Source: an uncultured Prevotellaceae bacterium
GTDB taxonomy: Bacteria; Bacteroidota; Bacteroidia; Bacteroidales; Muribaculaceae
NCBI GenBank assembly: GCA_900318345.1
Contig: ONKD01000005.1
Location: 22,827-86,826 of the forward strand
Length of the DNA: 64,000 bases
Direction: 5' to 3'
Position numbers and translations under genes: made by a program. This document shows, piece by piece, positions 1-64,000 of this stretch. A model generated the notes under the pieces. The model ran no database searches. It saw nothing but the letters and a program-made list of their open reading frames with translations, and was not told the DNA's origin. Every line of letters starts with the position of its first letter. The stretch's first letter is position 1.

Positions 1-1
1 C

Positions 2-1678
2 CACAGTATGATATATTTCCAAAATCGTACTGGAGATAAGGACAAAAATCAGATTCAGACTCTAAGCTGCCTTATCGACGGGACATATAAAGATATGCCT
101 TCAACATTGGATGATGAGTTGCCGACAGATTGGGAGAACTGTCACATTCGCATATCAAAAGACTGGGAAGATGTTGAATCCAACATCTTAACTGAACTCA
201 GCGAGGATAGAGATGCTAAGCTAATTCTGGTTTCTGCCTTTGGAAGTTTTAAAGCTGGAGCCAATTTGCAGTATGAGATTCCTGATGGTCTCGACTATGT
301 AAGTGGAGATAATTGGAGCAACGAAGGGGAAAAGCTAAAGAAAGACTGGGATGCCATTTATGTTCAATCGCCCACAGCTTATCTCATGATGAATGAAGAT
401 GGCACTGAGAGCACTTATGAGAAAAGCCTCTACAATGCCATGTTGACTTTAATGATGCTGTATGAACGTGGCTGTCTTTCGAAAACGGATGTCGCTCAAT
501 GGCTTTGTTACGCTCTTTCAAATAGCTTTATGTTTGGGGAGAAACAGAATCCTGGTATTGTTAAGGACAAGTCAGCATGGGCCCAAACCACGGTCGAGCA
601 AGCTATAGGACGATTATGTCGAACAAGAAACAAACCTCATACCACATATATTCTGTTCGATGAATCGATGAGGTCCTTCTTTGATGCTTCAAATATGGAG
701 AAATCACTCACTAAGGAGTTCAGAGCTCTAGCTGAATACATCATGAATCATCAAAATGTCGAAGTTCCAGAAAGTGACCCTGATGAAGTGATAAGGTGTA
801 ATGATGCAAATTACGCTCAAAGACAACTGGATCGACTTCGCAGTTTAGCTCTTCGATTTACACCTCACCAAAATGATGAAGAAGATATTGATGATGACTA
901 TGATGGTGATGATGACTTGCCTTACATTGTGAGGAGCAGTCAAATAATGAACCAAAGCTATAAACAGACTATCATTAAAAAGCCTGTAATTGCAAGCATT
1001 GAAGAGCTAGACGACCTAGATAAGCGTCTGACATTCATTACCAAGTGCTATGGGTCATGGGATAGAGACGATAACGGATGCTATTCTTTCTCTTGTGAAA
1101 CAAAGTACAATAATCGAATTTGCGTTTCTGGTAAGGGGAAGGCATATTCTATCTCGCCGTCATCTGTGAGACTTGATGTTCTCATGAAGAACTCCGTGAT
1201 TAAAGACCATTTCGAGAAAAACGGCTTTGCTACTACATGGGGAAAAGAAGGACTGATTCTTCATCCACAGATTCTAGCAACTGATTATGCCGGAGAAATT
1301 GGTGAAGAAGCATTTAAGGCGATTTTACTGTATTATACCGATTGTACGGAAGATAGCATCAAACATTTGGAAGGTAAAGATTACGAGTTGGCTGATTATG
1401 TCATACTTAATCCTGATGGAAGTTACAAAATCGCGTTTGATGTAAAGAACATGAATCCCAATGTTGACCATAACGACAAACGGGGGGATATGCCAACATC
1501 TATGAAACGCGACATAAAGCGAAAGCGTTTGGGATGTGAGTTGATTACAGTTAATATGCTCCAACTGGGTAACAGTAGTATGGATGAACTTCGAGAGATA
1601 AGCGGTATGATTGATAAGAATGGCAATATCATCCATAGCGCAATCGATCATCTCAAAAAACTTATTAATTCCAAGTGA
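2..1678 (+). CDS. DdmD-like superfamily 2 helicase-nuclease, C-terminal part (cut by window edge)
   Basis: The reading frame is open to the left edge, so the gene starts upstream and the RecA1 half (Walker A, DEAD/DEAH box) is not visible. Counting from the first Met at base 8, residues 73-90 (SAFGSFKAGANLQY) look like helicase motif V and residues 193-209 (EQAIGRLCRTRNK) like motif VI with its arginine fingers. An acidic stretch (EEDIDDDYDGDDD) follows. The last ~140 residues resemble a PD-(D/E)XK nuclease: Glu near 432 (GEEAFKAIL), Asp 463 (ELADYVI) and the DVK of IAFDVKN at 478-480. A helicase with a C-terminal nuclease, directly upstream of a ~660-residue PIWI-like protein, matches the DdmD/DdmE plasmid-defence pair in layout; that assignment is inference. 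The helicase call is firm, the nuclease call good. Composition is AT-rich compared with the housekeeping genes to the right. Confidence 0.6.
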   Translation, partial: HSMIYFQNRTGDKDKNQIQTLSCLIDGTYKDMPSTLDDELPTDWENCHIRISKDWEDVESNILTELSEDRDAKLILVSAFGSFKAGANLQYEIPDGLDYVSGDNWSNEGEKLKKDWDAIYVQSPTAYLMMNEDGTESTYEKSLYNAMLTLMMLYERGCLSKTDVAQWLCYALSNSFMFGEKQNPGIVKDKSAWAQTTVEQAIGRLCRTRNKPHTTYILFDESMRSFFDASNMEKSLTKEFRALAEYIMNHQNVEVPESDPDEVIRCNDANYAQRQLDRLRSLALRFTPHQNDEEDIDDDYDGDDDLPYIVRSSQIMNQSYKQTIIKKPVIASIEELDDLDKRLTFITKCYGSWDRDDNGCYSFSCETKYNNRICVSGKGKAYSISPSSVRLDVLMKNSVIKDHFEKNGFATTWGKEGLILHPQILATDYAGEIGEEAFKAILLYYTDCTEDSIKHLEGKDYELADYVILNPDGSYKIAFDVKNMNPNVDHNDKRGDMPTSMKRDIKRKRLGCELITVNMLQLGNSSMDELREISGMIDKNGNIIHSAIDHLKKLINSK

Positions 1679-3666
1679 ACATGAAAATTGATGAACAATA
1701 CATAAAGAGCTTGCCTCTTACCACTAACAAGATAAATGTCACCTTTGATAAGGACGCTTTCTTTTCAAAGTACTCTATTGTGTCATACTATGGTACAGAT
1801 AAAGAGTCGAGAAACCTAGCCTATGAGCAACTTGCTGATGTTCCTTGCGTTTCTGTTACTGGAGTTAGAGCACGGTGGAGAGGATTGCGCTTCCCTTCCA
1901 CCCATTTCTTCATTCTTGCAGTTAAAGGCGAGGAGACGAACATTCTTAACAGCTTAAGAGATTATGATTACATCCGCTCACAAATTGATACGCTGGAAGA
2001 ATATGACGAAGTGCTCCAGAAAAGGATTATTGCATCACTAGCCATCAACTCACTTGGGAAAAAGAAAAACAACAAGATGATGTACAATGATGGCTCGCTA
2101 CTAATATGTGATGATAAGAACTTCAATATACCGAAATCAAGACAGGAACTTGTATGCTTGAAAATCGAGGTAAACGAGTATATGAATCTTATCGCAAGAA
2201 CCACCTCATTCTCAAATCCCTCATCTTTTAAGGAGCTTGCAAGACATAAGAATTGTGTCTTTAGAGTCAGCAATGACATTGGTGGGTATCTATGGGAAGG
2301 GCGTTCTGTTAAGCCGATTGTTGTAAAGGACTTCAAAGATGGCGATTACAACCTAAAAGAGCTATACATTCTGAAGAAAAGATTTAGTGACAATAAAAAC
2401 AACGTTCCATATTGGCCCTATAATAAAGAGAACTATACTCACGGAAAGCTTTTTGTTCTTTGGCAGGTAGTCAATTCGGTTAATAAAGACTTCAAAGGTT
2501 TAGTAGAAATAGGTTTTTGCGATTTTCAGGTTTTACACTATGATGAATGCAAGACCGGAGATGACATGCTTTCACTTTTGCGACAATACTTTTCTGGAAA
2601 GACCATTTATATAGACGATCCTTTTGGTACAGTAGCATCGAAGGAATTGATACTAAAGTTCAAGTCCGAGGTTAAATATCTCATGGGGGATTGCCTTATC
2701 TTCTCAAAAAAACATTCCAGTAATGACATGGTAATAAAGCTTTGTGAACCCAAAGAGCTGGCAGCTGACTGGACCCATTACACACAATCGCTTTATAGAT
2801 TAGCGCATAGCTGTAATGCACTTCAGCACATTACAGTTCAAGAGAACAAGAAAAATGAGATCACTAAAGCGAGTGCAAGACGCATCCTCATTGAGTTGCT
2901 TGTTAAGGATTCGCTTATCAACAGAATAATGCCTAAACAGTTGACAGAGTTAATGTCAGGTTGGACATTTTATCGGTATAAAATCAATAAAGACTTCGTT
3001 CATGGTGCATCTTTAGCTGTTGACCCAGATGGTTCCATGAACATTGAAGAGTATGGTTTGTCCCAGAATAGTCTTGGAGAAAATTTTGAGCAATTTGTTC
3101 AGGAACACTTAAAATTCAATGACTACGATAAGATTCGTGGAGGCCGGGATTACATGGCATTAGAAAAAAACGGCAATGTGTATCTGATCATTGATACTGA
3201 CGAAATACCAATCCTCGATGTTGTTCTCATTGACGAAGGATATGACCAAGTGATTAATAAGGGGGAGACCGTTGCGATGTTCAAGCGTAAGAAGAATGTA
3301 CATGAATATCTTCGTGGTTATATTGGATTCCATCTTTGGAAATCGGATGGCCTTGATGGAGAGAAAGACGCTGCGTATTCATATATCGCTGGCACCAATA
3401 GCGAGAACATGCAGATTATGCAGAACACAAAGATGGATAAAATGCCTAGAGCAAGGCGTATCTTTGTATTGAATGAAGATAACCCCGAAGCAGTTAGCTC
3501 AGATATCAATGAAATCACGACGATGCTAAAGTTTGGATTTGGCCGTTGGAATGAGCTAATGACCTATCCGTTCCCATTCAAATTCCTGCAAGAGTATCTG
3601 GATGATGCATGTGAAACGGTCTTCTCTAAACACTGGAAAGACATAACCTACAGAGGAGATCTATGA
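1675..3666 (+). CDS. DdmE-like (prokaryotic Argonaute-related) protein, probably without slicing activity
   Basis: The start is the GTG at 1675, which overlaps the stop of the helicase-nuclease gene, or the ATG at 1681; either way the two genes are translationally linked. The protein has ~660 residues, no signal peptide and no membrane segment. Its last ~130 residues read like the end of a PIWI domain: a strand pair (DVVLIDEGYDQVI), then a GTN segment, PRARRIFVL, a helix ending in MLKFGFGRWNEL, and YPFPFKFLQEYLDDACE, in the place where Argonautes have the Pro-x-Pro...Tyr-Ala-(Asp) end helix. I cannot find the four acidic catalytic positions of active Argonautes. In DdmDE, DdmE is an inactive guide-loaded Argonaute that recruits DdmD to plasmids; that role here is inferred from neighbourhood and size. 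Alternative: the partner of an unrelated two-gene defence system. Confidence 0.5.
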   Translation: MNMKIDEQYIKSLPLTTNKINVTFDKDAFFSKYSIVSYYGTDKESRNLAYEQLADVPCVSVTGVRARWRGLRFPSTHFFILAVKGEETNILNSLRDYDYIRSQIDTLEEYDEVLQKRIIASLAINSLGKKKNNKMMYNDGSLLICDDKNFNIPKSRQELVCLKIEVNEYMNLIARTTSFSNPSSFKELARHKNCVFRVSNDIGGYLWEGRSVKPIVVKDFKDGDYNLKELYILKKRFSDNKNNVPYWPYNKENYTHGKLFVLWQVVNSVNKDFKGLVEIGFCDFQVLHYDECKTGDDMLSLLRQYFSGKTIYIDDPFGTVASKELILKFKSEVKYLMGDCLIFSKKHSSNDMVIKLCEPKELAADWTHYTQSLYRLAHSCNALQHITVQENKKNEITKASARRILIELLVKDSLINRIMPKQLTELMSGWTFYRYKINKDFVHGASLAVDPDGSMNIEEYGLSQNSLGENFEQFVQEHLKFNDYDKIRGGRDYMALEKNGNVYLIIDTDEIPILDVVLIDEGYDQVINKGETVAMFKRKKNVHEYLRGYIGFHLWKSDGLDGEKDAAYSYIAGTNSENMQIMQNTKMDKMPRARRIFVLNEDNPEAVSSDINEITTMLKFGFGRWNELMTYPFPFKFLQEYLDDACETVFSKHWKDITYRGDL

Positions 3667-3726
3667 GACATCACAAGTTTTTCCGCTCCATACCCGTTCA
3701 CACTGTAACACCATAGTCCGTTTTTT

Positions 3727-4159
3727 ATGACCGACCCTCCCACCAAAGAACAGCTCATTTCCTTGGTCGAATCTATGTGTGAGGTCCAGGATAGAATGCT
3801 CGGCGCAAGAGGAATGCCTGAACATATCCAAAGACCTCACGTGGATAATATGGAGGCATTAAAAGCGCCGGTGTTTTTTCTGTGGGAGCTGCTTGGATAT
3901 GGAACCGCGAGAGAATTGTCTGAAAAAGGCATTAAGAGGGTCTGGATGGCGAGTTTTATATCTTCACCGGGGGAACTTGGGAGGGTGTCTATCGTTGCTT
4001 AGAGAGCACAAAATACCGATAACCGAGTATGATGGAGGGACCAGGCTGAGACAAACCCTAATCGATTTTTACTCGGATATGGTTGAACTGTATGTGTGTA
4101 ACGCTATATTTTGCAAGCAAAGTATATATCAGCGATTGTATTGTATTGTTCAAGATTGA
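3727..4159 (+). pseudogene. Decayed small gene spread over three frames
   Basis: Three protein-like stretches follow each other in different frames. Frame 1 from the ATG at 3727 reads naturally to about 3940 (ELLGYGTARELSEKGIK). A second frame gives LDGEFYIFTGGTWEGVYRCL from 3942 and stops at 4022. A third frame gives ITEYDGGTRLRQTLIDFYSD and ends at 4159. Joined, they would make one ~140-residue protein, so a gene with two frameshifts is more likely than two overlapping genes. I do not recognise the family. The 3' end runs 56 bases into the end of the convergent recombinase gene. Sequencing error could also produce this pattern. Confidence 0.4.
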
Positions 4160-6941
4160 TTCTCCTTGCCCTCGAACCATCATCGCCGAGACCAACAGAC
4201 ATCATATAACCAGGGCTGCCACCAAAGACATTACAAACAGGTGTCCATAGTTCTCTTGATCCAGTCCATTGTGAAACGAACTCAGGAGAGATGCCTTCAC
4301 GATTTGATTCATCTATAACATTTAATCTTGAGGCTTTTTCATTTGTATTCGTCAATAGTCGTATCAGGAACTTCAAGCTCGCCATGGTATGACCATTCCA
4401 TTTTAAAATGAATGACAAAGGTGTGGTTGAAGTTATGCCTAGAAAATGCTTCAAGCATGTAGCCACATTAACATTATCTGTTGACTCTAGTACCGTTATG
4501 AACTGTTGATTCTTGTTTATTTCATGTTTCTCTGTAAGTAATATAATAAGTTTATCGATATCAAGATTATCACTATTAAATAATATATAGTTTGTTCCTA
4601 CTTTCTGTTTCTTAATTATTTTGTCTTCAATTCTCACATTCTCTCTAGAGGGCAAATCCAATGATTGCTCAGCAGGGTCAGATACTGCTTTTTGCTTGGC
4701 AAGGTAATCATCGTAAGCATCTTTTAGTTCTGGATACTTATTGAAATCAACCAGACTTCGTACCTTATTGAATATTTTCTTCTCTGAAGGATAAGCATAC
4801 TTGCAGCAATCATCGAACATTTTTAACACAGTATCCAATATCCACAATTGTTGTTTTCTTATATCGGCTTCTTGAACATTCGTTAACATGAAGTCGGGAA
4901 TGGATTCATCTTTACCGCTATCAACATATGGGTTTAGAAGGTACATTCTTTCAATTGCCTGATTTCTCAGTTCGAAATAATTATCTGGCTCAGATTTAGC
5001 TATCTTGTATAAGTCGTCATTCAGTTTTAATTTCATTCTCTCAAAATGATTATCATAAGCATTTATAAGTAATATGCGAACATCATTTTCATGTGTTTTG
5101 ATGGTTGTAAAAAAAGTATTGAAATCTCCTTTTGTAATAGAATTATATAGCACAGTCTTAACATCATGGCTGCAATTTGTGTTCTGAATTAACGCATCCA
5201 GCTTCATTGCTGGTGTCTTCTGCAATTCTTTAAAAACCAAGTCCCAGTCAATCCTTGATTTGAATTTTGAATTGTCGTCTTCTAACATTGTATCATCAGC
5301 AATGGGGCGGTTCTCTTGGATGAACTGCATCATTTTTAAAAAAACCACACGAAACTTCTCAATAGGCCACAAAACTTTTAAATGATACATTATTTGACTT
5401 AAATATATCGCATCTGGATTCTCTGCACAAATTGTGTGTAATATATTCTCAAGACTTTCTATTGCGTCTTCAGGGACATGATTAGATTTTAAATAATCTA
5501 TCAGTATTCTTATATTATTTAACCTTTCAGTATCTAAAATGATTTTCGGAATATCTGGTTTTGCATTCTCTTTGATCTTTGCTTCAAAATTCTGCCAAAA
5601 TAAAATAACATCTTCCTTAGATTTGAACCGTTGTTTATTCTCATCTACACTATCAATGATTGACTTTAGTTTGTCTTCAAAATAAGAATCTATTTCATCC
5701 ACGTCATGCCCCTGAAAAACTTCGTTCATTTCATTAATAGCTTCATTAACTCTATTATTTAAGTTACGTATATAGTTTTCATAAACAATAACTTCATCTG
5801 ATTCAAAGATGGAAGATGACCCTGAATCTGTAGAGATAGGCTGGATAGCCGTTGCTTCTTTATGTACAGAAGTTTCTGGCTCGTTTGGAATCTTCAATGA
5901 TGAATCACAGGAAGAACCTGCATTGTCATCATCCATGTCACTGAACAAATCTGATTCGATTAGGTTGATTTCGTCTTCATCTGTGAGCTGAGCATAGATT
6001 CTTTTAATCATTTCATCACTGGCATGGCCTGTCATCCTTCTTAACCGTTCGGTACTCACGCCCTTTTTGAGCATGTTTGTTATGAACGTACAACGAGCTG
6101 CATGGTTAGTTATTTCTTCATACAATGGGCCTTTCACTTCTGTTAGTACGGAATCAATTCTAACAATCTCCCTATTTAGTCCCGCCTTTTTCGCTATCCT
6201 TCTAATCGCTTCATTGTATGTGCCATTGCCTTTACTGTTAACCCTGTCTTCAAAAACACTGGGCTTTATAAGCTTATGAGAATTAACCCTTTCCATCCAC
6301 ATTCTCATTTTAGGTCTCAAAGGAATATGAGCTTTAATATTCTCTTTAATGGTTGAAATGATAATGTACTCAAATTTCTTTCCTTGCTTAACCTTGTATT
6401 TGCCCGTAAGTATTTTTGCCAAGTCCGATACCCTTTGCCCACACTCGATTTGAAGTAAGAATATGTCGCGATACTCTTCATCAACAGGTTTAAGCCCCGA
6501 ACAATTCTCTATTGCAATCACTTCATTGTCGAGCAGAGGGAAATGCCCCTTTTGGTCCTCTCTACGAGTATCCTCAACTTTAACCCAAACCACACGATTG
6601 GGTACAACTTCTTCGGGGCATAGTACATTATTTATCAGACGGGCAATCATGGAGCCGCAACGGTTCAACTGACCAACACCAAAATTCTTCTTTTTGCCAT
6701 CCGCTTTAGTGAAGTTCATCTTATCAATCAGATACTCCTTGTACCGATTCAGTCCTTTCTGGCTAAGGATTTTCATCGTCTTATCTCTTGCAGGTAAAGT
6801 ATCAACAAAACGATAAAACTCACTCAAGAGAGATTCATTCTGCCGTTTGGTACTATCTTTTATTGAGGGCTTCATCTTATGATAATGCTCCAATGCGTCA
6901 GCAATAACCTGCTTGATGTCTATTTTCTTTTTCTTGGCCAT
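4104..6941 (-). CDS. Tyrosine recombinase fused to a ~610-residue C-terminal region of unknown function
   Basis: The protein has 945 residues. Residues 1-330 are a phage-integrase core: a SAM-like core-binding part (DSTKRQNESLLSEFYRF) and a catalytic part with Arg170 (ECGQRVSDL), Lys199, His280-x-x-Arg283 (NHAARCTF), His306 (MTGHASD) and nucleophile Tyr316 (RIYAQL). All catalytic residues are present. It is strongly similar to the recombinase next door at 7088-8467 but lacks that protein's N-terminal arm-binding region; a frame-shifted remnant of it lies upstream (6920-7087). After a Ser/Asp-rich linker, residues ~335-945 form a mostly helical, charged region I do not recognise. Near the end, LKWNGHTMASLKFLIRLL is a W-x-G...L-x-x-L-I pattern of a kind I associate, weakly, with Bacteroidota mobile-element proteins such as RteC. 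It probably moves the island, or acts as an accessory recombinase. Confidence 0.75.
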   Translation of the reverse strand: MAKKKKIDIKQVIADALEHYHKMKPSIKDSTKRQNESLLSEFYRFVDTLPARDKTMKILSQKGLNRYKEYLIDKMNFTKADGKKKNFGVGQLNRCGSMIARLINNVLCPEEVVPNRVVWVKVEDTRREDQKGHFPLLDNEVIAIENCSGLKPVDEEYRDIFLLQIECGQRVSDLAKILTGKYKVKQGKKFEYIIISTIKENIKAHIPLRPKMRMWMERVNSHKLIKPSVFEDRVNSKGNGTYNEAIRRIAKKAGLNREIVRIDSVLTEVKGPLYEEITNHAARCTFITNMLKKGVSTERLRRMTGHASDEMIKRIYAQLTDEDEINLIESDLFSDMDDDNAGSSCDSSLKIPNEPETSVHKEATAIQPISTDSGSSSIFESDEVIVYENYIRNLNNRVNEAINEMNEVFQGHDVDEIDSYFEDKLKSIIDSVDENKQRFKSKEDVILFWQNFEAKIKENAKPDIPKIILDTERLNNIRILIDYLKSNHVPEDAIESLENILHTICAENPDAIYLSQIMYHLKVLWPIEKFRVVFLKMMQFIQENRPIADDTMLEDDNSKFKSRIDWDLVFKELQKTPAMKLDALIQNTNCSHDVKTVLYNSITKGDFNTFFTTIKTHENDVRILLINAYDNHFERMKLKLNDDLYKIAKSEPDNYFELRNQAIERMYLLNPYVDSGKDESIPDFMLTNVQEADIRKQQLWILDTVLKMFDDCCKYAYPSEKKIFNKVRSLVDFNKYPELKDAYDDYLAKQKAVSDPAEQSLDLPSRENVRIEDKIIKKQKVGTNYILFNSDNLDIDKLIILLTEKHEINKNQQFITVLESTDNVNVATCLKHFLGITSTTPLSFILKWNGHTMASLKFLIRLLTNTNEKASRLNVIDESNREGISPEFVSQWTGSRELWTPVCNVFGGSPGYMMSVGLGDDGSRARRINLEQYNTIADIYFACKI

Positions 6942-7087
6942 ATCTTGATAGGTTTATCGTTTGAAGGTTCAACAACGTTGTTGATTATATTACCGCAAAT
7001 ATAATCAATAAAACCTAAATAGTTACGTCTTAGTTTAATTAATTGTTCATTGGCAATGCTGGCACTTGTTCGCAAGAATGAAATCAT
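6920..7087 (-). pseudogene. Frame-shifted N-terminal remnant of the fused recombinase
   Basis: The ATG at 7087-7085 directly follows the stop of the upstream recombinase (TAA then ATG). It opens a 55-codon frame that ends in TAG at 6922-6920. Its product contains IANEQLIKLRRNYLGFIDYI, which aligns with IANERLARFRRYFAEFIEYL of the intact recombinase just before the core domain. It ends inside the A-rich start of the 945-residue ORF, which lies one base back (-1 frame). So the second recombinase once extended further upstream and was cut and shifted. A programmed -1 slip on the A-rich run cannot be excluded, but no classic slippery heptamer is present. Confidence 0.6.
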
Positions 7088-8467
7088 TTATACTTCATCG
7101 TCTTCTACATCACTATACAAGTCGGATTCGATTCGGTTGATTTCATCATCGACTGTGAGTTGAGCATAGACCCGTTTAATCATTTCATCATTGGCGTGCC
7201 CTGTCATCCGGCACAATCCTTCAGGACTAACGCCCTTCCTGATCATATTAGTAATGAACGTGCATCTAGCATCGTGGCTAGACACCGTCTTATATAACGG
7301 TTTTCTTACTTCTTTTTGAGTCGAATCAATCTTGACTATCTCCCTGTCTAATCCTGCTTTCCTGGCAATTCTACGTATCGCTTCATTATATGTATTGTTG
7401 CCTTTACCTCTTGTCTTTTCTTCAAACTCTACTGGGTCAACAAGCTTTTGACTCTTGATTCTTTCCATCAACATTGTCATCCTGGGCGTTAAGGGAATAA
7501 TCGCTTTGATATTCTCCTTCATTGTCGAAACGACGATATACTTGTATTTTTTACCTTGCTTGACCTTGTAGTTTCCGGTGAGCAGTTTGGCCAAGTCGGA
7601 TACACGCTGACCACACTCAAGATGGAGCAAAAACACATCGCGGTATTCTTCTTCAACAGGGGTTAGGCCAGGGCAATTCTCAATCGCAGTGACTTCATCG
7701 TCCAAAAGAGGAATATGTCCCATCTGGTCTTCTCTGCGGGGATCCTCCACTTTGATCCAAACAACGGGGCTTGAGACCTCTTCTTTAGGGACAAGCACTT
7801 TGTTAATTAGTAATGCGATGATGGCTCCACAACGGTTCAACTGACCGACACCAAAGTTTCTCTTAGTGTCACCAGCTTTGCTTTTGTTCATTTTATTAAT
7901 CAGGTGTTCCTTGTACATGTTCAAGCCGCTCTGACTGAAGATCTGCATTGTCTTGTCTTTTTCAGGTAGGGTGTCAACAAAGCGAGCAAATTCACTAAGG
8001 AGTGATTCACTCTGCCGTTTTGTGCTGTCCTTAATTGATGGCTTGACGTAATTATGGTAATGATACAGTGCGTCCATAATAGTCGCGTACGGATCGAAGT
8101 TCGTTTTAGCCACATCCTGATAAATGAATTGTTTGAGAGTTGCCACAATATCCGTGACATCATTTTCACATAGATACTCAATAAATTCAGCAAAATAGCG
8201 CCTGAACCGGGCTAATCTTTCATTGGCAATCATGTTATTCTGATTGTCCTGCTTGCTCAAGGTGTTTGAAACAACGGCAAGTTCCTTCTTGGAATTCCAC
8301 TGTTTTGGATACACTCTCACCCCGGTTGAGTACCGATACTGCTTGCCTTCAATAAAAGCAACGAAGTAGATTTTTCGTGGTCCAGAGGCTGTAGATCTAC
8401 GCAGGTAAAATCTTGACTTGATTTCACCATAGTACTTCTGACGCTTGTCATTGATAATCATGCTCAT
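7088..8467 (-). CDS. Tyrosine recombinase (integrase) with arm-binding domain
   Basis: I chose the ATG at 8467 (MSMIINDKRQKYYG), which gives 460 residues; a further in-frame Met at 8533 would add an unlikely hydrophobic 22-residue extension. The N-terminal ~90 residues resemble the arm-binding region of Bacteroidota integrases (FYLRRS...VYPKQWNSKKE). A SAM-like core-binding part follows, then the catalytic domain with Arg288, Lys317, His398-x-x-Arg401, His424 and Tyr434, a complete R-K-H-R-H-Y set. This is the gene closest to the host-like DNA, the usual place for the integrase of an integrative element. Its target is not visible: no tRNA lies nearby. The next gene downstream is a truncated paralogue, so the region looks like a tandem duplication. 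Confidence 0.9.
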   Translation of the reverse strand: MSMIINDKRQKYYGEIKSRFYLRRSTASGPRKIYFVAFIEGKQYRYSTGVRVYPKQWNSKKELAVVSNTLSKQDNQNNMIANERLARFRRYFAEFIEYLCENDVTDIVATLKQFIYQDVAKTNFDPYATIMDALYHYHNYVKPSIKDSTKRQSESLLSEFARFVDTLPEKDKTMQIFSQSGLNMYKEHLINKMNKSKAGDTKRNFGVGQLNRCGAIIALLINKVLVPKEEVSSPVVWIKVEDPRREDQMGHIPLLDDEVTAIENCPGLTPVEEEYRDVFLLHLECGQRVSDLAKLLTGNYKVKQGKKYKYIVVSTMKENIKAIIPLTPRMTMLMERIKSQKLVDPVEFEEKTRGKGNNTYNEAIRRIARKAGLDREIVKIDSTQKEVRKPLYKTVSSHDARCTFITNMIRKGVSPEGLCRMTGHANDEMIKRVYAQLTVDDEINRIESDLYSDVEDDEV

Positions 8468-8480
8468 AATTCTCAAAAGT

Positions 8481-8504
8481 GTGTTAGTAAACTGTGTTAG
8501 TAAA
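8481..8504. repeat. Two 11-bp direct repeats upstream of the integrase
   Basis: GTGTTAGTAAA occurs at 8481-8491 and again at 8494-8504, a 13-bp period, just before the integrase start. An inverted repeat GCCCA/TGGGC follows at 8517-8531. Spaced direct repeats here could be recombinase arm-type or regulator sites; this is inferred from position only. Confidence 0.45.
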
Positions 8505-8651
8505 GTGTACAAAAACGCCCAAAAAATGGGCAAAAATTGACTGTTTTCGGTAGTATTTGAACACTTCTTATCACGTCACTCTTGAGCCGATTTGGTTTAA
8601 AACTTCATCGCAACCGCTTGTGATATAGATAATTAGATCAACCAAAAAGTT

Positions 8652-8667
8652 TGGCACGGTAATTGCT
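8652..8667 (+). promoter_or_regulatory. Sigma-54 (RpoN) type -24/-12 promoter
   Basis: TGGCACGGTAATTGCT matches the -24/-12 consensus TGGCAC-N5-TTGCW at every defined base, with the GG and GC dinucleotides 10 bases apart. Start of transcription is expected near 8679. There is no clear gene behind it: a 17-codon frame at 8727-8780, then the acetyltransferase gene at 9001. It may be a host promoter separated from its gene by the island, or drive a short RNA. Confidence 0.5.
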
Positions 8668-8794
8668 GATATAGGTTCGAACTCATAATTTTTGGAGGTT
8701 TTTTAGGGTTAAACAAGATTGTCAGCATGGCTCGGGAGGGTAGTGCTGATTTATTTTTATGTCCTATAGGGCTATCATAAATCGATCCTATCTG

Positions 8795-8868
8795 GCATAA
8801 TGCCCTCTGTTACAACAATCTCAGCCAGCATAATACCCCTCTATTACAACAATTTCATCCTGCAAAAT
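8795..8868. repeat. Imperfect 33-34 bp tandem repeat at the island/host junction
   Basis: GCATAAT begins at 8795 and 8828 and a third, decayed GCAAAAT at 8862. Between the first two the units share CTCT.TTACAACAAT. The repeat lies between the sigma-54-like site and the acetyltransferase gene. The function is unknown; it is a candidate part of an attachment region. The remaining ~300 bases of this gap contain no convincing gene. Confidence 0.45.
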
Positions 8869-8956
8869 ATCGTAGAACGACCTCGGCGCCGGTGTTTTTG
8901 TTCGGCAAGGATTTGGAAAAATCGGGTGGGGGATAGCCTGAACGGGATATTTCTTG

Positions 8957-8964
8957 TAACTTTG
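8957..8964 (+). promoter_or_regulatory. Bacteroidota -7 box for the acetyltransferase gene
   Basis: TAACTTTG fits the TAnnTTTG box of the Bacteroidota housekeeping sigma factor and lies 36 bases before the ATG at 9001. No good TTTG is seen at -33. Confidence 0.45.
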
Positions 8965-9000
8965 CGGCAAAACGGCAAAACGGGAAAATAAAGAATCATC

Positions 9001-9555
9001 ATGACCGAGAAAGAGAAAATGTTGTCGGGCGAACTGTATGATGCCTGCGACGAGCAACTGCTCAAGGAACTGAACGAGACCAAGGAGGTCATCCACCGCT
9101 ATAACCAGCTCTCGCCGAGCGACATGACGGGCCGCCTAGAGGTGCTAAAGGGGCTGCTGGGACATGTGGGCGATGACAATATCCTCATCAATCAGCCATT
9201 CTACTGCGACTATGGCAAGCACATCAGCGTGGGCAAACGGTTCTTTGCCAACTTCAACTTCACGGTGCTAGATGAGGCGCTGGTGACCATTGGTGACGAT
9301 TGCTTCATCGGCCCCAACGTGAGTATCTACACGGCTTGCCACAGCACTGACCCCAGGGAGCGCAACGCGCGCCGCGAGTGGGCCAGGGCGGTGACCATCG
9401 GCGACAACGTGTGGATTGGTGGCAGCGTGACGATTCTGGCTGGCGTGACGATAGGCGATAACGTGACAATCGGTGCCGGATCGGTGGTCACTCGTGACAT
9501 CCCGTCCAACACTGTTGCCGTGGGCAATCCCTGCCGACCCATCAAGTCCATCTGA
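9001..9555 (+). CDS. maa: Maltose/galactoside-type sugar O-acetyltransferase
   Basis: This 184-residue protein of the hexapeptide-repeat family moves acetyl from acetyl-CoA to a hydroxyl of a sugar in the cytoplasm. The N-terminal helical part (MTEKEKMLSGELYDACDEQL) is the typical Maa/LacA cap. The middle has the FNFTVLDEALVTIGDDCFIGPNVSIYTA-type coil with the catalytic His in TACHSTDP. The left-handed beta-helix follows as repeated [IV]-G-x-x-x hexads (TIGDNVWIGGSVTILAGVTIGDNVTIGAGSVV), and the end NPCRPIKSI is standard. Length is normal for the family. It is the first host-like gene after the island and is convergent with the muramidase gene. The exact sugar cannot be told from sequence. 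Confidence 0.88.
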   Translation: MTEKEKMLSGELYDACDEQLLKELNETKEVIHRYNQLSPSDMTGRLEVLKGLLGHVGDDNILINQPFYCDYGKHISVGKRFFANFNFTVLDEALVTIGDDCFIGPNVSIYTACHSTDPRERNARREWARAVTIGDNVWIGGSVTILAGVTIGDNVTIGAGSVVTRDIPSNTVAVGNPCRPIKSI

Positions 9556-9578
9556 GCCGCTAGGCAAGCAACGAGTGC

Positions 9579-10130
9579 CTATTTCAATTTGTCTTTTTCC
9601 TTACCGCCGTTGGGCATCAGATAGCCATAGTGGATGCTGTTGAGGCGTCTCATCCATCCTTTCAGGAAAACAGCGTTCTTGCCCTTGGCGATGCGTTCAA
9701 AGTGGGCTTTCCTCTCATTCCAGATGAGGTTAAACAATTCCTCGCCTTTCATGGAGTTGATTTTGGCCAGTGATTTCTTGCCGATGATGCCGTCGGCCGT
9801 CAACCCGAGTCGTCGCTGCAGGAAGCTGATGTATCTGGGGCCGCTCATCCAAATCCAATCGACGAAAATATAGGCAACCCACTCATCGTTGATCTGGTCG
9901 GCTTTAATCCGGCCCCAATAGCCCCAGCGCAAAACAGCGTTCCAGGTTTTGTCTGAGATGTTCTTCAAGTCTGTCACCGTTGGACGTTTATATCCCTTGG
10001 CCTTGCAGTATTGGCGATAGGTCGCTAGGGTTACCCCCTTCATTGTCGCTCCGCCTGAATCGTTGGGGTGGTTGCTGAAACCGCCTTCCCAACTGCGGCA
10101 AAAGATGCCATATTTTTCAATCCGTTCCAT
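9579..10130 (-). CDS. GH108 lysozyme-like N-acetylmuramidase
   Basis: This 183-residue protein is predicted to cut the glycan strand of peptidoglycan. The N-terminus has the GH108 signature with the catalytic Glu at residue 15 (SWEGGFSNHPNDSGGATMKG), followed by a Trp-rich segment (WNAVLRWGYWGRIKAD). The second half is the peptidoglycan-binding part usual in the family (LQRRLGLTADGIIGKKSL). There is no signal peptide, as in phage endolysins of this family, which need a holin or another export route. No phage genes lie nearby, so it is either a domesticated phage lysozyme or a cell-wall enzyme with unconventional export. Confidence 0.85.
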   Translation of the reverse strand: MERIEKYGIFCRSWEGGFSNHPNDSGGATMKGVTLATYRQYCKAKGYKRPTVTDLKNISDKTWNAVLRWGYWGRIKADQINDEWVAYIFVDWIWMSGPRYISFLQRRLGLTADGIIGKKSLAKINSMKGEELFNLIWNERKAHFERIAKGKNAVFLKGWMRRLNSIHYGYLMPNGGKEKDKLK

Positions 10131-10252
10131 GAGATAAGCGCTATTTATGTGATTAATTTTTGCAAAGATAAACCATTAATCGATATGGAGCAGGCAAAGA
10201 CCACATAAAAAAGCGTGGCAGTGCAATGTTTTTCGTGTTAGATGCAACAAAT

Positions 10253-10317
10253 GCCGTTACGGTCTTGGGTGACCATAACGGCTTGATGCGTTATTGGGTC
10301 GCAACACTCGTTGCGAC
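10253..10317 (-). terminator. Two hairpins downstream of rpmH
   Basis: A perfect 8-bp stem GTCGCAAC/GTTGCGAC (10298-10317) begins 18 bases past the rpmH stop. A second stem (10253-10264 with 10271-10282, GCCGTTACGGTC with one mismatch) follows. Neither has a strong T run on the minus strand, so termination is plausible rather than clear. Confidence 0.4.
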
Positions 10318-10334
10318 GGCCCTGTTACAGGGGA

Positions 10335-10487
10335 TTACTTATAAACGGTATCGCTAACAGTGAGGCTGTAACGACCCTTTGCGCGACGACGGGCAAGCAC
10401 CTTGCGGCCGTCAGCGGTGCTCATGCGACTACGGAAGCCATGCTTGTTGGCTTTCTTACGGTTCGAGGGTTGGAATGTTCTTTTCAT
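10335..10487 (-). CDS. rpmH: Ribosomal protein bL34
   Basis: A 50-residue ORF on the minus strand reads [20 protein letters not shown] and continues [20 protein letters not shown], the unmistakable bL34 sequence (consensus [11 protein letters not shown]...HGFR.RM.T..GR.VL..RR.KGR). It is a small, highly basic protein of the large ribosomal subunit. Its length is normal. It is transcribed away from efp, with two head-to-head promoters between them. rnpA, which often follows rpmH, is not here. It is too short for most ORF filters. Confidence 0.97.
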
Positions 10488-10539
10488 TGTTTATCTCTGT
10501 TTTTTAGTTTGTTCCGAAAAATTTTCGCAAAATGCGGTG

Positions 10540-10571
10540 CAAAATTAGTCCTTTTTTTCAAATTACACAAA
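10540..10571 (-). promoter_or_regulatory. rpmH promoter
   Basis: On the minus strand, TAATTTTG (10547-10540) forms the -7 box and TTTG (10571-10568) the -33 box, 20 bases apart. Both match the Bacteroidota primary promoter, 53 bases before the rpmH start. Confidence 0.65.
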
Positions 10572-10597
10572 TCCAAATGCATTTTTGCAGAAAACTT

Positions 10598-10628
10598 TTT
10601 GCTTTTTTTCTCAAAATCACTAATTTTG
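10598..10628 (+). promoter_or_regulatory. efp promoter
   Basis: TTTGC (10598-10602) and TAATTTTG (10621-10628) are spaced by 18 bases and fit the Bacteroidota -33/-7 promoter. The efp start lies 60 bases further on. Confidence 0.65.
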
Positions 10629-10687
10629 CACCCTCAAACGACTGAGAACAAACAATATTCACATAAAATAATTATAGCACTACAATT

Positions 10688-11251
10688 ATGATTAATGCTC
10701 AAGACATTAAGAACGGAACGTGCATCCGCCTGGATGGCGATCTGTATTTCTGCATCGAATTCCTGCATGTAAAGCCCGGTAAGGGTAACACCTTTATGCG
10801 CACCAAGCTGAAAAACGTCGTTGATGGCCGCGTGCTGGAGCGTCGTTTCAACATCGGTGAGAAGCTCGAGGACGTGCGCGTGGAGCGTCGCCCCTATCAG
10901 TACCTGTACATGGATGGCAACGATGCCATGTTCATGAACAACGAGACTTTTGAGCAGATTCCCATCGACAAGAACCTCATCACTGGTGCCGACTACATGA
11001 AGGAAGGTGACATCGTGGAAGTTGTCAGCGACGCTTCGACCGAGACCGTCCTCTTTGCCGAGATGCCCATCAAGACCCAGCTCAAGATCACTTACACTGA
11101 GCCCGGCGTCAAAGGTGACACCGCCACCAACACCCTCAAGCCCGCCACAGTCGAGACCGGCGCCACCGTGCGTGTGCCCTTGTTCATCGACACCGACGAG
11201 ATCATCGAGGTCGACACCCGTGACGGCAGCTACGTTGGCCGCGTGCGCTAA
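10688..11251 (+). CDS. efp: Translation elongation factor P
   Basis: The 187-residue protein has the three beta-barrel domains of EF-P: a KOW-like N-terminal domain, a middle OB domain and a C-terminal OB domain ([20 protein letters not shown]...[11 protein letters not shown]). The tip loop reads KPGKGNTF, with Lys32 at the position that is modified in many bacteria (Lys34 in E. coli). EF-P binds between the ribosomal E and P sites and relieves stalling at consecutive prolines. The Pro-rich linker of the HU-LysM-like protein in this window would be a natural client. The start follows a good promoter, and an intrinsic terminator ends the gene. Confidence 0.97.
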
Positions 11252-11281
11252 ACATTTGATACACAATCTATCATAATATAG

Positions 11282-11310
11282 CGAGGGACGCATGAAGCGC
11301 CCCTCGTTTT
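11282..11310 (+). terminator. efp terminator
   Basis: A stem CGAGGGACGC/GCGCCCCTCG (one mismatch, 5-base loop) is followed by TTTTAT, 30 bases after the efp stop. Confidence 0.7.
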
Positions 11311-11329
11311 ATATCCAAGTACATTGATT

Positions 11330-11833
11330 TTACATCTTGCGCAGGATCCAGGGCAGTGGCTCCAGGATCTTGAGGCACACTTTCTTGTCGATGTCGTGGA
11401 GTAGGGCAGCCGCCTGCTCCTTCTCCTCAAAGCCTTGAAGGACCACAAAATACTGCTTCTCTGGCCCGCCATACAGGACGTAGCTGCCCTTGAAGCCGCA
11501 CTCCTCGCGCAGGCGGTCGCGGTAGCTCTTGGCGTTGATGCGCTGCGAGAATGTGGCGACAACGACATTAAACGGGCTGACCGCATCGGTCGAGTCAATG
11601 GCGACATTGGCGTTGACATAGACCATGCGCACGCTGTCTCCGTTGATCACGTGGGTGTAGCGTTGCCGTTCGGCCTCAATCTTGGCATAGGTCTCAGCCC
11701 CGATACCCGTCTTGCGCCGCTCGACGGCTTTCTCGTATGCCTCGCGGTAATTCTTCTCGCTGCTGTGGCAGGACGTCATCATCACAGTCGCCACCATGAC
11801 GGCCACTATAATATATAATGTCTTAATCTTCAT
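11330..11833 (-). CDS. SPOR-domain lipoprotein
   Basis: This 167-residue protein has a lipoprotein signal peptide ending in a lipobox (MMTSC, Cys22), so it should be attached to a membrane on the periplasmic side. After a charged helical stretch (EKNYREAYEKAVERRKTGIG), residues ~85-165 form a SPOR domain (SPFNVVVATFSQRINAKSYRDR...YFVVLQGFEEKEQAAALL). SPOR domains bind peptidoglycan strands stripped of stem peptides at division sites. This suggests a role at the septum or in envelope upkeep. It lies upstream (in the minus direction) of the efp terminator and downstream of the phosphoesterase gene. Confidence 0.85.
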   Translation of the reverse strand: MKIKTLYIIVAVMVATVMMTSCHSSEKNYREAYEKAVERRKTGIGAETYAKIEAERQRYTHVINGDSVRMVYVNANVAIDSTDAVSPFNVVVATFSQRINAKSYRDRLREECGFKGSYVLYGGPEKQYFVVLQGFEEKEQAAALLHDIDKKVCLKILEPLPWILRKM

Positions 11834-11843
11834 GACCTAAAAA

Positions 11844-11880
11844 TTCACTAATCACTAATCTCTAATCCCTAATCAATCAA
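11844..11880. repeat. Degenerate CTAATC tandem repeat between genes
   Basis: The spacer contains TCACTAATCACTAATCTCTA followed by ATCCCTAATCAATCAATG, an irregular array of 6-8 bp CTAAT-like units. Similar CTAA/TTAGG arrays lie in other gaps of the window (15303-15335, 59015-59062, 59961-59990). Confidence 0.5.
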
Positions 11881-11899
11881 TGCGCTATTGGCGCATCGA

Positions 11900-12394
11900 T
11901 TATTTCGCCAATTCAATCACCTGGGCGTGGGTGATGTTACCCTGGTCCAAAGTGAGGGTGAAGAGTGTGCGCACCACCTGCCAGCCCTGCACGCCCGCGG
12001 CGCCGGGATTGACGACGAGGCACCCCAGGGAACGGTCGGGCATCACCTTGAGGATGTGGCTGTGGCCGCACACAAACAGTTTGGGCCGCGACAACTCTAG
12101 TCGCTGCCTGATGCCTGGAGCATACCTGCCCGGATAGCCGCCTATGTGGGTCATCACCACCTTCACGCCCTCGACCTCAAAGGTTTCCATCTCCTTGAAG
12201 CGTCGGCGCAGCGATGCCCCGTCCACATTGCCGCACACCGCGCGGAACACTGGAGCGATGGCTTCCAGCTTGTCGGCCAGCTCATCGCTGCCGATGTCGC
12301 CAGCATGCCACACCTCGTCACAGTCGGCGAAATGCTGCGCGTAGCGGTCGTCCCACCAGGCGTGGGTGTCACTGATGATGCCTATCTTCTTCAT
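11900..12394 (-). CDS. YfcE/MJ0936-family metallophosphoesterase
   Basis: This 164-residue calcineurin-like phosphoesterase carries all the metal-binding motifs in order: DTH (ISDTHAWW), GD (WHAGDIGS), GN-x-D (VCGNVDGA), the H of MTHIGG, and GHSH (FVCGHSHI). I chose the ATG at 12394 (MKKIGIISDTH) over the TTG at 12403 because the first beta strand begins right there. Family members hydrolyse phosphodiesters in vitro; the natural substrate is generally unknown. It lies between ribE and the SPOR lipoprotein gene, all leftward, with small gaps that fit co-transcription. Confidence 0.9.
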   Translation of the reverse strand: MKKIGIISDTHAWWDDRYAQHFADCDEVWHAGDIGSDELADKLEAIAPVFRAVCGNVDGASLRRRFKEMETFEVEGVKVVMTHIGGYPGRYAPGIRQRLELSRPKLFVCGHSHILKVMPDRSLGCLVVNPGAAGVQGWQVVRTLFTLTLDQGNITHAQVIELAK

Positions 12395-12444
12395 ATCCTT
12401 CAATCAACCCTAAAGCCCTTAACGGCCCTAAGAGTCTTTAAGGC

Positions 12445-13053
12445 CTACAGCGCAAATTCCATCAGCCTGGCAAGGTACTTGCCGATGATGTCAAATTCCA
12501 AATTCACCACGGTCCCCACCTCGATGCAGTGGAAGTTGGTGATCTCGCGGGTGTAGGGGATGATAGCGACCTGGAAACTGTCGCGCTCGCTGTTGCACAC
12601 GGTGAGCGACACGCCGTTGACTGTCACGCTGCCTTTCTCGACAGTGACATAGCCTTTGCGGGCCATCTCGGGAGCCACCTCATACTTGAAGGTGAAATAG
12701 TGGCTGCCGTCCACTTCCTTGACTTCGGTGCAGATGGCCGTTTGGTCCACATGGCCCTGGACGATGTGGCCATCAAGCCGTCCCTCGATGAGCATCGAGC
12801 GCTCCACATTCACCTCGTCGCCCACCTTGAGCAGACCCAGGTTGCTGCGGTCGAGCGTCTCTTGGATGGCGGTGACGGTATAGGTGCCGTCGCCGGGCAA
12901 TTCAACCACAGTGAGGCACACGCCGTTGTGCGACACGCTCTGGTCAATCTTCAACTCATTGGTGAAACTGCACTTGAGGGTGATGTGCAAGTTACCACCA
13001 TCCTTGCGTAATGCGACGACGCGCGCCGCCTCTTCAACGATTCCTGAAAACAT
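12445..13053 (-). CDS. ribE: Riboflavin synthase, alpha subunit
   Basis: The 202-residue protein has two homologous lumazine-binding halves. The first begins MFSGIVEE, the usual start, with VSHNGVCLTV; the second has GSVTVNGVSLTV. It converts two molecules of 6,7-dimethyl-8-ribityllumazine into riboflavin and a pyrimidinedione in the cytoplasm. Length is normal. No FMN riboswitch is recognisable in the ~110 bases upstream. Other riboflavin genes are not in the window, as is common in Bacteroidales where rib genes are scattered. Confidence 0.95.
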   Translation of the reverse strand: MFSGIVEEAARVVALRKDGGNLHITLKCSFTNELKIDQSVSHNGVCLTVVELPGDGTYTVTAIQETLDRSNLGLLKVGDEVNVERSMLIEGRLDGHIVQGHVDQTAICTEVKEVDGSHYFTFKYEVAPEMARKGYVTVEKGSVTVNGVSLTVCNSERDSFQVAIIPYTREITNFHCIEVGTVVNLEFDIIGKYLARLMEFAL

Positions 13054-13165
13054 ATCAGTATTTTCTTTTCTTTATTATGAATTATTATCTCTTATCTGTT
13101 AACTCTTAAACGTGAATGATTGCGCTTTATTGCGCGCGCCCTATAGCCTCCCATGCTCTATTAAG

Positions 13166-13199
13166 CAAAATCCCCGCCACATGATTACCATGGGCGGGG
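13166..13199 (-). terminator. Terminator of the PPi-PFK gene
   Basis: On the minus strand, a 7-bp GC stem (CCCCGCC/GGCGGGG, 13172-13178 with 13193-13199) is followed by ATTTTGC, about 80 bases past the gene's stop. Confidence 0.65.
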
Positions 13200-13276
13200 A
13201 GCAAGCTGTTTAGAAGTTAAACGAAATATACTTATTGTCGTTAGGGGACGTCCCTTGACGATAAGCCACAGTGTTG

Positions 13277-14896
13277 TTACTTGCCGAACTGCTCAAAGAA
13301 CAGCGTGTAGGAAGTCTTGTCAACCAATTCCTCGGGGCCGAAGAACTGGATGGGGCCGGGATAGATGTAGCACGTCTCGAGCGCCCACTTGTCGCGGTTC
13401 TCGACAAAGTGCTTGAAGGGTGCACCCTCGAGGTCCCGACGTTCCATGTTCATCATCATGGTGATGGGCACACCGCAGGCAACCCAATCCTGAGCCTTGC
13501 GTCCCAGGTGGGTGATGGCCGACATGTAACCGGTGGCGCCCACAAAGATGAGGTGAGAAGCGTTGTAACCCAGCGAGTAGCAGTAGTCGGCATCAAAGTT
13601 GGAGGGGAAGGATGCACGTCCCTCGTAACCAAAGAAGTGATGCTGAGTCTTGAACTTGATGCGTTCAATCTCGCCGGCCTCGGCACGCATGTCAAGCACA
13701 TGGGCTACCATGCTGCTGAGCAGACGCTCGCTCTCGATCTGGGATACCATCACGTTGCCGTGTTCGTCGCGGTCCAACGCCAGCTGGCGTGCAACTTCCT
13801 CAGGCAGTGAGTCGTAAACGACGCGGTTCTCCTCGGACAGATGCTCGCGCACAAAGTTGTTCTGCTCCATTTCACGCAGATTTGAGATCTCGGGGAATTT
13901 GGTCAGCATCTCGTTGAGCTCTGAGATGAGCTTCTTCATGGTGGGAACGAACTCCACGATACCCTCGGGGACGAGGACAGTACCGTAGTCCATACCCATG
14001 TCGTGACGCTTAACCACGATGTTGGCAATCTCCTCGGCGATGTCGTGCAGGGTCTTTTCCTTAGCTTCAACCTCCTCGCTGATAATGCAGTAGTTGGGGC
14101 GGGTCTGCAAGGCGCACTCCAGGGCGATGTGTGACGCTGAGCGTCCCATGAGCTTCATGAAGTGCCAGTATTTCTTGGCTGAATTACAGTCGCGGGCAAC
14201 GTTGCCGATGAGCTCACTGTAAACCTTGGTTGCTGTGTCAAAACCGAACGAAATCTCAATGTGCTCGTTCTTGAGGTCACCGTCGATGGTCTTGGGGACA
14301 CCGATAACCTGCACACCTGAATCGTGAGCCTTGTAGTACTCGGCCAGGATGGCGGCATTGGTGTTGCTGTCGTCACCACCGATGATTACCAGCGCCGTAA
14401 TCTTGAGTTCGCGCAGGATCTGCAAACCGGCCTCAAACTGTTCGGGCTTTTCCAGCTTGGTGCGGCCAGAACCGATCAGGTCAAAACCACCAGTGTTGCG
14501 GTATTGCTCGATCATGTCGCCAGTGATCTCAATGTAACGGTGCTTAACCAGACCGTTAGGTCCGCCAAGGAAACCGTACAAGCGGCAATACTTGTTCAAC
14601 GCCTTAATACCATCATACAGGCCACAAATCACATTGTGGCCGCCGGGAGCCTGACCACCGCTCAGGATCACACCCACGTTGAAGGGTTTCTCGGGCGGCA
14701 TGGCCGAATCATCGCGTTCAAAGGTCAACTGCGGCATGCCATAGGTGGTGGGAAACAGCGACTTGATGGCCTCTTGGTCGGCCACCGACTCTGTGGGTTC
14801 TCCCTCGATTGCGCGTACGGGGCACCTGAGGGTGACGGGCAGCTTGGGCCTGTAGGTCAGCCTCATGTTCTCCATTAAACTCTTGTTGTCAGTCAT
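13277..14896 (-). CDS. pfp: Pyrophosphate-dependent 6-phosphofructokinase
   Basis: I start it at the ATG at 14896 (MTDNKSLMENMRLTYRP), giving 539 residues; the earlier in-frame codons look like 5' leader. It reversibly phosphorylates fructose 6-phosphate with PPi. The PPi/ATP site is GGQAPGGHN at residues ~80-88. The marker of PPi use is GGDD at 173-176 (IIGGDDSNTNA), where ATP enzymes have GGDG, together with PKTIDGD at 201-207, whose Lys also favours PPi. The length fits the long class-II PFPs of plants and Bacteroidetes. It allows glycolysis and gluconeogenesis with one enzyme. An ATP-type PFK is also in the window (50281-51261). Confidence 0.95.
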   Translation of the reverse strand: MTDNKSLMENMRLTYRPKLPVTLRCPVRAIEGEPTESVADQEAIKSLFPTTYGMPQLTFERDDSAMPPEKPFNVGVILSGGQAPGGHNVICGLYDGIKALNKYCRLYGFLGGPNGLVKHRYIEITGDMIEQYRNTGGFDLIGSGRTKLEKPEQFEAGLQILRELKITALVIIGGDDSNTNAAILAEYYKAHDSGVQVIGVPKTIDGDLKNEHIEISFGFDTATKVYSELIGNVARDCNSAKKYWHFMKLMGRSASHIALECALQTRPNYCIISEEVEAKEKTLHDIAEEIANIVVKRHDMGMDYGTVLVPEGIVEFVPTMKKLISELNEMLTKFPEISNLREMEQNNFVREHLSEENRVVYDSLPEEVARQLALDRDEHGNVMVSQIESERLLSSMVAHVLDMRAEAGEIERIKFKTQHHFFGYEGRASFPSNFDADYCYSLGYNASHLIFVGATGYMSAITHLGRKAQDWVACGVPITMMMNMERRDLEGAPFKHFVENRDKWALETCYIYPGPIQFFGPEELVDKTSYTLFFEQFGK

Positions 14897-15558
14897 TTTA
14901 GAAATATTATATGGTTTGTATAAACGATTAAACAATCTTTTTTCAGGGCACAAAAGTACTGTAAATTTGTCACGCCTGCACTATTTACCGCTAACATTTT
15001 TTCGATTTTTCCAGCCCGATTTAGATTTTTTGACACTTTTGGGGTAAAAAATGATGATTTTTCGCCCATTAGCCTCATCTTGCTTATAATTCATAACTCC
15101 CCTTTCTCCAGGTAAAAATCCATTTGTCCCCTCCGTTTCCTCCATTCCATCAGTTTCTTCCGTCGCCTCCGTCCTGTATGCGTCGCCACCGCCCTGTCGC
15201 CCGTCATGTCCCGTGGGCCGTGGCTTTGCCACGGTTCCCATTGTGTTCTGCATGCGTCCAGGTTCAGTATTGCGCGATGCCATCGCGCAACCACCCCCTC
15301 TGTCCCCTAACACCTAAAGCCTAACCCCTAAAAGCCTTTCATCCTTGCGCCTTATTCCACCTTTGCTTTACCTTTGCGTTGCATGGGCAATCAGTTGCTT
15401 TTAACAATTCATTAACAGTTCCGCACCACCCTCCATTAATTGCGCGGTGATACGGCATCATTGATAGTCAGTCGATTATGTGTTTTCCCATCAATTCGCT
15501 GGTTTTGCGTTTTGACTGTGGCGAACACCAAGGCACTCTCTTTTTTCCACCCGATTGC
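14897..15558. other. Long gap without a gene, with palindromes and CTAA-type repeats
   Basis: No protein-like frame was found in these ~660 bases. Visible features are a hairpin CCGTGGC/GCCACGG (15218-15234), a 21-base near-perfect palindrome with arms TTGCGCGATG/CATCGCGCAA (15270-15290), an array of CCTAACACCTAAAGCCTAAC type (15303-15335), and CTTGCG/CTTTGC-rich sequence to ~15385. These look like dispersed extragenic repeats. The stretch separates the divergent pfp and rfbA genes. Confidence 0.5.
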
Positions 15559-15589
15559 TTGGTGTGTTATGAAAATCTTTGTATCTTCG
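15559..15589 (+). promoter_or_regulatory. Promoter of the dTDP-amino-sugar operon
   Basis: TATCTTCG (15582-15589) resembles the -7 box, and TTGG (15559-15562) lies 19 bases upstream. The rfbA start is 43 bases further on. The match is weaker than for efp. Confidence 0.45.
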
Positions 15590-15631
15590 CCAAATAAAAA
15601 TTAAGAAAACAACCAAACACTATCTTAGACT

Positions 15632-16519
15632 ATGAAAGGAATTGTACTAGCAGGCGGCTCTGGAACAAGGCTTTACCCAGTGACCAAAGGCATCTCAAAG
15701 CAATTGATACCCATCTATGACAAGCCGATGGTTTATTATCCCATTTCGGTGCTGATGCTTGCCGGAATCCGCGAGATTCTTATTATCTCGACGCCGCAGG
15801 ATTTGCCCATGTTCCGCAGGTTGCTGGGCAGCGGTGAGGAGTTGGGCGTGCGGTTTGAGTACGCCGAGCAGCCTCGTCCCGAGGGACTTGCCCAAGCCTT
15901 CATTATCGGCGAGGAGTTCGTCGGCAAGGACAGCACTTGCCTCGTGCTCGGCGACAACATCTTTTATGGTCAGAGCTTCACGCGGATGCTGATGGACGCT
16001 GTCGAGCGCACCGAGCGCGACAACGTGTGCACTCTGTGGGCCTATGCCGTGAGAGATCCCGAGCGCTTTGGCGTTGTAGAGTTTGACGGGCAAGGCAAGG
16101 CTATCAGCCTCGAGGAGAAGCCCCAGCACCCAAAGAGCAACTTTGCGGTGACGGGTCTCTACTTCTATCCCAATGATGTCGTGGAAATCGCCAAGCACAT
16201 CAAGCCTAGCGCACGTGGTGAGCTGGAAATAACAACGGTCAATCAGGAGTTCCTCTCTCAGGACCGCGTTTATGTGCAGACGTTGGGTCGCGGCTTCGCA
16301 TGGCTCGACACCGGCACCAGCGACTCGATGGCCGATGCGTCTAACTTCATCGGTACCATCGTCAACATGCAGGGCGTGCAGGTGGCTGCGTTGGAGGAGA
16401 TTGCCTTCCGCAAGGGCTGGATTAATGCCGAGCAGCTGCTGGCACTGGCCGAGCCGATGAAGAAGAACCAATACGGGCAGTACCTTATCCGCTTAGCGCA
16501 AAATGGACTCAAACGGTAA
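15632..16519 (+). CDS. rfbA: Glucose-1-phosphate thymidylyltransferase
   Basis: The 295-residue enzyme joins dTTP and glucose 1-phosphate to make dTDP-glucose, the first step to dTDP-rhamnose and dTDP-amino sugars. The N-terminus is the classic nucleotide-binding motif ([20 protein letters not shown]) followed by [19 protein letters not shown] and the EEKP segment complete the active site, and [13 protein letters not shown] is near the end. Length is standard. It heads an operon with two cupin ketoisomerase homologues and an aminotransferase. The 4,6-dehydratase (rfbB) is not in the window; rfbD is at 59089. Confidence 0.96.
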
Positions 16520-16934
16520 AATAAAAAAAGAGATCCATCTTATCGAGTTGCCCAAAATCAATGATCCTCGCGGCAACCTCACATTTATCGAGAGCGGGAT
16601 GCATGTGCCCTTTGAGGTAAAGCGCAACTACTGGATTTATGACGTGCCCAGTGGCATGTGGCGCGACGGCCATGCCTTCAAGGAGCAGGAGGAGTTTATC
16701 GTGTCCTTGAGCGGCAGCTTTGATGTCGTGGTCAATGACGGCAAGCAGCAGCAGACGTTCCATCTCGCTCGCCCGCAAATTGGGCTCTATGTGCCCAATA
16801 TGGTTTGGCGTCACATCGACAATTTCTCGACCAACTCGGTGGCGCTGGTACTTTCCAGCACTCAGTATGATCCCGAGGACTATATCGAGGATTTTGAGTT
16901 GTTCAAGAAACTAAAGCTTGGGGAGGGCCGTTGA
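16503..16934 (+). CDS. WxcM/FdtA-like cupin, first copy, with an altered active-site motif
   Basis: The 143-residue single-domain cupin overlaps rfbA by 17 bases, so the two are translationally coupled. It belongs to the dTDP-4-oxo-6-deoxyglucose 3,4-ketoisomerase family (FdtA/QdtA): [15 protein letters not shown], then [18 protein letters not shown] and VWRHIDNFS. The family's active site has two His in a GxHAH motif; here the sequence is DGHAFKEQ, with His57 kept and the second His replaced by Phe59. The next gene keeps both. This copy may have changed specificity or lost catalysis and work only with its neighbour. Fold is certain, reaction is not. Confidence 0.75.
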
Positions 16935-16935
16935 T

Positions 16936-17379
16936 ATGGATAACAAGAATGCTCATAGCGTGGCGCGCATCAACGATTGCCGCATCATCAGCCTCAACAG
17001 GCACCATCATGCCAACGGCAACCTCACTGTTGTGGAAAACGGTGTTGAACTGCCCTTTGACGTGCAACGCACATTCTATATCTATGACGTGCCGGGTGGG
17101 GTAGAGCGGGGTGGCCACAGCCATCACACGAGCCAGCAGTTCATCGTTGCCATCAGTGGCAGCTTTGATGTCACAGTCGATGACGGCCGCGACCAGTTCA
17201 CTTACACGCTCAACCGCCCTTATCAGGGGCTGCTGGTCGTACCAGGCATCTGGAACAGGTTGCACAACTTCTCGTCGGGCTCGGTATGTCTGGTGCTCAA
17301 TTCCCACCATTTCGACGAGAAAGATTATGTGAGGGACTATGACGAGTTCCTGCAACTGAAACGTGAATCCAAAGAATAA
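16936..17379 (+). CDS. dTDP-4-oxo-6-deoxyglucose 3,4-ketoisomerase (FdtA/QdtA-like), second copy
   Basis: The ATG at 16936 is one base after the previous stop; a TTG at 16918 would overlap it but is less likely. The 147-residue cupin is ~40% similar to the preceding protein by eye and keeps both active-site His (GGHSHHTSQQF, His61 and His63). It should move the keto group of dTDP-4-oxo-6-deoxyglucose from C4 to C3, making the substrate for the downstream aminotransferase. Whether the product is the galacto form (Fuc3N) or gluco form (Qui3N) cannot be told from sequence. Confidence 0.85.
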   Translation: MDNKNAHSVARINDCRIISLNRHHHANGNLTVVENGVELPFDVQRTFYIYDVPGGVERGGHSHHTSQQFIVAISGSFDVTVDDGRDQFTYTLNRPYQGLLVVPGIWNRLHNFSSGSVCLVLNSHHFDEKDYVRDYDEFLQLKRESKE

Positions 17380-17395
17380 AGAAACACCAACTGAG

Positions 17396-18517
17396 ATGAA
17401 GCAATATCCTTTTCTTGATTTGGCACTTGCCAATGCTCCCTACATGGACGAACTCAAGACGGCTGCCTGTGACGTGATCGAAGGTGGGCGCTACCTGCGC
17501 GGTGAGCAGACTCAACTGCTGGAGCAAGAGATCGCTGAACTGTGCCAGGTCAAGCACAGCATCGGTGTGAGCAATGGGCTGGATGCCCTCAAGCTCATCC
17601 TTCGGGCATACAAGGAGTTGGGACGGCTGCGCGATGGTGACGAGGTCATCGTGCCGGCCAATACCTATGTGGCGACTGTGCTCGCTGTCAGCGACAACGG
17701 ACTGGTGCCGGTATTGTGTGAACCGCGTGAGGACACGCTGAACATGGACTCCAGCCTGATTGAGGGCCTCATAACCGACCGCACTCGTGCCATCATGCCT
17801 GTGCACCTTTATGGCACGCCTTGCTGGGACGCTGGCCTGATGCAGGTGGCCCGTGACCATGATTTGCTCATCATCGAGGACAATGCCCAAGCCATCGGTG
17901 CTGCAAGCGACGTGGCTGGCTTGCATGGTACATTTGTCACGGGTGGACTAGGTGACGCTGCCGGTAACAGCTTCTATCCCACCAAGAACCTGGGTGCACT
18001 GGGCGATGTGGGGGCTGTGACTACCAGTGATGATGCCCTGGCCGATGCCGTTAGGGCCCTGGCCAATTATGGCTCTGATCGTCGCTACCATAATATTTAC
18101 CTGGGTTATAACTGCCGTGTTGACGAGATCCAAGCGGCTATGCTCAGGGTGAAGCTGCGCTACCTAGAGCGTGAGAACGATGAGCGTGCTGCCATCGCCC
18201 GTGTCTATGACGAGTGCATCTCAAATCCGCGCGTGAAGACTCCTGTCATCTTCGAGGGCATGAGGCAGATTTGGCACCAATATGTGGTGCGTGTCGAGGG
18301 TCGCGATGATTTCCGGGCCTATCTCAACGCCAATGGCGTGGGCAGCGACATCCACTATGCCACTCCGCCTCATCGTCAGCCGTGTTACAAGGATTTGGCT
18401 CATCTCTCATTCCCGATCACCGAGCGCCTGGCCGACGAGGTGGTTTCATTGCCCATCGCACCACCATTGACAACTGATGATGCCCGCGCCATCGCCGACA
18501 TCATCAACCGTTTTTAA
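17396..18517 (+). CDS. dTDP-3-amino-3,6-dideoxyhexose transaminase (FdtB/QdtB-like)
   Basis: The ATG at 17396 (MKQYPFLDLALANAPYM) is preferred; a GTG at 17363 would overlap the previous gene. The 373-residue PLP enzyme of the DegT/DnrJ/EryC1 family has GVSNGLDALKLIL near the N-terminus, the IEDNAQAIGA segment that holds the cofactor Asp, and the PLP-binding Lys197 in YPTKNLGALGDVGA. It transfers an amino group, usually from glutamate, to C3 of the keto sugar. With rfbA and the ketoisomerases this forms most of a pathway to dTDP-Fuc3N or dTDP-Qui3N, sugars used in O-antigens, S-layers or protein glycans. No acetyltransferase follows in the operon. Confidence 0.92.
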   Translation: MKQYPFLDLALANAPYMDELKTAACDVIEGGRYLRGEQTQLLEQEIAELCQVKHSIGVSNGLDALKLILRAYKELGRLRDGDEVIVPANTYVATVLAVSDNGLVPVLCEPREDTLNMDSSLIEGLITDRTRAIMPVHLYGTPCWDAGLMQVARDHDLLIIEDNAQAIGAASDVAGLHGTFVTGGLGDAAGNSFYPTKNLGALGDVGAVTTSDDALADAVRALANYGSDRRYHNIYLGYNCRVDEIQAAMLRVKLRYLERENDERAAIARVYDECISNPRVKTPVIFEGMRQIWHQYVVRVEGRDDFRAYLNANGVGSDIHYATPPHRQPCYKDLAHLSFPITERLADEVVSLPIAPPLTTDDARAIADIINRF

Positions 18518-18608
18518 TCATTCAGTAATAAGGCCTTAGGTGCTGCCGCTATGATCATGCGGCGCTGTCTTGTGTCATCACATTATAATATATGGTGATG
18601 GCTATGGC

Positions 18609-19757
18609 TTATTTGCCCTTGAGGATTTCCCAGGACAGGCGTTGAGCCTTCTTGAGGCTGGCGGGATCATTGGCGTCAATGCCATATTTCTCGGCAGGCG
18701 GAATCACGACAATCGTACCGGGTTTCACATTGTTGGGATCCGAAATGATGTTCTTGTTCTCCTCGTAGATGTAAACCCAGAACCAGGGGCTGTCATAGTA
18801 CCTGTCTGAGAGGGTGCTGAGCACAATCTTTGCGGTGACTGTGTCGGTGATGACCGATGACGACTCTTTGGCGACCGTTGTAGCGGCGTCACTGTCAACG
18901 GGTGCTGCTTCCTGTGATGACTCGGCCTTCTGGCTGCCATTGCCGCCAAAGATGAGCCATCCCAGAACGCCCAGGGCTAGCGCTGCAAGCAATATCCATA
19001 GCCAACGCTTGAGCTTGGACTTGGCCGACGCACTGTCGATTTGCTCTTGGGTGGGCGTGTAAGCGTTGCGGGGCTCTGGGCGGTAGAATTTGTCTTCCGG
19101 CTCTGGTTCCACTTCAGTTGGCTTTGTGGGTTCGAGCTCAACCGGTTTTGCGGGCTCCGGCTCTGGCTCTGGCTCTGGCTCGGGTTCCGGCTCTGGAATA
19201 GGCTCAGGAACGGGTTTTGGCTCGGGAACGGGCTCGGGCTTTTCCTCTTGGATGGGCTTGGGAGAGCCGATGGGCTCGGGTACAAAGAATTCGTCGGGCT
19301 CGCTGGTGGGCAGGGGCTCGTGAAACTCAGGGAATTCGTCGGCCAGTGAGCTGGTGTCATTTGCATCGAGAGGTGTCTCAGGCATGACCGAGGGGTGTTC
19401 CTCGTCAATGGCCGCCAATTTCTCGTCGGTGACGGCGTCATCCAGCATTACGGTCTCGAATTGGGCAAATGGCTGGTTAATGGCTTCGGCCAACGATTTG
19501 TCGGGTGTGAAGGTCAGTTTGTTGTGGCTTTCGATCTGTATGGGTTCGCCGGTGTTAACGTCCACGCCTTTGCGGGGCTTGACTGGAGTCAACTTAAAGG
19601 TCCCGATGCCCTTGATCTTGACTGTTTCGCCGTCAATAAGCGCTTGGGACACGGTCGCGAACAATTCCTTGACAAACAGTTCACACACTCGCTTGGTCGT
19701 TGAGGTGGACTCGGCAATCATGTCGACGAGCTCGACAAATGTGATCTTTGTGTTCAT
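18609..19757 (-). CDS. Membrane-anchored HU-like protein with Pro-Glu linker and LysM-like C-terminus
   Basis: The ATG at 19757 (MNTKITFVEL) gives 382 residues. Residues 1-~95 are an HU/IHF-type DNA-binding domain (VKIKGIGTFKLTPVKPRKGV...IESHNKLTFTPDKSL). Residues ~100-235 are an acidic linker rich in Pro-Glu pairs, including an uninterrupted EPEPEPEPEPEP run. Residues 251-271 form one membrane segment (RWLWILLAALALGVLGWLIF) preceded by Lys/Arg, so the HU part should be cytoplasmic. The outside part ends with a LysM-like stretch (~312-355: LSTLSDRYYDSPWFWVYIY, then IISDPNNVKPGTIVVIP). It lies 20 bases after an HU gene in the same direction. A link between nucleoid and cell wall is a reasonable inference; the repeat codons may also need EF-P. 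Confidence 0.8.
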   Translation of the reverse strand: MNTKITFVELVDMIAESTSTTKRVCELFVKELFATVSQALIDGETVKIKGIGTFKLTPVKPRKGVDVNTGEPIQIESHNKLTFTPDKSLAEAINQPFAQFETVMLDDAVTDEKLAAIDEEHPSVMPETPLDANDTSSLADEFPEFHEPLPTSEPDEFFVPEPIGSPKPIQEEKPEPVPEPKPVPEPIPEPEPEPEPEPEPEPAKPVELEPTKPTEVEPEPEDKFYRPEPRNAYTPTQEQIDSASAKSKLKRWLWILLAALALGVLGWLIFGGNGSQKAESSQEAAPVDSDAATTVAKESSSVITDTVTAKIVLSTLSDRYYDSPWFWVYIYEENKNIISDPNNVKPGTIVVIPPAEKYGIDANDPASLKKAQRLSWEILKGK

Positions 19758-19777
19758 GCTGTGCTCTCCTTTCTTTA

Positions 19778-20050
19778 TCACTTGAGTTTAGCCTTGAGCA
19801 CATTGCTCACCTTGAAGCCAAGCACGATCTTGGGCGGGACAAGCATCCGCTTGCCCGTCTGGGGATTCTGCATGACGCGCTCGTTGCGCTTCTTGGGCTC
19901 GAAGGTGCCAAAGCCTGGCACAATCACGCTATCCATCTCGCCGCAACGCGTGCGCAGCACGTCAGCAAACGCTTCAACCAGTTTGCTGATGTCTTGTGGC
20001 GTGCGCCCCATGTTTGTCGCGACGGTCTCAACCAGTTTCTTGTTATCCAT
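19778..20050 (-). CDS. HU-family DNA-binding protein
   Basis: The ATG at 20050 (MDNKKLVETVATNMGR) gives the normal 90 residues; earlier in-frame codons lie in the leader. It has the HU helix pair, then VIVPGFGTFEPKKRNERVMQ and the DNA-binding beta arm with NPQTGKRMLVPP, the Pro that intercalates in DNA being present in the arm. HU dimers bend DNA and organise the nucleoid. It is the first gene of a two-gene leftward operon with the membrane-anchored HU-like protein, so heterodimers between the two are possible. Confidence 0.93.
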   Translation of the reverse strand: MDNKKLVETVATNMGRTPQDISKLVEAFADVLRTRCGEMDSVIVPGFGTFEPKKRNERVMQNPQTGKRMLVPPKIVLGFKVSNVLKAKLK

Positions 20051-20076
20051 AGGAAATTCTTTGTTTTTACAATCTG

Positions 20077-20084
20077 CAAAATTA
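20077..20084 (-). promoter_or_regulatory. -7 box for the HU operon
   Basis: TAATTTTG on the minus strand, 27 bases before the HU start. No clear -33 box. It lies head-to-head with the promoter of the dehydrogenase gene. Confidence 0.5.
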
Positions 20085-20093
20085 GCGATATTT

Positions 20094-20124
20094 TTTGTTA
20101 TTCGACATTTTTCTTTTAATTTTG
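20094..20124 (+). promoter_or_regulatory. Promoter of the 2-hydroxyacid dehydrogenase gene
   Basis: TTTG (20094-20097) and TAATTTTG (20117-20124) with 19 bases between them fit the Bacteroidota -33/-7 pattern; the gene starts at 20168. Confidence 0.65.
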
Positions 20125-20167
20125 TGACCTTGTAAAACACCCTATTGACAAGAAAAAATTAAGAATT

Positions 20168-21130
20168 ATGAGAAAAATAGTCATTCTTGACGGTTATGCC
20201 GGTAATCCTGGCGACCTGTCGTGGGAACCGATGAGGGCACTTGCCCCGTGTGACATCTATGACTTTGGCACGGCCGACACTGTGGTCGAGCGCTGCCAGG
20301 GGGCCGAGATGGTACTGACCAACAAAGTGCCTATCAATGCTGATGCCATTGCTCAACTGCCTGATTTGAAATACATCGGTGTGATGGCGACGGGATTCAA
20401 TGTTGCTGATATCGCCGAGGCCAGCCGCCGCGGCATCGTGGTGACCAACGTGCCGGCCTACAGCACCGACAGCGTGGCGCAGTTGACGATAGCCCACTTG
20501 CTCAACATCTGCTGGCAACCCCAGCACTACACCGACGAGGCCCGTGACCTGAAGTGGACCAACTGTGGCAGCTACGCCTATTTCAATACCCCGCTCATTG
20601 AGTTGGCTGGCAAGCAGATGGGTGTCGTGGGTATGGGCAACATCGGCAGCGCTGTGGCACGCATCGCTCAGGCGATGAACATGCGCGTGATGGCATTCAC
20701 CAGCAAGAGCCCCGACCAATTGCCCGAGGGCATCCTCAAGGCTGATGACCTAGAGCACCTGATGCGTACCAGCGACGTGCTCACCCTGCATTGCCCGCTC
20801 AATGCCGACACAACCGGCATGATCAATGCCGAGCGCCTGGCGATGATGAAACAGGGGTCAATCGTGCTCAATATGGCCCGTGGTGCGCTCATCGATGAGC
20901 AAGCACTGGCTGACGCGCTGAACAGCGGGCACCTCTATGCCGCCGCCGTGGACTGCACCAGCGTCGAGCCACCTGCAGCCGACCATCCCCTGCTCACGGC
21001 TCGCAACTGCTACCTCACGCCGCACATCGGCTGGACCAGCTTTGAGGCCCGCGTGCGCCTGATGGACGTCATCACTAGCAACGTCGCCGCCTATCTCGAC
21101 GGTAAACCCGTCAATGTTGTTAACCGATAA
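20168..21130 (+). CDS. D-2-hydroxyacid dehydrogenase, probably glycerate dehydrogenase/hydroxypyruvate reductase
   Basis: The 320-residue NAD(P)-dependent enzyme has the typical split catalytic domain (MATGFNVADIAEASRRGIVV) around a Rossmann domain with GMGNIGSAVARIAQAM. The catalytic residues are Arg in LNMARGALIDE, Glu in DCTSVEPP and His in LTPHIGWTS. The start VILDGYAGNPGDLSWEPM and overall pattern are closest to glycerate dehydrogenases rather than to SerA (no ACT domain) or lactate dehydrogenase. It would reduce hydroxypyruvate or a related 2-keto acid. The PAS protein follows 12 bases later. Confidence 0.85.
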   Translation: MRKIVILDGYAGNPGDLSWEPMRALAPCDIYDFGTADTVVERCQGAEMVLTNKVPINADAIAQLPDLKYIGVMATGFNVADIAEASRRGIVVTNVPAYSTDSVAQLTIAHLLNICWQPQHYTDEARDLKWTNCGSYAYFNTPLIELAGKQMGVVGMGNIGSAVARIAQAMNMRVMAFTSKSPDQLPEGILKADDLEHLMRTSDVLTLHCPLNADTTGMINAERLAMMKQGSIVLNMARGALIDEQALADALNSGHLYAAAVDCTSVEPPAADHPLLTARNCYLTPHIGWTSFEARVRLMDVITSNVAAYLDGKPVNVVNR

Positions 21131-21142
21131 TCGTAAATATCA

Positions 21143-21505
21143 ATGAACGAGCAAGATATCATCAACGAGGCCATCGCTTGGGCCGAAGGTACCCATTGCG
21201 CTATCACCGTGTGTGACCTGGAGGGCAAAGTGATTTTCATGAACGAGCGGTCGAGGGCTACCTTCGACAAGGACGGTCGCACCATGCTGGGCCAGAACCT
21301 GATGCCCTGTCACAGCGCGAAGTCACAAGAGAAAATCCGCCACATGATCGCCACCGACACCGTCAACTGCTACACCATTGACAAGCAAGGTGTTAAGAAG
21401 ATGATTTACCAGACTCCCTGGCGCGACCGTGACGGCAACGTACGCGGCATGGTCGAGATCTCCATGGTCATCCCCCAGGAAATGCCCCACTACGTCAGGT
21501 CCTAA
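21143..21505 (+). CDS. Single PAS-domain protein
   Basis: The 120-residue protein is essentially one PAS fold: AITVCDLEGKVIFMNERSRATF, then LGQNLMPCHSAKSQEKIRHM and a closing beta sheet (KMIYQTPWRDRDGNVRGMVEISM). The CH pair in NLMPCHS is a feature of one PAS subgroup of anaerobes and might bind a cofactor, but this is not established. There is no output domain, so it must signal through a partner or sense and bind alone. It is the second gene after the dehydrogenase and ends before a long hairpin. Confidence 0.8.
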   Translation: MNEQDIINEAIAWAEGTHCAITVCDLEGKVIFMNERSRATFDKDGRTMLGQNLMPCHSAKSQEKIRHMIATDTVNCYTIDKQGVKKMIYQTPWRDRDGNVRGMVEISMVIPQEMPHYVRS

Positions 21506-21547
21506 TCGTCAACCCCGCTGATTTTCAGCGTAATCCGCAATATCACG

Positions 21548-21591
21548 ACAGGCACCCGCCGAACTGATCCGCTCAGTTCACGGGCGCCTGT
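21548..21591 (+). terminator. Long imperfect hairpin after the PAS gene
   Basis: The arms pair as ACAGGC/GCCTGT, CCCG/CGGG and GAACTGA/TCAGTTC, 17 base pairs around a 5-base loop. The following sequence (CCTCTTG) is only partly T-rich, so it may be a terminator or a structured extragenic element. Confidence 0.5.
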
Positions 21592-21764
21592 CCTCTTGCC
21601 CATGGTTATGGCCCCAGCTTCTTGGCTTGTGTTCTTGCTCTGCGTTCAGGCTTGTAGTTATGGGACTTGCGCTATGGTTTCTGGTTATGCTCTTCGCATT
21701 GGGCACATTGTTCAGGCCGCATTAGAGAATTATTAGCGCATTATTGTGCATATTTGACTCAAGA

Positions 21765-21796
21765 TTTGCGGGAATCAAAAAAAAGCGATACTTTTG
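21765..21796 (+). promoter_or_regulatory. Promoter of the surface-polysaccharide operon
   Basis: TTTGC (21765-21769) and TACTTTTG (21789-21796) are 19 bases apart, a good Bacteroidota promoter. It leaves an unusually long, GC-rich leader of ~150-180 bases before the AT-rich flippase gene. Confidence 0.65.
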
Positions 21797-21880
21797 TAGC
21801 TTAATGTTTGTGGCCGCAGCCGCCTTTTCGGAGCCCAGCCGCCCGCCACAACAATGACACAATAAGGTAACCCGCTGATA

Positions 21881-21952
21881 ATGACTACTGCGATAGTGTC
21901 CCCAGCATTACCTACTCTCCACCCGTCCACCGCCGCCCCACGGCCCCGGTGA
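21881..21952 (+). other. Possible 23-codon leader peptide
   Basis: The frame starting ATGACTACTGCGATAGTGTC encodes a short peptide rich in Thr, Ala and Pro (MTTAIVSPALPTLHPSTAAP...). Its stop TGA overlaps the first possible GTG start of the flippase gene. It could couple translation or mediate attenuation, but may be chance in GC-rich DNA. Confidence 0.25.
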
Positions 21953-21981
21953 CCCCTGTCATATCATCTATTGTTATTCAA

Positions 21982-23505
21982 GTGAATCAGTCTGAGAACT
22001 ATCGCTCTGATAATAAGCGTATAGCAAGGAATACGCTCATTGTGTATGCTCGGCTTGTAGTGACAACAATAGTTGGAGTCCTTACATCGCGCTTTGTTTT
22101 ACAAGCATTAGGAATCTCTGATTATGGCTTGTATAATGTCGTGGGAGGTGTAATAGCATTATTTGCGGTCATTGCGGGTTCAATGTCATCAACAACTATA
22201 CGCTTTTTGAATATTGAAATCGGTAGGCATGATGGGAACCCAAATAAGATTTTTAACGTTTGCCAGGTCACTCATATAGCATTTGCTGTTCTTGTTCTAA
22301 TAATCGCTGAAACTATAGGTCTTTTTTATATATGGAATTATCTTAAAGTGGCACCTGATAAAGAGGGTGATGCAATGTTTGTGTTTCAAGTGTCGACTAT
22401 TGTCGCCTGCATTGGAATTATTAATGTCCCTTATCAGAGTGTATTCGTCGCTAAAGAAAAATTCCTACACATCGCAATCATTGATATAGTTAACTCTTTG
22501 ATTAAGTTGGCTCTGATTTGGTTGTTATTATTCTACAAAGGAAACGCTCTTCGCCTTTATGCTATAATCATGAGCGTATCAACGTTTGTTTCGTTTATTG
22601 TCTATCATTATCTTTGTTTCAGGTATTGGCCTCGATTAGTTAGGTGGAGATTATATAGCAATTTTAGCGAGTATAGAGAGTTACTGGTTTATAATAACTA
22701 CAATTTATTGGCGAGTGTGGCCCTAATGGGACGTTCACAGGGCTCAAATATCCTTATTAATTTCTTCTTTGGAACCATCGTCAATGGAGCTTATGGCATA
22801 GCAAGAACGGTACAAGGTTTTGTAGAGATGTTTACTGTGAATTTTGATTCGGCTTCTGCGCCGCAAATTACTCAGAGCGTTGGCAGGGGTGATATGCAAC
22901 GGGCTTCATTTATTGCAAGCAGGTCTTGCCGCATCTGTCAGCTCTTGTCTCTTTGGATTGTTTTGCCACTGTATGTTGAGATGGAGTTTCTTTTGAACCT
23001 TTGGTTAGGAGTCGTGCCTGATTACGCTGTGTCCTTTTGTCGTGTGATACTAGTCACGGTGATCGTTGCTTCTACAGGAGGAGGCATGTTGCGTTTGAAA
23101 GATGCTTTGGGCAAAATCAAATGGTTCATGATCATTTACTCGTTTTGGAATTTTTTGACGCTGCCTATGGGCTATTATCTTTTCAAACTTGGATACCCTC
23201 CAGTAACCATTTTATTATTATATATCATATCAGATGTTTTGAGCCGCATTAGTCAATTGGTCTTGATGAAGGTTATATACAACTATGATATTTTGTCATT
23301 TATGAATGATGCTTATATTCGACCATTGGTTATCGTGATTTTAATGGTTGCTTATATTATCATATATAATCAATTTCCAATTCAGTCATTGTTAGGACAT
23401 ATTTTGGGATTGATTATCACAGTAATTTTGGGAACATTGTTAGTTTTCTTCTTAGGTTTGTATGCAATAGAGAGGAACAAAGTTCTGTCTTATATTTCAA
23501 AATAA
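21982..23505 (+). CDS. Polysaccharide flippase (Wzx-like)
   Basis: No ATG lies near the expected start. I chose the GTG at 21982 (MNQSENYRSDNKRIARNTLI), which matches the usual beginning of Bacteroidota homologues; a GTG at 21949 is the alternative. The ~507-residue protein has about twelve to fourteen hydrophobic segments, starting with LIVYARLVVTTIVGVLTSRF and the family-typical LGISDYGLYNVVGGVIALF. It belongs to the MOP superfamily and should flip lipid-linked glycan units across the inner membrane. It opens the glycan operon. Its base composition is far more AT-rich than the upstream genes. Confidence 0.87.
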   Translation: MNQSENYRSDNKRIARNTLIVYARLVVTTIVGVLTSRFVLQALGISDYGLYNVVGGVIALFAVIAGSMSSTTIRFLNIEIGRHDGNPNKIFNVCQVTHIAFAVLVLIIAETIGLFYIWNYLKVAPDKEGDAMFVFQVSTIVACIGIINVPYQSVFVAKEKFLHIAIIDIVNSLIKLALIWLLLFYKGNALRLYAIIMSVSTFVSFIVYHYLCFRYWPRLVRWRLYSNFSEYRELLVYNNYNLLASVALMGRSQGSNILINFFFGTIVNGAYGIARTVQGFVEMFTVNFDSASAPQITQSVGRGDMQRASFIASRSCRICQLLSLWIVLPLYVEMEFLLNLWLGVVPDYAVSFCRVILVTVIVASTGGGMLRLKDALGKIKWFMIIYSFWNFLTLPMGYYLFKLGYPPVTILLLYIISDVLSRISQLVLMKVIYNYDILSFMNDAYIRPLVIVILMVAYIIIYNQFPIQSLLGHILGLIITVILGTLLVFFLGLYAIERNKVLSYISK

Positions 23506-23513
23506 GTTTATAA

Positions 23514-24425
23514 ATGAATATCCAACAGATTCTTAAAGGGCAAGTGCGAAATTTCTTGATAGATCATTATCCAAAGCTGGTAATTGATTTAGACTGGCCG
23601 CGTGAATTTGGTCATAAAATTGATTGGAAGAACCCTCGGGATATAAACGAGAAAATCCAATGGCTTATTTGCTATTCTGATACAAATGAGTGGACGAGAC
23701 TTGCAGATAAGTATAGAGTTCGTGATTTTGTTAAAGAAAGAGGATTAGAGCATATTTTGACAAGACTTTACGGAGTATGGGATAATGCTCAAGATATTAG
23801 TTTTGATGATTTGCCAGATAAGTTTGTTCTGAAGTGCAATCACGATAGCGGATCAACCCTAGTTGTAGACAGGTCAAAAAAGTTCAATAAAGAACAAATT
23901 ATATCGTTCTACAATGATAGGTTGAAGAAAAAGTTTGGATATAAGATATGTGAGCCTCATTATAATAAGATAAAACCACTTGTGCTTGCAGAGGAGTGTT
24001 TAGAAGATAACATAGAAGTCTCAAAGACATCTCTTGTCGATTACAAGGTGTGGGCATTTAACGGACGCGTCAAAGCTATTTGGGTGTGTCACAATAGAAC
24101 ATCTGATGATAAATTTGTCAATGTATATGACTTAAATTGGTCATACCATCCAGAATATTCTGTCTTTTATAAATATTATCGAGATGGAAAAGGTTCTGTG
24201 CCACGCCCTAAGTGTTTAAAAGAAATGATTCATGCGGCATCTGTTTTGTCAAAAGGTTTTCCTCAAGTTAGAGTCGATTTCTATATAGTTGGTGAGAGAT
24301 TGTATTTTGGAGAGATGACCTTTACTGGTACTGCAGGTCGTATGAAGCAATATACAGAAGACTTTCTTAAGCAATTGGGCGACGAAATAGAATTGCCTCC
24401 CAAACAAATCCCAATTAAATTTTAG
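23514..24425 (+). CDS. TupA-like ATP-grasp protein of glycan clusters
   Basis: The 303-residue protein fits the TupA-type ATP-grasp family found in polysaccharide loci: KFVLKCNHDSGSTLVVD early, then LVLAEECLEDN, LVDYKVWAFNGRVKAIWVC and a C-terminal VRVDFYIVGERLYFGEMTFT with the metal-binding acidic residues. TupA makes a polyglutamate-containing teichuronopeptide in Bacillus; in Bacteroidota clusters these proteins probably attach an amino acid or similar group to a sugar. The substrate is unknown. It starts 8 bases after the flippase gene and shares its AT-rich composition. Confidence 0.8.
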   Translation: MNIQQILKGQVRNFLIDHYPKLVIDLDWPREFGHKIDWKNPRDINEKIQWLICYSDTNEWTRLADKYRVRDFVKERGLEHILTRLYGVWDNAQDISFDDLPDKFVLKCNHDSGSTLVVDRSKKFNKEQIISFYNDRLKKKFGYKICEPHYNKIKPLVLAEECLEDNIEVSKTSLVDYKVWAFNGRVKAIWVCHNRTSDDKFVNVYDLNWSYHPEYSVFYKYYRDGKGSVPRPKCLKEMIHAASVLSKGFPQVRVDFYIVGERLYFGEMTFTGTAGRMKQYTEDFLKQLGDEIELPPKQIPIKF

Positions 24426-24467
24426 TTGTCCTCAAGAGATAAGTTATCAATGAGATGAACCTATGAG

Positions 24468-25601
24468 GTGAAGATATTATACGTCTTACATACATCAAGA
24501 ATGGATGGTTCTACCATGTCTTTTTTAAGCATGGTAGAAGATATTCTTCGTAAAGAAGTTGATGTTATTGCGGCAGGCCCAAAATTGCAATTAGAATTAA
24601 AAAGGAAGCTTGAGGCTTTAGAAATTCCATATCATGAGATAAGGCTAGCGGAGAATCTTTATCCCCATAAAGATATAAAGTATCCATTGCGGGTTTTAAA
24701 TTTGTTGAGAAGAAAACGAAATAGTGCCCGAGACCTGCTGCACATCGCTTTGAGGTATAAACCAGACATAATTCACACTAATTCAGGTGTGATAATAGAA
24801 GGGTATGAGGTGGCAAATAAACTGAATATACCGCATGTGTGGCATCTTAGAGAGTATCAAGATAAGGACTTTTCTTGGGAAACATTCCCTTCAAAATCAT
24901 ACTTCATCAGGAAATTGCATCATTCTTATGTTGTAACAATCACCGATGATATTAGGAGGCATTTTAATTTGTTGGAAGATAAAAGCGCTCTTACTATCCA
25001 TAATGGCGTGTGCCATATAAGTGATCAAGTTGCTTTTACAGAGAAGAAAGATAAGTATTTTCTATGCGCTAGTCGTATTAGTGATGAAAAGGGTTACGAT
25101 GATGTAATAAAAGTTTTCTCAAAGTTCTACATTAATCATTCTGACTATCGATTGGTGATTTTGGGAGAAGGTGATAAACAATATATAGAAAGCCTCAGGA
25201 ATAAAGCAAAAGCATTAGGTTGTAGTTCAGCTATAGACTGGTTGGGTTATAAATCGAATGTGATGCCTTATATGCAGCGCGCAACAGCTTTAATTGTTGC
25301 GTCCCATTTTGAGGGATTTGGAAGAATGACAGCCGAAGCTTGTTTTGCGGGTTGTTTGGTCGTTGGGCGTAATTCTGGCGGCACGAAGGAAATACTCTCT
25401 GAAACGGGTGGTTATCTATTTGATGATAATCAGGGCTTTTTGAAAGCGTTGAATGATGTTGTCTTATTATCGAAGGAGGAATACAAAAAAAAGGCTTTAT
25501 TTGCGCAGAAAAAAGCACAGGAGTTGTATTCGATTGAGGGTAATGTAGAAAAGATATACAATTTTTACCAAAAAATACTATCTGATAAACATGAAGGCTA
25601 G
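24468..25601 (+). CDS. GT4-family glycosyltransferase
   Basis: The GTG at 24468 gives the expected N-terminus MKILYVLHTSRMDGSTMSFL. The 377-residue GT-B enzyme has the acceptor-binding N-domain (HTNSGVIIEGYEVANKLNIP) and the donor-binding C-domain with FLCASRISDEKGYDDVIKVF, VILGEGDKQY, and the retaining-GT E-x7-E motif around HFEGFGRMTAEACFAG followed by NSGGTKEI. It adds one sugar from a nucleotide donor to the growing repeat unit on the cytoplasmic face. Its end overlaps the next gene by 11 bases. Confidence 0.88.
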   Translation: MKILYVLHTSRMDGSTMSFLSMVEDILRKEVDVIAAGPKLQLELKRKLEALEIPYHEIRLAENLYPHKDIKYPLRVLNLLRRKRNSARDLLHIALRYKPDIIHTNSGVIIEGYEVANKLNIPHVWHLREYQDKDFSWETFPSKSYFIRKLHHSYVVTITDDIRRHFNLLEDKSALTIHNGVCHISDQVAFTEKKDKYFLCASRISDEKGYDDVIKVFSKFYINHSDYRLVILGEGDKQYIESLRNKAKALGCSSAIDWLGYKSNVMPYMQRATALIVASHFEGFGRMTAEACFAGCLVVGRNSGGTKEILSETGGYLFDDNQGFLKALNDVVLLSKEEYKKKALFAQKKAQELYSIEGNVEKIYNFYQKILSDKHEG

Positions 25602-26679
25602 GGTTATAGCGTTTTACCTTCCTCAGTTTCATGAGATTCCTGAGAATAACGAATGGTGGGGCAAGGGCTTTACCGAGTGGACCAGTGTCAGGGGCGCAAA
25701 ACCTTTGTTTAAAGGACATGTCCAGCCAAAGGTTCCTGGCGAATTAGGCTATTATAATCTGCTTGATCCCGAAATCAGAGAGCGTCAGGCCCAATTGGCG
25801 CGTGAAGCCGGGATAGAGGGTTTTATCTATTGGCATTATTGGTTCGGCAACGGCAAGCAATTGCTTGAAAGGCCATTTAACGAGGTGTTGCAGTCCGGCA
25901 AACCTGATTTCCCATTTTGTTTAGGATGGGCCAATCACACTTGGAGCAGGAAGACATGGACGAAGTATAAGAAAGGAGGAAGACAAACGCTAATTGAACA
26001 GACTTATCCTGGCGATGAGGATATCGTTGCGCATTTCTATAACGTGTTACCGGCCTTTAAGGACCACCGCTACATCACTGTAGATGATAAGCCCCTGTTT
26101 CTGGTTTGGGCACCATTGTTCTTGCCCAATCCGGCCCATTTCATGGAAATGTGGAACAAGCTTGCCGTGGAAAACGGCTTAAAGGGTATTCATTTTGTTG
26201 GATTGCAAGGTGGGCCATTGAGAGGTTATAAAGAAACACTTGACCTAGGCTTTAATGCATTAAACTGGGAGAACTTTTATCATGCCGAGATGAAGGCCTC
26301 TTGGATAAAAACCTATCTTTTCCCCAAGATTCACCGTTTCTATACCTCCAAATATTTACTAAAGAAGTATCACTACAAGGATATTATCAGCAATTGTTTT
26401 ACTGATATCGATAAACTGGAAAATGTATATCCTACTGTGGTCTCCAATTATGACCGCTCGCCGCGTGGTGCTCATAAGGCTGTACTTTTCTATGGCTCAA
26501 CACCTGAGTTGTTTAAGCAACATGTGAAACAAGCGGTAGAGCTAGTTCAGCACAAGCAGGAGCAACACCGTCTAATCTTTCTCCGCTCATGGAATGAATG
26601 GGGAGAAGGCAACTACATGGAACCGGATGCCGAATTCGGAAGACAATACATTGATACCCTGCGAGAAGTTTTGGAATAG
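25591..26679 (+). CDS. WbsX-family glycosyltransferase
   Basis: The 362-residue protein begins MKARVIAFYLPQFHEIPENN and continues EWWGKGFTEWTSV, the diagnostic start of WbsX proteins. EAGIEGFIYWHYWFGNGK, LGWANHTWSRKTW and, near the end, FLRSWNEWGEGNYMEPD are also family hallmarks. These proteins resemble family-99-type glycosidase folds and are annotated as rhamnan or O-antigen synthesis enzymes; the sugar transferred is unknown. The start overlaps the GT4 gene. Base composition begins to return towards that of the chromosome within this gene. Confidence 0.88.
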   Translation: MKARVIAFYLPQFHEIPENNEWWGKGFTEWTSVRGAKPLFKGHVQPKVPGELGYYNLLDPEIRERQAQLAREAGIEGFIYWHYWFGNGKQLLERPFNEVLQSGKPDFPFCLGWANHTWSRKTWTKYKKGGRQTLIEQTYPGDEDIVAHFYNVLPAFKDHRYITVDDKPLFLVWAPLFLPNPAHFMEMWNKLAVENGLKGIHFVGLQGGPLRGYKETLDLGFNALNWENFYHAEMKASWIKTYLFPKIHRFYTSKYLLKKYHYKDIISNCFTDIDKLENVYPTVVSNYDRSPRGAHKAVLFYGSTPELFKQHVKQAVELVQHKQEQHRLIFLRSWNEWGEGNYMEPDAEFGRQYIDTLREVLE

Positions 26680-26712
26680 TAATTATATTCTTTAAGGTGA
26701 ATTAGATGTGAG

Positions 26713-27462
26713 ATGATACCGCGGGTGGTTCATTATTGTTGGTTTGGGCGGAATCCGTTGCCTGCTAGTGCTGTCAAGTGCATTGAGAGCTGGCGGCGAT
26801 ATATGCCTGGCTGTAAGATCAAGGAGTGGAACGAGGACAACTTTGATGTCAACAGCGTTCCCTATATTAGCGAGGCTTATGCGGCAAAGAAATACGCTTT
26901 TGTGAGCGACTATGCACGCTTTTGGATCCTTTATCACTATGGCGGGGTGTATTTTGACACTGACGTTGAGCTGATAAAGCCGATTGATGATATTCTGGAG
27001 CGAGGAGCTTTCATGGGCATCGAGGATATTTATCCTGAACATGACCCATATCCATTAGTGGCTCCAGGCTTGGGTATGGCAGTTGAAGCTGGCCATGAAT
27101 TTTATAAGAAGGAATTGGATTACTACGCTGGCGTGCATTTCTTGCAGCCAGATGGAAGCTATGACCACGAGACGGTGGTGCGCCGCACGACAGCATTGCT
27201 TGTCGAGGAGGGCCTTGAGCCGCGTCATGCCATGCAGCAGGTGGCGGGGATATGGATTTATCCCAAGGAGTTTTTCAATCCGCTTGATGACTTGACAGGC
27301 AGGTTGGTAAAGACCGAAAATACGAGGTCGATACATTGGTATGCTCGCACATGGCAGAACCGTAGCCCATTGAAGCAGCGCTTGTCGCGGTGGTCGCATC
27401 GGGTGTTTGGTTTCACGCTGCATCGGATCAAGAATTTCATCACGGGCGAGAAAGACTATTAA
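26713..27462 (+). CDS. GT32-family glycosyltransferase (capsular polysaccharide type)
   Basis: The 249-residue GT-A enzyme begins MIPRVVHYCWFGRNPLP and has the family core EWNEDNFDV, AFVSDYARFWILYHYGGVYF and the metal/nucleotide-binding DxD in DTDVELIKPID. It resembles the Gly_transf_sug/OCH1-like transferases of capsule loci. It is the last gene of the operon and is followed by an intrinsic terminator. The donor may be a mannose- or galactose-type nucleotide sugar, but the sequence does not fix this. Confidence 0.88.
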   Translation: MIPRVVHYCWFGRNPLPASAVKCIESWRRYMPGCKIKEWNEDNFDVNSVPYISEAYAAKKYAFVSDYARFWILYHYGGVYFDTDVELIKPIDDILERGAFMGIEDIYPEHDPYPLVAPGLGMAVEAGHEFYKKELDYYAGVHFLQPDGSYDHETVVRRTTALLVEEGLEPRHAMQQVAGIWIYPKEFFNPLDDLTGRLVKTENTRSIHWYARTWQNRSPLKQRLSRWSHRVFGFTLHRIKNFITGEKDY

Positions 27463-27493
27463 CAAATTGTAGAATAAAAATATAGCATTGGAG

Positions 27494-27518
27494 AAGCTGG
27501 CTTGCGGGCCGGCTTTTC
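27494..27518 (+). terminator. Terminator of the polysaccharide operon
   Basis: A stem AAGCTGGC/GCCGGCTT (one G-U pair, 6-base loop) runs into TTTTCTT, 32 bases after the GT32 stop. Confidence 0.7.
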
Positions 27519-27619
27519 TTGTGCCATGGGGCGATACTGATGGGACAAGTGCTGTTGCGGATGCTTTCTCTTGATTGTTTCTGTAATTCACTGGTTAATA
27601 GCTAATTAAAACGATATTC

Positions 27620-27717
27620 GGTCAAAAAAACACAAGTTTTGGGTCAAAAAAACACAAATTATCCAAACGCTTTTTGGCGTTTTTCATAATCTGGGTGATG
27701 AGGTGTCAGTACATTTG
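27620..27717 (+). repeat. Promoter-like element shared with 57241-57316
   Basis: GGTCAAAAAAACACAA occurs twice (27620-27635 and 27642-27657). A short hairpin AAACGC/GCGTTT with a T run (27665-27684) and the -7-like box TACATTTG (27710-27717) follow. At 57241 a near copy of the A-rich motif is again 68 bases before a TACTTTTG box. The -33 region has no TTTG, so a different sigma factor or an activator binding the A-rich motif is possible. Confidence 0.5.
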
Positions 27718-27723
27718 CGCATC

Positions 27724-27821
27724 AAAAAATTTGACCCTCATACTGAAACGCTGACGCTTGAAAACTCCTAAAAGCGTAATTATAGATGGCTGGAAACCGT
27801 ACCCCGTTTCTGGCCATTTTT
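27724..27821 (+). ncRNA. Candidate small RNA
   Basis: The start is placed about 7 bases after the TACATTTG box. The end is an 11-bp hairpin with two G-U pairs (TGGCTGGAAAC at 27787-27797 with GTTTCTGGCCA at 27806-27816) followed by TTTTT. No protein frame is present between them, giving a transcript of ~98 bases. The rest of the gap to 28096 shows nothing but AT-rich spacer and a weak TAATTTAG box at 28049-28056 before the next gene. Confidence 0.4.
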
Positions 27822-28096
27822 GATTTATACTGTTCAATGTGATCTAGCCCATGGCATTAATGTAACCATGATCCAATTTTTTCGTTATGGATTATTGCGA
27901 ATGTCTGCTTTAGCATGAACTGCTGCTGAAGGGACGTTGCGGTGTTGGCGCTATTTGGGTTTTGTGTGTGAAAAAATTATTATGTGAAAAAATGTTGATG
28001 GGTTGAGATTTTTGAGGTTGTGAGTTTCAAAATTCGCCGCTTTTATAGTAATTTAGCAGGTTAAATAATGATAGAATGGTTAAATTGATACTGGAA

Positions 28097-28990
28097 ATGA
28101 AACATATCGCTCTGATAATCATTGTGTTGATGGTCGCTGGGTTGCGCTTGTCGGCACAGGAACAGCTGGCCGAGCAACAGCCTGGCACCTTGTTTGCTTA
28201 TCCCATGGCCCCAGACACTTGCTCCACGCTTGAGGCTCGCTGCAATTATATCATCACCCACTTTTGGGACAATTATGACATCAGTAAGCCCATTACCGAT
28301 CAGGCTGCGTTTGAGAGGACGTTCCGTGATTTTGTGGATTTCTTCCGTTACGGACATCGCAACGTTGTTTTGTCAACCGTTCGCGATTTTGTGAATAAGG
28401 CCCAGTCTAACACGTCAAACCTTCAAAAGGTGGGTGAGGTGGCAGAGCGGGCGCTATATGGTACCGAGGCCGAGTATTGGAGTGATGAGGTATATGTGGC
28501 GTTTGCCAAGGCACTTGCTTCGTCCAAGAAGTTGCCTAAGGATGTTCGTGACCACTATGGTAATCAGTTGGCGCGCATCAATGCCGTTCAGGTGGGCAGT
28601 GCACTGGATTTTGAGTTCTTCGACGCCACTGGAGCAAAGCGCCGGTTGAGCGATTATCCCGCCAAGAGTTATGTGCTGTTGTTTATCGATGATAGCGCTG
28701 ACAGTTCCATTGGCCGCCTGCGCTTGAGTGCTGATGTCGCCCTCAATGCCCTGCTCGACGCGGGCAATGCCGTGCTGGTGTGCCTGTCCATGAACAAGTA
28801 TAGTGCCGATTGGGCGTCAGCAGCTGCGGGATATGCCAACAACTGGATCGTGGGTTGCAATGCCAACCTGCCCAATCAACTGGACTTGCGTGTTTTCCCC
28901 TGCTGCTATGTGCTGGACGAGCAGCGCACGATAGTGAATAAGAGTCTCTCGGTCGATGGACTGATGTCTGCCGTTAACCCCAACTACTAA
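28097..28990 (+). CDS. DUF5106/thioredoxin-fold secreted protein
   Basis: I start at the ATG at 28097, which begins a clean Sec signal peptide (MKHIALIIIVLMVAGLRLSA); an earlier in-frame ATG at 28076 is less likely. Residues ~30-160 fit DUF5106 (THFWDNYDISKPITDQAAFE...VDFFRYGHR). The rest looks like a thioredoxin/TlpA-type fold (FEFFDATGAKRRLSDYPAKS, then YVLLFIDDSAD). The usual CxxC redox pair is missing: the loop is DDSADSS. So it is probably a periplasmic binding or scaffold member rather than an oxidoreductase. The DoxX-like membrane gene follows 11 bases later. Confidence 0.75.
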   Translation: MKHIALIIIVLMVAGLRLSAQEQLAEQQPGTLFAYPMAPDTCSTLEARCNYIITHFWDNYDISKPITDQAAFERTFRDFVDFFRYGHRNVVLSTVRDFVNKAQSNTSNLQKVGEVAERALYGTEAEYWSDEVYVAFAKALASSKKLPKDVRDHYGNQLARINAVQVGSALDFEFFDATGAKRRLSDYPAKSYVLLFIDDSADSSIGRLRLSADVALNALLDAGNAVLVCLSMNKYSADWASAAAGYANNWIVGCNANLPNQLDLRVFPCCYVLDEQRTIVNKSLSVDGLMSAVNPNY

Positions 28991-29001
28991 TGTGACAATA
29001 G

Positions 29002-29490
29002 ATGATGACAAATTTCTTTAAAAACCTGTTTCTTTACAGTGTGGGGCACACCTACAGCAACCTTTCGCGTCTGTTCCTGCGCTTGTTCACGGGCATCATG
29101 TTTCTACAACTGTGCATCCGTCAGATGCTGAATTTTGACCAGATTGTTCCCACTTTCAACGGTTTCATGGGTTTGTCGCCCGAGGCCTCGGTGACCGCTC
29201 TGGTCATTGTCGAGATGCTGTGTGCCGTGTGCATCATGCTGGGCTTGCTCACTAGGCTTGCCGTGCTGTTTCCTCTGGGGCTGATGCTGGTTGCCGAGGA
29301 TGTCATCATGTCGTCTCAGGCATCGGTTTCTGACCAGCTATTCAATTTCCAGCCCGGTTATCCCGTGATGTTCATTGGCATTTTCATATACATGCTCTTG
29401 GCGGGGCCAGGCAAGATTTCGCTGGACTACATCATTGCGGCTCATTTTACCGAGAATTCCGTTGAGGAGGAGGTGCTTGACAAGGCCTAA
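29002..29490 (+). CDS. DoxX-like membrane protein
   Basis: The 162-residue protein has four hydrophobic segments and the DoxX pattern: LSRLFLRLFTGIMFLQLCI, VTALVIVEMLCAVCIMLGLL (the E-x-x-x-G region), RLAVLFPLGLMLVAEDV and VMFIGIFIYMLLAGPGKISLDYI. The family is linked to redox processes such as quinone or thiosulfate metabolism and to organic-compound stress, but its biochemical role is mostly unknown. Two ATGs (29002, 29005) are equally possible. The pairing with a thioredoxin-fold secreted protein fits a redox or envelope function. Confidence 0.83.
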   Translation: MMTNFFKNLFLYSVGHTYSNLSRLFLRLFTGIMFLQLCIRQMLNFDQIVPTFNGFMGLSPEASVTALVIVEMLCAVCIMLGLLTRLAVLFPLGLMLVAEDVIMSSQASVSDQLFNFQPGYPVMFIGIFIYMLLAGPGKISLDYIIAAHFTENSVEEEVLDKA

Positions 29491-29514
29491 CCGAGCAAAA
29501 GATAATCAATCTAT

Positions 29515-30579
29515 ATGGCAATTGCAGTACTCATATCAGGAGGCGTTGATAGCGCGGTCGTCGTTCACCAGCTCAAGGAGCAGGGCGAGGATTTGCATCT
29601 GTTCTACATCCGCATCGGCATGGACAATGACGAGGGCGATTGCAGCGCTGAGGAAGATATTGAGATGTGTACCCTCATCGCCCACCGCTATGGCTTGCCG
29701 CTGGAGGTGGTGTCGTTGCACGAGGAGTACTGGGACCATGTGATGGAATATGCCCTGCGCACGGTCAAAGCAGGTCTCACGCCCAATCCTGACATGATGT
29801 GCAACCGCATGATCAAGTTTGGCTTCTTTGAGGAGCGTTGGGGCAAGGACTTTGACATGACAGCAACTGGTCATTATGCGACAACCGAGGTGGTCGATGG
29901 CATGAAATATCTGGCCACAGCAGTTGATCCTGTTAAGGACCAGACCGATTTCCTGGCCCAGATTACCTATGACCAACTCAAGCATGTCATGTTCCCCATC
30001 GGCTCGCTGCCCAAGGACGAGGTGCGTCGCATAGCCGAAGCGGCACACTTGCCAAACGCCCACCGTCGCGACAGCCAGGGCATCTGCTTCTTGGGCCAGA
30101 TTGACTATAACGACTTCATCCGTCGGCACTTGGGTGAGCGTCCTGGTCCTATCATCGAGTTGGAGACTGGGCGCAAACTGGGCGAGCACCGCGGCTATTG
30201 GTTCCACACCATCGGCCAGCGCAAAGGCCTGGGACTGAGCGGTGGCCCATGGTATGTCGTGCGCAAGAATGTGGATGAGAATGTCATCTATGTGAGCAAC
30301 GGTTACGGCACCGCCAAGCAATATGGCCGCACCCTCAGGCTTGACGAGATGCACTTCATCTCAGGGAACCCGTGGGACGGTGTGGATGGCTCAGTTGACA
30401 TCATGTTCAAGAACCGTCACACGCCCAACATCATGCGCGGCAAGTTCACGCGCATTGGCGAACGCCAGTGGGTTATCGAGAGTGAGCAGGACGTGCAGGG
30501 AATCGCTCCCGGCCAGTTCGCCGTTATCTATGACGCGCGTGGCCACCTGTGCTATGGTAGTGGCATTATCACCAATTGA
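29515..30579 (+). CDS. mnmA: tRNA-specific 2-thiouridylase MnmA
   Basis: The 354-residue enzyme makes 2-thiouridine at the wobble base U34 of tRNA-Lys, -Glu and -Gln. The PP-loop for ATP is SGGVDSAV at the N-terminus. The catalytic Cys pair is present: Cys96 in [13 protein letters not shown] and Cys191 in [15 protein letters not shown]. The middle holds ATGHYATTE and DQTDFLAQI, and the C-terminal domain has [19 protein letters not shown]. Length is typical. Bacteroidales often carry two MnmA paralogues; only one is here. Confidence 0.95.
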
Positions 30580-30596
30580 TTGAAAGATAATTATAT

Positions 30597-31193
30597 ATGG
30601 ACAAGAATAATTTGATAGAGTTGAAAGTGTTGGGCATTACGCGCAGCGAGGTTCAGGCTGGGGCTTATGCCCTGCTCCTCGAGAATGCCGATAGAACTCC
30701 TGACGCGGCACGTCGCATCCCAGTCGTGGTGGGCACAGCCGAGGCGCAGTCCATTGCCATGCGGCTGGAGAATGTGGTTTCGCCACGCCCGCTCACTCAT
30801 GACCTGTTTGTGAGCATGTTTCATGTCTATGGCATCGAGCTTGAGGGTGTTACGATCTACAGCTTCAAGGAGGGCGTGTTTGCCTCGATGCTTCACCTGA
30901 CCGATGGCAAGATGGCCGTCGACATCGATGCCCGCACGAGTGACGCTATCGCCATCGCCCTGCGCACAGGCGCTCCCATCTATACTACGCCCGAAGTGAT
31001 GTCGCTCACCAGCTATGAGTGGCGTCGTGACGGTGATTATAAGTCTCAACGCCCCGTTCGTCTCGAGGACTTGCCCGTGGAGAAACTGGAGCAGCGCCTG
31101 CAACACTATGTGGCCAAGGAACAATATGAGCGTGCCGCCAAAATCCAAAAGATTATCGCCCGCAAGACTAATCCGCAGCAAAGTGGCGAATGA
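30597..31193 (+). CDS. Bifunctional nuclease family protein (DUF151)
   Basis: The 198-residue protein has the BFN/DUF151 domain in residues ~5-135 (RIPVVVGTAEAQSIAMRLEN, RPLTHDLFVSMF, ARTSDAIAIALRTGAPIYTT). A UVR-type helical hairpin sits at the C-terminus (VEKLEQRLQHYVAKEQYERA). The family was named for activity on both DNA and RNA in one plant member; its bacterial role is unclear. It lies 17 bases after mnmA and 54 before a nucleoside transporter gene, so breakdown and uptake of nucleic-acid parts is a possible common theme, though this is only context. Confidence 0.85.
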   Translation: MDKNNLIELKVLGITRSEVQAGAYALLLENADRTPDAARRIPVVVGTAEAQSIAMRLENVVSPRPLTHDLFVSMFHVYGIELEGVTIYSFKEGVFASMLHLTDGKMAVDIDARTSDAIAIALRTGAPIYTTPEVMSLTSYEWRRDGDYKSQRPVRLEDLPVEKLEQRLQHYVAKEQYERAAKIQKIIARKTNPQQSGE

Positions 31194-31247
31194 TGGCTTG
31201 TTTTTAAAGATTTTGTCGATTATACACAATTAAAATATCGTTTCAAG

Positions 31248-32567
31248 ATGAAGAATTTAAAATTAAGACTCATTGTGATGAATTTCCTGGAGTTTGCCGT
31301 GTGGGGAGCTTACCTGACTTGCATGGGCAACTATCTGGGACGTGCTGGTATGGGCACCGAGATTTCTCTGTTCTATGCCATTCAGGGCTTCGTGTCAATC
31401 TTCATGCCTACCTTGATGGGCATTGTTGCCGACAAGTACATCCAGCCCCAACGCCTGTTGGGTATCTGCCACTTGATCGCTGGCATGGCGATGGTTGCTC
31501 TTGCCTACATGGGCATGGCCAATCCCGAGCCTAACAAGGTGGCGTTTATCACGATCTACACGTTGAGCGTAGCGTTTTATATGCCCACGTTGGCCTTGTC
31601 CAACACTGTGGCCTTCACGCTGCTCAAGGACAACGGCATGGATACCGAGAAGGACTTCCCGCCCATCCGCGTGTTTGGTACTATCGGTTTCATTGCCACG
31701 ATGTGGTTTGTGAACTGTGCTGTGCTTGACGGCGGCAGCTTTGGCTTCACGCTGGGCGAGAACGCTAACAAGTTCCAGTACACCTACATGCAGTTCATGG
31801 TGTCAGGTCTGTTGAGCTTTGTGCTGTTCTTGTACTGCTTGACCTTGCCGCAGTGCAAGTTGGTCAAGAAGGAGTCTCAGTCGCTTGTCGAGTCGCTGGG
31901 CTTGAACGCCTTCAAACTGTTCAAGACCAAAAAGATGGCCATGTTCTTCATCTTCTCGGCATTGTTGGGCATGTCACTGCAAGTGACCAACGGATTTGCA
32001 ACGCCCTATTTGACCCATTTCAAGAGTGATCCCGCAATGGCCGACACCTTTGGCGCTAATAACGCCACCATGCTTGTGTCGCTCTCACAGATTGCTGAGG
32101 CGTTGTGCATCCTGCTCATCCCGTTCTTCCTCAAGCGCTATGGCATCAAGGTGGTTATGTTGATTGCCATGTTCGCCTGGGTATTGAGGTTCGGCTTCTT
32201 CGGTGCCGGTAACCCCGCATGGCCTGGCGTCATCCTGATCGTCCTCTCTTGCTTGGTTTATGGCGTGGCATTTGACTTCTTTAATGTCTCGGGCGGTATC
32301 TTCGTCGATAAGGAGTGTGACCCCAACATCAAGGCATCGGCCCAAGGTCTGTTCATGCTGATGACTAACGGTTTGGGCGCTACTATCGGCACACTGGCTG
32401 CAGGTGCGATTGTCAATAGCCTGTGCCACTGGACCGATGACGGCTTCCTGGTGGGCAACACCGCTACCAGCTGGAGTACAGCATGGTACATCTTTGCTGC
32501 ATTTGCTCTTGTAGTGGCCGTATCGTTCATGTTCCTGTTCAAGTACAAGCACGAGCGCGCCAAATAA
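31248..32567 (+). CDS. Nucleoside:H+ symporter-type MFS permease
   Basis: The 439-residue protein has about twelve membrane segments. It begins MKNLKLRLIVMNFLEFAVWG and continues AYLTCMGNYL, as in NupG/XapB-like nucleoside transporters, with GIVADKYIQPQRLLGICHL as the conserved loop between the second and third helices and FNVSGGIFVDKECDPNIKAS in the second half. It likely brings nucleosides across the inner membrane with protons. Bacteroidota genomes commonly encode such NupG-like permeases. It follows the nuclease-family gene and precedes rsmE. Confidence 0.88.
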   Translation: MKNLKLRLIVMNFLEFAVWGAYLTCMGNYLGRAGMGTEISLFYAIQGFVSIFMPTLMGIVADKYIQPQRLLGICHLIAGMAMVALAYMGMANPEPNKVAFITIYTLSVAFYMPTLALSNTVAFTLLKDNGMDTEKDFPPIRVFGTIGFIATMWFVNCAVLDGGSFGFTLGENANKFQYTYMQFMVSGLLSFVLFLYCLTLPQCKLVKKESQSLVESLGLNAFKLFKTKKMAMFFIFSALLGMSLQVTNGFATPYLTHFKSDPAMADTFGANNATMLVSLSQIAEALCILLIPFFLKRYGIKVVMLIAMFAWVLRFGFFGAGNPAWPGVILIVLSCLVYGVAFDFFNVSGGIFVDKECDPNIKASAQGLFMLMTNGLGATIGTLAAGAIVNSLCHWTDDGFLVGNTATSWSTAWYIFAAFALVVAVSFMFLFKYKHERAK

Positions 32568-32584
32568 GCTAACGATTCCTGAGA

Positions 32585-33307
32585 ATGCACCGTTTCTACT
32601 GTCCTAATATAGCAGACACTTTGACGCTGGGCGAGGAGGATTCCAAGCACTGCGTCAAGGTGTTGCGCATGGGCGAGGGCGATATCATCGAGGTGGTTGA
32701 CGGGAAAGGTACGTTATACTCATGCCGCATCACGATGGCGCATCCCAAGCGGTGCGCCATTGAGGTGCAGGATAAATGTAACCAGCCTCCCCATTGGGGA
32801 AACAGCATCACGCTGGCCATTGCCCCCACCAAGAATATGGACCGCATGGAGTGGCTCGTCGAGAAGTGTGTCGAGATGGGCGTGGACCGCATCATTCCGT
32901 TGCGTTGCCACAACAGTGAACGCACGGTGCTGAAGACCGAGAGACTGCGCAAAATCATGGTCTCGGCCATGAAGCAGTCGCTCAAGGCAACATTGCCACG
33001 TCTCGACGAGACGACCCCGCTGGACCAAGTGCTGGCTGAGCCAGTTGACGGCATCCGCTGCATCGCTTACTGTGACGAGATGCTGCCTCGAGAAGAGCGT
33101 CGCACCCTCGCTGACGTTTACCAGCCAGGAAAAGATGCGCTGGTACTCATCGGTCCCGAGGGTGACTTCAGCCCCGAGGAAGTGAAGGCCGCTATCGCTG
33201 CAGGTTTTGTGCCGATGACGCTGGGCGAGAGTCGCTTGCGCACCGAAACCGCCGGCTTGATGGCTGTCGCTGCCCTCCATGTGCTGGATATGAGAAATAA
33301 ACACTGA
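32585..33307 (+). CDS. rsmE: 16S rRNA (m3U1498) methyltransferase
   Basis: The 240-residue SPOUT enzyme has an N-terminal PUA-like part (MHRFYCPNIADTLTLGEEDSKHCVKVLRM) and the knotted C-terminal SAM-binding domain (LVLIGPEGDFSPEEV and LGESRLRTETAGLMAVAAL). It methylates U1498 of 16S rRNA at N3 in the small subunit. The segment NMDRMEWLVEKCVEMGVDRI is also a family marker. Length is normal, and the start is 17 bases after the permease gene. Confidence 0.95.
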   Translation: MHRFYCPNIADTLTLGEEDSKHCVKVLRMGEGDIIEVVDGKGTLYSCRITMAHPKRCAIEVQDKCNQPPHWGNSITLAIAPTKNMDRMEWLVEKCVEMGVDRIIPLRCHNSERTVLKTERLRKIMVSAMKQSLKATLPRLDETTPLDQVLAEPVDGIRCIAYCDEMLPREERRTLADVYQPGKDALVLIGPEGDFSPEEVKAAIAAGFVPMTLGESRLRTETAGLMAVAALHVLDMRNKH

Positions 33308-33332
33308 TAATTAAAATACTATACATCTAGAT

Positions 33333-34151
33333 ATGTTGAAAGAACTATTGGCATCGCCGCGACACAACTTCTTCCTGCTCGCTGGCCCCTGTGTGATTGA
33401 GGGCGAGCAGATGGCGATGGATATTGCCGAGAAAGCACTCAAAATTACCCAGGAACTGGATATCCCTTATGTGTTCAAGGGCAGTTATCGCAAGGCTAAC
33501 CGTTCCCGCATGGACTCGTTTACCGGCATCGGTGATGAGAAGGCACTGAAAATCCTGCGCAAAGTGGGCGAGACATTCAATATTCCCGTGGTGACCGATA
33601 TTCACGAACCTGTAGAAGCCGATATTGCCGCCGAGTATGTCGACGTGCTGCAGATTCCCGCTTTCTTGTGCCGGCAGACCGACTTGCTGGTTGCCGCAGC
33701 CCACACAGGGCGCATGGTGAACATCAAGAAGGGCCAGTTCCTCGCTCCCGAGTCGATGCGCTTTGCCGTGCAGAAGGTTCGCGATGCCGGTAACAACGAG
33801 GTGACCATCACCGAACGCGGCACCACTTTTGGCTACCAGGACTTGGTGGTGGATTTCCGTGGTGTGCCTGTGATGCAGGCTTTTGCACCGGTAATCGTTG
33901 ACATTACCCACTCCCTGCAGCAACCCAACCAGGGCGGTGGTGTGACCGGTGGACGTCCCGAACTCATCGAGACCCTGGCGCGCACCGCCATCGCGGCTGG
34001 CGCCGACGGCCTTTTCCTTGAGACCCACCAAGACCCGTCGCAGGCTAAAAGCGATGGTGCCAACATGCTGCGTCTGGATCTGCTCGAGGGTTTGCTGCAC
34101 CGCTTAACGAGCCTCAAGCAGGCGATCAACCAGATAGATAATATTGACTAA
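33333..34151 (+). CDS. kdsA: 3-deoxy-D-manno-octulosonate 8-phosphate synthase
   Basis: The 272-residue aldolase condenses phosphoenolpyruvate and arabinose 5-phosphate to Kdo-8-phosphate, the first committed step to the Kdo of lipopolysaccharide. It has LLAGPCVIEGEQMAMDIAEK, YVFKGSYRKANRSRMDSFTG, VVTDIHEP, LQIPAFLCRQTDLL, KGQFLAPES and the late FLETHQDPSQAKSDG segment. The normal length supports a complete gene. It lies upstream of two envelope-related genes (TPR protein, TamL). Confidence 0.96.
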   Translation: MLKELLASPRHNFFLLAGPCVIEGEQMAMDIAEKALKITQELDIPYVFKGSYRKANRSRMDSFTGIGDEKALKILRKVGETFNIPVVTDIHEPVEADIAAEYVDVLQIPAFLCRQTDLLVAAAHTGRMVNIKKGQFLAPESMRFAVQKVRDAGNNEVTITERGTTFGYQDLVVDFRGVPVMQAFAPVIVDITHSLQQPNQGGGVTGGRPELIETLARTAIAAGADGLFLETHQDPSQAKSDGANMLRLDLLEGLLHRLTSLKQAINQIDNID

Positions 34152-34173
34152 TAGCCCCCTATTGCGAAATACA

Positions 34174-35787
34174 ATGACGACCACAAAAAGAATGCTTTTC
34201 GTTTCGCTTATCATGGCCATGAGTGCGATGATGGCGGTTGCCCAGAGTAATGATGCTGATGCTGCCATCAGGGACAAAATCACCAATGCTGTGATGAAAG
34301 TCTATGATGACCAGCTGGCTAAGGATCCGAACGATTATAACACCTTGTTCGCTCGTGCCCATCAGCACTACTACAATGGTGAATACACGGCAGCGTTGGC
34401 CGATGTGAACCAGGCCTTGCTGCTCACTCCCAAAAAAGACCACGAGTTGCGCTTCGATGAGCACATCCTGCGTGCGCGCATCAGCGAGGCTAGGCAGGAC
34501 TATGCCAGTGAGCTCGCCGACTTGCGGCTGGCACAGGAGTTACAGCCCAAGTCATTGGCCTGTACCGACATGATTGCCAAGGCTAACCTCAAGGCCGGCA
34601 ACCTGGATGCAGCCGAGAAGGCTTTCAAGAAAATCCTGCACGCCGAGTCCATGAACTATGATGCCATGTATGGCTTGGCCCTGGTGGAGCAACAACGCAA
34701 TAACCCAAAGGCTGCGATAGAGCAGGTGGATAAGGCGGTAAAGCTCTTCCGTGCCGAGCCCCAGGTTTATGTGAACCGTGCCGATATCTTCATGCGTCAA
34801 GGTGATGTCAATTCGGCTCTTCAGGACCTGCTTGTAGGCATGTCGGTGGGAGATGGCGGCACTGCTGCCCAGCGGCTGTTTGATTTGAGCGATTTAAACT
34901 ATGATGAGGTCATGCGCTCCCTGGCCGACCTGGCCAATAAAACCAATGATAGTGGCATGTACCGTTACCTCAGGGCAAGTATTGCCATGGACCATTGTCA
35001 CTATGGCCAGGCATTAAGGGATTTGTATTTCGTCAAGCGCAATCACTTGTATGATGGCTCAGCCGTCTATTATAATATTGCCAAATGCTGTGTTGAGTTG
35101 GCTCGTTTTGACGAGGCGCTCATCCATGTGGACCAGGCGATTGAGATGTCACCCCAGGAGCCCGAGTATTACATTGTCAAGGCGCTTGCCGAGTTCAATG
35201 CTGGAGAAGGCGGTAACTATAGCGCTGCTATGCAGGCCCTCAACCGATGCTCTGCATTTGCCCCGCAGTATGTGCCGATGCTCTTGACCAAGGCCCACCT
35301 GTTAATCAACCAGGGCAAGGACAAGGACGGTTTGGGCTATCTTAATGCAGCCATTGCCAACGAGCCGACCAATGCTGAGGCTCTGTTCACTCGCGCGATG
35401 TATTTTAAGCGTCATGGAGATGCCAATCTGCTTTCAAGGGATTTGAGGTCTCTTACCTTGCTGAGTGATGACGTGGTGGACTTAAAGGGTTTTGCCTTTA
35501 ACGAGCAGGAACGTGACAACGAGGCGTTTAACTGGCTCTCGAGGGTAACCTCGGCCAATCAGCCAGGCGGTGAGAACTATTATTATGCTGCTGTCTTCAT
35601 GGCGCTCAAGGGCGATGACTACAATGCCATGGACTATCTGCAGAAGGCGCTCGATAAAGGTTACGGAAGCCTGTATAATTTGAAATACAACGTCTTGTCA
35701 CCCCTCACACTTCAGTCGCTGCGTGAGAAGCCAAATTTCACCCTCTTGGTTGATAAGGCACAACGTAACTTCATTGAGAGTGAGTGA
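34174..35787 (+). CDS. Secreted tetratricopeptide-repeat protein
   Basis: The ATG at 34174 begins a Sec signal peptide (TTKRMLFVSLIMAMSAMMAV-AQ); the upstream in-frame ATG at 34144 lies in kdsA and adds only polar residues. The ~537-residue protein consists mostly of TPR-type helical pairs, for example YNTLFARAHQHYYNGEYTAA, YNIAKCCVELARFDEALIHV and AVFMALKGDDYNAMDYLQKA. TPRs bind protein partners, so a periplasmic scaffold is expected. Its position between kdsA and tamL points to the outer membrane, but no specific function can be given. Confidence 0.82.
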   Translation: MTTTKRMLFVSLIMAMSAMMAVAQSNDADAAIRDKITNAVMKVYDDQLAKDPNDYNTLFARAHQHYYNGEYTAALADVNQALLLTPKKDHELRFDEHILRARISEARQDYASELADLRLAQELQPKSLACTDMIAKANLKAGNLDAAEKAFKKILHAESMNYDAMYGLALVEQQRNNPKAAIEQVDKAVKLFRAEPQVYVNRADIFMRQGDVNSALQDLLVGMSVGDGGTAAQRLFDLSDLNYDEVMRSLADLANKTNDSGMYRYLRASIAMDHCHYGQALRDLYFVKRNHLYDGSAVYYNIAKCCVELARFDEALIHVDQAIEMSPQEPEYYIVKALAEFNAGEGGNYSAAMQALNRCSAFAPQYVPMLLTKAHLLINQGKDKDGLGYLNAAIANEPTNAEALFTRAMYFKRHGDANLLSRDLRSLTLLSDDVVDLKGFAFNEQERDNEAFNWLSRVTSANQPGGENYYYAAVFMALKGDDYNAMDYLQKALDKGYGSLYNLKYNVLSPLTLQSLREKPNFTLLVDKAQRNFIESE

Positions 35788-35826
35788 TTGCGATTCTTAA
35801 TCGATTGATTAACACATAATTATTTA

Positions 35827-38166
35827 ATGATGCCTCGAGCTACAAGGATATTGCTCAGTCTCGCGTGGACGTTGTCGTTGATGGCGGCACTAGTGTCGTG
35901 TTCGTCGACCAAGCATGTCCCCGAGGGCCAACTATTGCTTGACAAGGTGAATATCAATATCAATGACCCCCAAAGCAATGTTGAGGCATCACAGCTCTAT
36001 AATTACTTGCGTCAGAACGCTAACCACCGCGTGCTGGGCGGCTTGAAGTTGCAGCTGGCATTTTATAACCTGTCGGGAAAAGATCCCAACAACTGGTTTA
36101 ACAAGTGGATTCAGCGTGTGGGAACGCCCCCAGTGCTGTATGATAGCACACTCACGCTGGCAAGCGCCGACCAACTGAGCGCAGCCTTGAGAAACCGGGG
36201 TTTCATGAAAAACTCGGTAACTTACCGCGTGAATGCTGACAGCGCGAAACGCAAAGCCAAAGTCGAATATGACATCACCCTGGGTGAGCCTTACCGCATC
36301 CGTTCCATCGACTATGATATCCCTGATGAGTCCCTGCGGGAAGTCATTCTTGCCGACTCAGCCAGTTTCTCGGTTCATCCTGGCGATTTGCTGGATTATA
36401 ACAAACTGGAGGAGTGGAGGCAGAGCATTACCGAGGCCTTGCGCAACAAGGGGTATTATGCCTTTAATAAGGAATACATCACGTTCATGGCCGATACGGC
36501 AGCCAATTCCTATGACGTGGACCTGACGCTCAATGGACGCGACCCTTACCGCAACGACCGCATGCCCTATTACACCCAGCACGCGCCGTTCTATGTGCGC
36601 AATGTCACCTATGTAATGAGCTATGACCCAGTGGCGATGCAAAACGGTTATTGGGGCATGGACACGGTGACCATGAAGAGTGGAGTGAGGGTCTTTGTGG
36701 GCGAGGATGATTACTTACGCTCCGAGGTGCTTGACGAGTGCAACTTCATCGAGCCGGGCTCCCTCTACAGTGTTGAGGCCATCAACCGCACCTATCGCGC
36801 GCTGGGTCGGCTGAATGCGCTCAAGTCAATCAGCATCGACGTGAGACCCGTGGGCAACGTTGATGGCGAGCTCATGGTGGATGCCTTTGTCCTGTTGCAG
36901 CCCGACAAGTCTCAGACCATCTCGGCTTCGCTCGAGGGCACTAACAGCGAGGGCGATTTGGGCTTTGGCATCGGACTGGACTATGAGCACCGCAATATCT
37001 TCAAGGGGGCCGAGGTGTTAGGCGCCAAGTTCAAGGTGGCCTACGAGAGTATCTCAGGTAACCTGGGCGGTTTGATCAACGATAACTACAGTGAGTACTC
37101 CACCGAGCTTGGTTTAACCTTCCCCAAGTTCATGTTCCCATTCCTGAGACGCTCATTCAAGCGCAAGATCCAGGCATCGACGGCTTTCACCGTTAACTTT
37201 GACTATCAGGCTCGTCCCGAGTACACGCGCGTGATTGCCGGTGGAGCTTGGCGCTATCAGTGGACTGAGCGACACCGTCGTCTGTCCCACACCATCACGT
37301 TGTTTGACTTGAGTTTCATCAGTGTTCCCAAGTTTAATGACGAGTTCTTTGACCGCATCACCAATCCCTTGTTGCTGTATAGTTATCAGGACCACTTGAT
37401 CATGAGGATGGGCTATAACTTCTACCGCACCAACAAGGCCGAGCTGAGCGTGCTGCAGATGGGCAATTTCCAGCGCAATGTATTCACAATACGCGCCAAT
37501 GCCGAGACTGCGGGCAATCTGCTCTACGCGATGTCTAAAATCTCTAAGCAACAGCCTGGTGAGGACGGAAGCTACAAGTCGCTGGGCATCCGTTACTCGC
37601 AGTATATCAAAGCCGATGCCGACTATGCTTTCACCCACAACATCGACCGTCGCCAGTCGGTCGCATTTCACGTGGGCGCCGGCATAGCCATCCCTTATGG
37701 TAACAGCGACGTGCTCCCCTTTGAGAAGCGTTTCTACAGTGGCGGTGCCAACAGTGTTCGCGGTTGGGGCGTGCGCACCTTGGGCCCAGGCAGTTACAAC
37801 AGCAACAACTCCCTGTCCAACTTCATTTACCAGTGTGGTGACATCCGCTTTGACGTTAACCTGGAGTATCGTGCCAAACTGTTCTGGGTGGTCGAACTAG
37901 GTTTGTTCCTCGATGCGGGTAATATCTGGACAATCAAGGACTATGAGGATCAGCCAGGCGGTGTCTTCAAGTTCAACAAGTTCTATGAGCAGATAGCGGC
38001 ATCCTATGGAGCCGGCATCCGTTTGGATTTCAAGTATTTCCTTGTCCGTGTGGATATGGGTATGAAGGCTCACAATCCCGCCAGCGGTCAAGACCACTGG
38101 CCCCTGTTATCCCCCAAGTTCAAGCGCGACAGCGAGTTCCACTTCTCAGTCGGCTACCCCTTCTAA
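35827..38166 (+). CDS. tamL: Outer-membrane assembly lipoprotein TamL (TamA/BamA family)
   Basis: The 779-residue Omp85 protein has a lipoprotein signal peptide (lipobox LVSC, Cys25) followed by SSTKHVPEGQLLLDKV, the usual beginning of the TamL variant in Bacteroidota. POTRA domains occupy residues ~35-340 (YRIRSIDYDIPDE, EALRNKGYYAFNKEYI, VEAINRTYRALGRLNALKSI). The beta-barrel follows with FYSGGANSVRGWGVRTLGPG, the loop-6 region with the conserved VRGW motif, and ends in HFSVGYPF with a terminal Phe. It should help insert or supply outer-membrane proteins or lipids, normally with TamB. No tamB lies next to it in this window. Confidence 0.92.
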   Translation: MMPRATRILLSLAWTLSLMAALVSCSSTKHVPEGQLLLDKVNININDPQSNVEASQLYNYLRQNANHRVLGGLKLQLAFYNLSGKDPNNWFNKWIQRVGTPPVLYDSTLTLASADQLSAALRNRGFMKNSVTYRVNADSAKRKAKVEYDITLGEPYRIRSIDYDIPDESLREVILADSASFSVHPGDLLDYNKLEEWRQSITEALRNKGYYAFNKEYITFMADTAANSYDVDLTLNGRDPYRNDRMPYYTQHAPFYVRNVTYVMSYDPVAMQNGYWGMDTVTMKSGVRVFVGEDDYLRSEVLDECNFIEPGSLYSVEAINRTYRALGRLNALKSISIDVRPVGNVDGELMVDAFVLLQPDKSQTISASLEGTNSEGDLGFGIGLDYEHRNIFKGAEVLGAKFKVAYESISGNLGGLINDNYSEYSTELGLTFPKFMFPFLRRSFKRKIQASTAFTVNFDYQARPEYTRVIAGGAWRYQWTERHRRLSHTITLFDLSFISVPKFNDEFFDRITNPLLLYSYQDHLIMRMGYNFYRTNKAELSVLQMGNFQRNVFTIRANAETAGNLLYAMSKISKQQPGEDGSYKSLGIRYSQYIKADADYAFTHNIDRRQSVAFHVGAGIAIPYGNSDVLPFEKRFYSGGANSVRGWGVRTLGPGSYNSNNSLSNFIYQCGDIRFDVNLEYRAKLFWVVELGLFLDAGNIWTIKDYEDQPGGVFKFNKFYEQIAASYGAGIRLDFKYFLVRVDMGMKAHNPASGQDHWPLLSPKFKRDSEFHFSVGYPF

Positions 38167-38241
38167 CACTGACAGGAAATGAAGAAAATGCCACAGCCCT
38201 AGGGTGGCAAAATCAATCACATTATTTTTGAGAATGGCGGA

Positions 38242-38269
38242 GCCACCGCATACAGAACGGAGCGGTGGC
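38242..38269. terminator. Hairpin between convergent tamL and transporter genes
   Basis: A perfect 8-bp stem GCCACCGC/GCGGTGGC with a 12-base loop. A weaker stem TGCCAC/GTGGCA precedes it. T runs are short, so a shared terminator is inferred mainly from the convergent layout. Confidence 0.45.
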
Positions 38270-38281
38270 GGATAGTTTTGT

Positions 38282-39967
38282 CTAGGCGACGGCGAAGATG
38301 ATGATGAGCTCGGCGATCAAGACGCGCATGAACATCGTCAAGGGATAGACCGTGGCATAGGCTACGGCGGGAGCGTCGTTGCCGGCTGTGTTGTTAGCGT
38401 AGCCCAATGCGGGCGGGTCGGTGGTGGCACCGGCGACGAGGCCCATGATGGTGCAGTAGTTGAGCCGGAGTTTGGCTCTTGCCACGACAACGGCAATCAG
38501 TAGCGGGATGATGGTAATGAGGAAGCCGTAGAGCACCCATGTTAAGCCATTGGCGCTCAAGATGGTCTCGACGAAACGGCCACCAGCTGCTATGCCCACC
38601 GAGGCAAGGAACAGGCACAGTCCCAACTCACGCAGCATGAGGCTGGCGGCATTGCTGGTATAGGTAACCAGTTTGGCCTTGTAGCCATAGCGGCCGATGA
38701 GGATGGCGACGATGAGCGGTCCACCAGCGAGACCGAGTTTCATGGGCACTGACATGCCGGGCAGCATGATGGGAATGGATCCCACGATAATACCCAGCAC
38801 GATGCCGATGAACATCGTGAACAGGTTGGGGTGGTCCAGTCGCTTGTAGGAGTTGCCCATGCGCTTGCCCAGGCGGTCAACATCCTCCTCACGACCGACG
38901 ACAGTGAGGCGGTCGCCAATCTGCAGCGACAGGTTGGGGCTGGCAAGTAGTTCGACGCCAGCGCGATAGACGCGAGTGACATTGACCTTGTAGCCCTCGT
39001 GCAGGCGAATGGAGCCGATTTTGCGGCCGTTAAGTTCGCCCTGGGTGATCACGATGCGCTTGCTGACGATGCCCTTAGGCTCGGTCTCGAGCTGCCAGTC
39101 AAAGTCCACGTGGGGCCCGATAATGGCATCGAAGATGTCCTGGTCGTGGGCGCTCATGACGATGCGCAGCACGTCGTCCTTGCGGATGATGGTCTCGCCC
39201 TGGGGAATCTCGACGGTGCCGTCCTCGCGCTTCATGCGCGAGATGGTGAAGTTGTGGTCGATGATGGCATGCAGGCGCGTCACGGGGATGTCATAGATGA
39301 GCTTGTTGGTCACTTGATAGGTGATAACGTGGGGCTTGAGTTGGCTGGCCTCCTTCTCGCGCTCGATGTCCTCGACCTCCTTGTCAACGTTGATTTTGAA
39401 GATGGCCTTGAGGAGTACCATTGACAGGATAATGCCCACGACACCAAGGGGGTAGGCGGCGGCATATCCCAGGGACATCGACTCGTTGAGGTCGCCGGCG
39501 CGATCGCCAGCGGTCTCGATGAGGGCCTGTTGGGCAGCACCCAGTCCGGGTGTGTTGGTCACAGCACCACTCATCACGCCCACCAGGTCGGTGATGGAGA
39601 TATTGCCCGCGATGAAATAGATGGCGAAGGCCACAACGACGTTGAGCGCCACAATGAGCATCGCGACGCCATTGAGCTGAAGACCCTCTTGCTTTAACGA
39701 GGAGAAAAAGCTGGGGCCCACTTGTAAACCGATGGAGAAGATGAACAGGATGAGGCCGAATTCCTGGATGAATTTGAGGGTGGCACCATCGACGGTCACG
39801 CCCAGGTGGCCAATGAGGATACCGCAAAAGAGCACAAAGGTCGCTCCCAGCGAGATGCCGAAGATCTTGACATTGCCCAGCATGACACCCATCGCGATGA
39901 CGATGGCATATATCAGAATGGTGTGAGCCACACCGTTACCTATCCATAATTCGGTGAACCAGTTCAT
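38282..39967 (-). CDS. YidE/AspT-family putative transporter with two RCK-C domains
   Basis: The 561-residue protein has a hydrophobic N-terminal half (LGNVKIFGISLGATFVLFCG, EFGLILFIFSIGLQVGPSFF). Two TrkA-C/RCK-C-like regulatory domains follow at ~200-370 (HNFTISRMKREDGTVEIPQG and ITQGELNGRKIGSIRLHEGY). A second hydrophobic half repeats the first (LGLCLFLASVGIAAGGRFVE, GLVAGATTDPPALGYAN). This is the aspartate:alanine exchanger fold. The actual substrate of YidE-type members is unknown. The gene is followed, in its own direction, by the hairpin at 38242 and preceded by the phosphatase gene. Confidence 0.88.
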   Translation of the reverse strand: MNWFTELWIGNGVAHTILIYAIVIAMGVMLGNVKIFGISLGATFVLFCGILIGHLGVTVDGATLKFIQEFGLILFIFSIGLQVGPSFFSSLKQEGLQLNGVAMLIVALNVVVAFAIYFIAGNISITDLVGVMSGAVTNTPGLGAAQQALIETAGDRAGDLNESMSLGYAAAYPLGVVGIILSMVLLKAIFKINVDKEVEDIEREKEASQLKPHVITYQVTNKLIYDIPVTRLHAIIDHNFTISRMKREDGTVEIPQGETIIRKDDVLRIVMSAHDQDIFDAIIGPHVDFDWQLETEPKGIVSKRIVITQGELNGRKIGSIRLHEGYKVNVTRVYRAGVELLASPNLSLQIGDRLTVVGREEDVDRLGKRMGNSYKRLDHPNLFTMFIGIVLGIIVGSIPIMLPGMSVPMKLGLAGGPLIVAILIGRYGYKAKLVTYTSNAASLMLRELGLCLFLASVGIAAGGRFVETILSANGLTWVLYGFLITIIPLLIAVVVARAKLRLNYCTIMGLVAGATTDPPALGYANNTAGNDAPAVAYATVYPLTMFMRVLIAELIIIFAVA

Positions 39968-40009
39968 TTTTTATAAAGTATTAGTTTTTAGCTGTTAGTA
40001 AGAAACTTA

Positions 40010-40678
40010 TCAAACGATTGTGATTCCGTTCTCGACGATGCCGAGGATATCGACCGGGTTGTTCACGATGACATTGGCGTAATACTCAACTAGCTCCTTC
40101 TTGCTGCGGAATCCCCAAGTGACACCCACCGAGTCGACACACGCGCGGCGAGCCGTCTCCATGTCCACGCCGCTGTCGCCCACGTAGAGGGTGTCGGCCT
40201 TGGCCACTCCCGCCCTGGCCAGGATGGAAAAGACCACGCTGGGGTCGGGCTTGACATTCACGCCCTCGCGATGCCCCTCAACGGCAATGAAATTGATGTC
40301 GGGATAGAAGTGGGGGATGATTTTATCGACAGCCTTCTGGTACTTGTTGCTGGCCACAGCCAGGGCCACGCCCATGTCGCGCAGGTCCTGCAACAGTTCG
40401 GGCATGCCGTTATAGGGCTTGGTGTAGTCGGTGCAATGCTCGTCATAGTACTCGAGGAAATCACCCAGCACGCGGTCAACGGTCTCGTCGTCACGGGCAT
40501 CCTCGGGCAAGACACGGGTCATCAGCCGCCTGACGCCGTTGCCCACAAAGTAGGGGTAACTCGCCATGCTATGAGTGGCATAACCGTTGCGCTCCAGCGC
40601 ATAGTTGGCTGCCTGTCCCAAGTCCTCGATGGTGTTGAGCAGGGTTCCGTCAAGGTCAAAAATCACCAATTTCTTCAT
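40010..40678 (-). CDS. gph: HAD-superfamily phosphatase, phosphoglycolate phosphatase-like
   Basis: The 222-residue hydrolase has motif I DLDGTLLNT with nucleophile Asp, motif II VASNKYQKA (Ser/Asn), the Lys region, and motif IV YVGDSGVDMETARRA. The helical cap (AANYALERNGYATHSMASYP, PYNGMPELLQDLRDMG) is that of Gph/PGP-type enzymes. It would remove phosphate from 2-phosphoglycolate or a similar small metabolite. Substrate assignment within this family is uncertain. It is transcribed with or just before the transporter gene. Confidence 0.85.
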   Translation of the reverse strand: MKKLVIFDLDGTLLNTIEDLGQAANYALERNGYATHSMASYPYFVGNGVRRLMTRVLPEDARDDETVDRVLGDFLEYYDEHCTDYTKPYNGMPELLQDLRDMGVALAVASNKYQKAVDKIIPHFYPDINFIAVEGHREGVNVKPDPSVVFSILARAGVAKADTLYVGDSGVDMETARRACVDSVGVTWGFRSKKELVEYYANVIVNNPVDILGIVENGITIV

Positions 40679-40698
40679 GTCGTTCTCAATTATTGCTA

Positions 40699-40706
40699 CA
40701 AAGGTA
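40699..40706 (-). promoter_or_regulatory. -7 box upstream of gph
   Basis: TACCTTTG on the minus strand, 21 bases before the start codon. No clear -33 box. Confidence 0.45.
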
Positions 40707-40842
40707 GTGCTTTTTTAACGATTTATCTTGTTTTTTACCTAGTTTTCAGTTTTAGGTAGATGCAGATGGATAGTGCAATCGTTTGCGTGGGTTTTTATGG
40801 GAGATTGAGGGCACGTGAGGCGGAAAAGTGGATAATAATCAC

Positions 40843-40850
40843 TAATTTTG
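40843..40850 (+). promoter_or_regulatory. -7 box upstream of the alpha-amylase gene
   Basis: TAATTTTG lies 85 bases before the start. A second match, TAACTTTG at 40923-40930, is too close to the ATG to be a likely promoter. Confidence 0.4.
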
Positions 40851-40934
40851 GGACATTAATTCGACAGCTCTCTATAAAAGGGCGAGAAATGCTTTGCTAG
40901 ATAACCAAAACTTGTAAAACCATAACTTTGATTC

Positions 40935-43900
40935 ATGATGAGAAAGACTTTTACCTTTTTACTCGTGCTTGTGGCAGCGATGATGACGCTGCAAGCCAGT
41001 GCCCAGATGTATATTGTGGGCGATGGACCGTTTGGCGGGTGGAACCCAGCCGGCGGTGTCAGAATGAATGCCAAGGCTGATGGAACGTACAATTACACAA
41101 CGACCATCAGTGGCCAGGTGTATTTTGTGTTTGCCGACGGTCTTGCAGCTTCGGCTGACGACTGGAACACGTTTAACAGTTCCTATCGTTATGGACCCAC
41201 CAGCGGCGACCAGCAGGTGCCTGTCGATGGCACGTGGACGACTGCGCAGAAGGCTGGTGACCATGGTGCTTATTACTTTACGGGCGATGGCTCGGAATAT
41301 GAGTTCACGTTTGACACGATCAACAAGCGCTTCAAGATTAAAGGTGAGGGCGTTGAGCCCATCGATCCCATGACCGGGCACCTGTACATCCTGGGCGAAG
41401 CCAACGGTAATAGCTGGAATCCCAGCGTGGGTGTCGAGATGAGCACTACCGACGGCTACATCTTTACTGCTCAGGTGACATTCAATGGCGAGAATGCCGA
41501 GGATGATGCCAACGTGAGCTACTTCTCGTTCACGTCCAAGTTGGGCAGCAACAGTGATGACTGGGCTGGCATTAGTGGCTATCGCTTGACTCCCGTCAGT
41601 GAGGGTAACTACTGGGTGACCTCGACAACCCTGGGCGAGAATATCCTGATGAATGCCTTCGGCGAGAATGTTGATGTGGCTTTCCGCATTCCTGCTGGCA
41701 CTTATACGATTACGGTTGACGTGAGCGGCCGCAATTGCGTGATCACGCGCGATGGCGGTGGCGGTCCTGTTGCCGGTAGGGGCTGGCCCGCAATGTTTGG
41801 CGGTGTGATGCTGCAGGGCTTCTATTGGGACAGCTATAATGCTACACGCTGGACAACGCTCACCGAGAAGGCTCAGGAGCTGGGTCAATACTTTGACGTG
41901 ATGTGGGTACCCAACTCGGGCAGCGTTGACGCTAATGGCGTGGGCCAGAGCATGGGATATATGCCCGTTTACTGGTTGAAGCACAACACGTGCTTCGGCA
42001 CCGAGGCCCAACTGCGCGAGATGATTGACACCTTCCATGCCCACAATACCAGTGTCATCATGGACATGGTCATCAACCACAAGAGCGGCAAGACCGGCTG
42101 GGTTGACTTTGCCAATGAGACTGTGACCGGTCCTGTGACTGGTGACGAGTATAGCATGACTTGGAGCCTTGCTGACATCTGCCGCACCGATGAGTGCGTG
42201 GCAGCGGGCTATGCCGCTACTGGCGCAGCCGACGAGGGCGAGAACTTTGACGGCAGCCGTGACCTGGACCACACTCGTGCTAACGTGCAGAATAACGTTA
42301 AGACCTACCAGAAGTTCCTCATCGATGAGTTGGGCTATGATGGTTTCCGTTATGACATGAGCAAGGGCTATGCCGGTTATTATACAGGCTTGTATAACGC
42401 TGCTTCACAGCCCACGTTCTCGGTAGGTGAGTATTGGGACGGTAACGCCGAGACCCTGCGCTGGTGGCTCAACGAGACCAAGCAGGACGGTCGCATCCAG
42501 AGCGCTGTGTTTGACTTCGCGCTGAAGTACCCGATGCAGAGTGCGTTTGCTGGCGGCACATGGAGTGCGCTGAACGATAAGGGCCTTGCTGCCGATAATA
42601 ATTATCAGCGCTATTCGGTAACCTTTGTCGACAACCACGACACTGGCCAAAACACCAACTATGACTGCCTCAAGACTAACGTCATGCCCGCCAATGCTTT
42701 TATCCTGGCGATGCCTGGCACGCCGTGCATTTTCTATAAGCACTATAATGTTTATGCCAATGAGATCAATAACTGCATCAAGGCGCGCCGCGCTGCTGGT
42801 GTCCACAACCAGAGCGCCATTCTCACCCAGCAGGAGAGCAATGGCGGCTATATCCTGGAGACTCAGGGCACTCGTGGCAACCTGTACCTGCAGGTGGGCT
42901 ATGCGGTAATGAACGGCACTCCCACGGGCTATCAACTCGTGCAGGGCGGTGACGGTTACAACCTGTTCATCAGCAATGGTATTGATTGGCGCCATGTGGG
43001 CAAGGACGGTAGTATCTTGGGCTATCCTGTCGTGAGCAAGCAGGCAGGCAATTACGTGGGCAGCGTGTCGCTGACGGTTGCTCCCAGCCGTGGTGGAACG
43101 ACGCTCGTCTATACCACCGACGGCAGCACTCCCACGCTGGCTAGTGCCACCATCACGTCATCGACCTCGATGACCTTTACCGAGAATACGACCCTCAAGG
43201 TGGGTGTCGTTAACGGTAATCAGGTCGAGAACATCGAGAACTACATCTACACCATTACCGACGTGGCCACAACAGGCATCAACGTGTATGTCAAGTCTTC
43301 GTTGGCCAGTGCATATGTTTGGGCATGGACCGACGAGGGTAGTGTGACCGGCAGCACCTGGCCCGGCAAGGCCCTCAGCAGCCTGGACAAGGTGACCATC
43401 AACGACATTGAGTGGTATTGCCTGCATGTGGACGCTGATCAGGTGAACCTCATCTTCAATAACGGTCAAAGCGGTTTTGAGAACCAGACCAATATTATCA
43501 ATGTGAAGCGCGACTCCTATTTCATCTATCCCAACAGCGATTTGGCGGCATTCCACTATGACGCTGCCGACACCTACTTTGACGTGACCGAGAGGTATGC
43601 TGGCGCTGGCTCGGCTAGCTATGAAAAGGTTTATGTGCTGGGTAACATCAACACCACCAGTTGGGCTCCCAATAATGGCTTTGAAATGACTACCACTAAC
43701 GGCGAGAAGTACACTGCAACCATCGACTTTGTGGATCCTTATGGCGGCTACAGCTACTTCAGCTTTACCACCGCCCTGGGCAACACTTGGGACGAAATCG
43801 CATCCTATCGCATGGGCGCCACGACCAACAACTACCTGATCAACGAGGCCCGCTTGGGCACTCAGCTGCCTGTTGTCGCTGGAACTAACTCGTTCAGGAT

Positions 43901-44168
43901 TCCTGTTGGCAAGTATAACCTGACGCTCTATCTCACGGGTGGTGTGCTCGTCGTTGAGAAATGGACTGAGCCCGTGCCTTACCTGCGTGGCGATGTGGAT
44001 GGCGACGGCCTGGTTAACATCACGGATGTTACTGATCTGATCGATTACCTGCTCACGGGTAACACGGCTGGCATCAATGTGGATAATGCTGACTGTTATC
44101 AGGATGGCAACATCAATATTGAAGATGTGACAACACTCATCGACTACCTGCTCGTTGGCAGTTGGTGA
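40935..44168 (+). CDS. Secreted multidomain GH13 alpha-amylase with starch-binding modules and dockerin
   Basis: The 1077-residue protein has a Sec signal peptide (FLLVLVAAMMTLQASA). Two SusE/SusF-like starch-binding modules follow (~25-135 MYIVGDGPFGGWNP; ~148-275 LYILGEANGNSWNPS). The GH13 domain covers ~290-690 with MDMVINH, nucleophile Asp474 in GFRYDMSK, acid/base Glu499 in VGEYWD and Asp569 in FVDNHDTG. Then come a chitobiase-C-like module (VYTTDGSTPT), a CBM26-like module (VWAWTDEGSVTGSTWPGKAL), a third SusE/F-like module and a C-terminal type I dockerin with two Ca-binding loops (GDVDGDGLVNITDV, CYQDGNINIEDV). It cuts alpha-1,4 links in starch outside the cell. The two Met codons at the start are equivalent. 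Confidence 0.94.
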   Translation: MMRKTFTFLLVLVAAMMTLQASAQMYIVGDGPFGGWNPAGGVRMNAKADGTYNYTTTISGQVYFVFADGLAASADDWNTFNSSYRYGPTSGDQQVPVDGTWTTAQKAGDHGAYYFTGDGSEYEFTFDTINKRFKIKGEGVEPIDPMTGHLYILGEANGNSWNPSVGVEMSTTDGYIFTAQVTFNGENAEDDANVSYFSFTSKLGSNSDDWAGISGYRLTPVSEGNYWVTSTTLGENILMNAFGENVDVAFRIPAGTYTITVDVSGRNCVITRDGGGGPVAGRGWPAMFGGVMLQGFYWDSYNATRWTTLTEKAQELGQYFDVMWVPNSGSVDANGVGQSMGYMPVYWLKHNTCFGTEAQLREMIDTFHAHNTSVIMDMVINHKSGKTGWVDFANETVTGPVTGDEYSMTWSLADICRTDECVAAGYAATGAADEGENFDGSRDLDHTRANVQNNVKTYQKFLIDELGYDGFRYDMSKGYAGYYTGLYNAASQPTFSVGEYWDGNAETLRWWLNETKQDGRIQSAVFDFALKYPMQSAFAGGTWSALNDKGLAADNNYQRYSVTFVDNHDTGQNTNYDCLKTNVMPANAFILAMPGTPCIFYKHYNVYANEINNCIKARRAAGVHNQSAILTQQESNGGYILETQGTRGNLYLQVGYAVMNGTPTGYQLVQGGDGYNLFISNGIDWRHVGKDGSILGYPVVSKQAGNYVGSVSLTVAPSRGGTTLVYTTDGSTPTLASATITSSTSMTFTENTTLKVGVVNGNQVENIENYIYTITDVATTGINVYVKSSLASAYVWAWTDEGSVTGSTWPGKALSSLDKVTINDIEWYCLHVDADQVNLIFNNGQSGFENQTNIINVKRDSYFIYPNSDLAAFHYDAADTYFDVTERYAGAGSASYEKVYVLGNINTTSWAPNNGFEMTTTNGEKYTATIDFVDPYGGYSYFSFTTALGNTWDEIASYRMGATTNNYLINEARLGTQLPVVAGTNSFRIPVGKYNLTLYLTGGVLVVEKWTEPVPYLRGDVDGDGLVNITDVTDLIDYLLTGNTAGINVDNADCYQDGNINIEDVTTLIDYLLVGSW

Positions 44169-44220
44169 TATGCTCGCTGCGCTAGCAGTAGAGTGAATTA
44201 ATGATTAGAGGTTAGTGAAG

Positions 44221-44257
44221 CATCCGCATTCCCGTAAAACGGAGTGCGGGTGTTTTC
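44221..44257 (+). terminator. Terminator of the amylase gene
   Basis: A 12-bp stem, CATCCGCATTCC paired with GGAGTGCGGGTG, is followed by TTTTCT, 52 bases past the stop. Confidence 0.75.
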
Positions 44258-44352
44258 TAACTACTGATAAAACGGAGATTACGGATTATACGGATTGAAT
44301 GGATATTACAGAATGATTGCTCGCATGGGGTAGCCAATCGGTGTAAGGAAAA

Positions 44353-44429
44353 TGTGTGGTCGTTTCCCAACGACCACACACTCTAAACCTTAAAAATCTA
44401 ATCCTATGAAAAAACTTGGTGCAAAGTTA
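44353..44429 (-). ncRNA. Possible short leftward transcript with perfect hairpin
   Basis: On the minus strand TAACTTTG (44429-44422) is a -7-type box. About 40 bases further lies a perfect 12-bp hairpin TGTGTGGTCGTT/AACGACCACACA (44353-44380), followed in this direction by TTTTCC. Together they could make a ~70-base RNA. On the other strand a 30-codon frame (44406-44498, MKKLGAKLMLEFGKKRLF...) starts with a typical leader, so it could instead be a gene remnant. Nothing else was seen in 44258-44563. Confidence 0.3.
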
Positions 44430-44563
44430 ATGCTTGAATTTGGAAAGAAACGACTTTTTGTATCTAATAATTCTAAATTCCTCCTGAAAAATTGTTAATT
44501 TTTTTGCTATGATTTTTAGTAGTATAAAATATGGGTTGGAAAAGGTGCCAATCCCATAGAATA

Positions 44564-44596
44564 AAGGGACGGAAAGCCTAGTGCCGTCCGTCCCTT
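44564..44596 (-). terminator. Terminator of the Ser-rich repeat protein gene
   Basis: A perfect 10-bp stem AAGGGACGGA/TCCGTCCCTT with a 13-base loop, followed leftward by TATTCTAT, 43 bases past the stop. Confidence 0.65.
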
Positions 44597-44638
44597 CAGT
44601 TAGATGATAATTGTGTGTGTTTAGTTTCTATATTATCC

Positions 44639-46159
44639 TTAGTAACCAATCGAGAGCGTCATGTAGTGGTGTCCCAGATCGATGTTGGTTGACAGGGTGA
44701 TCCATCCGGTGCAGCCACCGCCGTACCAACTGATGCCACGGCTATCACTGGTGATGGGCGCTCCATATACCCTGGTGAGGCTGTTGTAGATCCTTCTGTA
44801 ACGATAGTTGTTGTAGGATGAGCTGTGGTAAACAAACTGTGCGTTGACCAATCTGTTGCCAGAATCGAAGCTCAACATGACATCGTCCCAGAGGTGGTTG
44901 AGCAGTATCACGTTTCTCAGGTAGATGATGTGATCGGCATATCCGTCAATCTCGTAACCATTGTAGTACAGATACTCAATCGAAGTGTCAAAGAGCGATC
45001 CGAAGGTCAGTCCCAGAATCCTGTCAATGACGGGAGCTCCACTGTAGGGTGCCCATCCGTAAGGAATTACAGGGCGATACCATTCATAGATGGCAGGGCG
45101 ATAGGGACGTACGGGAGGGGGCAGGGGACGACTCCAACTCCATGAGTGATGTGAATAGTTGTTGTGGAAGTCGTTGTGATAGTGATGGTTGCTGTAATCG
45201 TAGTGGTTGCCATTGCCTCCATAACCATTGGGCCTGTCATGGCCATCCCTTCTGCCATTGCCGCCGGGCTTGTCATTGTGGTGAACTTTTCCATCCTTGT
45301 CCTTGTCCACGTGACCGTTGCCGTTGTGGCGATCCTTACCACTCTTGTCTTTGTCCACATTGCCGTCTCCGCCGGGCTTGCCACCATTGCCGCCAGGCTT
45401 GCCGCCGGCGCCAATTCTGTCCTTGCTGCCACTAACGCCTTGAGTGGTTGTGCTAACGAGGTCGCGGCTTGTTGCTGTACCACGAACGTCAGTGCCGACC
45501 ATTTGGCTGTTGTCGCGGCGAGAGCTAGCGCTGCTCACTGAGCTACCAATCTTGGTGCTGGTGCCGCTGCCACGGTTCACCTGAGGCGAGGTGGTGCTGC
45601 GCTGAACGCTGCTGCTGGTGCCGCTGCCACGGTTCACCTGAGGCGATGTGGTGCTGCGCTGAACACTTGAGCTGCTGGTGCTGCTACCACGGATCACCTG
45701 GGGCGATGTGGTGCTGCGCTGAACGCTTGAGCTGCTGGTGCTGCTACCACGGTTCACTTGAGGCGAGGTGGTGCTGCGCTGAACGCTTGAGTTGCTGGTG
45801 CTGCTACCACGGTTCACTTGAGGCGAGGTGGTGCTGCGCTGCATGCTTGAGCTGCTGGTGCTGCTGCCACGGTTCACCTGGGGCGAGGTGGTGCTGCGCT
45901 GCATGCTACTACTGCTATAGCTACTGCGGTTAACCTGGGGTGTTGCTTCGCTGCGGCTCATTGAACTGGAGCTACTGGCTCGACTTACCGTCGGTGCCGC
46001 TGAGTTGCTGGAACGTGAGACAGCTGCCGACTGGCTTCTGCTGGCGGTGCTGCCCCCCTGTGAACGACTACGGCCTTGGGCCATTGCGTCTGATGCGCTG
46101 AAGATCAGGCATCCCATGAGAGCGAAGCTCATCATGATGTTTTTTACAGAAGTTTTCAT
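44639..46159 (-). CDS. Secreted Ser-rich tandem-repeat protein
   Basis: The 506-residue protein has a Sec signal peptide (MSFALMGCLIFSASDAMA-Q). Residues ~30-210 are low-complexity Ser/Thr/Arg sequence built on ~20-residue repeats of the type SSSSVQRSTTSPQVNRGSST. A Gly/Lys/Asp/His-rich stretch follows (GGKPGGNGGKPGGDG, then HNDKPGGNGRRDGHD), then Tyr/His/Pro-rich sequence. The last ~130 residues look folded (DTSIEYLYYNGYEIDGYADH ... GGGCTGWITLSTNIDLGHHY). The repeats suggest an extended, possibly O-glycosylated stalk; Bacteroidales glycosylate D-S/T motifs, but few of those occur here. I do not recognise the C-terminal domain. The gene is single, with its own terminator. Confidence 0.75.
   Translation of the reverse strand: MKTSVKNIMMSFALMGCLIFSASDAMAQGRSRSQGGSTASRSQSAAVSRSSNSAAPTVSRASSSSSMSRSEATPQVNRSSYSSSSMQRSTTSPQVNRGSSTSSSSMQRSTTSPQVNRGSSTSNSSVQRSTTSPQVNRGSSTSSSSVQRSTTSPQVIRGSSTSSSSVQRSTTSPQVNRGSGTSSSVQRSTTSPQVNRGSGTSTKIGSSVSSASSRRDNSQMVGTDVRGTATSRDLVSTTTQGVSGSKDRIGAGGKPGGNGGKPGGDGNVDKDKSGKDRHNGNGHVDKDKDGKVHHNDKPGGNGRRDGHDRPNGYGGNGNHYDYSNHHYHNDFHNNYSHHSWSWSRPLPPPVRPYRPAIYEWYRPVIPYGWAPYSGAPVIDRILGLTFGSLFDTSIEYLYYNGYEIDGYADHIIYLRNVILLNHLWDDVMLSFDSGNRLVNAQFVYHSSSYNNYRYRRIYNSLTRVYGAPITSDSRGISWYGGGCTGWITLSTNIDLGHHYMTLSIGY
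45556..45927 (-). repeat. 60-bp tandem repeats inside the Ser-rich protein gene
   Basis: About six units lie head to tail. Reference points CACGGTTCAC at 45571, 45628, 45748, 45808 and 45868 (with a one-base variant at 45688) show periods of 57 then 60 bases. Units are nearly identical, so copy number could change by slippage without breaking the frame. Confidence 0.9.
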
Positions 46160-46425
46160 AATCGTATTGTTTTAAATTGTTCAACAAATTCTTTTTTTCT
46201 TTGTCTTTTAGACTGCAACAGTTGTGCCCAGTTTAAGGCTATTATACATGGTAAGGCCCGTTAATCGCCTTATCGGGCATAAAGATGCGACCAACCGCCG
46301 TTTTTTATAGATGAATACCCTCGGTTTTTTCCCTCTATTACGGATGGAATGGATATGACGGATGACACGGGTGTGACGGATGGAATCTAGTCACACTCGT
46401 GAATTGTCGTGAAATGCTGTCGTTA

Positions 46426-47670
46426 TTAAATAGACTGCTTGAGCAGCAGCTGGGCGTCACCGTAGGACAAGAAGCGGAAGCCGTGATCCATGGCGAAGTC
46501 GTACATGCCACGCCACTGGTCATTGCCTACAAAAGCGGCAACGAGGAGTAGCAGCGTGGACTGGGGCTGGTGGAAGTTGGTGATCATGCCGCTCACGATT
46601 CGGTACTGGAAACCAGGGGCGATCATCAGTTGGGTGCTGCCCATGTAACTGTCGGCATGGTGCCTGTCCAAGTAATCGACGATGTTTTGCAACGCCTTTT
46701 GGGTCGAGATCGCGCATGGGGTGGTGTAGGGCATCCACTGGGTGACGGTGAGCGCCTCCTCGTCGGCATCGGGGTTCTCCTCCAGGATTTGGCCGATGTA
46801 GTAAAGGCTCTCGAGGGTGCGCACGCTGGTTGTGCCCACAGCGATGATGGGGCCAGGAGCGTTGATGATGTCTTGAATCACGTCTCGAGGCACGCTGATG
46901 AACTCGTAGTGCATGGGGTGGTCGCCGATGTGCTCACTCTTAACGGGCTGGAAGGTGCCAGCGCCCACGTGCAGCGTGACCTCTCGTCGCGTGATGCCGC
47001 GCTGGTCACACTCGGCCAGCACCTCCTCAGTAAAGTGCAGACCGGCAGTGGGGGCGGCTACACTGCCGTCGATGTGGCTATAGACGGTTTGGTAGTCGGT
47101 TGAGTCGCTCGCTTCGGTGCCACGGTTCAGGTAGGGAGGAATAGGAATCTCGCCGATGGCGTCGAGCACGTCGGCAAAGGTTACCTGTTGCCCGGCTCCA
47201 TCCCAATCGAAGGCGATTTCCCAGGCATTGCCCCGTTGCTCGCCACGGGTGGCGCTCAGGGTGACTTCATGGCCATCGATGGTGACCGTTTGGGTGAGCG
47301 CGCCCTGTTTCCATCGCTTGCTGTTACCCACCAGGCACTGCCAGACGCAATGGCCTGTGGTTTGGAAAATCTGCTCGTAGTCGCGTGGCAGGATGGGTTC
47401 TAGGCAGAAGATCTCGATCATGGAGCCGGTCTCCTTGCGAAAGCGCAGGCGGGCGTTGATCACACGTGTGTTGTTATAGATGAGTGTCGAGTGCTCGGGA
47501 AGCAATGCGGGCACTTCCCAGAAACGGCGTTCCTCAATCTCACCACCTTTATAATATAATAGCTTGCACTGCTCACGCTGGGCCAGCGGATGCTTTGCGA
47601 TGCGTTCGTCAGGGAGGTCGTAGTTGTAGTCAGCGATGCGCAGGGCGCGTATGTCGTCAATCAGGGCCAT
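46426..47670 (-). CDS. queA: S-adenosylmethionine:tRNA ribosyltransferase-isomerase
   Basis: The 414-residue enzyme adds the ribosyl part of SAM to 7-aminomethyl-7-deazaguanine in tRNA, forming epoxyqueuosine. Family markers are YDLPDERIAKHPLAQREQ, LIYNNTRVINARL, IPIPPYLNR, DYQTVYSHIDGSVAAPTAGL, HFTEEVL, VTLHVGAGTFQPVK and AVGTTSVRTLESL. The Bacteroidota version is longer than the ~350-residue E. coli enzyme, as here. It starts 4 bases after menA, so the two genes form a leftward operon. Nothing clear is seen in the 266-base gap upstream of the repeat-protein gene apart from degenerate ACGGATG repeats. Confidence 0.95.
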   Translation of the reverse strand: MALIDDIRALRIADYNYDLPDERIAKHPLAQREQCKLLYYKGGEIEERRFWEVPALLPEHSTLIYNNTRVINARLRFRKETGSMIEIFCLEPILPRDYEQIFQTTGHCVWQCLVGNSKRWKQGALTQTVTIDGHEVTLSATRGEQRGNAWEIAFDWDGAGQQVTFADVLDAIGEIPIPPYLNRGTEASDSTDYQTVYSHIDGSVAAPTAGLHFTEEVLAECDQRGITRREVTLHVGAGTFQPVKSEHIGDHPMHYEFISVPRDVIQDIINAPGPIIAVGTTSVRTLESLYYIGQILEENPDADEEALTVTQWMPYTTPCAISTQKALQNIVDYLDRHHADSYMGSTQLMIAPGFQYRIVSGMITNFHQPQSTLLLLVAAFVGNDQWRGMYDFAMDHGFRFLSYGDAQLLLKQSI

Positions 47671-47674
47671 TGGA

Positions 47675-48586
47675 TTAGGAATAGATAATCAGTACGATGG
47701 TTAATAATAATGTGAAGATGAGCATGTTGCGCGCCGTTTCGCCCAGTAGCGGGTTGAGCGCTTTGCCCTCGCGGTGGATGAGCTTGTACCATGTGGCGGT
47801 GTGCAGCACCAGGTAGAGCACGGGAATGGCGAGCGTCCACATGGGCAACTGCCTCCAAGCGCTCCAGCGAGCGGCAATCATCACCCACAGGGCACTGAGC
47901 ATCGCCATGCCGCAGTAGCCGTTGATGAGGTAGGCGAGGGAGGCGGGCTGGCGTCCGAAGATGACTACCGACGTGCGCTTCCCTGCCTCGCGGTCCTCTT
48001 CCACGTCACGGTAATTATTGACCAGCAGCACATTGACGCCTAGCAGGCCGATGGTGATGCTGGAAAGGATGACCAGTGGGTCAAAGCGTAGGGCCATCAC
48101 ATAATAGGTCAAGTTTACGGGCACCAGGCCAAAGAAAATGAACACCATGAGCTCGCCCAATCCGTGATAGGATAGGGGATAAGGACCAGCGCTATAGGCA
48201 AAGGCCGCCAGGGCAATGACGATGCCCACAGGCAGCAGCCACCATCCGCCATAGGGGATAAGGCAGCAACCCACGATGCCCGCCAGCACGAGCAGGGCGA
48301 GAGTGACGTTCCTGAGTGTGGTAGGCTTGATGTCGCCCTCGGTCACACCACGGCGTGGTCCCACGCGCCCGGGTTTGTCGGTGCCATTCAGGTAGTCAAA
48401 GTACTCGTTGGCGGTGTTGGACACAATCTGTGCCAACAACGCGAAAGCCACACAAAGCAGTGCAGGAGCCCAATGAAAATAACCATACCACTTGGCCAAC
48501 CCAATGGCGATGATCACACCGCTGAGCGACACGGGCAGCGTCCTCAGACGGAAGCACTCCATCCATATCTTGATTTGTCGTTTCAT
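47675..48586 (-). CDS. menA: 1,4-dihydroxy-2-naphthoate prenyltransferase
   Basis: The ATG at 48586 (MKRQIKIWMECFRLRTLPVS) gives 303 residues. This UbiA-family membrane enzyme attaches the polyprenyl tail to dihydroxynaphthoate in menaquinone synthesis. The first Asp-rich motif is NEYFDYLNGTDKPGRVGPRR and the second is NNYRDVEEDREAGKRT. About eight hydrophobic helices are visible. Menaquinone is the quinone of anaerobic respiration in Bacteroidales. A -7 box TAATTTTG on the minus strand (48617-48610) lies just upstream. Confidence 0.94.
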   Translation of the reverse strand: MKRQIKIWMECFRLRTLPVSLSGVIIAIGLAKWYGYFHWAPALLCVAFALLAQIVSNTANEYFDYLNGTDKPGRVGPRRGVTEGDIKPTTLRNVTLALLVLAGIVGCCLIPYGGWWLLPVGIVIALAAFAYSAGPYPLSYHGLGELMVFIFFGLVPVNLTYYVMALRFDPLVILSSITIGLLGVNVLLVNNYRDVEEDREAGKRTSVVIFGRQPASLAYLINGYCGMAMLSALWVMIAARWSAWRQLPMWTLAIPVLYLVLHTATWYKLIHREGKALNPLLGETARNMLIFTLLLTIVLIIYS

Positions 48587-48707
48587 TATCTTTTTTATCA
48601 ATCAGGGTGCAAAATTAGAAATTTTTTTCCTTTTTGTGTAGTTTTTTGGTTACGGGCTGCGTCTAAGGGTCAAAAACAAATTATTAACAATTTAAAATAT
48701 TAACATT

Positions 48708-49337
48708 ATGGAACCTATTCAAGAACAAAACTTCGAGCAGACTCAACAGTCAATGTCAGGGACTGTAGTACCCAGGCTGACTTTCGGCCAGGCCATCAAG
48801 GAAGCCTTCTCTAAATATGCCACTCTCAAGGGCCGTTCGCGTCGCAGCGAGTATTGGTGGTTCTCGTTATTTTTGACGCTGGTACTTCTCGTGTTTTTCC
48901 TGCCCATCATCTTGGTGAGCTCATGGTATTCATTAAAGGGTGTCGACGTTAACGAAACCATTATGTGGCCCATGGCCCTTGCTGGCCTACTGGCGTTTTT
49001 GGGCTCGCTTGTATGTCTCGCTCTGCTCATCCCAAGCATTACCGTGCAGGTTCGCCGTTTGCACGATGTGGGACGCAGCGGTTGGTGGTTGGTAGGGTGT
49101 CTGGTTGCGTCTATCGTATTTGAAATTCTGGCCTACTGCATTTTGGGAACCCGTTATGGCAACATGCTTCCCCTGCAGGAATACAAAGAGGCCTTCGCCG
49201 TATCTACCTTTGCTGGGCTGGCGTTATCTCTCCTGGGTATCTTCAACGCAGCCTTGAGCATCACCCTGTTTGTCTTCTCGCTGTTCGATAGCCACAAGGG
49301 GGTTAACAAGTACGGCCCCTCTCCCAAGTATCTGTAA
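48708..49337 (+). CDS. DUF805 membrane protein, first copy
   Basis: The 209-residue protein matches DUF805: FGQAIKEAFSKYATLKGRSR followed by RSEYWWFSLF, and later VQVRRLHDVGRSGWWLVG, with four hydrophobic segments. It ends GVNKYGPSPKYL, the usual DUF805 tail. The N-terminus is a short polar stretch rich in Gln. The family's function is unknown. A homologous gene follows at 49550 with its own promoter, so the pair is a duplication rather than one operon. Confidence 0.88.
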   Translation: MEPIQEQNFEQTQQSMSGTVVPRLTFGQAIKEAFSKYATLKGRSRRSEYWWFSLFLTLVLLVFFLPIILVSSWYSLKGVDVNETIMWPMALAGLLAFLGSLVCLALLIPSITVQVRRLHDVGRSGWWLVGCLVASIVFEILAYCILGTRYGNMLPLQEYKEAFAVSTFAGLALSLLGIFNAALSITLFVFSLFDSHKGVNKYGPSPKYL

Positions 49338-49379
49338 GGCATAATTATCTACAAGACTCATATATATATATTGAAAAGA

Positions 49380-49417
49380 GCATGCAAGTCTTCATCGGCT
49401 TGCATGCCTTGATTTTT
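49380..49417 (+). terminator. Terminator between the two DUF805 genes
   Basis: A perfect 9-bp stem GCATGCAAG/CTTGCATGC with a 10-base loop and then TTTTT after five bases. Confidence 0.6.
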
Positions 49418-49459
49418 GGGGGATTATACCTGGTCGTTATGGGAAAAATCGGGTTATGA

Positions 49460-49491
49460 TTTGGTACAATGGATAATATTATCTACCTTTG
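49460..49491 (+). promoter_or_regulatory. Promoter of the second DUF805 gene
   Basis: TTTG (49460-49463) and TACCTTTG (49484-49491) with 20 bases between them are a good Bacteroidota promoter match; the gene starts at 49550. Confidence 0.65.
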
Positions 49492-49549
49492 TAATCAGTG
49501 AAAAGTATTGTTTTTTAACCGAACTAATATAAACCAATATATCAAGAAA

Positions 49550-50158
49550 ATGGAACAGAAAAATCAACTGCAACCTCCCGTGTTTAATCAGCCGCAGCAG
49601 TCAGGGCCTCAGTATCAACCGCGTGTTAGCGCCAGTCCCATGATGGACCCTGTCGAGGCCGTGAAGACATGCTTCAGGAAGTACTTTGATTTTAAGGGCC
49701 GTGCCCGTCGCAGCGAGTACTGGTGGTTTGTACTCTTTGTGATGATTGTATCGAGTGTGTTCAATTATGGAGGCTTATTGTTGCCATTCCTTTCCTATGT
49801 GGGTATGCTCTGCTCGTTGCTGCTGCTCATCCCTCAGTTTGCTGCTATGACACGTCGCTTGCATGACACAGGACGTAGTGGCTGGTGGGTTGCGATACTG
49901 GCTATCTTATATGTGGTGGTTCTGGTGTCGATGGCCATACTGGTCGCCCCCTATGGCACACAGTTGTTTGAAACGACCGACAGCATGGTTCAGGCCGAGA
50001 TGATGGCCGATGCTTTTCAGTCCAATCCTGTTGTGGCAACCGTGATGACCGGCAGCGCTCTCTTGGGGCTCTTATTGATGGTTATCACCTTTATTTTCAC
50101 CTTGCTGGACAGCAAGTGGGGCGAGAACAAGTACGGCCCCTCCCCCAAATACCAGTAA
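49550..50158 (+). CDS. DUF805 membrane protein, second copy
   Basis: The ATG at 49550 (MEQKNQLQPPVFNQPQQSGP) gives 202 residues; an earlier in-frame TTG is less likely. It has the same signature as its neighbour: PVEAVKTCFRKYFDFKGRAR followed by RSEYWWFVLF, then MTRRLHDTGRSGWWVAI and the tail GENKYGPSPKYQ. Four hydrophobic segments are visible. The Gln/Pro-rich N-terminus is longer than in the first copy. Function unknown; separately expressed from the first copy. Confidence 0.88.
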   Translation: MEQKNQLQPPVFNQPQQSGPQYQPRVSASPMMDPVEAVKTCFRKYFDFKGRARRSEYWWFVLFVMIVSSVFNYGGLLLPFLSYVGMLCSLLLLIPQFAAMTRRLHDTGRSGWWVAILAILYVVVLVSMAILVAPYGTQLFETTDSMVQAEMMADAFQSNPVVATVMTGSALLGLLLMVITFIFTLLDSKWGENKYGPSPKYQ

Positions 50159-50201
50159 ATCCTTTAATGTGATTTGATGACAATAAAGTGCAGATACAAT
50201 A

Positions 50202-50227
50202 TAGAGACGCAAAATTTTGCGTCTCTA
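50202..50227. terminator. Perfect 26-base palindrome between convergent genes
   Basis: The arms TAGAGACGCAAAA and TTTTGCGTCTCTA pair over 13 bp without a loop interruption. CATTTTTAA follows on the plus strand and GTATTG-type sequence on the other. It lies between the second DUF805 gene (plus) and pfkA (minus), so it can serve both as terminator. GTAGAGACGC-type palindromes are known to me as dispersed repeats in bacterial genomes. Confidence 0.6.
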
Positions 50228-50280
50228 CATTTTTAATATGTTTATTTTCAGTGTCTTATTTCTGTCAAACTCACGTTAAT

Positions 50281-51261
50281 CTAGATAGACAGGCGGTGCA
50301 GGACATCGAGCAGTTCGGTGTCGATGGTCTTGGTGTGGCGGATGGCCTTGCTGAAGGGGACATAAATCATTTTCTCGTCATCGTCGCCGATCATGATGTT
50401 GCGTTGACCTTCCATCAGGGCATCGATGGCTGCTGCACCCATGCGCGAGGCCAGGATGCGGTCTTGGGCAGTAGGACTGCCACCGCGCTGCAGGTGTCCC
50501 AGGATGGTCACCCTCACGTTATATTGCGGGAACTCTTTCTTGACCCTTTCGGCCACGCCCATGGCGCCGCCCGTGACGGGACTCTCGGCGACGAGGGCAA
50601 TCGACGAGTTCTTGCTCTTGCGGAAACCGCTCTGGATGAGTTCTGAAAGTTGGTCGACCTTGGATGCCATCTCGGGGATGATGGCAGCCTCGGCACCACT
50701 GGCGATGGCGCCATTGAGGGCCAGGAAGCTTGACTCGCGCCCCATTACCTCGATGATGAACAGGCGCTCGTGGCTTGATGCCGTGTCGCGGATGCGGTCC
50801 ACACACCACATGATGGTGTTCAATGCGGTGTCATAGCCGATGGTGTGGTCGGTGCCGCTCAGGTCGTTGTCGATGGTGCCTGGAATGCCCACGATGGGGA
50901 TGTCAAATTCTTTGGCAAACTGCTGTGCGCCGCTTAGCGAGCCGTCGCCACCGATGACTACGAGTGCGTCGATGTCGTGCTTCTTCATGTTTTCATAGGC
51001 TTGTTTCCGTCCCTCGACAGTCATGAACTCCTTGCAACGCGCCGTCTTGAGGATGGTGCCGCCGTGGTGCATGATACCCGATACACTTTGGGTCTGTAAA
51101 TCCACAATTTCATCATCTACCAGCCCCTTGTAGCCACGGTAGATGCCTTTTACCTTGAAACCGTTAAAAATCGCCGAGCGGGTGACCGCGCGAATTGCTG
51201 CGTTCATGCCTGGAGCGTCACCACCCGAGGTCAACACGCCTATTGTTTTGATAGCTGCCAT
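50281..51261 (-). CDS. pfkA: ATP-dependent 6-phosphofructokinase
   Basis: The ATG at 51261 ([20 protein letters not shown]) gives 326 residues, the normal size of bacterial group-A PFKs. The nucleotide site GGDAPG is at 13-18 and the ATP marker GGDGS at 104-108, where the pyrophosphate enzyme has GGDD. PGTIDND, with the catalytic TIDND motif, and [10 protein letters not shown] also fit. It phosphorylates fructose 6-phosphate in glycolysis. It differs from the PPi enzyme at 13277 in length and motifs, so the cell has both an irreversible and a reversible route. Confidence 0.96.
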
Positions 51262-51457
51262 AAATACTTGTTCTTGTGGTTGATTGTTATAACGCTGCAA
51301 ATTTACACTTTTTTTGTAAAAAGTCAAGAAAAAGTCATAACCTGTTATCTCTTTTAGGGCTTATCGGGGTTAATTATTGCAAAAATAAGCGATTGGTATA
51401 ATAATTGTGGTATATTTGAAGTCTTTATTATAGATAACACTAAAAAATGGCGCGATC

Positions 51458-54400
51458 ATGAAAAGAATATTCACCATTTTCACATTATTTTTAATGATTA
51501 TGGCATCCCCTTTTAACTCAATGGGTAAGGACAAGAAAGTCATTGACTTCAATTATCCTCAAGACGTCTCTAAGGAGGCTCTAGTCGATCTGGACAACGC
51601 GCTCAAGAGCGGCAACGGACAATTGACTGTAGATGCGCTGGTGCGTTACAGTATCGCCGAGAGCGGTATCTCTCAGGACAATATGCCCGACATCGTCAAG
51701 CGCATCGAGCAAACTATCGCCAAGGAAAAGCAGCCCCACATCAAGGCTTTGCTCTACTACTTTGAGGCGCTTGTCTATCAGGGCTACCGTGACCGCTATG
51801 CCCGCTGGAGCGACCGCAACAATCCCGTGGAGGAAGTGCCCGCCGACGTCAGCGAGTGGGACCGCCAGCAGTTTGATAAGAAGATTGCCGAACTCATCGA
51901 GAAGAGCCTCACTGAACCCGACGCCCTCAAGGCCGTAGCGGTGACCTCGCTGTCTGGAATCATCGAGTGCAATGAGTTGGGTGCCACCTACGTGCCCACG
52001 TTGCACGAGTTCATGTTGATGAAGGGCATGGAGATGCTCCAAAGCATGAATGACGACAATGAAGACTTGCGGGAGCGCATCAAGACAGATTGGCTCAATG
52101 CCACCGAGGGTAATGCCCCGGCTAATATCTTTGCCATTGTCTCCACAAGAGAGGGTGACTTCCGCACCGCCTACGAGCGCTATCGAGATAACGAGCACTG
52201 CGGCTATCTGCTACCACATTTAAGCTTTGACGACAACAAACAAAGGTACAGCGAATTAAAGAGCTACCTGCAGCGATTCCCCAACACGATCTATGCCGCC
52301 CAGGTCAATAACATGATCATTGATATGGAACAGAAGGAGCTGCACGTGAATTACCCCAATATTGTCTCCTCACGGGATAAAATAACTGTGACCGCCAGTG
52401 TCAATAACGCTAACTCCTATTGGCTGGTCGTCTATCGCGTTGATGAACAGGACCTTTACTCCGGCCATATTGATCCTAACCGACTGCATTTTGTCTCGCG
52501 GACACCAGTCACTGTGCAGGGAATCGTCCCGTTCAATGTGGAAGATGTCAAGTCCGAATTGCCTCCGTTGCCTTACGGCTACTACGTCATCATACCAAAG
52601 CTGGATAAGGACGAGAAACCAAATCTCAACATCTATGACAGACAATTGTTGCGAGTAACTGACATTGGCCACTTCGCTGTGAATCGCATAGACCATCATG
52701 ACATTATCGCGGCAGTGGACATCAACACTGGCATGCCATTACAGGGCGTGACCGTTAACAGCATAAGGCAGAAAAAGAATCTTGGTGAGACTGGAAAAGA
52801 CGGTATACTCAAACTCGATTTCATGGGAAATGACGATAGCAATCTCATAATCAAGACCATCAAGGGTGATGACCGTTACGGCCCCATGACCCATTTAAGT
52901 CGGATAGTAGAGCGCGATTATGATAATATTTCCGCTCGATTCTACAGCGACCTTGGCGTGTACCGTCCTGGCGAGACTATCCAATGGGCAATTAACATCT
53001 ATCAGGTGACAAATGACGAAAACACACCTAGGGAAGACGAGGTCTTTTGGGTGAGGTTTAGTGATTCTAATGGAAAGGAGATTGACTCGACAAAAGTCGT
53101 CAGCGATGAGTACGGGCGCATCGAAGGTTCGTTCGTCGTGCCCAAGGACCGAATGAATGGCATGTTCCAAATTCAAATAGGACGCGGTTATAGAAACGGC
53201 CGGATTTTAGCCCCGATCGGCTCTTGGGGCGTCAACGTGAGTGAGTACAAAACGCCAACCTTTGAGGTTACTTTCCCTGATGCCCGTCGTAGCTATGTCG
53301 CTGGCCAGCCCGTCAAGGTAACCGGTAAGGCTATGACCTATAGTGGCCTGCCGGTGCAGAACACCGAGGTGCGCTTGTCGCTCATCCGGAACAAGTGGTC
53401 CTGGTGGTGCTGGAGCATGCACAACAACAATGGTGAACACCTACTGGACACCACTGTCGTCACCGATGAACAAGGCAATTTTACCATCGAATTTGCCCCA
53501 GACCTGTTCCAAGAGAACAAAGACTTGATGCTCGGCAAGCGCCGCTGGGCACGCTATAATTACAAGGTCGTTGCCACCGTCACTAACGATGCGGGCGAAA
53601 CCCATGAGGAAAGCACCTCGTTTATCGTGGGTACCCGTCGCGGCATCGAACTGGGTGCTATCAACGAGAACGTCTATTTTAACGACAAGCCCATCAAGCT
53701 GCCGTTGAAGTATAACACTACCGACGAGGAACACCCTGACACATGGTGTACTTGGGAGGTGACTCCGCTGGGCGAAAAAGAGCCCGTCAAGACCGGTAAT
53801 CTCAACACCGCCGACCCGACCATCGACCTGACCAGCCTGCCCTCGGGCCAATACACGCTCAAGGTGCATATTCTTGATGCCGAGGAGGGCGAGCAGGACG
53901 TGGATGTGAGCCGCACGATCACCATCTACCGTAAGGGCGACAAGATCTCGCCCGTCAAGGAGTGCCCACTGTGGCTCACGCCGATTGGAATGAGTGTCGA
54001 TAAGAACAACAAGGGCCATATCACCATCGGCGTATCCACGCCCAAAGCCTATATTTACTATATTGCAAATTCACGCAACGGCATCATCAGCGAGGGATGG
54101 CTCAACTACAAGGCCGGCATGCACGACTTCACTGTGCCTCTTCCCAAGGAGGCTGGCGCTGACGTGACTGTTAAGTTCATTGCCTACTACGCCACCAAAG
54201 TTTGGGAAAAAGAGGCAAAGCTTGAGAATCCCTACAAGGCCGAAGCGATGAAGATTACCGCTACCTCGTTCCGCAACAAACTCGTGCCTGGCAACATCGA
54301 GCGTTGGTCGTTTACACTGACCGACCAGAACGGCAAGCCGCGTCCTGGTGCCATGCTGCTCGACATGTATGACAAAGCCATCGCCAGCATCGCCGAGAAC

Positions 54401-57082
54401 AACTGGAACTATTCTCTCGTTTCGACTTACTACCAGCATCTTTTCGACATCAGATCCATGTACATAGGACGTTGTAGTGGCTATGCCTATCGGAGTCAGG
54501 GATACCTTGATATCCCCAATAGGGCAAATGCCCAACTGCCCGAGTTGTACACCTATGATCAAGTGCCGTTCAGTTACGCTATGGGTCGCGGCCGTAGGAT
54601 GATGAAATCGCTGGGAGCCGCCCCAACTAACGCCATGGATGATGAGATCATGGAAGCCGAAGTTGCCTATGGTGTGGATAGCGAGAAAGGTACCGAGGAC
54701 CGCATCGTCACACGTGCTCTAAAGGGAGATGTTATGCTTGATGAAGTGGTGACTGCCGAAGTCTTTGCAAGTTCCGAAATCGAAGAAGCTCAGGTCAACG
54801 AGAAGAACCTGGACAAGGTCATTCTGCGCGAGAGCGATGTCAAGACTGCGCTGTGGCAGCCGATGCTCACGAGCGACGACAAGGGTAACGTGCAGGTAGA
54901 GTTTGAGGTGCCCAATTTCAACACCACATGGATTGCCCAAGCCGTGGCATGGGACAAGAAGATGGTCGGCTCCACATGGATGGCCGAGGTATTGACCCAG
55001 AAGCCGCTGATGGTGCGCTCTAGCATGCCGCGCTTCCTGCGCCAGGGCGACAAGGCCACGCTGGCCGCAACAGTGCAGAACGCTACCGACGAGGCCGCCG
55101 CGTGTGATGCCGTCATTGAGTTGTTTGACCCGCGCACTAACGACGTGTATGCCACTCGCAATTTCAACTTGCAGCTCGACCCCAATGGCAGCGAGGCCGT
55201 AACCATCGACTGGCTGGTGCCCGACACCATCGCCTTTGTGGGCTTCCGCATTAAGGCCGCCAACAGCACCTTTGGTGACGGCGAACAGGTGATGGTGCCC
55301 GTGCTGACGACCATCTCGCCAGTTATCGAGACCCAGCCGTTCTATGTCGAGGCCGGGCAGGGACACTTCGAGCAGCCGTTGCCCAAGTTCCCCAAGGATG
55401 CCCGCGTGACGCTGGAATACTGCGACAACCCCGTGTGGTACTGCGTGTTGGCGTTGCCCACCATCTGGGATGACAACTACAACGTCGCCACCAGTGCGGC
55501 CCACAGCCTGTTTGCCCTGCAAGTAGCCCAGGGTGTCGCCAAGTCACAGCCCCAAATCAAGGAGGCTATCGACTACTGGAAACAGCACAATGAGGATAGC
55601 ACTCTCGTGTCGATGCTCCAGAAGAACCAAGACCTCAAGATCGGCACCCTGCTGGCATCGCCATGGGTTCGCGAGGCAGACCGCCAGACGTTGAGGATGT
55701 CAAGGCTGAATGAATTGTTTGACGAAGCTATCGTCAAGAAGGAATATGAGAAGATCATCACCGCCCTGCAATCGCTGCAGATGGGCGATGGTGGCTTCAC
55801 TTGGTTCCGCTATCCCAGATGCAAGTCCAGCGTCTGGACCACAGGTGCCGTGCTGGAGCTCATCGGCGAGACCAAGCATTTGGGTTATCTCCCCGATGAT
55901 AGCCGCCTGACCTCAATGATTAACCGGGCTTTGAACTACTATGATAGCGAGACCGTGCGCCTGTATAATGAGGCTAAAAAGTACAGCAAGGAACCTGAAG
56001 GTCAGTTTACCGACTATGCCTATATCCGTACGCTCTTCCCCGAGGTGAAACAGACCACGTCGAGCGCCAACTTGCTGAAGATGGTGCTCAAGTACATGGA
56101 CAAGAACTGGGGCAAGGGCTTGACGCTCAAGCAGAAGGCCTATTACGCCATGGCGCTCAACCGCAACGGCTACCAGAAGACTGCCCGCAACATCATCGAG
56201 AGCATACGCCAGTTTGCTATCGTGAAGCCCGAATTGGGCATGTACTGGGACAACCTGCAGACGGGCTACGGTTGGTGGGAATTTGACAAGGTGGCCTACA
56301 CCAGCAACATCCTGCAAGCCATGAACGAGGTGGATCCGCGTCAGCAGGAGATTGACCTGGTGCGCAAGTGGATGCTGCTCATGAAGCAGAGCAACGACTG
56401 GGGCACACGCAGCCTTGCGGCCGATGCCGTCTTCAGCATCCTGAGCACCGGTAGCCAGTGGTTGGAACGCGCCGCCAATCCCACCATCACTGTGGCAGGC
56501 CAACCCATCGCCCTCGACAAGATGGCGCAATATGTGGGCTACTTCCGCACCACGCTGCCCGCTACCACGACAGGCAACGTCGTCATCGACCGTACGGGCA
56601 GCGGCCCCGCATGGGGTGCCGTTTACAGCCAGTTCAAGGCTCCGATGACCCAAATCAAGGAAGTTGCCATCCAGGAGATGTCTATCAGCAAGGAGTATTA
56701 TGTGTATGCCGCTGATGGCTCACTGCACAGCGCTACCACGTTTAAGGTGGGCGATAAGGTCAAGGTGCGTGTCATCATCAAGACCAACAAGGACATGGAC
56801 TTTGTAACCATGACCGACGAGCGTGCTGCCTGCTTCGAGCCTGTTGACCAGTTGTCGGGTTACCGCAACGAGGACAACACCTGGTTCTACCAGGAGACCA
56901 AGGATAGTCAGACCAATGTGTTCATCAACAGCCTGAGCAAGGGCACGCACATCATTGGCTATGACGTGTGGGTAACCAATCCGGGTGAATTCACTTCGGG
57001 CATCGCTACCATCCAGTGCCAGTATGCCCCGCAGCTAAGTGCCCACAGCGCCGGCAAGACCATCACCATCACCGACAAGTAA
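51458..57082 (+). CDS. Alpha-2-macroglobulin family protein without thioester motif
   Basis: The 1874-residue protein has a Sec signal peptide (MKRIFTIFTLFLMIMASPFN) but no lipobox. Residues ~30-290 are helical. MG-type beta domains follow (YRPGETIQWAINIYQ; SEYKTPTFEVTFPD; PVKVTGKAMTYSGLPVQN). The central A2M segment is present (VILRESDVKTALWQPMLTSD, then NFNTTWIAQAVAWDK). The alpha-alpha toroid starts at ~1330 (NPVWYCVLALP). At the place where relatives carry a Cys-x-Glu-Gln thioester (~1340) the sequence is NYNVATSAAHSLFAL, so no covalent trap of this kind is possible. A2M proteins bind proteases; in Bacteroidota their role is unclear. A TATATTTG box at 51411 may be its promoter. Confidence 0.88.
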   Translation: MKRIFTIFTLFLMIMASPFNSMGKDKKVIDFNYPQDVSKEALVDLDNALKSGNGQLTVDALVRYSIAESGISQDNMPDIVKRIEQTIAKEKQPHIKALLYYFEALVYQGYRDRYARWSDRNNPVEEVPADVSEWDRQQFDKKIAELIEKSLTEPDALKAVAVTSLSGIIECNELGATYVPTLHEFMLMKGMEMLQSMNDDNEDLRERIKTDWLNATEGNAPANIFAIVSTREGDFRTAYERYRDNEHCGYLLPHLSFDDNKQRYSELKSYLQRFPNTIYAAQVNNMIIDMEQKELHVNYPNIVSSRDKITVTASVNNANSYWLVVYRVDEQDLYSGHIDPNRLHFVSRTPVTVQGIVPFNVEDVKSELPPLPYGYYVIIPKLDKDEKPNLNIYDRQLLRVTDIGHFAVNRIDHHDIIAAVDINTGMPLQGVTVNSIRQKKNLGETGKDGILKLDFMGNDDSNLIIKTIKGDDRYGPMTHLSRIVERDYDNISARFYSDLGVYRPGETIQWAINIYQVTNDENTPREDEVFWVRFSDSNGKEIDSTKVVSDEYGRIEGSFVVPKDRMNGMFQIQIGRGYRNGRILAPIGSWGVNVSEYKTPTFEVTFPDARRSYVAGQPVKVTGKAMTYSGLPVQNTEVRLSLIRNKWSWWCWSMHNNNGEHLLDTTVVTDEQGNFTIEFAPDLFQENKDLMLGKRRWARYNYKVVATVTNDAGETHEESTSFIVGTRRGIELGAINENVYFNDKPIKLPLKYNTTDEEHPDTWCTWEVTPLGEKEPVKTGNLNTADPTIDLTSLPSGQYTLKVHILDAEEGEQDVDVSRTITIYRKGDKISPVKECPLWLTPIGMSVDKNNKGHITIGVSTPKAYIYYIANSRNGIISEGWLNYKAGMHDFTVPLPKEAGADVTVKFIAYYATKVWEKEAKLENPYKAEAMKITATSFRNKLVPGNIERWSFTLTDQNGKPRPGAMLLDMYDKAIASIAENNWNYSLVSTYYQHLFDIRSMYIGRCSGYAYRSQGYLDIPNRANAQLPELYTYDQVPFSYAMGRGRRMMKSLGAAPTNAMDDEIMEAEVAYGVDSEKGTEDRIVTRALKGDVMLDEVVTAEVFASSEIEEAQVNEKNLDKVILRESDVKTALWQPMLTSDDKGNVQVEFEVPNFNTTWIAQAVAWDKKMVGSTWMAEVLTQKPLMVRSSMPRFLRQGDKATLAATVQNATDEAAACDAVIELFDPRTNDVYATRNFNLQLDPNGSEAVTIDWLVPDTIAFVGFRIKAANSTFGDGEQVMVPVLTTISPVIETQPFYVEAGQGHFEQPLPKFPKDARVTLEYCDNPVWYCVLALPTIWDDNYNVATSAAHSLFALQVAQGVAKSQPQIKEAIDYWKQHNEDSTLVSMLQKNQDLKIGTLLASPWVREADRQTLRMSRLNELFDEAIVKKEYEKIITALQSLQMGDGGFTWFRYPRCKSSVWTTGAVLELIGETKHLGYLPDDSRLTSMINRALNYYDSETVRLYNEAKKYSKEPEGQFTDYAYIRTLFPEVKQTTSSANLLKMVLKYMDKNWGKGLTLKQKAYYAMALNRNGYQKTARNIIESIRQFAIVKPELGMYWDNLQTGYGWWEFDKVAYTSNILQAMNEVDPRQQEIDLVRKWMLLMKQSNDWGTRSLAADAVFSILSTGSQWLERAANPTITVAGQPIALDKMAQYVGYFRTTLPATTTGNVVIDRTGSGPAWGAVYSQFKAPMTQIKEVAIQEMSISKEYYVYAADGSLHSATTFKVGDKVKVRVIIKTNKDMDFVTMTDERAACFEPVDQLSGYRNEDNTWFYQETKDSQTNVFINSLSKGTHIIGYDVWVTNPGEFTSGIATIQCQYAPQLSAHSAGKTITITDK

Positions 57083-57108
57083 GGCGACATAGCCGTCCAA
57101 AACCAACC

Positions 57109-57147
57109 AGCCCAAGTCCGACAAAATTCCCAGACTTGGGCTTTTTA
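57109..57147 (+). terminator. Terminator of the macroglobulin gene
   Basis: A perfect 10-bp stem AGCCCAAGTC/GACTTGGGCT with a 14-base loop is followed by TTTTATT, 26 bases past the stop. Confidence 0.85.
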
Positions 57148-57240
57148 TTGGATTTTACTAGCAATAATTGTATTTGTATTTTTATTTTATTGAAAATCAG
57201 TATAATGTAGAATTTTCAGGGCGTTTTTTGACAAGTTTTT

Positions 57241-57316
57241 GGTCAAAAAAACAACAATTTCTACAAATGTTTTATTGTTTTTTTCTAATACAAATCATGG
57301 GGTGGGTGTACTTTTG
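57241..57316 (+). repeat. Promoter-like element shared with 27620-27717
   Basis: GGTCAAAAAAACAACAA (57241-57257) is preceded by ACAAGTTTTT and followed, 68 bases from its first base, by TACTTTTG (57309-57316). At 27642 the same motif is also preceded by ACAAGTTTT and has a TACATTTG box 68 bases on. The region between is AT-rich with only partial similarity. Confidence 0.5.
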
Positions 57317-57322
57317 TGCCGT

Positions 57323-57556
57323 AAAAATGAATGACAGATATTCCCAAATGTCATATCAGGATAATAAATGTGCTGATTGATATTTGATGATTGTATAGAA
57401 AAAACGGAAATGAAAATCTTTTGATGGTAGTTAATGTTGATTAAATGATTATTTAAGCCCAACCTTTAAATCTAGCCCGATTTTAAAACGCAAGCAATTT
57501 ATAAGCAAAAACATGAGAATTAACGGCGACTGCGAGAGCAGCTAGCCGTTTTTTTT
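57323..57556 (+). ncRNA. Candidate small RNA
   Basis: The start is placed ~7 bases after the TACTTTTG box. The end is a two-level hairpin, outer stem AACGGC/GCCGTT and inner stem CTGC/GCAG (57522-57550), running into eight T. No convincing protein frame lies between. The macroglobulin transcript already ends at 57147, so this terminator must serve another RNA. The sequence from 57557 to the next promoter at 57695 shows nothing recognisable. Confidence 0.4.
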
Positions 57557-57694
57557 CGTGGGGAATAATGGGGAGTGATATGGAGTGATGGGGTTTTATG
57601 GTATGGGGTGGGTGGTCGCTCGTGCCGCATCTGGTCGTCCAACTCAATTTTTATGCTGTGTTTTTTGAGTTTTAATCATTTTTACGCGTATGGT

Positions 57695-57726
57695 TTTGGG
57701 CAGGTGGGAAAAAGTGAGTAACTTTG
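57695..57726 (+). promoter_or_regulatory. Promoter of the Crp/Fnr gene
   Basis: TTTG (57695-57698) and TAACTTTG (57719-57726), 20 bases apart, match the Bacteroidota promoter well. The start codon is only 19 bases past the -7 box, so the leader is very short. Confidence 0.65.
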
Positions 57727-57745
57727 CACGTTTTAAGAGGTAGTG

Positions 57746-58447
57746 ATGGTCAAGAAGAATCTACTTGAAGATATCATTAGGGAGGATTTGGCCGAGATTT
57801 GGTCAATCCTGAGCAGCGAGGAGAAGCATCTCATCGCTGAGAACTTCGTCTTGCATAACTTCCGCAAGAACCAAATCATCTATGCCGAGAAAGATGAGCC
57901 GCAATTCTTATGGTGCCTGATCAAAGGCAAAGTCAAGCGGTTCAAGAACGGTATTGGCGGCAAGCAGCAGATCCTGCGCCTGTACCGCCCCATCCAGTAC
58001 TTTGGCTATCGCGCTTGGTTTGCCGGTGAGCCATACGTCGCCAGCACGATGGCGATTGAGCCGTCACAGGTGGGCTCTATCCCCATGGACGTGGTGAAAC
58101 GCCTCATCGACGGCAATATGAAACTGGCGTGGTTCTTCCTGCACGAGCTGTCCAAGCACCTGGGTGGCAGTGAATCCAAGGTGGTGACCTTGACCCAGAA
58201 GCACATCCGCGGCCGTTTGGCCGAGGCCCTGTGTATGCTCGTGGACAACTACGGTTACGAGGACGATGGAAATACGTTGAAAATCTACATGGCGCGCGAG
58301 GACCTGGCCAACCTATCGAACATGACAACGGCCAACGCCATCCGCACCCTCTCGACCTTTGCCCAGGAACGTATCATCACTGTTGACGGGCGCCGCATCC
58401 GCATTGTTGACGAGCCCACATTACGCAACATCAGCCGCTTTGGATAA
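57746..58447 (+). CDS. Crp/Fnr-family transcription regulator
   Basis: The ATG at 57746 is used; a GTG one codon earlier is possible. The ~233-residue protein has a cyclic-nucleotide-binding-like beta roll (IYAEKDEPQFLWCLIKGKVK and QQILRLYRPIQYFGYRAWFA) and a C-terminal winged helix-turn-helix (YMAREDLANLSNMTTANAIR, TLSTFAQERIITVDGRRI). No Fnr-type iron-sulfur Cys cluster is visible at the N-terminus, and the effector is unknown. The DUF4924 gene follows two bases later, which makes it the first candidate partner. Confidence 0.9.
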   Translation: MVKKNLLEDIIREDLAEIWSILSSEEKHLIAENFVLHNFRKNQIIYAEKDEPQFLWCLIKGKVKRFKNGIGGKQQILRLYRPIQYFGYRAWFAGEPYVASTMAIEPSQVGSIPMDVVKRLIDGNMKLAWFFLHELSKHLGGSESKVVTLTQKHIRGRLAEALCMLVDNYGYEDDGNTLKIYMAREDLANLSNMTTANAIRTLSTFAQERIITVDGRRIRIVDEPTLRNISRFG

Positions 58448-58449
58448 TC

Positions 58450-59010
58450 ATGCTCATCGCCCAACAAAAACGTAAGGAGAACATTGCCGAGTATCTGCTC
58501 TACCTGTGGCAGGTTGAGGACCTGTTACGCGCCTGCCACCTGGACATCGACATGGTGGACAAGGCCGTGATTTCGCGCTATGAGGTAGATGACGCCACTC
58601 GCCACGAGATACGCGAATGGTATGAGTCGCTCATCAAGATGATGGAGCTGGAGAACGTGCGGGAAAAGGGCCACATACGCGTGTGCCACAACGTGCTCAT
58701 CCGCTTGAATGACCTGCACCAGCAACTGCTGGCCGACCAAAACCGTTTTCCTGATTATCACGCCGACTATTACCGCACCCTGCCTTTTATCGTGCAACTG
58801 CGCGCGACTATGCCCGAGGACCAGCGTCTCAGCGAGCTGGAGACCTGTTTTAATGCCCTCTACGGGGTGATGTTGCTTCACTTGCAGGGCAAGGAGATCA
58901 CCCAAGACACTGCCGCCGCCATTAGCCAGATTTCACACTTCATTGGCCTCCTTGCCGCCTATTACAAGCGAGACGAGGAGAAGCCGCTGTTTGGAGATGA
59001 GGTTGAGTAG
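58450..59010 (+). CDS. DUF4924 protein
   Basis: The 186-residue, mostly helical protein matches DUF4924 as found in Bacteroidales: MLIAQQKRKENIAEYLLYLW, then QVEDLLRACHLD, the middle HIRVCHNVLIRLNDLHQQLL and the end QISHFIGLLAAYYKRDEEKP. There is no signal peptide or membrane segment. Function is unknown. It begins two bases after the Crp/Fnr stop, so the two are co-translated. A TTAGG-type repeat array follows. Confidence 0.85.
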   Translation: MLIAQQKRKENIAEYLLYLWQVEDLLRACHLDIDMVDKAVISRYEVDDATRHEIREWYESLIKMMELENVREKGHIRVCHNVLIRLNDLHQQLLADQNRFPDYHADYYRTLPFIVQLRATMPEDQRLSELETCFNALYGVMLLHLQGKEITQDTAAAISQISHFIGLLAAYYKRDEEKPLFGDEVE

Positions 59011-59014
59011 GTTT

Positions 59015-59062
59015 TGGGTGTTAGGTGTTAGGCTTAAGGTGTTAGGTAATTAGGCTTTAGGA
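59015..59062. repeat. Degenerate GTTAGG tandem repeat
   Basis: The spacer contains GGGTGTTAGGTGTTAGGCTT and then AAGGTGTTAGGTAATTAGGC. It is the other strand of the CCTAACACC-type array at 15303-15335. A comparable AACTATTAACTGTTAACTCT array forms the end of rfbD and its spacer (59961-59990). Confidence 0.55.
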
Positions 59063-59088
59063 TTTTTTGAGATTACTTTGATTTAATA

Positions 59089-59982
59089 ATGAAGATAACA
59101 AACATACTCATCACTGGCGCTAATGGCCAACTGGGCCACGAGATGCGCAACGTGCTGGCCGGAGACCAGCGTTTTCACGCCCTGTTCACCGATGTGGCGG
59201 GCGAAGATATCACGATGTTGGATATCACTGACGAAGCAGCCGTTGAGCAAGCTGTGGCCGATAACGACATCCACATCATCGTCAACTGTGCCGCTTATAC
59301 CGCCGTTGACGCTGCCGAGGACAACGAGCAGTTGGCTGCACGCCTCAACGCCGAGGCCGTTGGCATCATGGCTCGGGTTGCCAAATGTCATGGTGCCCGC
59401 ATGGTCCATGTCTCGACCGACTATGTGTTTGACGGCAAGGGTTGTATCCCTTATACCGAGGACATGCCCACTAATCCCCAGTCGGCATACGGCCGCACCA
59501 AGCTAGATGGTGAACAGCAACTGCTCGATACACTGGGCAGTGATGCCGTCATCCTGCGCACCGCATGGCTCTACTCGCCCTATGGTAAGAACTTCGTCAA
59601 GACGATGCTCGCGTTGGGCAAGGATAAGCCCGCGCTGAAGGTCGTGTTTGACCAGGTGGGATCGCCCACATGTGCCCGTGACCTTGCTACTGCCATCGTC
59701 ACGGTGATGAGCGCCCCGCAATGGCAGGGTGGTGTGTATCACTTCAGTAACGAGGGTGTTATCTCGTGGTATGACTTCACACTGGCCATCCACAGGCTGG
59801 CAGGCATCACCACCTGTGACGTGCAGCCCTGCCACAGCGACGAGTTCCCCGCCAAGGCCAACCGTCCCAGCTACAGCGTGCTGGACAAGACGAAATTCAA
59901 GACCACCTTTGGCGTTACCGTCCCCTACTGGCTCGACAGCCTCGAGGCCACAATCAAACAACTATTAACTGTTAACTCTTAA
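59089..59982 (+). CDS. rfbD: dTDP-4-dehydrorhamnose reductase
   Basis: The 297-residue short-chain dehydrogenase reduces dTDP-4-keto-L-rhamnose to dTDP-L-rhamnose with NAD(P)H. The cofactor site is TGANGQLG (residues 9-16), [19 protein letters not shown] is the second family marker, and the active site is Tyr134-x3-Lys138 (YGRTKLDGE). [18 protein letters not shown] also fits. Its last codons run through a low-complexity TTAAC repeat (end QLLTVNS). rfbA is 43 kb away, and rfbB/rfbC are not in the window, so the rhamnose genes are split. Confidence 0.95.
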
Positions 59983-59998
59983 CTATTCACTAAGAATA

Positions 59999-61576
59999 AT
60001 GTCACTGACAACCGAAATCACCCGCCGACGCACATTTGCCATCATCTCTCACCCGGATGCCGGTAAGACGACGCTCACCGAGAAGCTGTTGCTCTTTGGT
60101 GGTGCAATCCATGTCGCCGGAGCGGTGAAATCCAATAAGATTAAGAAGACTGCCACCAGCGACTGGATGGAGATTGAGAAGCAGCGCGGCATCTCGGTCG
60201 CCACATCGGTCATGGGGTTTAACTATGGCGATTACAAGATCAACATCCTTGACACCCCTGGCCACCAGGACTTTGCCGAGGACACCTATCGAACCCTTAC
60301 CGCTGTCGATAGCGTTATCATCGTGGTCGATGTCGCCAAGGGCGTTGAGACCCAGACACGCAAGTTGATGGAGGTGTGCCGCATGCGCAACACGCCGGTT
60401 ATCATCTTTGTTAACAAGCTCGACCGTGAGGGCCGTGACCCATTTGACATCCTCGACGAACTGGAGCAGGAACTGAAGATTGACGTTCGCCCCCTGAGTT
60501 GGCCCATCAATATCGGTGCCCATTTCAAGGGTGTGTATAACATCTATGAGCACAACATCAGCCTGTTCAAGCCCGACAAACAGCATGTGACCGACCGTGT
60601 GGATATCAACGACATCAACGACCCCGCCATCGACAAGGCTGTGGGCGCTGCCGATGCCGAGAAACTGCGTGCCGACATTGAACTCATTGATGGTGTATAT
60701 CCCGACTTCAATACGCTGGACTATCTTGACGCTAAGGTGGCGCCCGTGTTCTTTGGCTCGGCGCTGAACACCTTTGGCGTGAAAGAGTTGCTGGACTGCT
60801 TTGTACGCATCGCCCCGTCGCCCCGTCCCGTGACCGCTATCGAGCGCACGGTGGAGCCCGGCGAGGACAAATTCACGGGCTTTGTCTTCAAGATTCACGC
60901 CAACATGGACCCCAACCACCGCAGCTGCATCGCCTTTGTCAAGGTGTGCTCGGGAGTGTTCCAGCGCAACGGCAACTACAAGCACGTGCGTAGCGGCAAG
61001 AGCTACCGCTTCAGCGCCCCGACAGCGTTCATGGCACAAAAGAAGGAAATTATCGACGAGGTATATCCCGGTGACATTGTGGGACTGCCTGATAACGGCA
61101 TCTTCAAGATTGGCGATACCCTCACCGAGGGCGAAGAACTCCACTTCCGCGGCTTGCCCAGTTTCTCGCCCGAGATGTTCAAGTACATCGAGAATAGTGA
61201 CCCGATGAAGACCAAACAGCTCAATAAGGGTCTGGAGCAGTTGATGGACGAGGGCGTGGCCCAGATGTTCATCAACCAGTTCAACAACCGCAAGATCATC
61301 GGCACCGTGGGTCAGCTGCAGTTTGAGGTCATCCAGTACCGCCTGCTGCACGAGTATGGCGCCCAGTGCCGCTGGGAACCTATCCACCTATACAAGGCCT
61401 GCTGGATCGAGAGTGACGATGAGGACGCCCTGGACGCCTTCAAGAAGCGTAAGCACCAGTTCATGGCGGTTGACCTTGAGGGTCGAGACGTGTTCCTGGC
61501 CGACAGCAACTATGTGCTCCAGATGGCACAGCAGGATTTCCCGAAGATCACCTTCCACTTTACCAGTGAATTCTAA
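59999..61576 (+). CDS. prfC: Peptide chain release factor 3
   Basis: The 525-residue translational GTPase removes RF1/RF2 from the ribosome after termination. G1 is SHPDAGKTT (17-25), switch I has [19 protein letters not shown]3 is DTPGHQDF, and G4 is [10 protein letters not shown]; the SDWM-x-x-E-x-x-RGISV segment separates it from EF-G. The C-terminal half has [20 protein letters not shown], typical of RF3. It starts 16 bases after rfbD. Length is normal. Confidence 0.96.
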
Positions 61577-61603
61577 TGTCATTTACATTAAAAGAAGACA
61601 GCA

Positions 61604-63067
61604 ATGGAAAGATTGAAAAGATTATACGAGCAATATGTGGGCAGCGAACCCACCGAAATCGTGCTCATGGACAAGGCCGGCTCCAACCGCCAGTACTATC
61701 GCCTGAATGGCGAGCGCACCATCGTGGGTGTGGTCGGCGAGTCACGCGAGGAGAATGACGCGTTCATCTACATGGCGCGCCACTTTCGCGAGCAAGGGCT
61801 CTCGGTGCCCGAGATCTATGGTGTGAGCGACGATCACATGGCCTATATCCAGGAGGACCTGGGCAAAAAGCCCGAGAACATCCTGTGGAACAAAATTCGT
61901 CGCAGTGCGATCACCCATGCATTCACCAGCGGGGAGAAGGAATTGCTGCGCCGCACCATGCGCGGATTGGTGGACATCCAGTTCAAGGGCGCACAAGGCT
62001 TTGACTATAGCCACTGCTACCCTGCCAAATGCTTTGACGAGCGTTCGATCAAGTGGGACCTAAACTATTTCAAATATTGTTTCCTCAAGGCGACGGGAGT
62101 TGTATTCAACGAGGACAAACTCGAGAACGATTTCGAGAAGCTCACGCGCGATTTACTGGCAGTGCCCAGCGAGACATTCATGTACCGTGACTTCCAGTCG
62201 CGCAACGTGATGCTCGTGGGTGATGCCGACAAGCCAGCTGAGTGCAAACTGGCTTATATTGATTTCCAGGGTGGCAGGCGTGGCCCGTACTATTATGACG
62301 TGGCATCCTTTGTGTGGCAGGCACGTGCCAAGTATCCTGACGAGCTGAAGAAAGACCTTGTTGACACTTACTTGCAAAAACTCAAGGAGTACCAGCCCGA
62401 CATCGACGAGAAGGAATTTTATAACAACCTGCGCCTTTTCGTGTTGTTCCGCACGCTACAGGTGCTGGGTGCCTATGGTTTCAGGGGATATTTTGAGAAA
62501 AAGCCCGACTTCATGAAGAACAGCATTGTCCCCGCTGTCGCTAACCTGCGCAGACTCGTCATCGACAAGCCGTTCACCCAATATCCTTACTTGAGCCTCG
62601 TCATCGATGAGTTGGTTAACCTCAAGGACTTTGTGAGCGAGGATAAGGGACTTACCGTTAGGGTGATGAGTTTTGCTTACAAGAAAGGCATACCTCACGA
62701 CTCTTCGGGTAACGGCGGCGGATTTGTCTTTGACTGCCGCGCGCTGAACAACCCCGGTAAATATGACAAATACAAAGCCTTTACCGGTCTGGACAAAAAC
62801 GTGATTGACTTCCTGCAGAAGGAGAGTACCATCGACAAGTGGCTGGAGCATGTCTATGCCCTTGTTGACGAGTCGGTTGAGCGCTACAAGAAGCGCAGTT
62901 TTACCGACCTGATGGTGTGCTTTGGCTGTACGGGCGGACAGCACCGCTCGGTCTATGCCGCCGAACACCTTGCTGAGCATATCCATGATAAATTCAACGT
63001 GCGCGTTGAGCTGTCACATCGTGAGCAGCCCGAACATGATCGCACCCTTAATCCTGTAGTGCAATGA
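61604..63067 (+). CDS. AmgK-like sugar kinase fused to a RapZ C-terminal domain
   Basis: The 487-residue protein has an APH/choline-kinase-type domain in residues ~1-340: MDKAGSNRQYYRL and an AYIQEDLGKK hinge, catalytic Asp196 in YRDFQSRNVML, and metal-binding Asp220 in YIDFQGGRRG. Residues ~350-487 are a RapZ C-terminal domain (VRVMSFAYKKGIPHD, FVFDCRALNNPG, CFGCTGGQHRSVYAAEHLAE). AmgK phosphorylates MurNAc and GlcNAc at C1 in cell-wall recycling; in enterobacteria the RapZ C-domain binds RNA and glucosamine 6-phosphate. The stop overlaps the start of a MurU-like gene (ATGA), which supports the recycling role. The fusion may add sensing of amino-sugar levels; that is inference. Confidence 0.85.
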   Translation: MERLKRLYEQYVGSEPTEIVLMDKAGSNRQYYRLNGERTIVGVVGESREENDAFIYMARHFREQGLSVPEIYGVSDDHMAYIQEDLGKKPENILWNKIRRSAITHAFTSGEKELLRRTMRGLVDIQFKGAQGFDYSHCYPAKCFDERSIKWDLNYFKYCFLKATGVVFNEDKLENDFEKLTRDLLAVPSETFMYRDFQSRNVMLVGDADKPAECKLAYIDFQGGRRGPYYYDVASFVWQARAKYPDELKKDLVDTYLQKLKEYQPDIDEKEFYNNLRLFVLFRTLQVLGAYGFRGYFEKKPDFMKNSIVPAVANLRRLVIDKPFTQYPYLSLVIDELVNLKDFVSEDKGLTVRVMSFAYKKGIPHDSSGNGGGFVFDCRALNNPGKYDKYKAFTGLDKNVIDFLQKESTIDKWLEHVYALVDESVERYKKRSFTDLMVCFGCTGGQHRSVYAAEHLAEHIHDKFNVRVELSHREQPEHDRTLNPVVQ

Positions 63068-63831
63068 AAGCGTTGATATTTGCTGCCGGACTGGGGACGC
63101 GTCTCAGGCCCTTAACCGACGACCGCCCCAAGGCAATGGTTGAGATTGCCGGCAAGCCCATGCTGCAACATGTCATCGAGCGGGTGGCAGCTGCCGGATT
63201 TGATGATATCACCATCAACATCCACCACTATGGGCAGATGATTATCGATTTTCTTGAGCGCAACAATAACTTTGGTCTGTCAATCCACATCAGTGACGAG
63301 CGCGGCCTGTTGCTCGACACGGGTGGCGGCATCCTAAAGGCGCGCCAGTGGCTCGATGGTGATGAGCCCTTTTTGGTTCATAATACCGATATCATCAGCA
63401 CGTTGGACCTCAAGGCGTTCTATGACTACCACTGCCACCACGATGCCCTGGCGACCATTCTGGTCAAGGAGCGCAAGACGCAGCGCTATTTCCTGTTTGA
63501 CGAGAACGACCGCCTGCGCGGGTGGACCAATAAGGCGACTGGCGAGGTAAAGCCCGATAACGGGAAAATTGAGGGGATGGCGCTGCATGAAATGGCCTTC
63601 GGCGGACTGCACGTGATCTCGCCGCGCATCTTTCCCGAGTTGGAGCGCTTCCACCGCAAGGGTGGGGAGGACAAGTTCTCCATCGTGCCGTTCTACATCA
63701 ACATGTGCTCTCACCACCTCATCCAGGGCTATCACCCCAAGGATGACTACCAGTGGCTCGACATCGGCAAACCCGAGACCCTTGCACAAGCCCAGGAATT
63801 ACTGGCCTCTGATGAAACTCCCTCACGCTAA
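63064..63831 (+). CDS. murU: Nucleotidyltransferase, probable MurNAc-1-phosphate uridylyltransferase (MurU-like)
   Basis: The 255-residue enzyme begins MKALIFAAGLGTRLRPLTDD with RPKAMVEIAGKPM, the signature of sugar-phosphate nucleotidyltransferases. LLDTGGGILKARQWL and FLVHNTDIIST supply the metal-binding Asp, and the short length (no acyltransferase beta-helix) fits MurU. MurU turns MurNAc 1-phosphate into UDP-MurNAc, bypassing de novo synthesis. The start overlaps the kinase-RapZ gene by four bases, matching the AmgK-MurU pair. A mannose- or glucose-1-phosphate enzyme is the alternative. The 3' end runs into a GGCGCAAAGGCGC repeat. Confidence 0.82.
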   Translation: MKALIFAAGLGTRLRPLTDDRPKAMVEIAGKPMLQHVIERVAAAGFDDITINIHHYGQMIIDFLERNNNFGLSIHISDERGLLLDTGGGILKARQWLDGDEPFLVHNTDIISTLDLKAFYDYHCHHDALATILVKERKTQRYFLFDENDRLRGWTNKATGEVKPDNGKIEGMALHEMAFGGLHVISPRIFPELERFHRKGGEDKFSIVPFYINMCSHHLIQGYHPKDDYQWLDIGKPETLAQAQELLASDETPSR

Positions 63832-64000
63832 GGCGCAAAGGCGCTAAATTGTGTTTTTAAACTTTTTGAAGATTTATCCATCTAAAAAGAAGATACGGGG
63901 TGTGTGTCATAATTCATTTGCTGGAATATTAACCGCCCTGCGGGCGGGAAATTAAGACAAATTTTGTATTAAAATTATAATAATTAAAATTTTTATTTAA
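63832..64000. other. Right-edge spacer
   Basis: No gene is seen. It begins in a GGCGCAAAGGCGC direct repeat and contains a 6-bp hairpin CCGCCC/GGGCGG (63933-63947) in very AT-rich sequence. Confidence 0.4.

Follow-up and report, generated by a model that had tools for sequence, protein, structure and literature searches.

A probable DdmDE-type gene pair in a Bacteroidales genome

The window analysed here, that is, the whole 64,000-nt stretch of contig ONKD01000005.1 (G000:C44:22827-86826) from an uncultured Prevotellaceae bacterium, opens with a pair of genes that very probably form a two-gene DdmDE defence system. A DdmD-like helicase-nuclease gene is followed directly by the gene of a partner with a predicted DdmE (long Argonaute) fold, the same two-gene operon organization as in DdmDE, and the pair would represent a divergent Bacteroidales branch of this system, with guide-directed plasmid elimination as its probable function by analogy. 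Direct support comes from the gene pair itself, the homology and fold of its products, the motif residues that they retain and the joint inheritance of the two genes. The system is of an already known kind, and the pair extends DdmDE to another bacterial group; it does not define a new kind of system. The original prediction had described two overlapping genes, the first of them lacking its 5′ end. ORFs 2-1678 and 1675-3666 are indeed present with a 4-base overlap, and the missing 5′ end of the helicase gene was retrieved from the parent contig, where the complete gene (1256 aa) occupies L002:12734-16504, its start lying 2.1 kb ahead of the window.

The first gene encodes a DdmD-like helicase-nuclease

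The features located in the part of the first gene that lies in the window are as follows:

2..1678, plus strand: 3′ part of the DdmD-like gene (residues 699-1256); the 5′ end lies outside the window
599..622, plus strand: SF2 helicase motif VI, QAIGRLCR (residues 898-905), with Q898, G901, R902 and R905 invariant in a 6-row alignment
1304..1447, plus strand: PD-(D/E)XK nuclease active site, E1133, D1163 and D1178-V-K1180, unchanged throughout the 19 rows of A3 and the 6-row distant alignment

The resemblance of the first protein to DdmD, proposed from the letters alone, was borne out by profile and structure comparison. The PADLOC DdmD model matched the full-length protein with an E-value of 1.8e-25 and the in-window fragment alone with 2.1e-16, and Pfam returned just two families, ResIII (4e-5) slightly above its cut-off and Helicase_C_2 below threshold. 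When PDB sequences were searched with the single protein, Vibrio cholerae DdmD was matched at 2.8e-23, the match falling into two segments (466-941 and 1083-1147), and Lactobacillus casei (L. casei) DdmD at 1.6e-8; with the A3 family profile, built from the window's gene and 18 of the 19 loci with a DdmD match (L029 excluded), the corresponding values were 1.1e-28 and 3.6e-18. An AlphaFold2 model of the C-terminal half (residues 699-1256; pLDDT 69.7, pTM 0.56), in which the truncated helicase half was poor and the nuclease region good, found DdmD or DdmDE entries in all 20 PDB chains at E<=0.001 in a fold search, with TM scores of about 0.4 and rank 21 already at E 0.17.

The catalytic residues of both the helicase and the nuclease are intact (GGGKS, DESD, SAT, QxxGRxxR, E1133, D1163, D1178 and K1180 are all kept). 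In the 6-row distant alignment, which includes the plasmid-borne relatives of Nostoc, Persicobacter and Cetobacterium (17-22% identity), the invariant positions comprised G33, G35, K36, D259, E260, S566-A567-T568, Q898, G901, R902 and R905 on the helicase side, followed by G1132, E1133, D1163, D1178 and K1180. The nuclease site aligns with YELFDF...IDFKNW of L. casei DdmD, at the same place. The first protein is best described as a predicted SF2 helicase that ends in a PD-(D/E)XK nuclease and that is a homologue of DdmD by sequence and by fold.

The second gene encodes a predicted DdmE-like Argonaute

The second gene and the motifs recognized in it are the following:

1675..3666, plus strand: DdmE-like Argonaute gene (663 aa, GTG start), overlapping the DdmD-like gene by 4 bases
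2824..2910, plus strand: QH...ARRILIELLVKD stretch (residues 384-412), placed in the putative MID region by position
2962..2985, plus strand: predicted PIWI strand 1, W..fRYKI (residues 430-437), tentatively named from the order of elements
3565..3588, plus strand: C-terminal motif YPFPFKFL (residues 631-638), present in 20/20 family rows

At the sequence level the second protein had no match in Pfam or PADLOC with E-values up to 1, nor in NCBIfam up to 0.01. PDB sequence matches obtained with the single protein and with the profile had E-values of 0.46 or worse and were dismissed as chance. An AlphaFold2 model was built from 20 family sequences (pLDDT 74.3, pTM 0.77, with 105 of the 663 residues below pLDDT 50), and was thus of better quality than the half model of the first protein. 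Foldseek returned 22 structures at E<=0.001 for this model. The first six were all DdmE, from 4.2e-26 to 2.1e-13 (L. casei DdmE at 4.2e-26 and 8.2e-26, V. cholerae DdmE at 2.2e-20 to 2.1e-13), and ranks 7-22 belonged to other Argonaute/PIWI structures, starting at 8.8e-8 (rank 7, 4kpy, which we take to be an Argonaute). The DdmE matches had identities of 13-15%, TM scores of 0.45-0.62 and an rmsd of about 8-9, which is moderate agreement. The assertion that this protein resembles DdmE thus holds at the level of the predicted fold, with DdmE structures ahead of all other Argonautes, and its PIWI-like end, invisible to sequence search, is likewise borne out by the model. Profile comparison with single partner proteins from the plasmid-borne pairs was weak (8.7% probability for the Nostoc partner, 2.7% for that of Persicobacter), and it is therefore the fold and the gene order that chiefly carry the DdmE assignment.

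Some traces of similarity to DdmE can be made out in the conserved motifs. Within the QH...ARRILIELLVKD stretch, Q384, H385, R402, R403, K411 and D412 are invariant across the family according to the alignment, from which conservation was taken (the strict QH...VKD pattern matched 2 of 20 rows), and QHITV resembles the QHLTV / QHLTVE stretch common to L. casei DdmE and Nostoc DdmE. YPFPFKFL resembles IPFPFKYLRE of the Nostoc partner and VPYPVKYLRE of L. casei DdmE. In the putative PIWI strand 1, W, R, Y, K and I are invariant and a conserved acidic residue is absent from the 20 rows, a constitution that would fit a nuclease-dead Argonaute. The second protein has in addition invariant blocks of its own, e.g. 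ELVCLK.EvNEY and YWPY.

The two genes recur and are inherited together

When 84,980 species genomes were scanned by pattern, a method that detects close relatives only, 23 loci were identified, all of them Bacteroidia/Bacteroidales by record title and mostly from herbivore gut samples going by the same titles. One of them, L009, belongs to the cultured Xylanibacter brevis ATCC 19188. Wherever the second gene was full-length (18 loci), the DdmD-like gene lay directly upstream, at an intergenic distance of -4 to +15 (-4 in the window). Since both genes recur in unchanged order in 18 further loci, the gene pair is not a chance association. As for the other five loci, L029 has a full first gene and reaches the end of its contig within the second, the contigs of L022 and L026 break off on the upstream side, and L028 and L030 contain second-gene fragments (ORFs of 216 and 180 aa) with no first gene found in 8 kb upstream. 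A single MAG yielded both L026 and L029, and another one both L011 and L030. L026, L028, L029 and L030 were excluded as fragments from A2, which consists of the window and 19 of the 23 loci; the relatives L005-L007 found by genome search are in A1 only and may share species with some of L009-L031.

Among 19 pairs, pairwise identities ranged from 54 to 93% for the first gene and from 50 to 91% for the second, and the two identity matrices are correlated (Mantel r 0.85; 0 of 5000 permutations as high), although shared host ancestry by itself would also produce some correlation. The flanks vary: besides the gene pair, no cluster of flank genes had more than four members.

Two of 149 family-level genomes matched, the own genome included, as did 5 of 393 order-level genomes. 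The latter count includes G309 (L008; E 9.2e-4), which was dropped as a chance match, its ORF being an unrelated 440-aa protein, presumably an ABC1-type kinase. In a phylum sample of 395 genomes the PADLOC DdmD model and the A3 profile alike matched the own genome only, and the PADLOC DdmD model had no match in 14 control genomes. In viral contigs the two family alignments gave 19 and 112 pattern matches, none of which was confirmed, and the search of phages revealed no relative of the first protein. The plasmid scan yielded one relative of the first protein and none of the second.

Genomic surroundings

Downstream of the pair are two genes on the opposite strand:

4104..6941, minus strand: tyrosine recombinase, 945 aa, with a C-terminal extension of ~600 aa (Phage_integrase E 2.1e-15)
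7088..8533, minus strand: second tyrosine recombinase, 481 aa, with an N-terminal Arm-DNA-bind domain (Phage_integrase E 6.8e-16)

They are 70% identical across the shared catalytic part and correspond to the two recombinases that had been predicted beside the pair. Upstream, the same contig carries a PrimPol/BT4734-type gene, two cytosine methylases, a GmrSD_N gene, a HEPN gene, a McrB-like ATPase with a 750-aa partner without family match, an HD gene and a WYL regulator. Seven of ten neighbours, chosen by size from seven loci, matched PADLOC models at 1e-5. By Pfam, some of ten upstream neighbours suggest defence or regulation (GmrSD_N, WYL, KilA-N, and an HTH with IrrE-like peptidase); others, spread over several loci, are not of defence type (epimerase, HIT and Porph_ging), and two had no match.

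The mobile island that had been proposed to carry the pair is supported in part. The two recombinases, the PrimPol/BT4734-type gene, the restriction genes and synteny on the right flank argue for it, whereas no att repeat was located, no tRNA was seen as a target in the parts scanned, and the search for the left junction was negative (the gene that borders the matching site on its left in genome G939 has no counterpart in the own genome beyond a partial match of 30%). Several same-genus genomes carry together, on the right-hand side, an acetyltransferase-like gene and an intergenic block that is conserved, which places the right edge of an insertion near 8530-8650.

Comparison with known systems and alternative explanations

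Among characterized systems, L. casei DdmDE (PDB 9iw3, 9ixm, 9ix4) is the closest in fold, providing the best match of the second protein, and is similar in the DdmD profile match, the C-terminal motif and the QH stretch; it differs in that identity over the structural alignment is 14% and in that its DdmE gave no sequence-level match. V. cholerae DdmDE (VC1770-71; PDB 9ezy, 8u3k, 9bgk, 8u0j) shares the gene order and the helicase-nuclease architecture, and its DdmD and DdmE were matched by sequence and by fold, respectively, but identity over the DdmE structural alignment is again about 13-15%. In Vibrio, according to PMC12409362, a WYL regulator adjoins ddmDE, whereas here the WYL gene lies 2.9 kb upstream of the pair with other genes between; it is directly upstream in L014. 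The plasmid pairs of Nostoc sp. UHCC 0926, Persicobacter psychrovividus and Cetobacterium somerae (L033-L035) likewise have a DdmD-like gene followed immediately by a second gene (606-761 aa), but identity to the proteins described here is 17-22% for DdmD and 19% for the partner. The Nostoc partner matched L. casei DdmE at 7.6e-13, and a PDB search with the Persicobacter partner gave no match; the Persicobacter and Cetobacterium partners are candidate DdmE proteins only.

An unrelated helicase-plus-nuclease defence operon could be imagined from the failure of every sequence library tried to detect the second protein. It is scarcely credible and already contradicted: sequence and fold independently point to DdmD for the first protein, the fold of the second points to DdmE, and the gene order is that of DdmDE. 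A more specific alternative is the ApsAB system of E. coli ST38, which would work similarly with another Argonaute partner: ApsA is a helicase-nuclease acting with the Argonaute-like ApsB against plasmids, and its published motifs (GFGKS, DELH, SAT, QAVGRVER and D...DVK) form the same set as in the first protein, including the D...DVK nuclease type (PMC11096173). In that same source ApsA and DdmD belong to one broad family with intermediate members. The second protein has DdmE as its best structural matches (in a comparison from which an ApsB structure was absent), and the ApsB MID motif Y-x3-K...QG...K (as given in PMC11096173) is not conserved in it: a loose form of Y-x3-K...QG occurs in 7 of 20 rows, scattered and at places that do not align. 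An ApsAB-type system is thus highly improbable.

Bacteroidales carry many integrative and conjugative elements, and the pair has restriction genes around it and lies on a putative integrative element. A DdmDE-like pair aimed mainly at conjugative or phage DNA and not at small plasmids could be envisaged on these grounds, but plasmids are the targets of the characterized DdmDE and ApsAB systems, and eight phages were unaffected by ApsAB (PMC11096173, PMC12409362); we consider such a preference improbable. Related to this, and in our view rather unlikely, the Bacteroidales branch might have its own recognition mode and form a functional subtype of DdmDE, in which the Argonaute, diverged past sequence recognition and marked by its own invariant blocks, may load a different guide or favour integrative/conjugative elements over small plasmids.

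For a DdmDE system acting on plasmids, the studied systems offer a template: guide-binding DdmE locates plasmid DNA and calls in DdmD, an autoinhibited dimer that opens up, is loaded onto the non-target strand, moves along it in the 5′ to 3′ direction and cuts (PMC12409362). The pair contains the components that such a mechanism needs. By analogy, the DdmE-like protein described here would be a long Argonaute with a dead nuclease and a short nucleic-acid guide; it would search small multicopy replicons for DNA that matches the guide and bring in the DdmD-like protein. The latter would then load on the displaced strand, move along it with ATP, and cut or degrade the plasmid via its PD-(D/E)XK nuclease. 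The whole series of guide loading, plasmid targeting, recruitment, translocation and cutting is modelled on these relatives.

Within the open-access literature searched, no report of DdmDE or DdmD in Bacteroides- or Prevotella-type bacteria was found; earlier notice in Bacteroidota is possible, and the ApsAB paper (PMC11096173) presents a tree of DdmD-like proteins. A mention of Bacteroides in PMC11411939 concerns TgvAB. The pair brings DdmDE-type plasmid defence to the Bacteroidales with an Argonaute that the curated libraries tried fail to recognize, and surveys relying on such models would therefore undercount the system. It may help to explain plasmid carriage in these hosts, and its divergence makes it useful for asking which parts of DdmE are required for guide and partner binding.

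Genes adjoining the pair and related loci

In three of the Bacteroidia/Bacteroidales loci matching the second gene, the DdmD-like and DdmE-like genes (the pair) are adjoined by a candidate defence protein, PDC-S41, called by PADLOC:
L012:8896-11025, PDC-S41
L015:656-2773, PDC-S41
L025:2181-4232, PDC-S41

The protein is the same in all three (E 1.8e-245 or better) and lies upstream of the pair in two of them and downstream in the third. Further loci carry related or partial arrangements:
L034:4326-10330, Persicobacter (Bacteroidota) plasmid, DdmD-like gene, then directly adjoining unannotated partner
L035:3912-9832, Cetobacterium plasmid, same arrangement
L028:8037-8687, truncated second-gene copy without first gene upstream
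L030:7869-8411, same arrangement as L028

The two plasmid gene pairs are candidates for plasmid-borne DdmDE-like systems, and the truncated copies are perhaps decayed ones; one MAG holds both truncated L030 and intact L011.

Restriction genes

Cytosine methylases, GmrSD_N, an McrB-like ATPase and a 750-aa protein with no family match are clustered at L002:1655-8197, on the parent contig, and at L003:6581-8744. This is possibly an McrBC-related modification-dependent restriction system, or an LlaJI-like one.

Features downstream of the pair in the window

4104-6941, minus strand, tyrosine recombinase, 945 aa
8645-8760, conserved intergenic block, 84-97% identity in same-genus genomes
8652-8666, sigma-54-like promoter TGGCACGGTAATTGC, within the block

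The recombinase lacks an N-terminal arm domain and has a C-terminal extension of ~600 aa, for which a family search gave no match above threshold.

The block, which has no Rfam match, is possibly a small RNA or leader. Its promoter call follows the sigma-54 consensus, a pattern matched once in the window versus 0.09 expected and present in 9 of 100 shuffles. After the promoter come a conserved segment and a hairpin resembling a terminator (MFE -18.9 kcal/mol, z -2.3).
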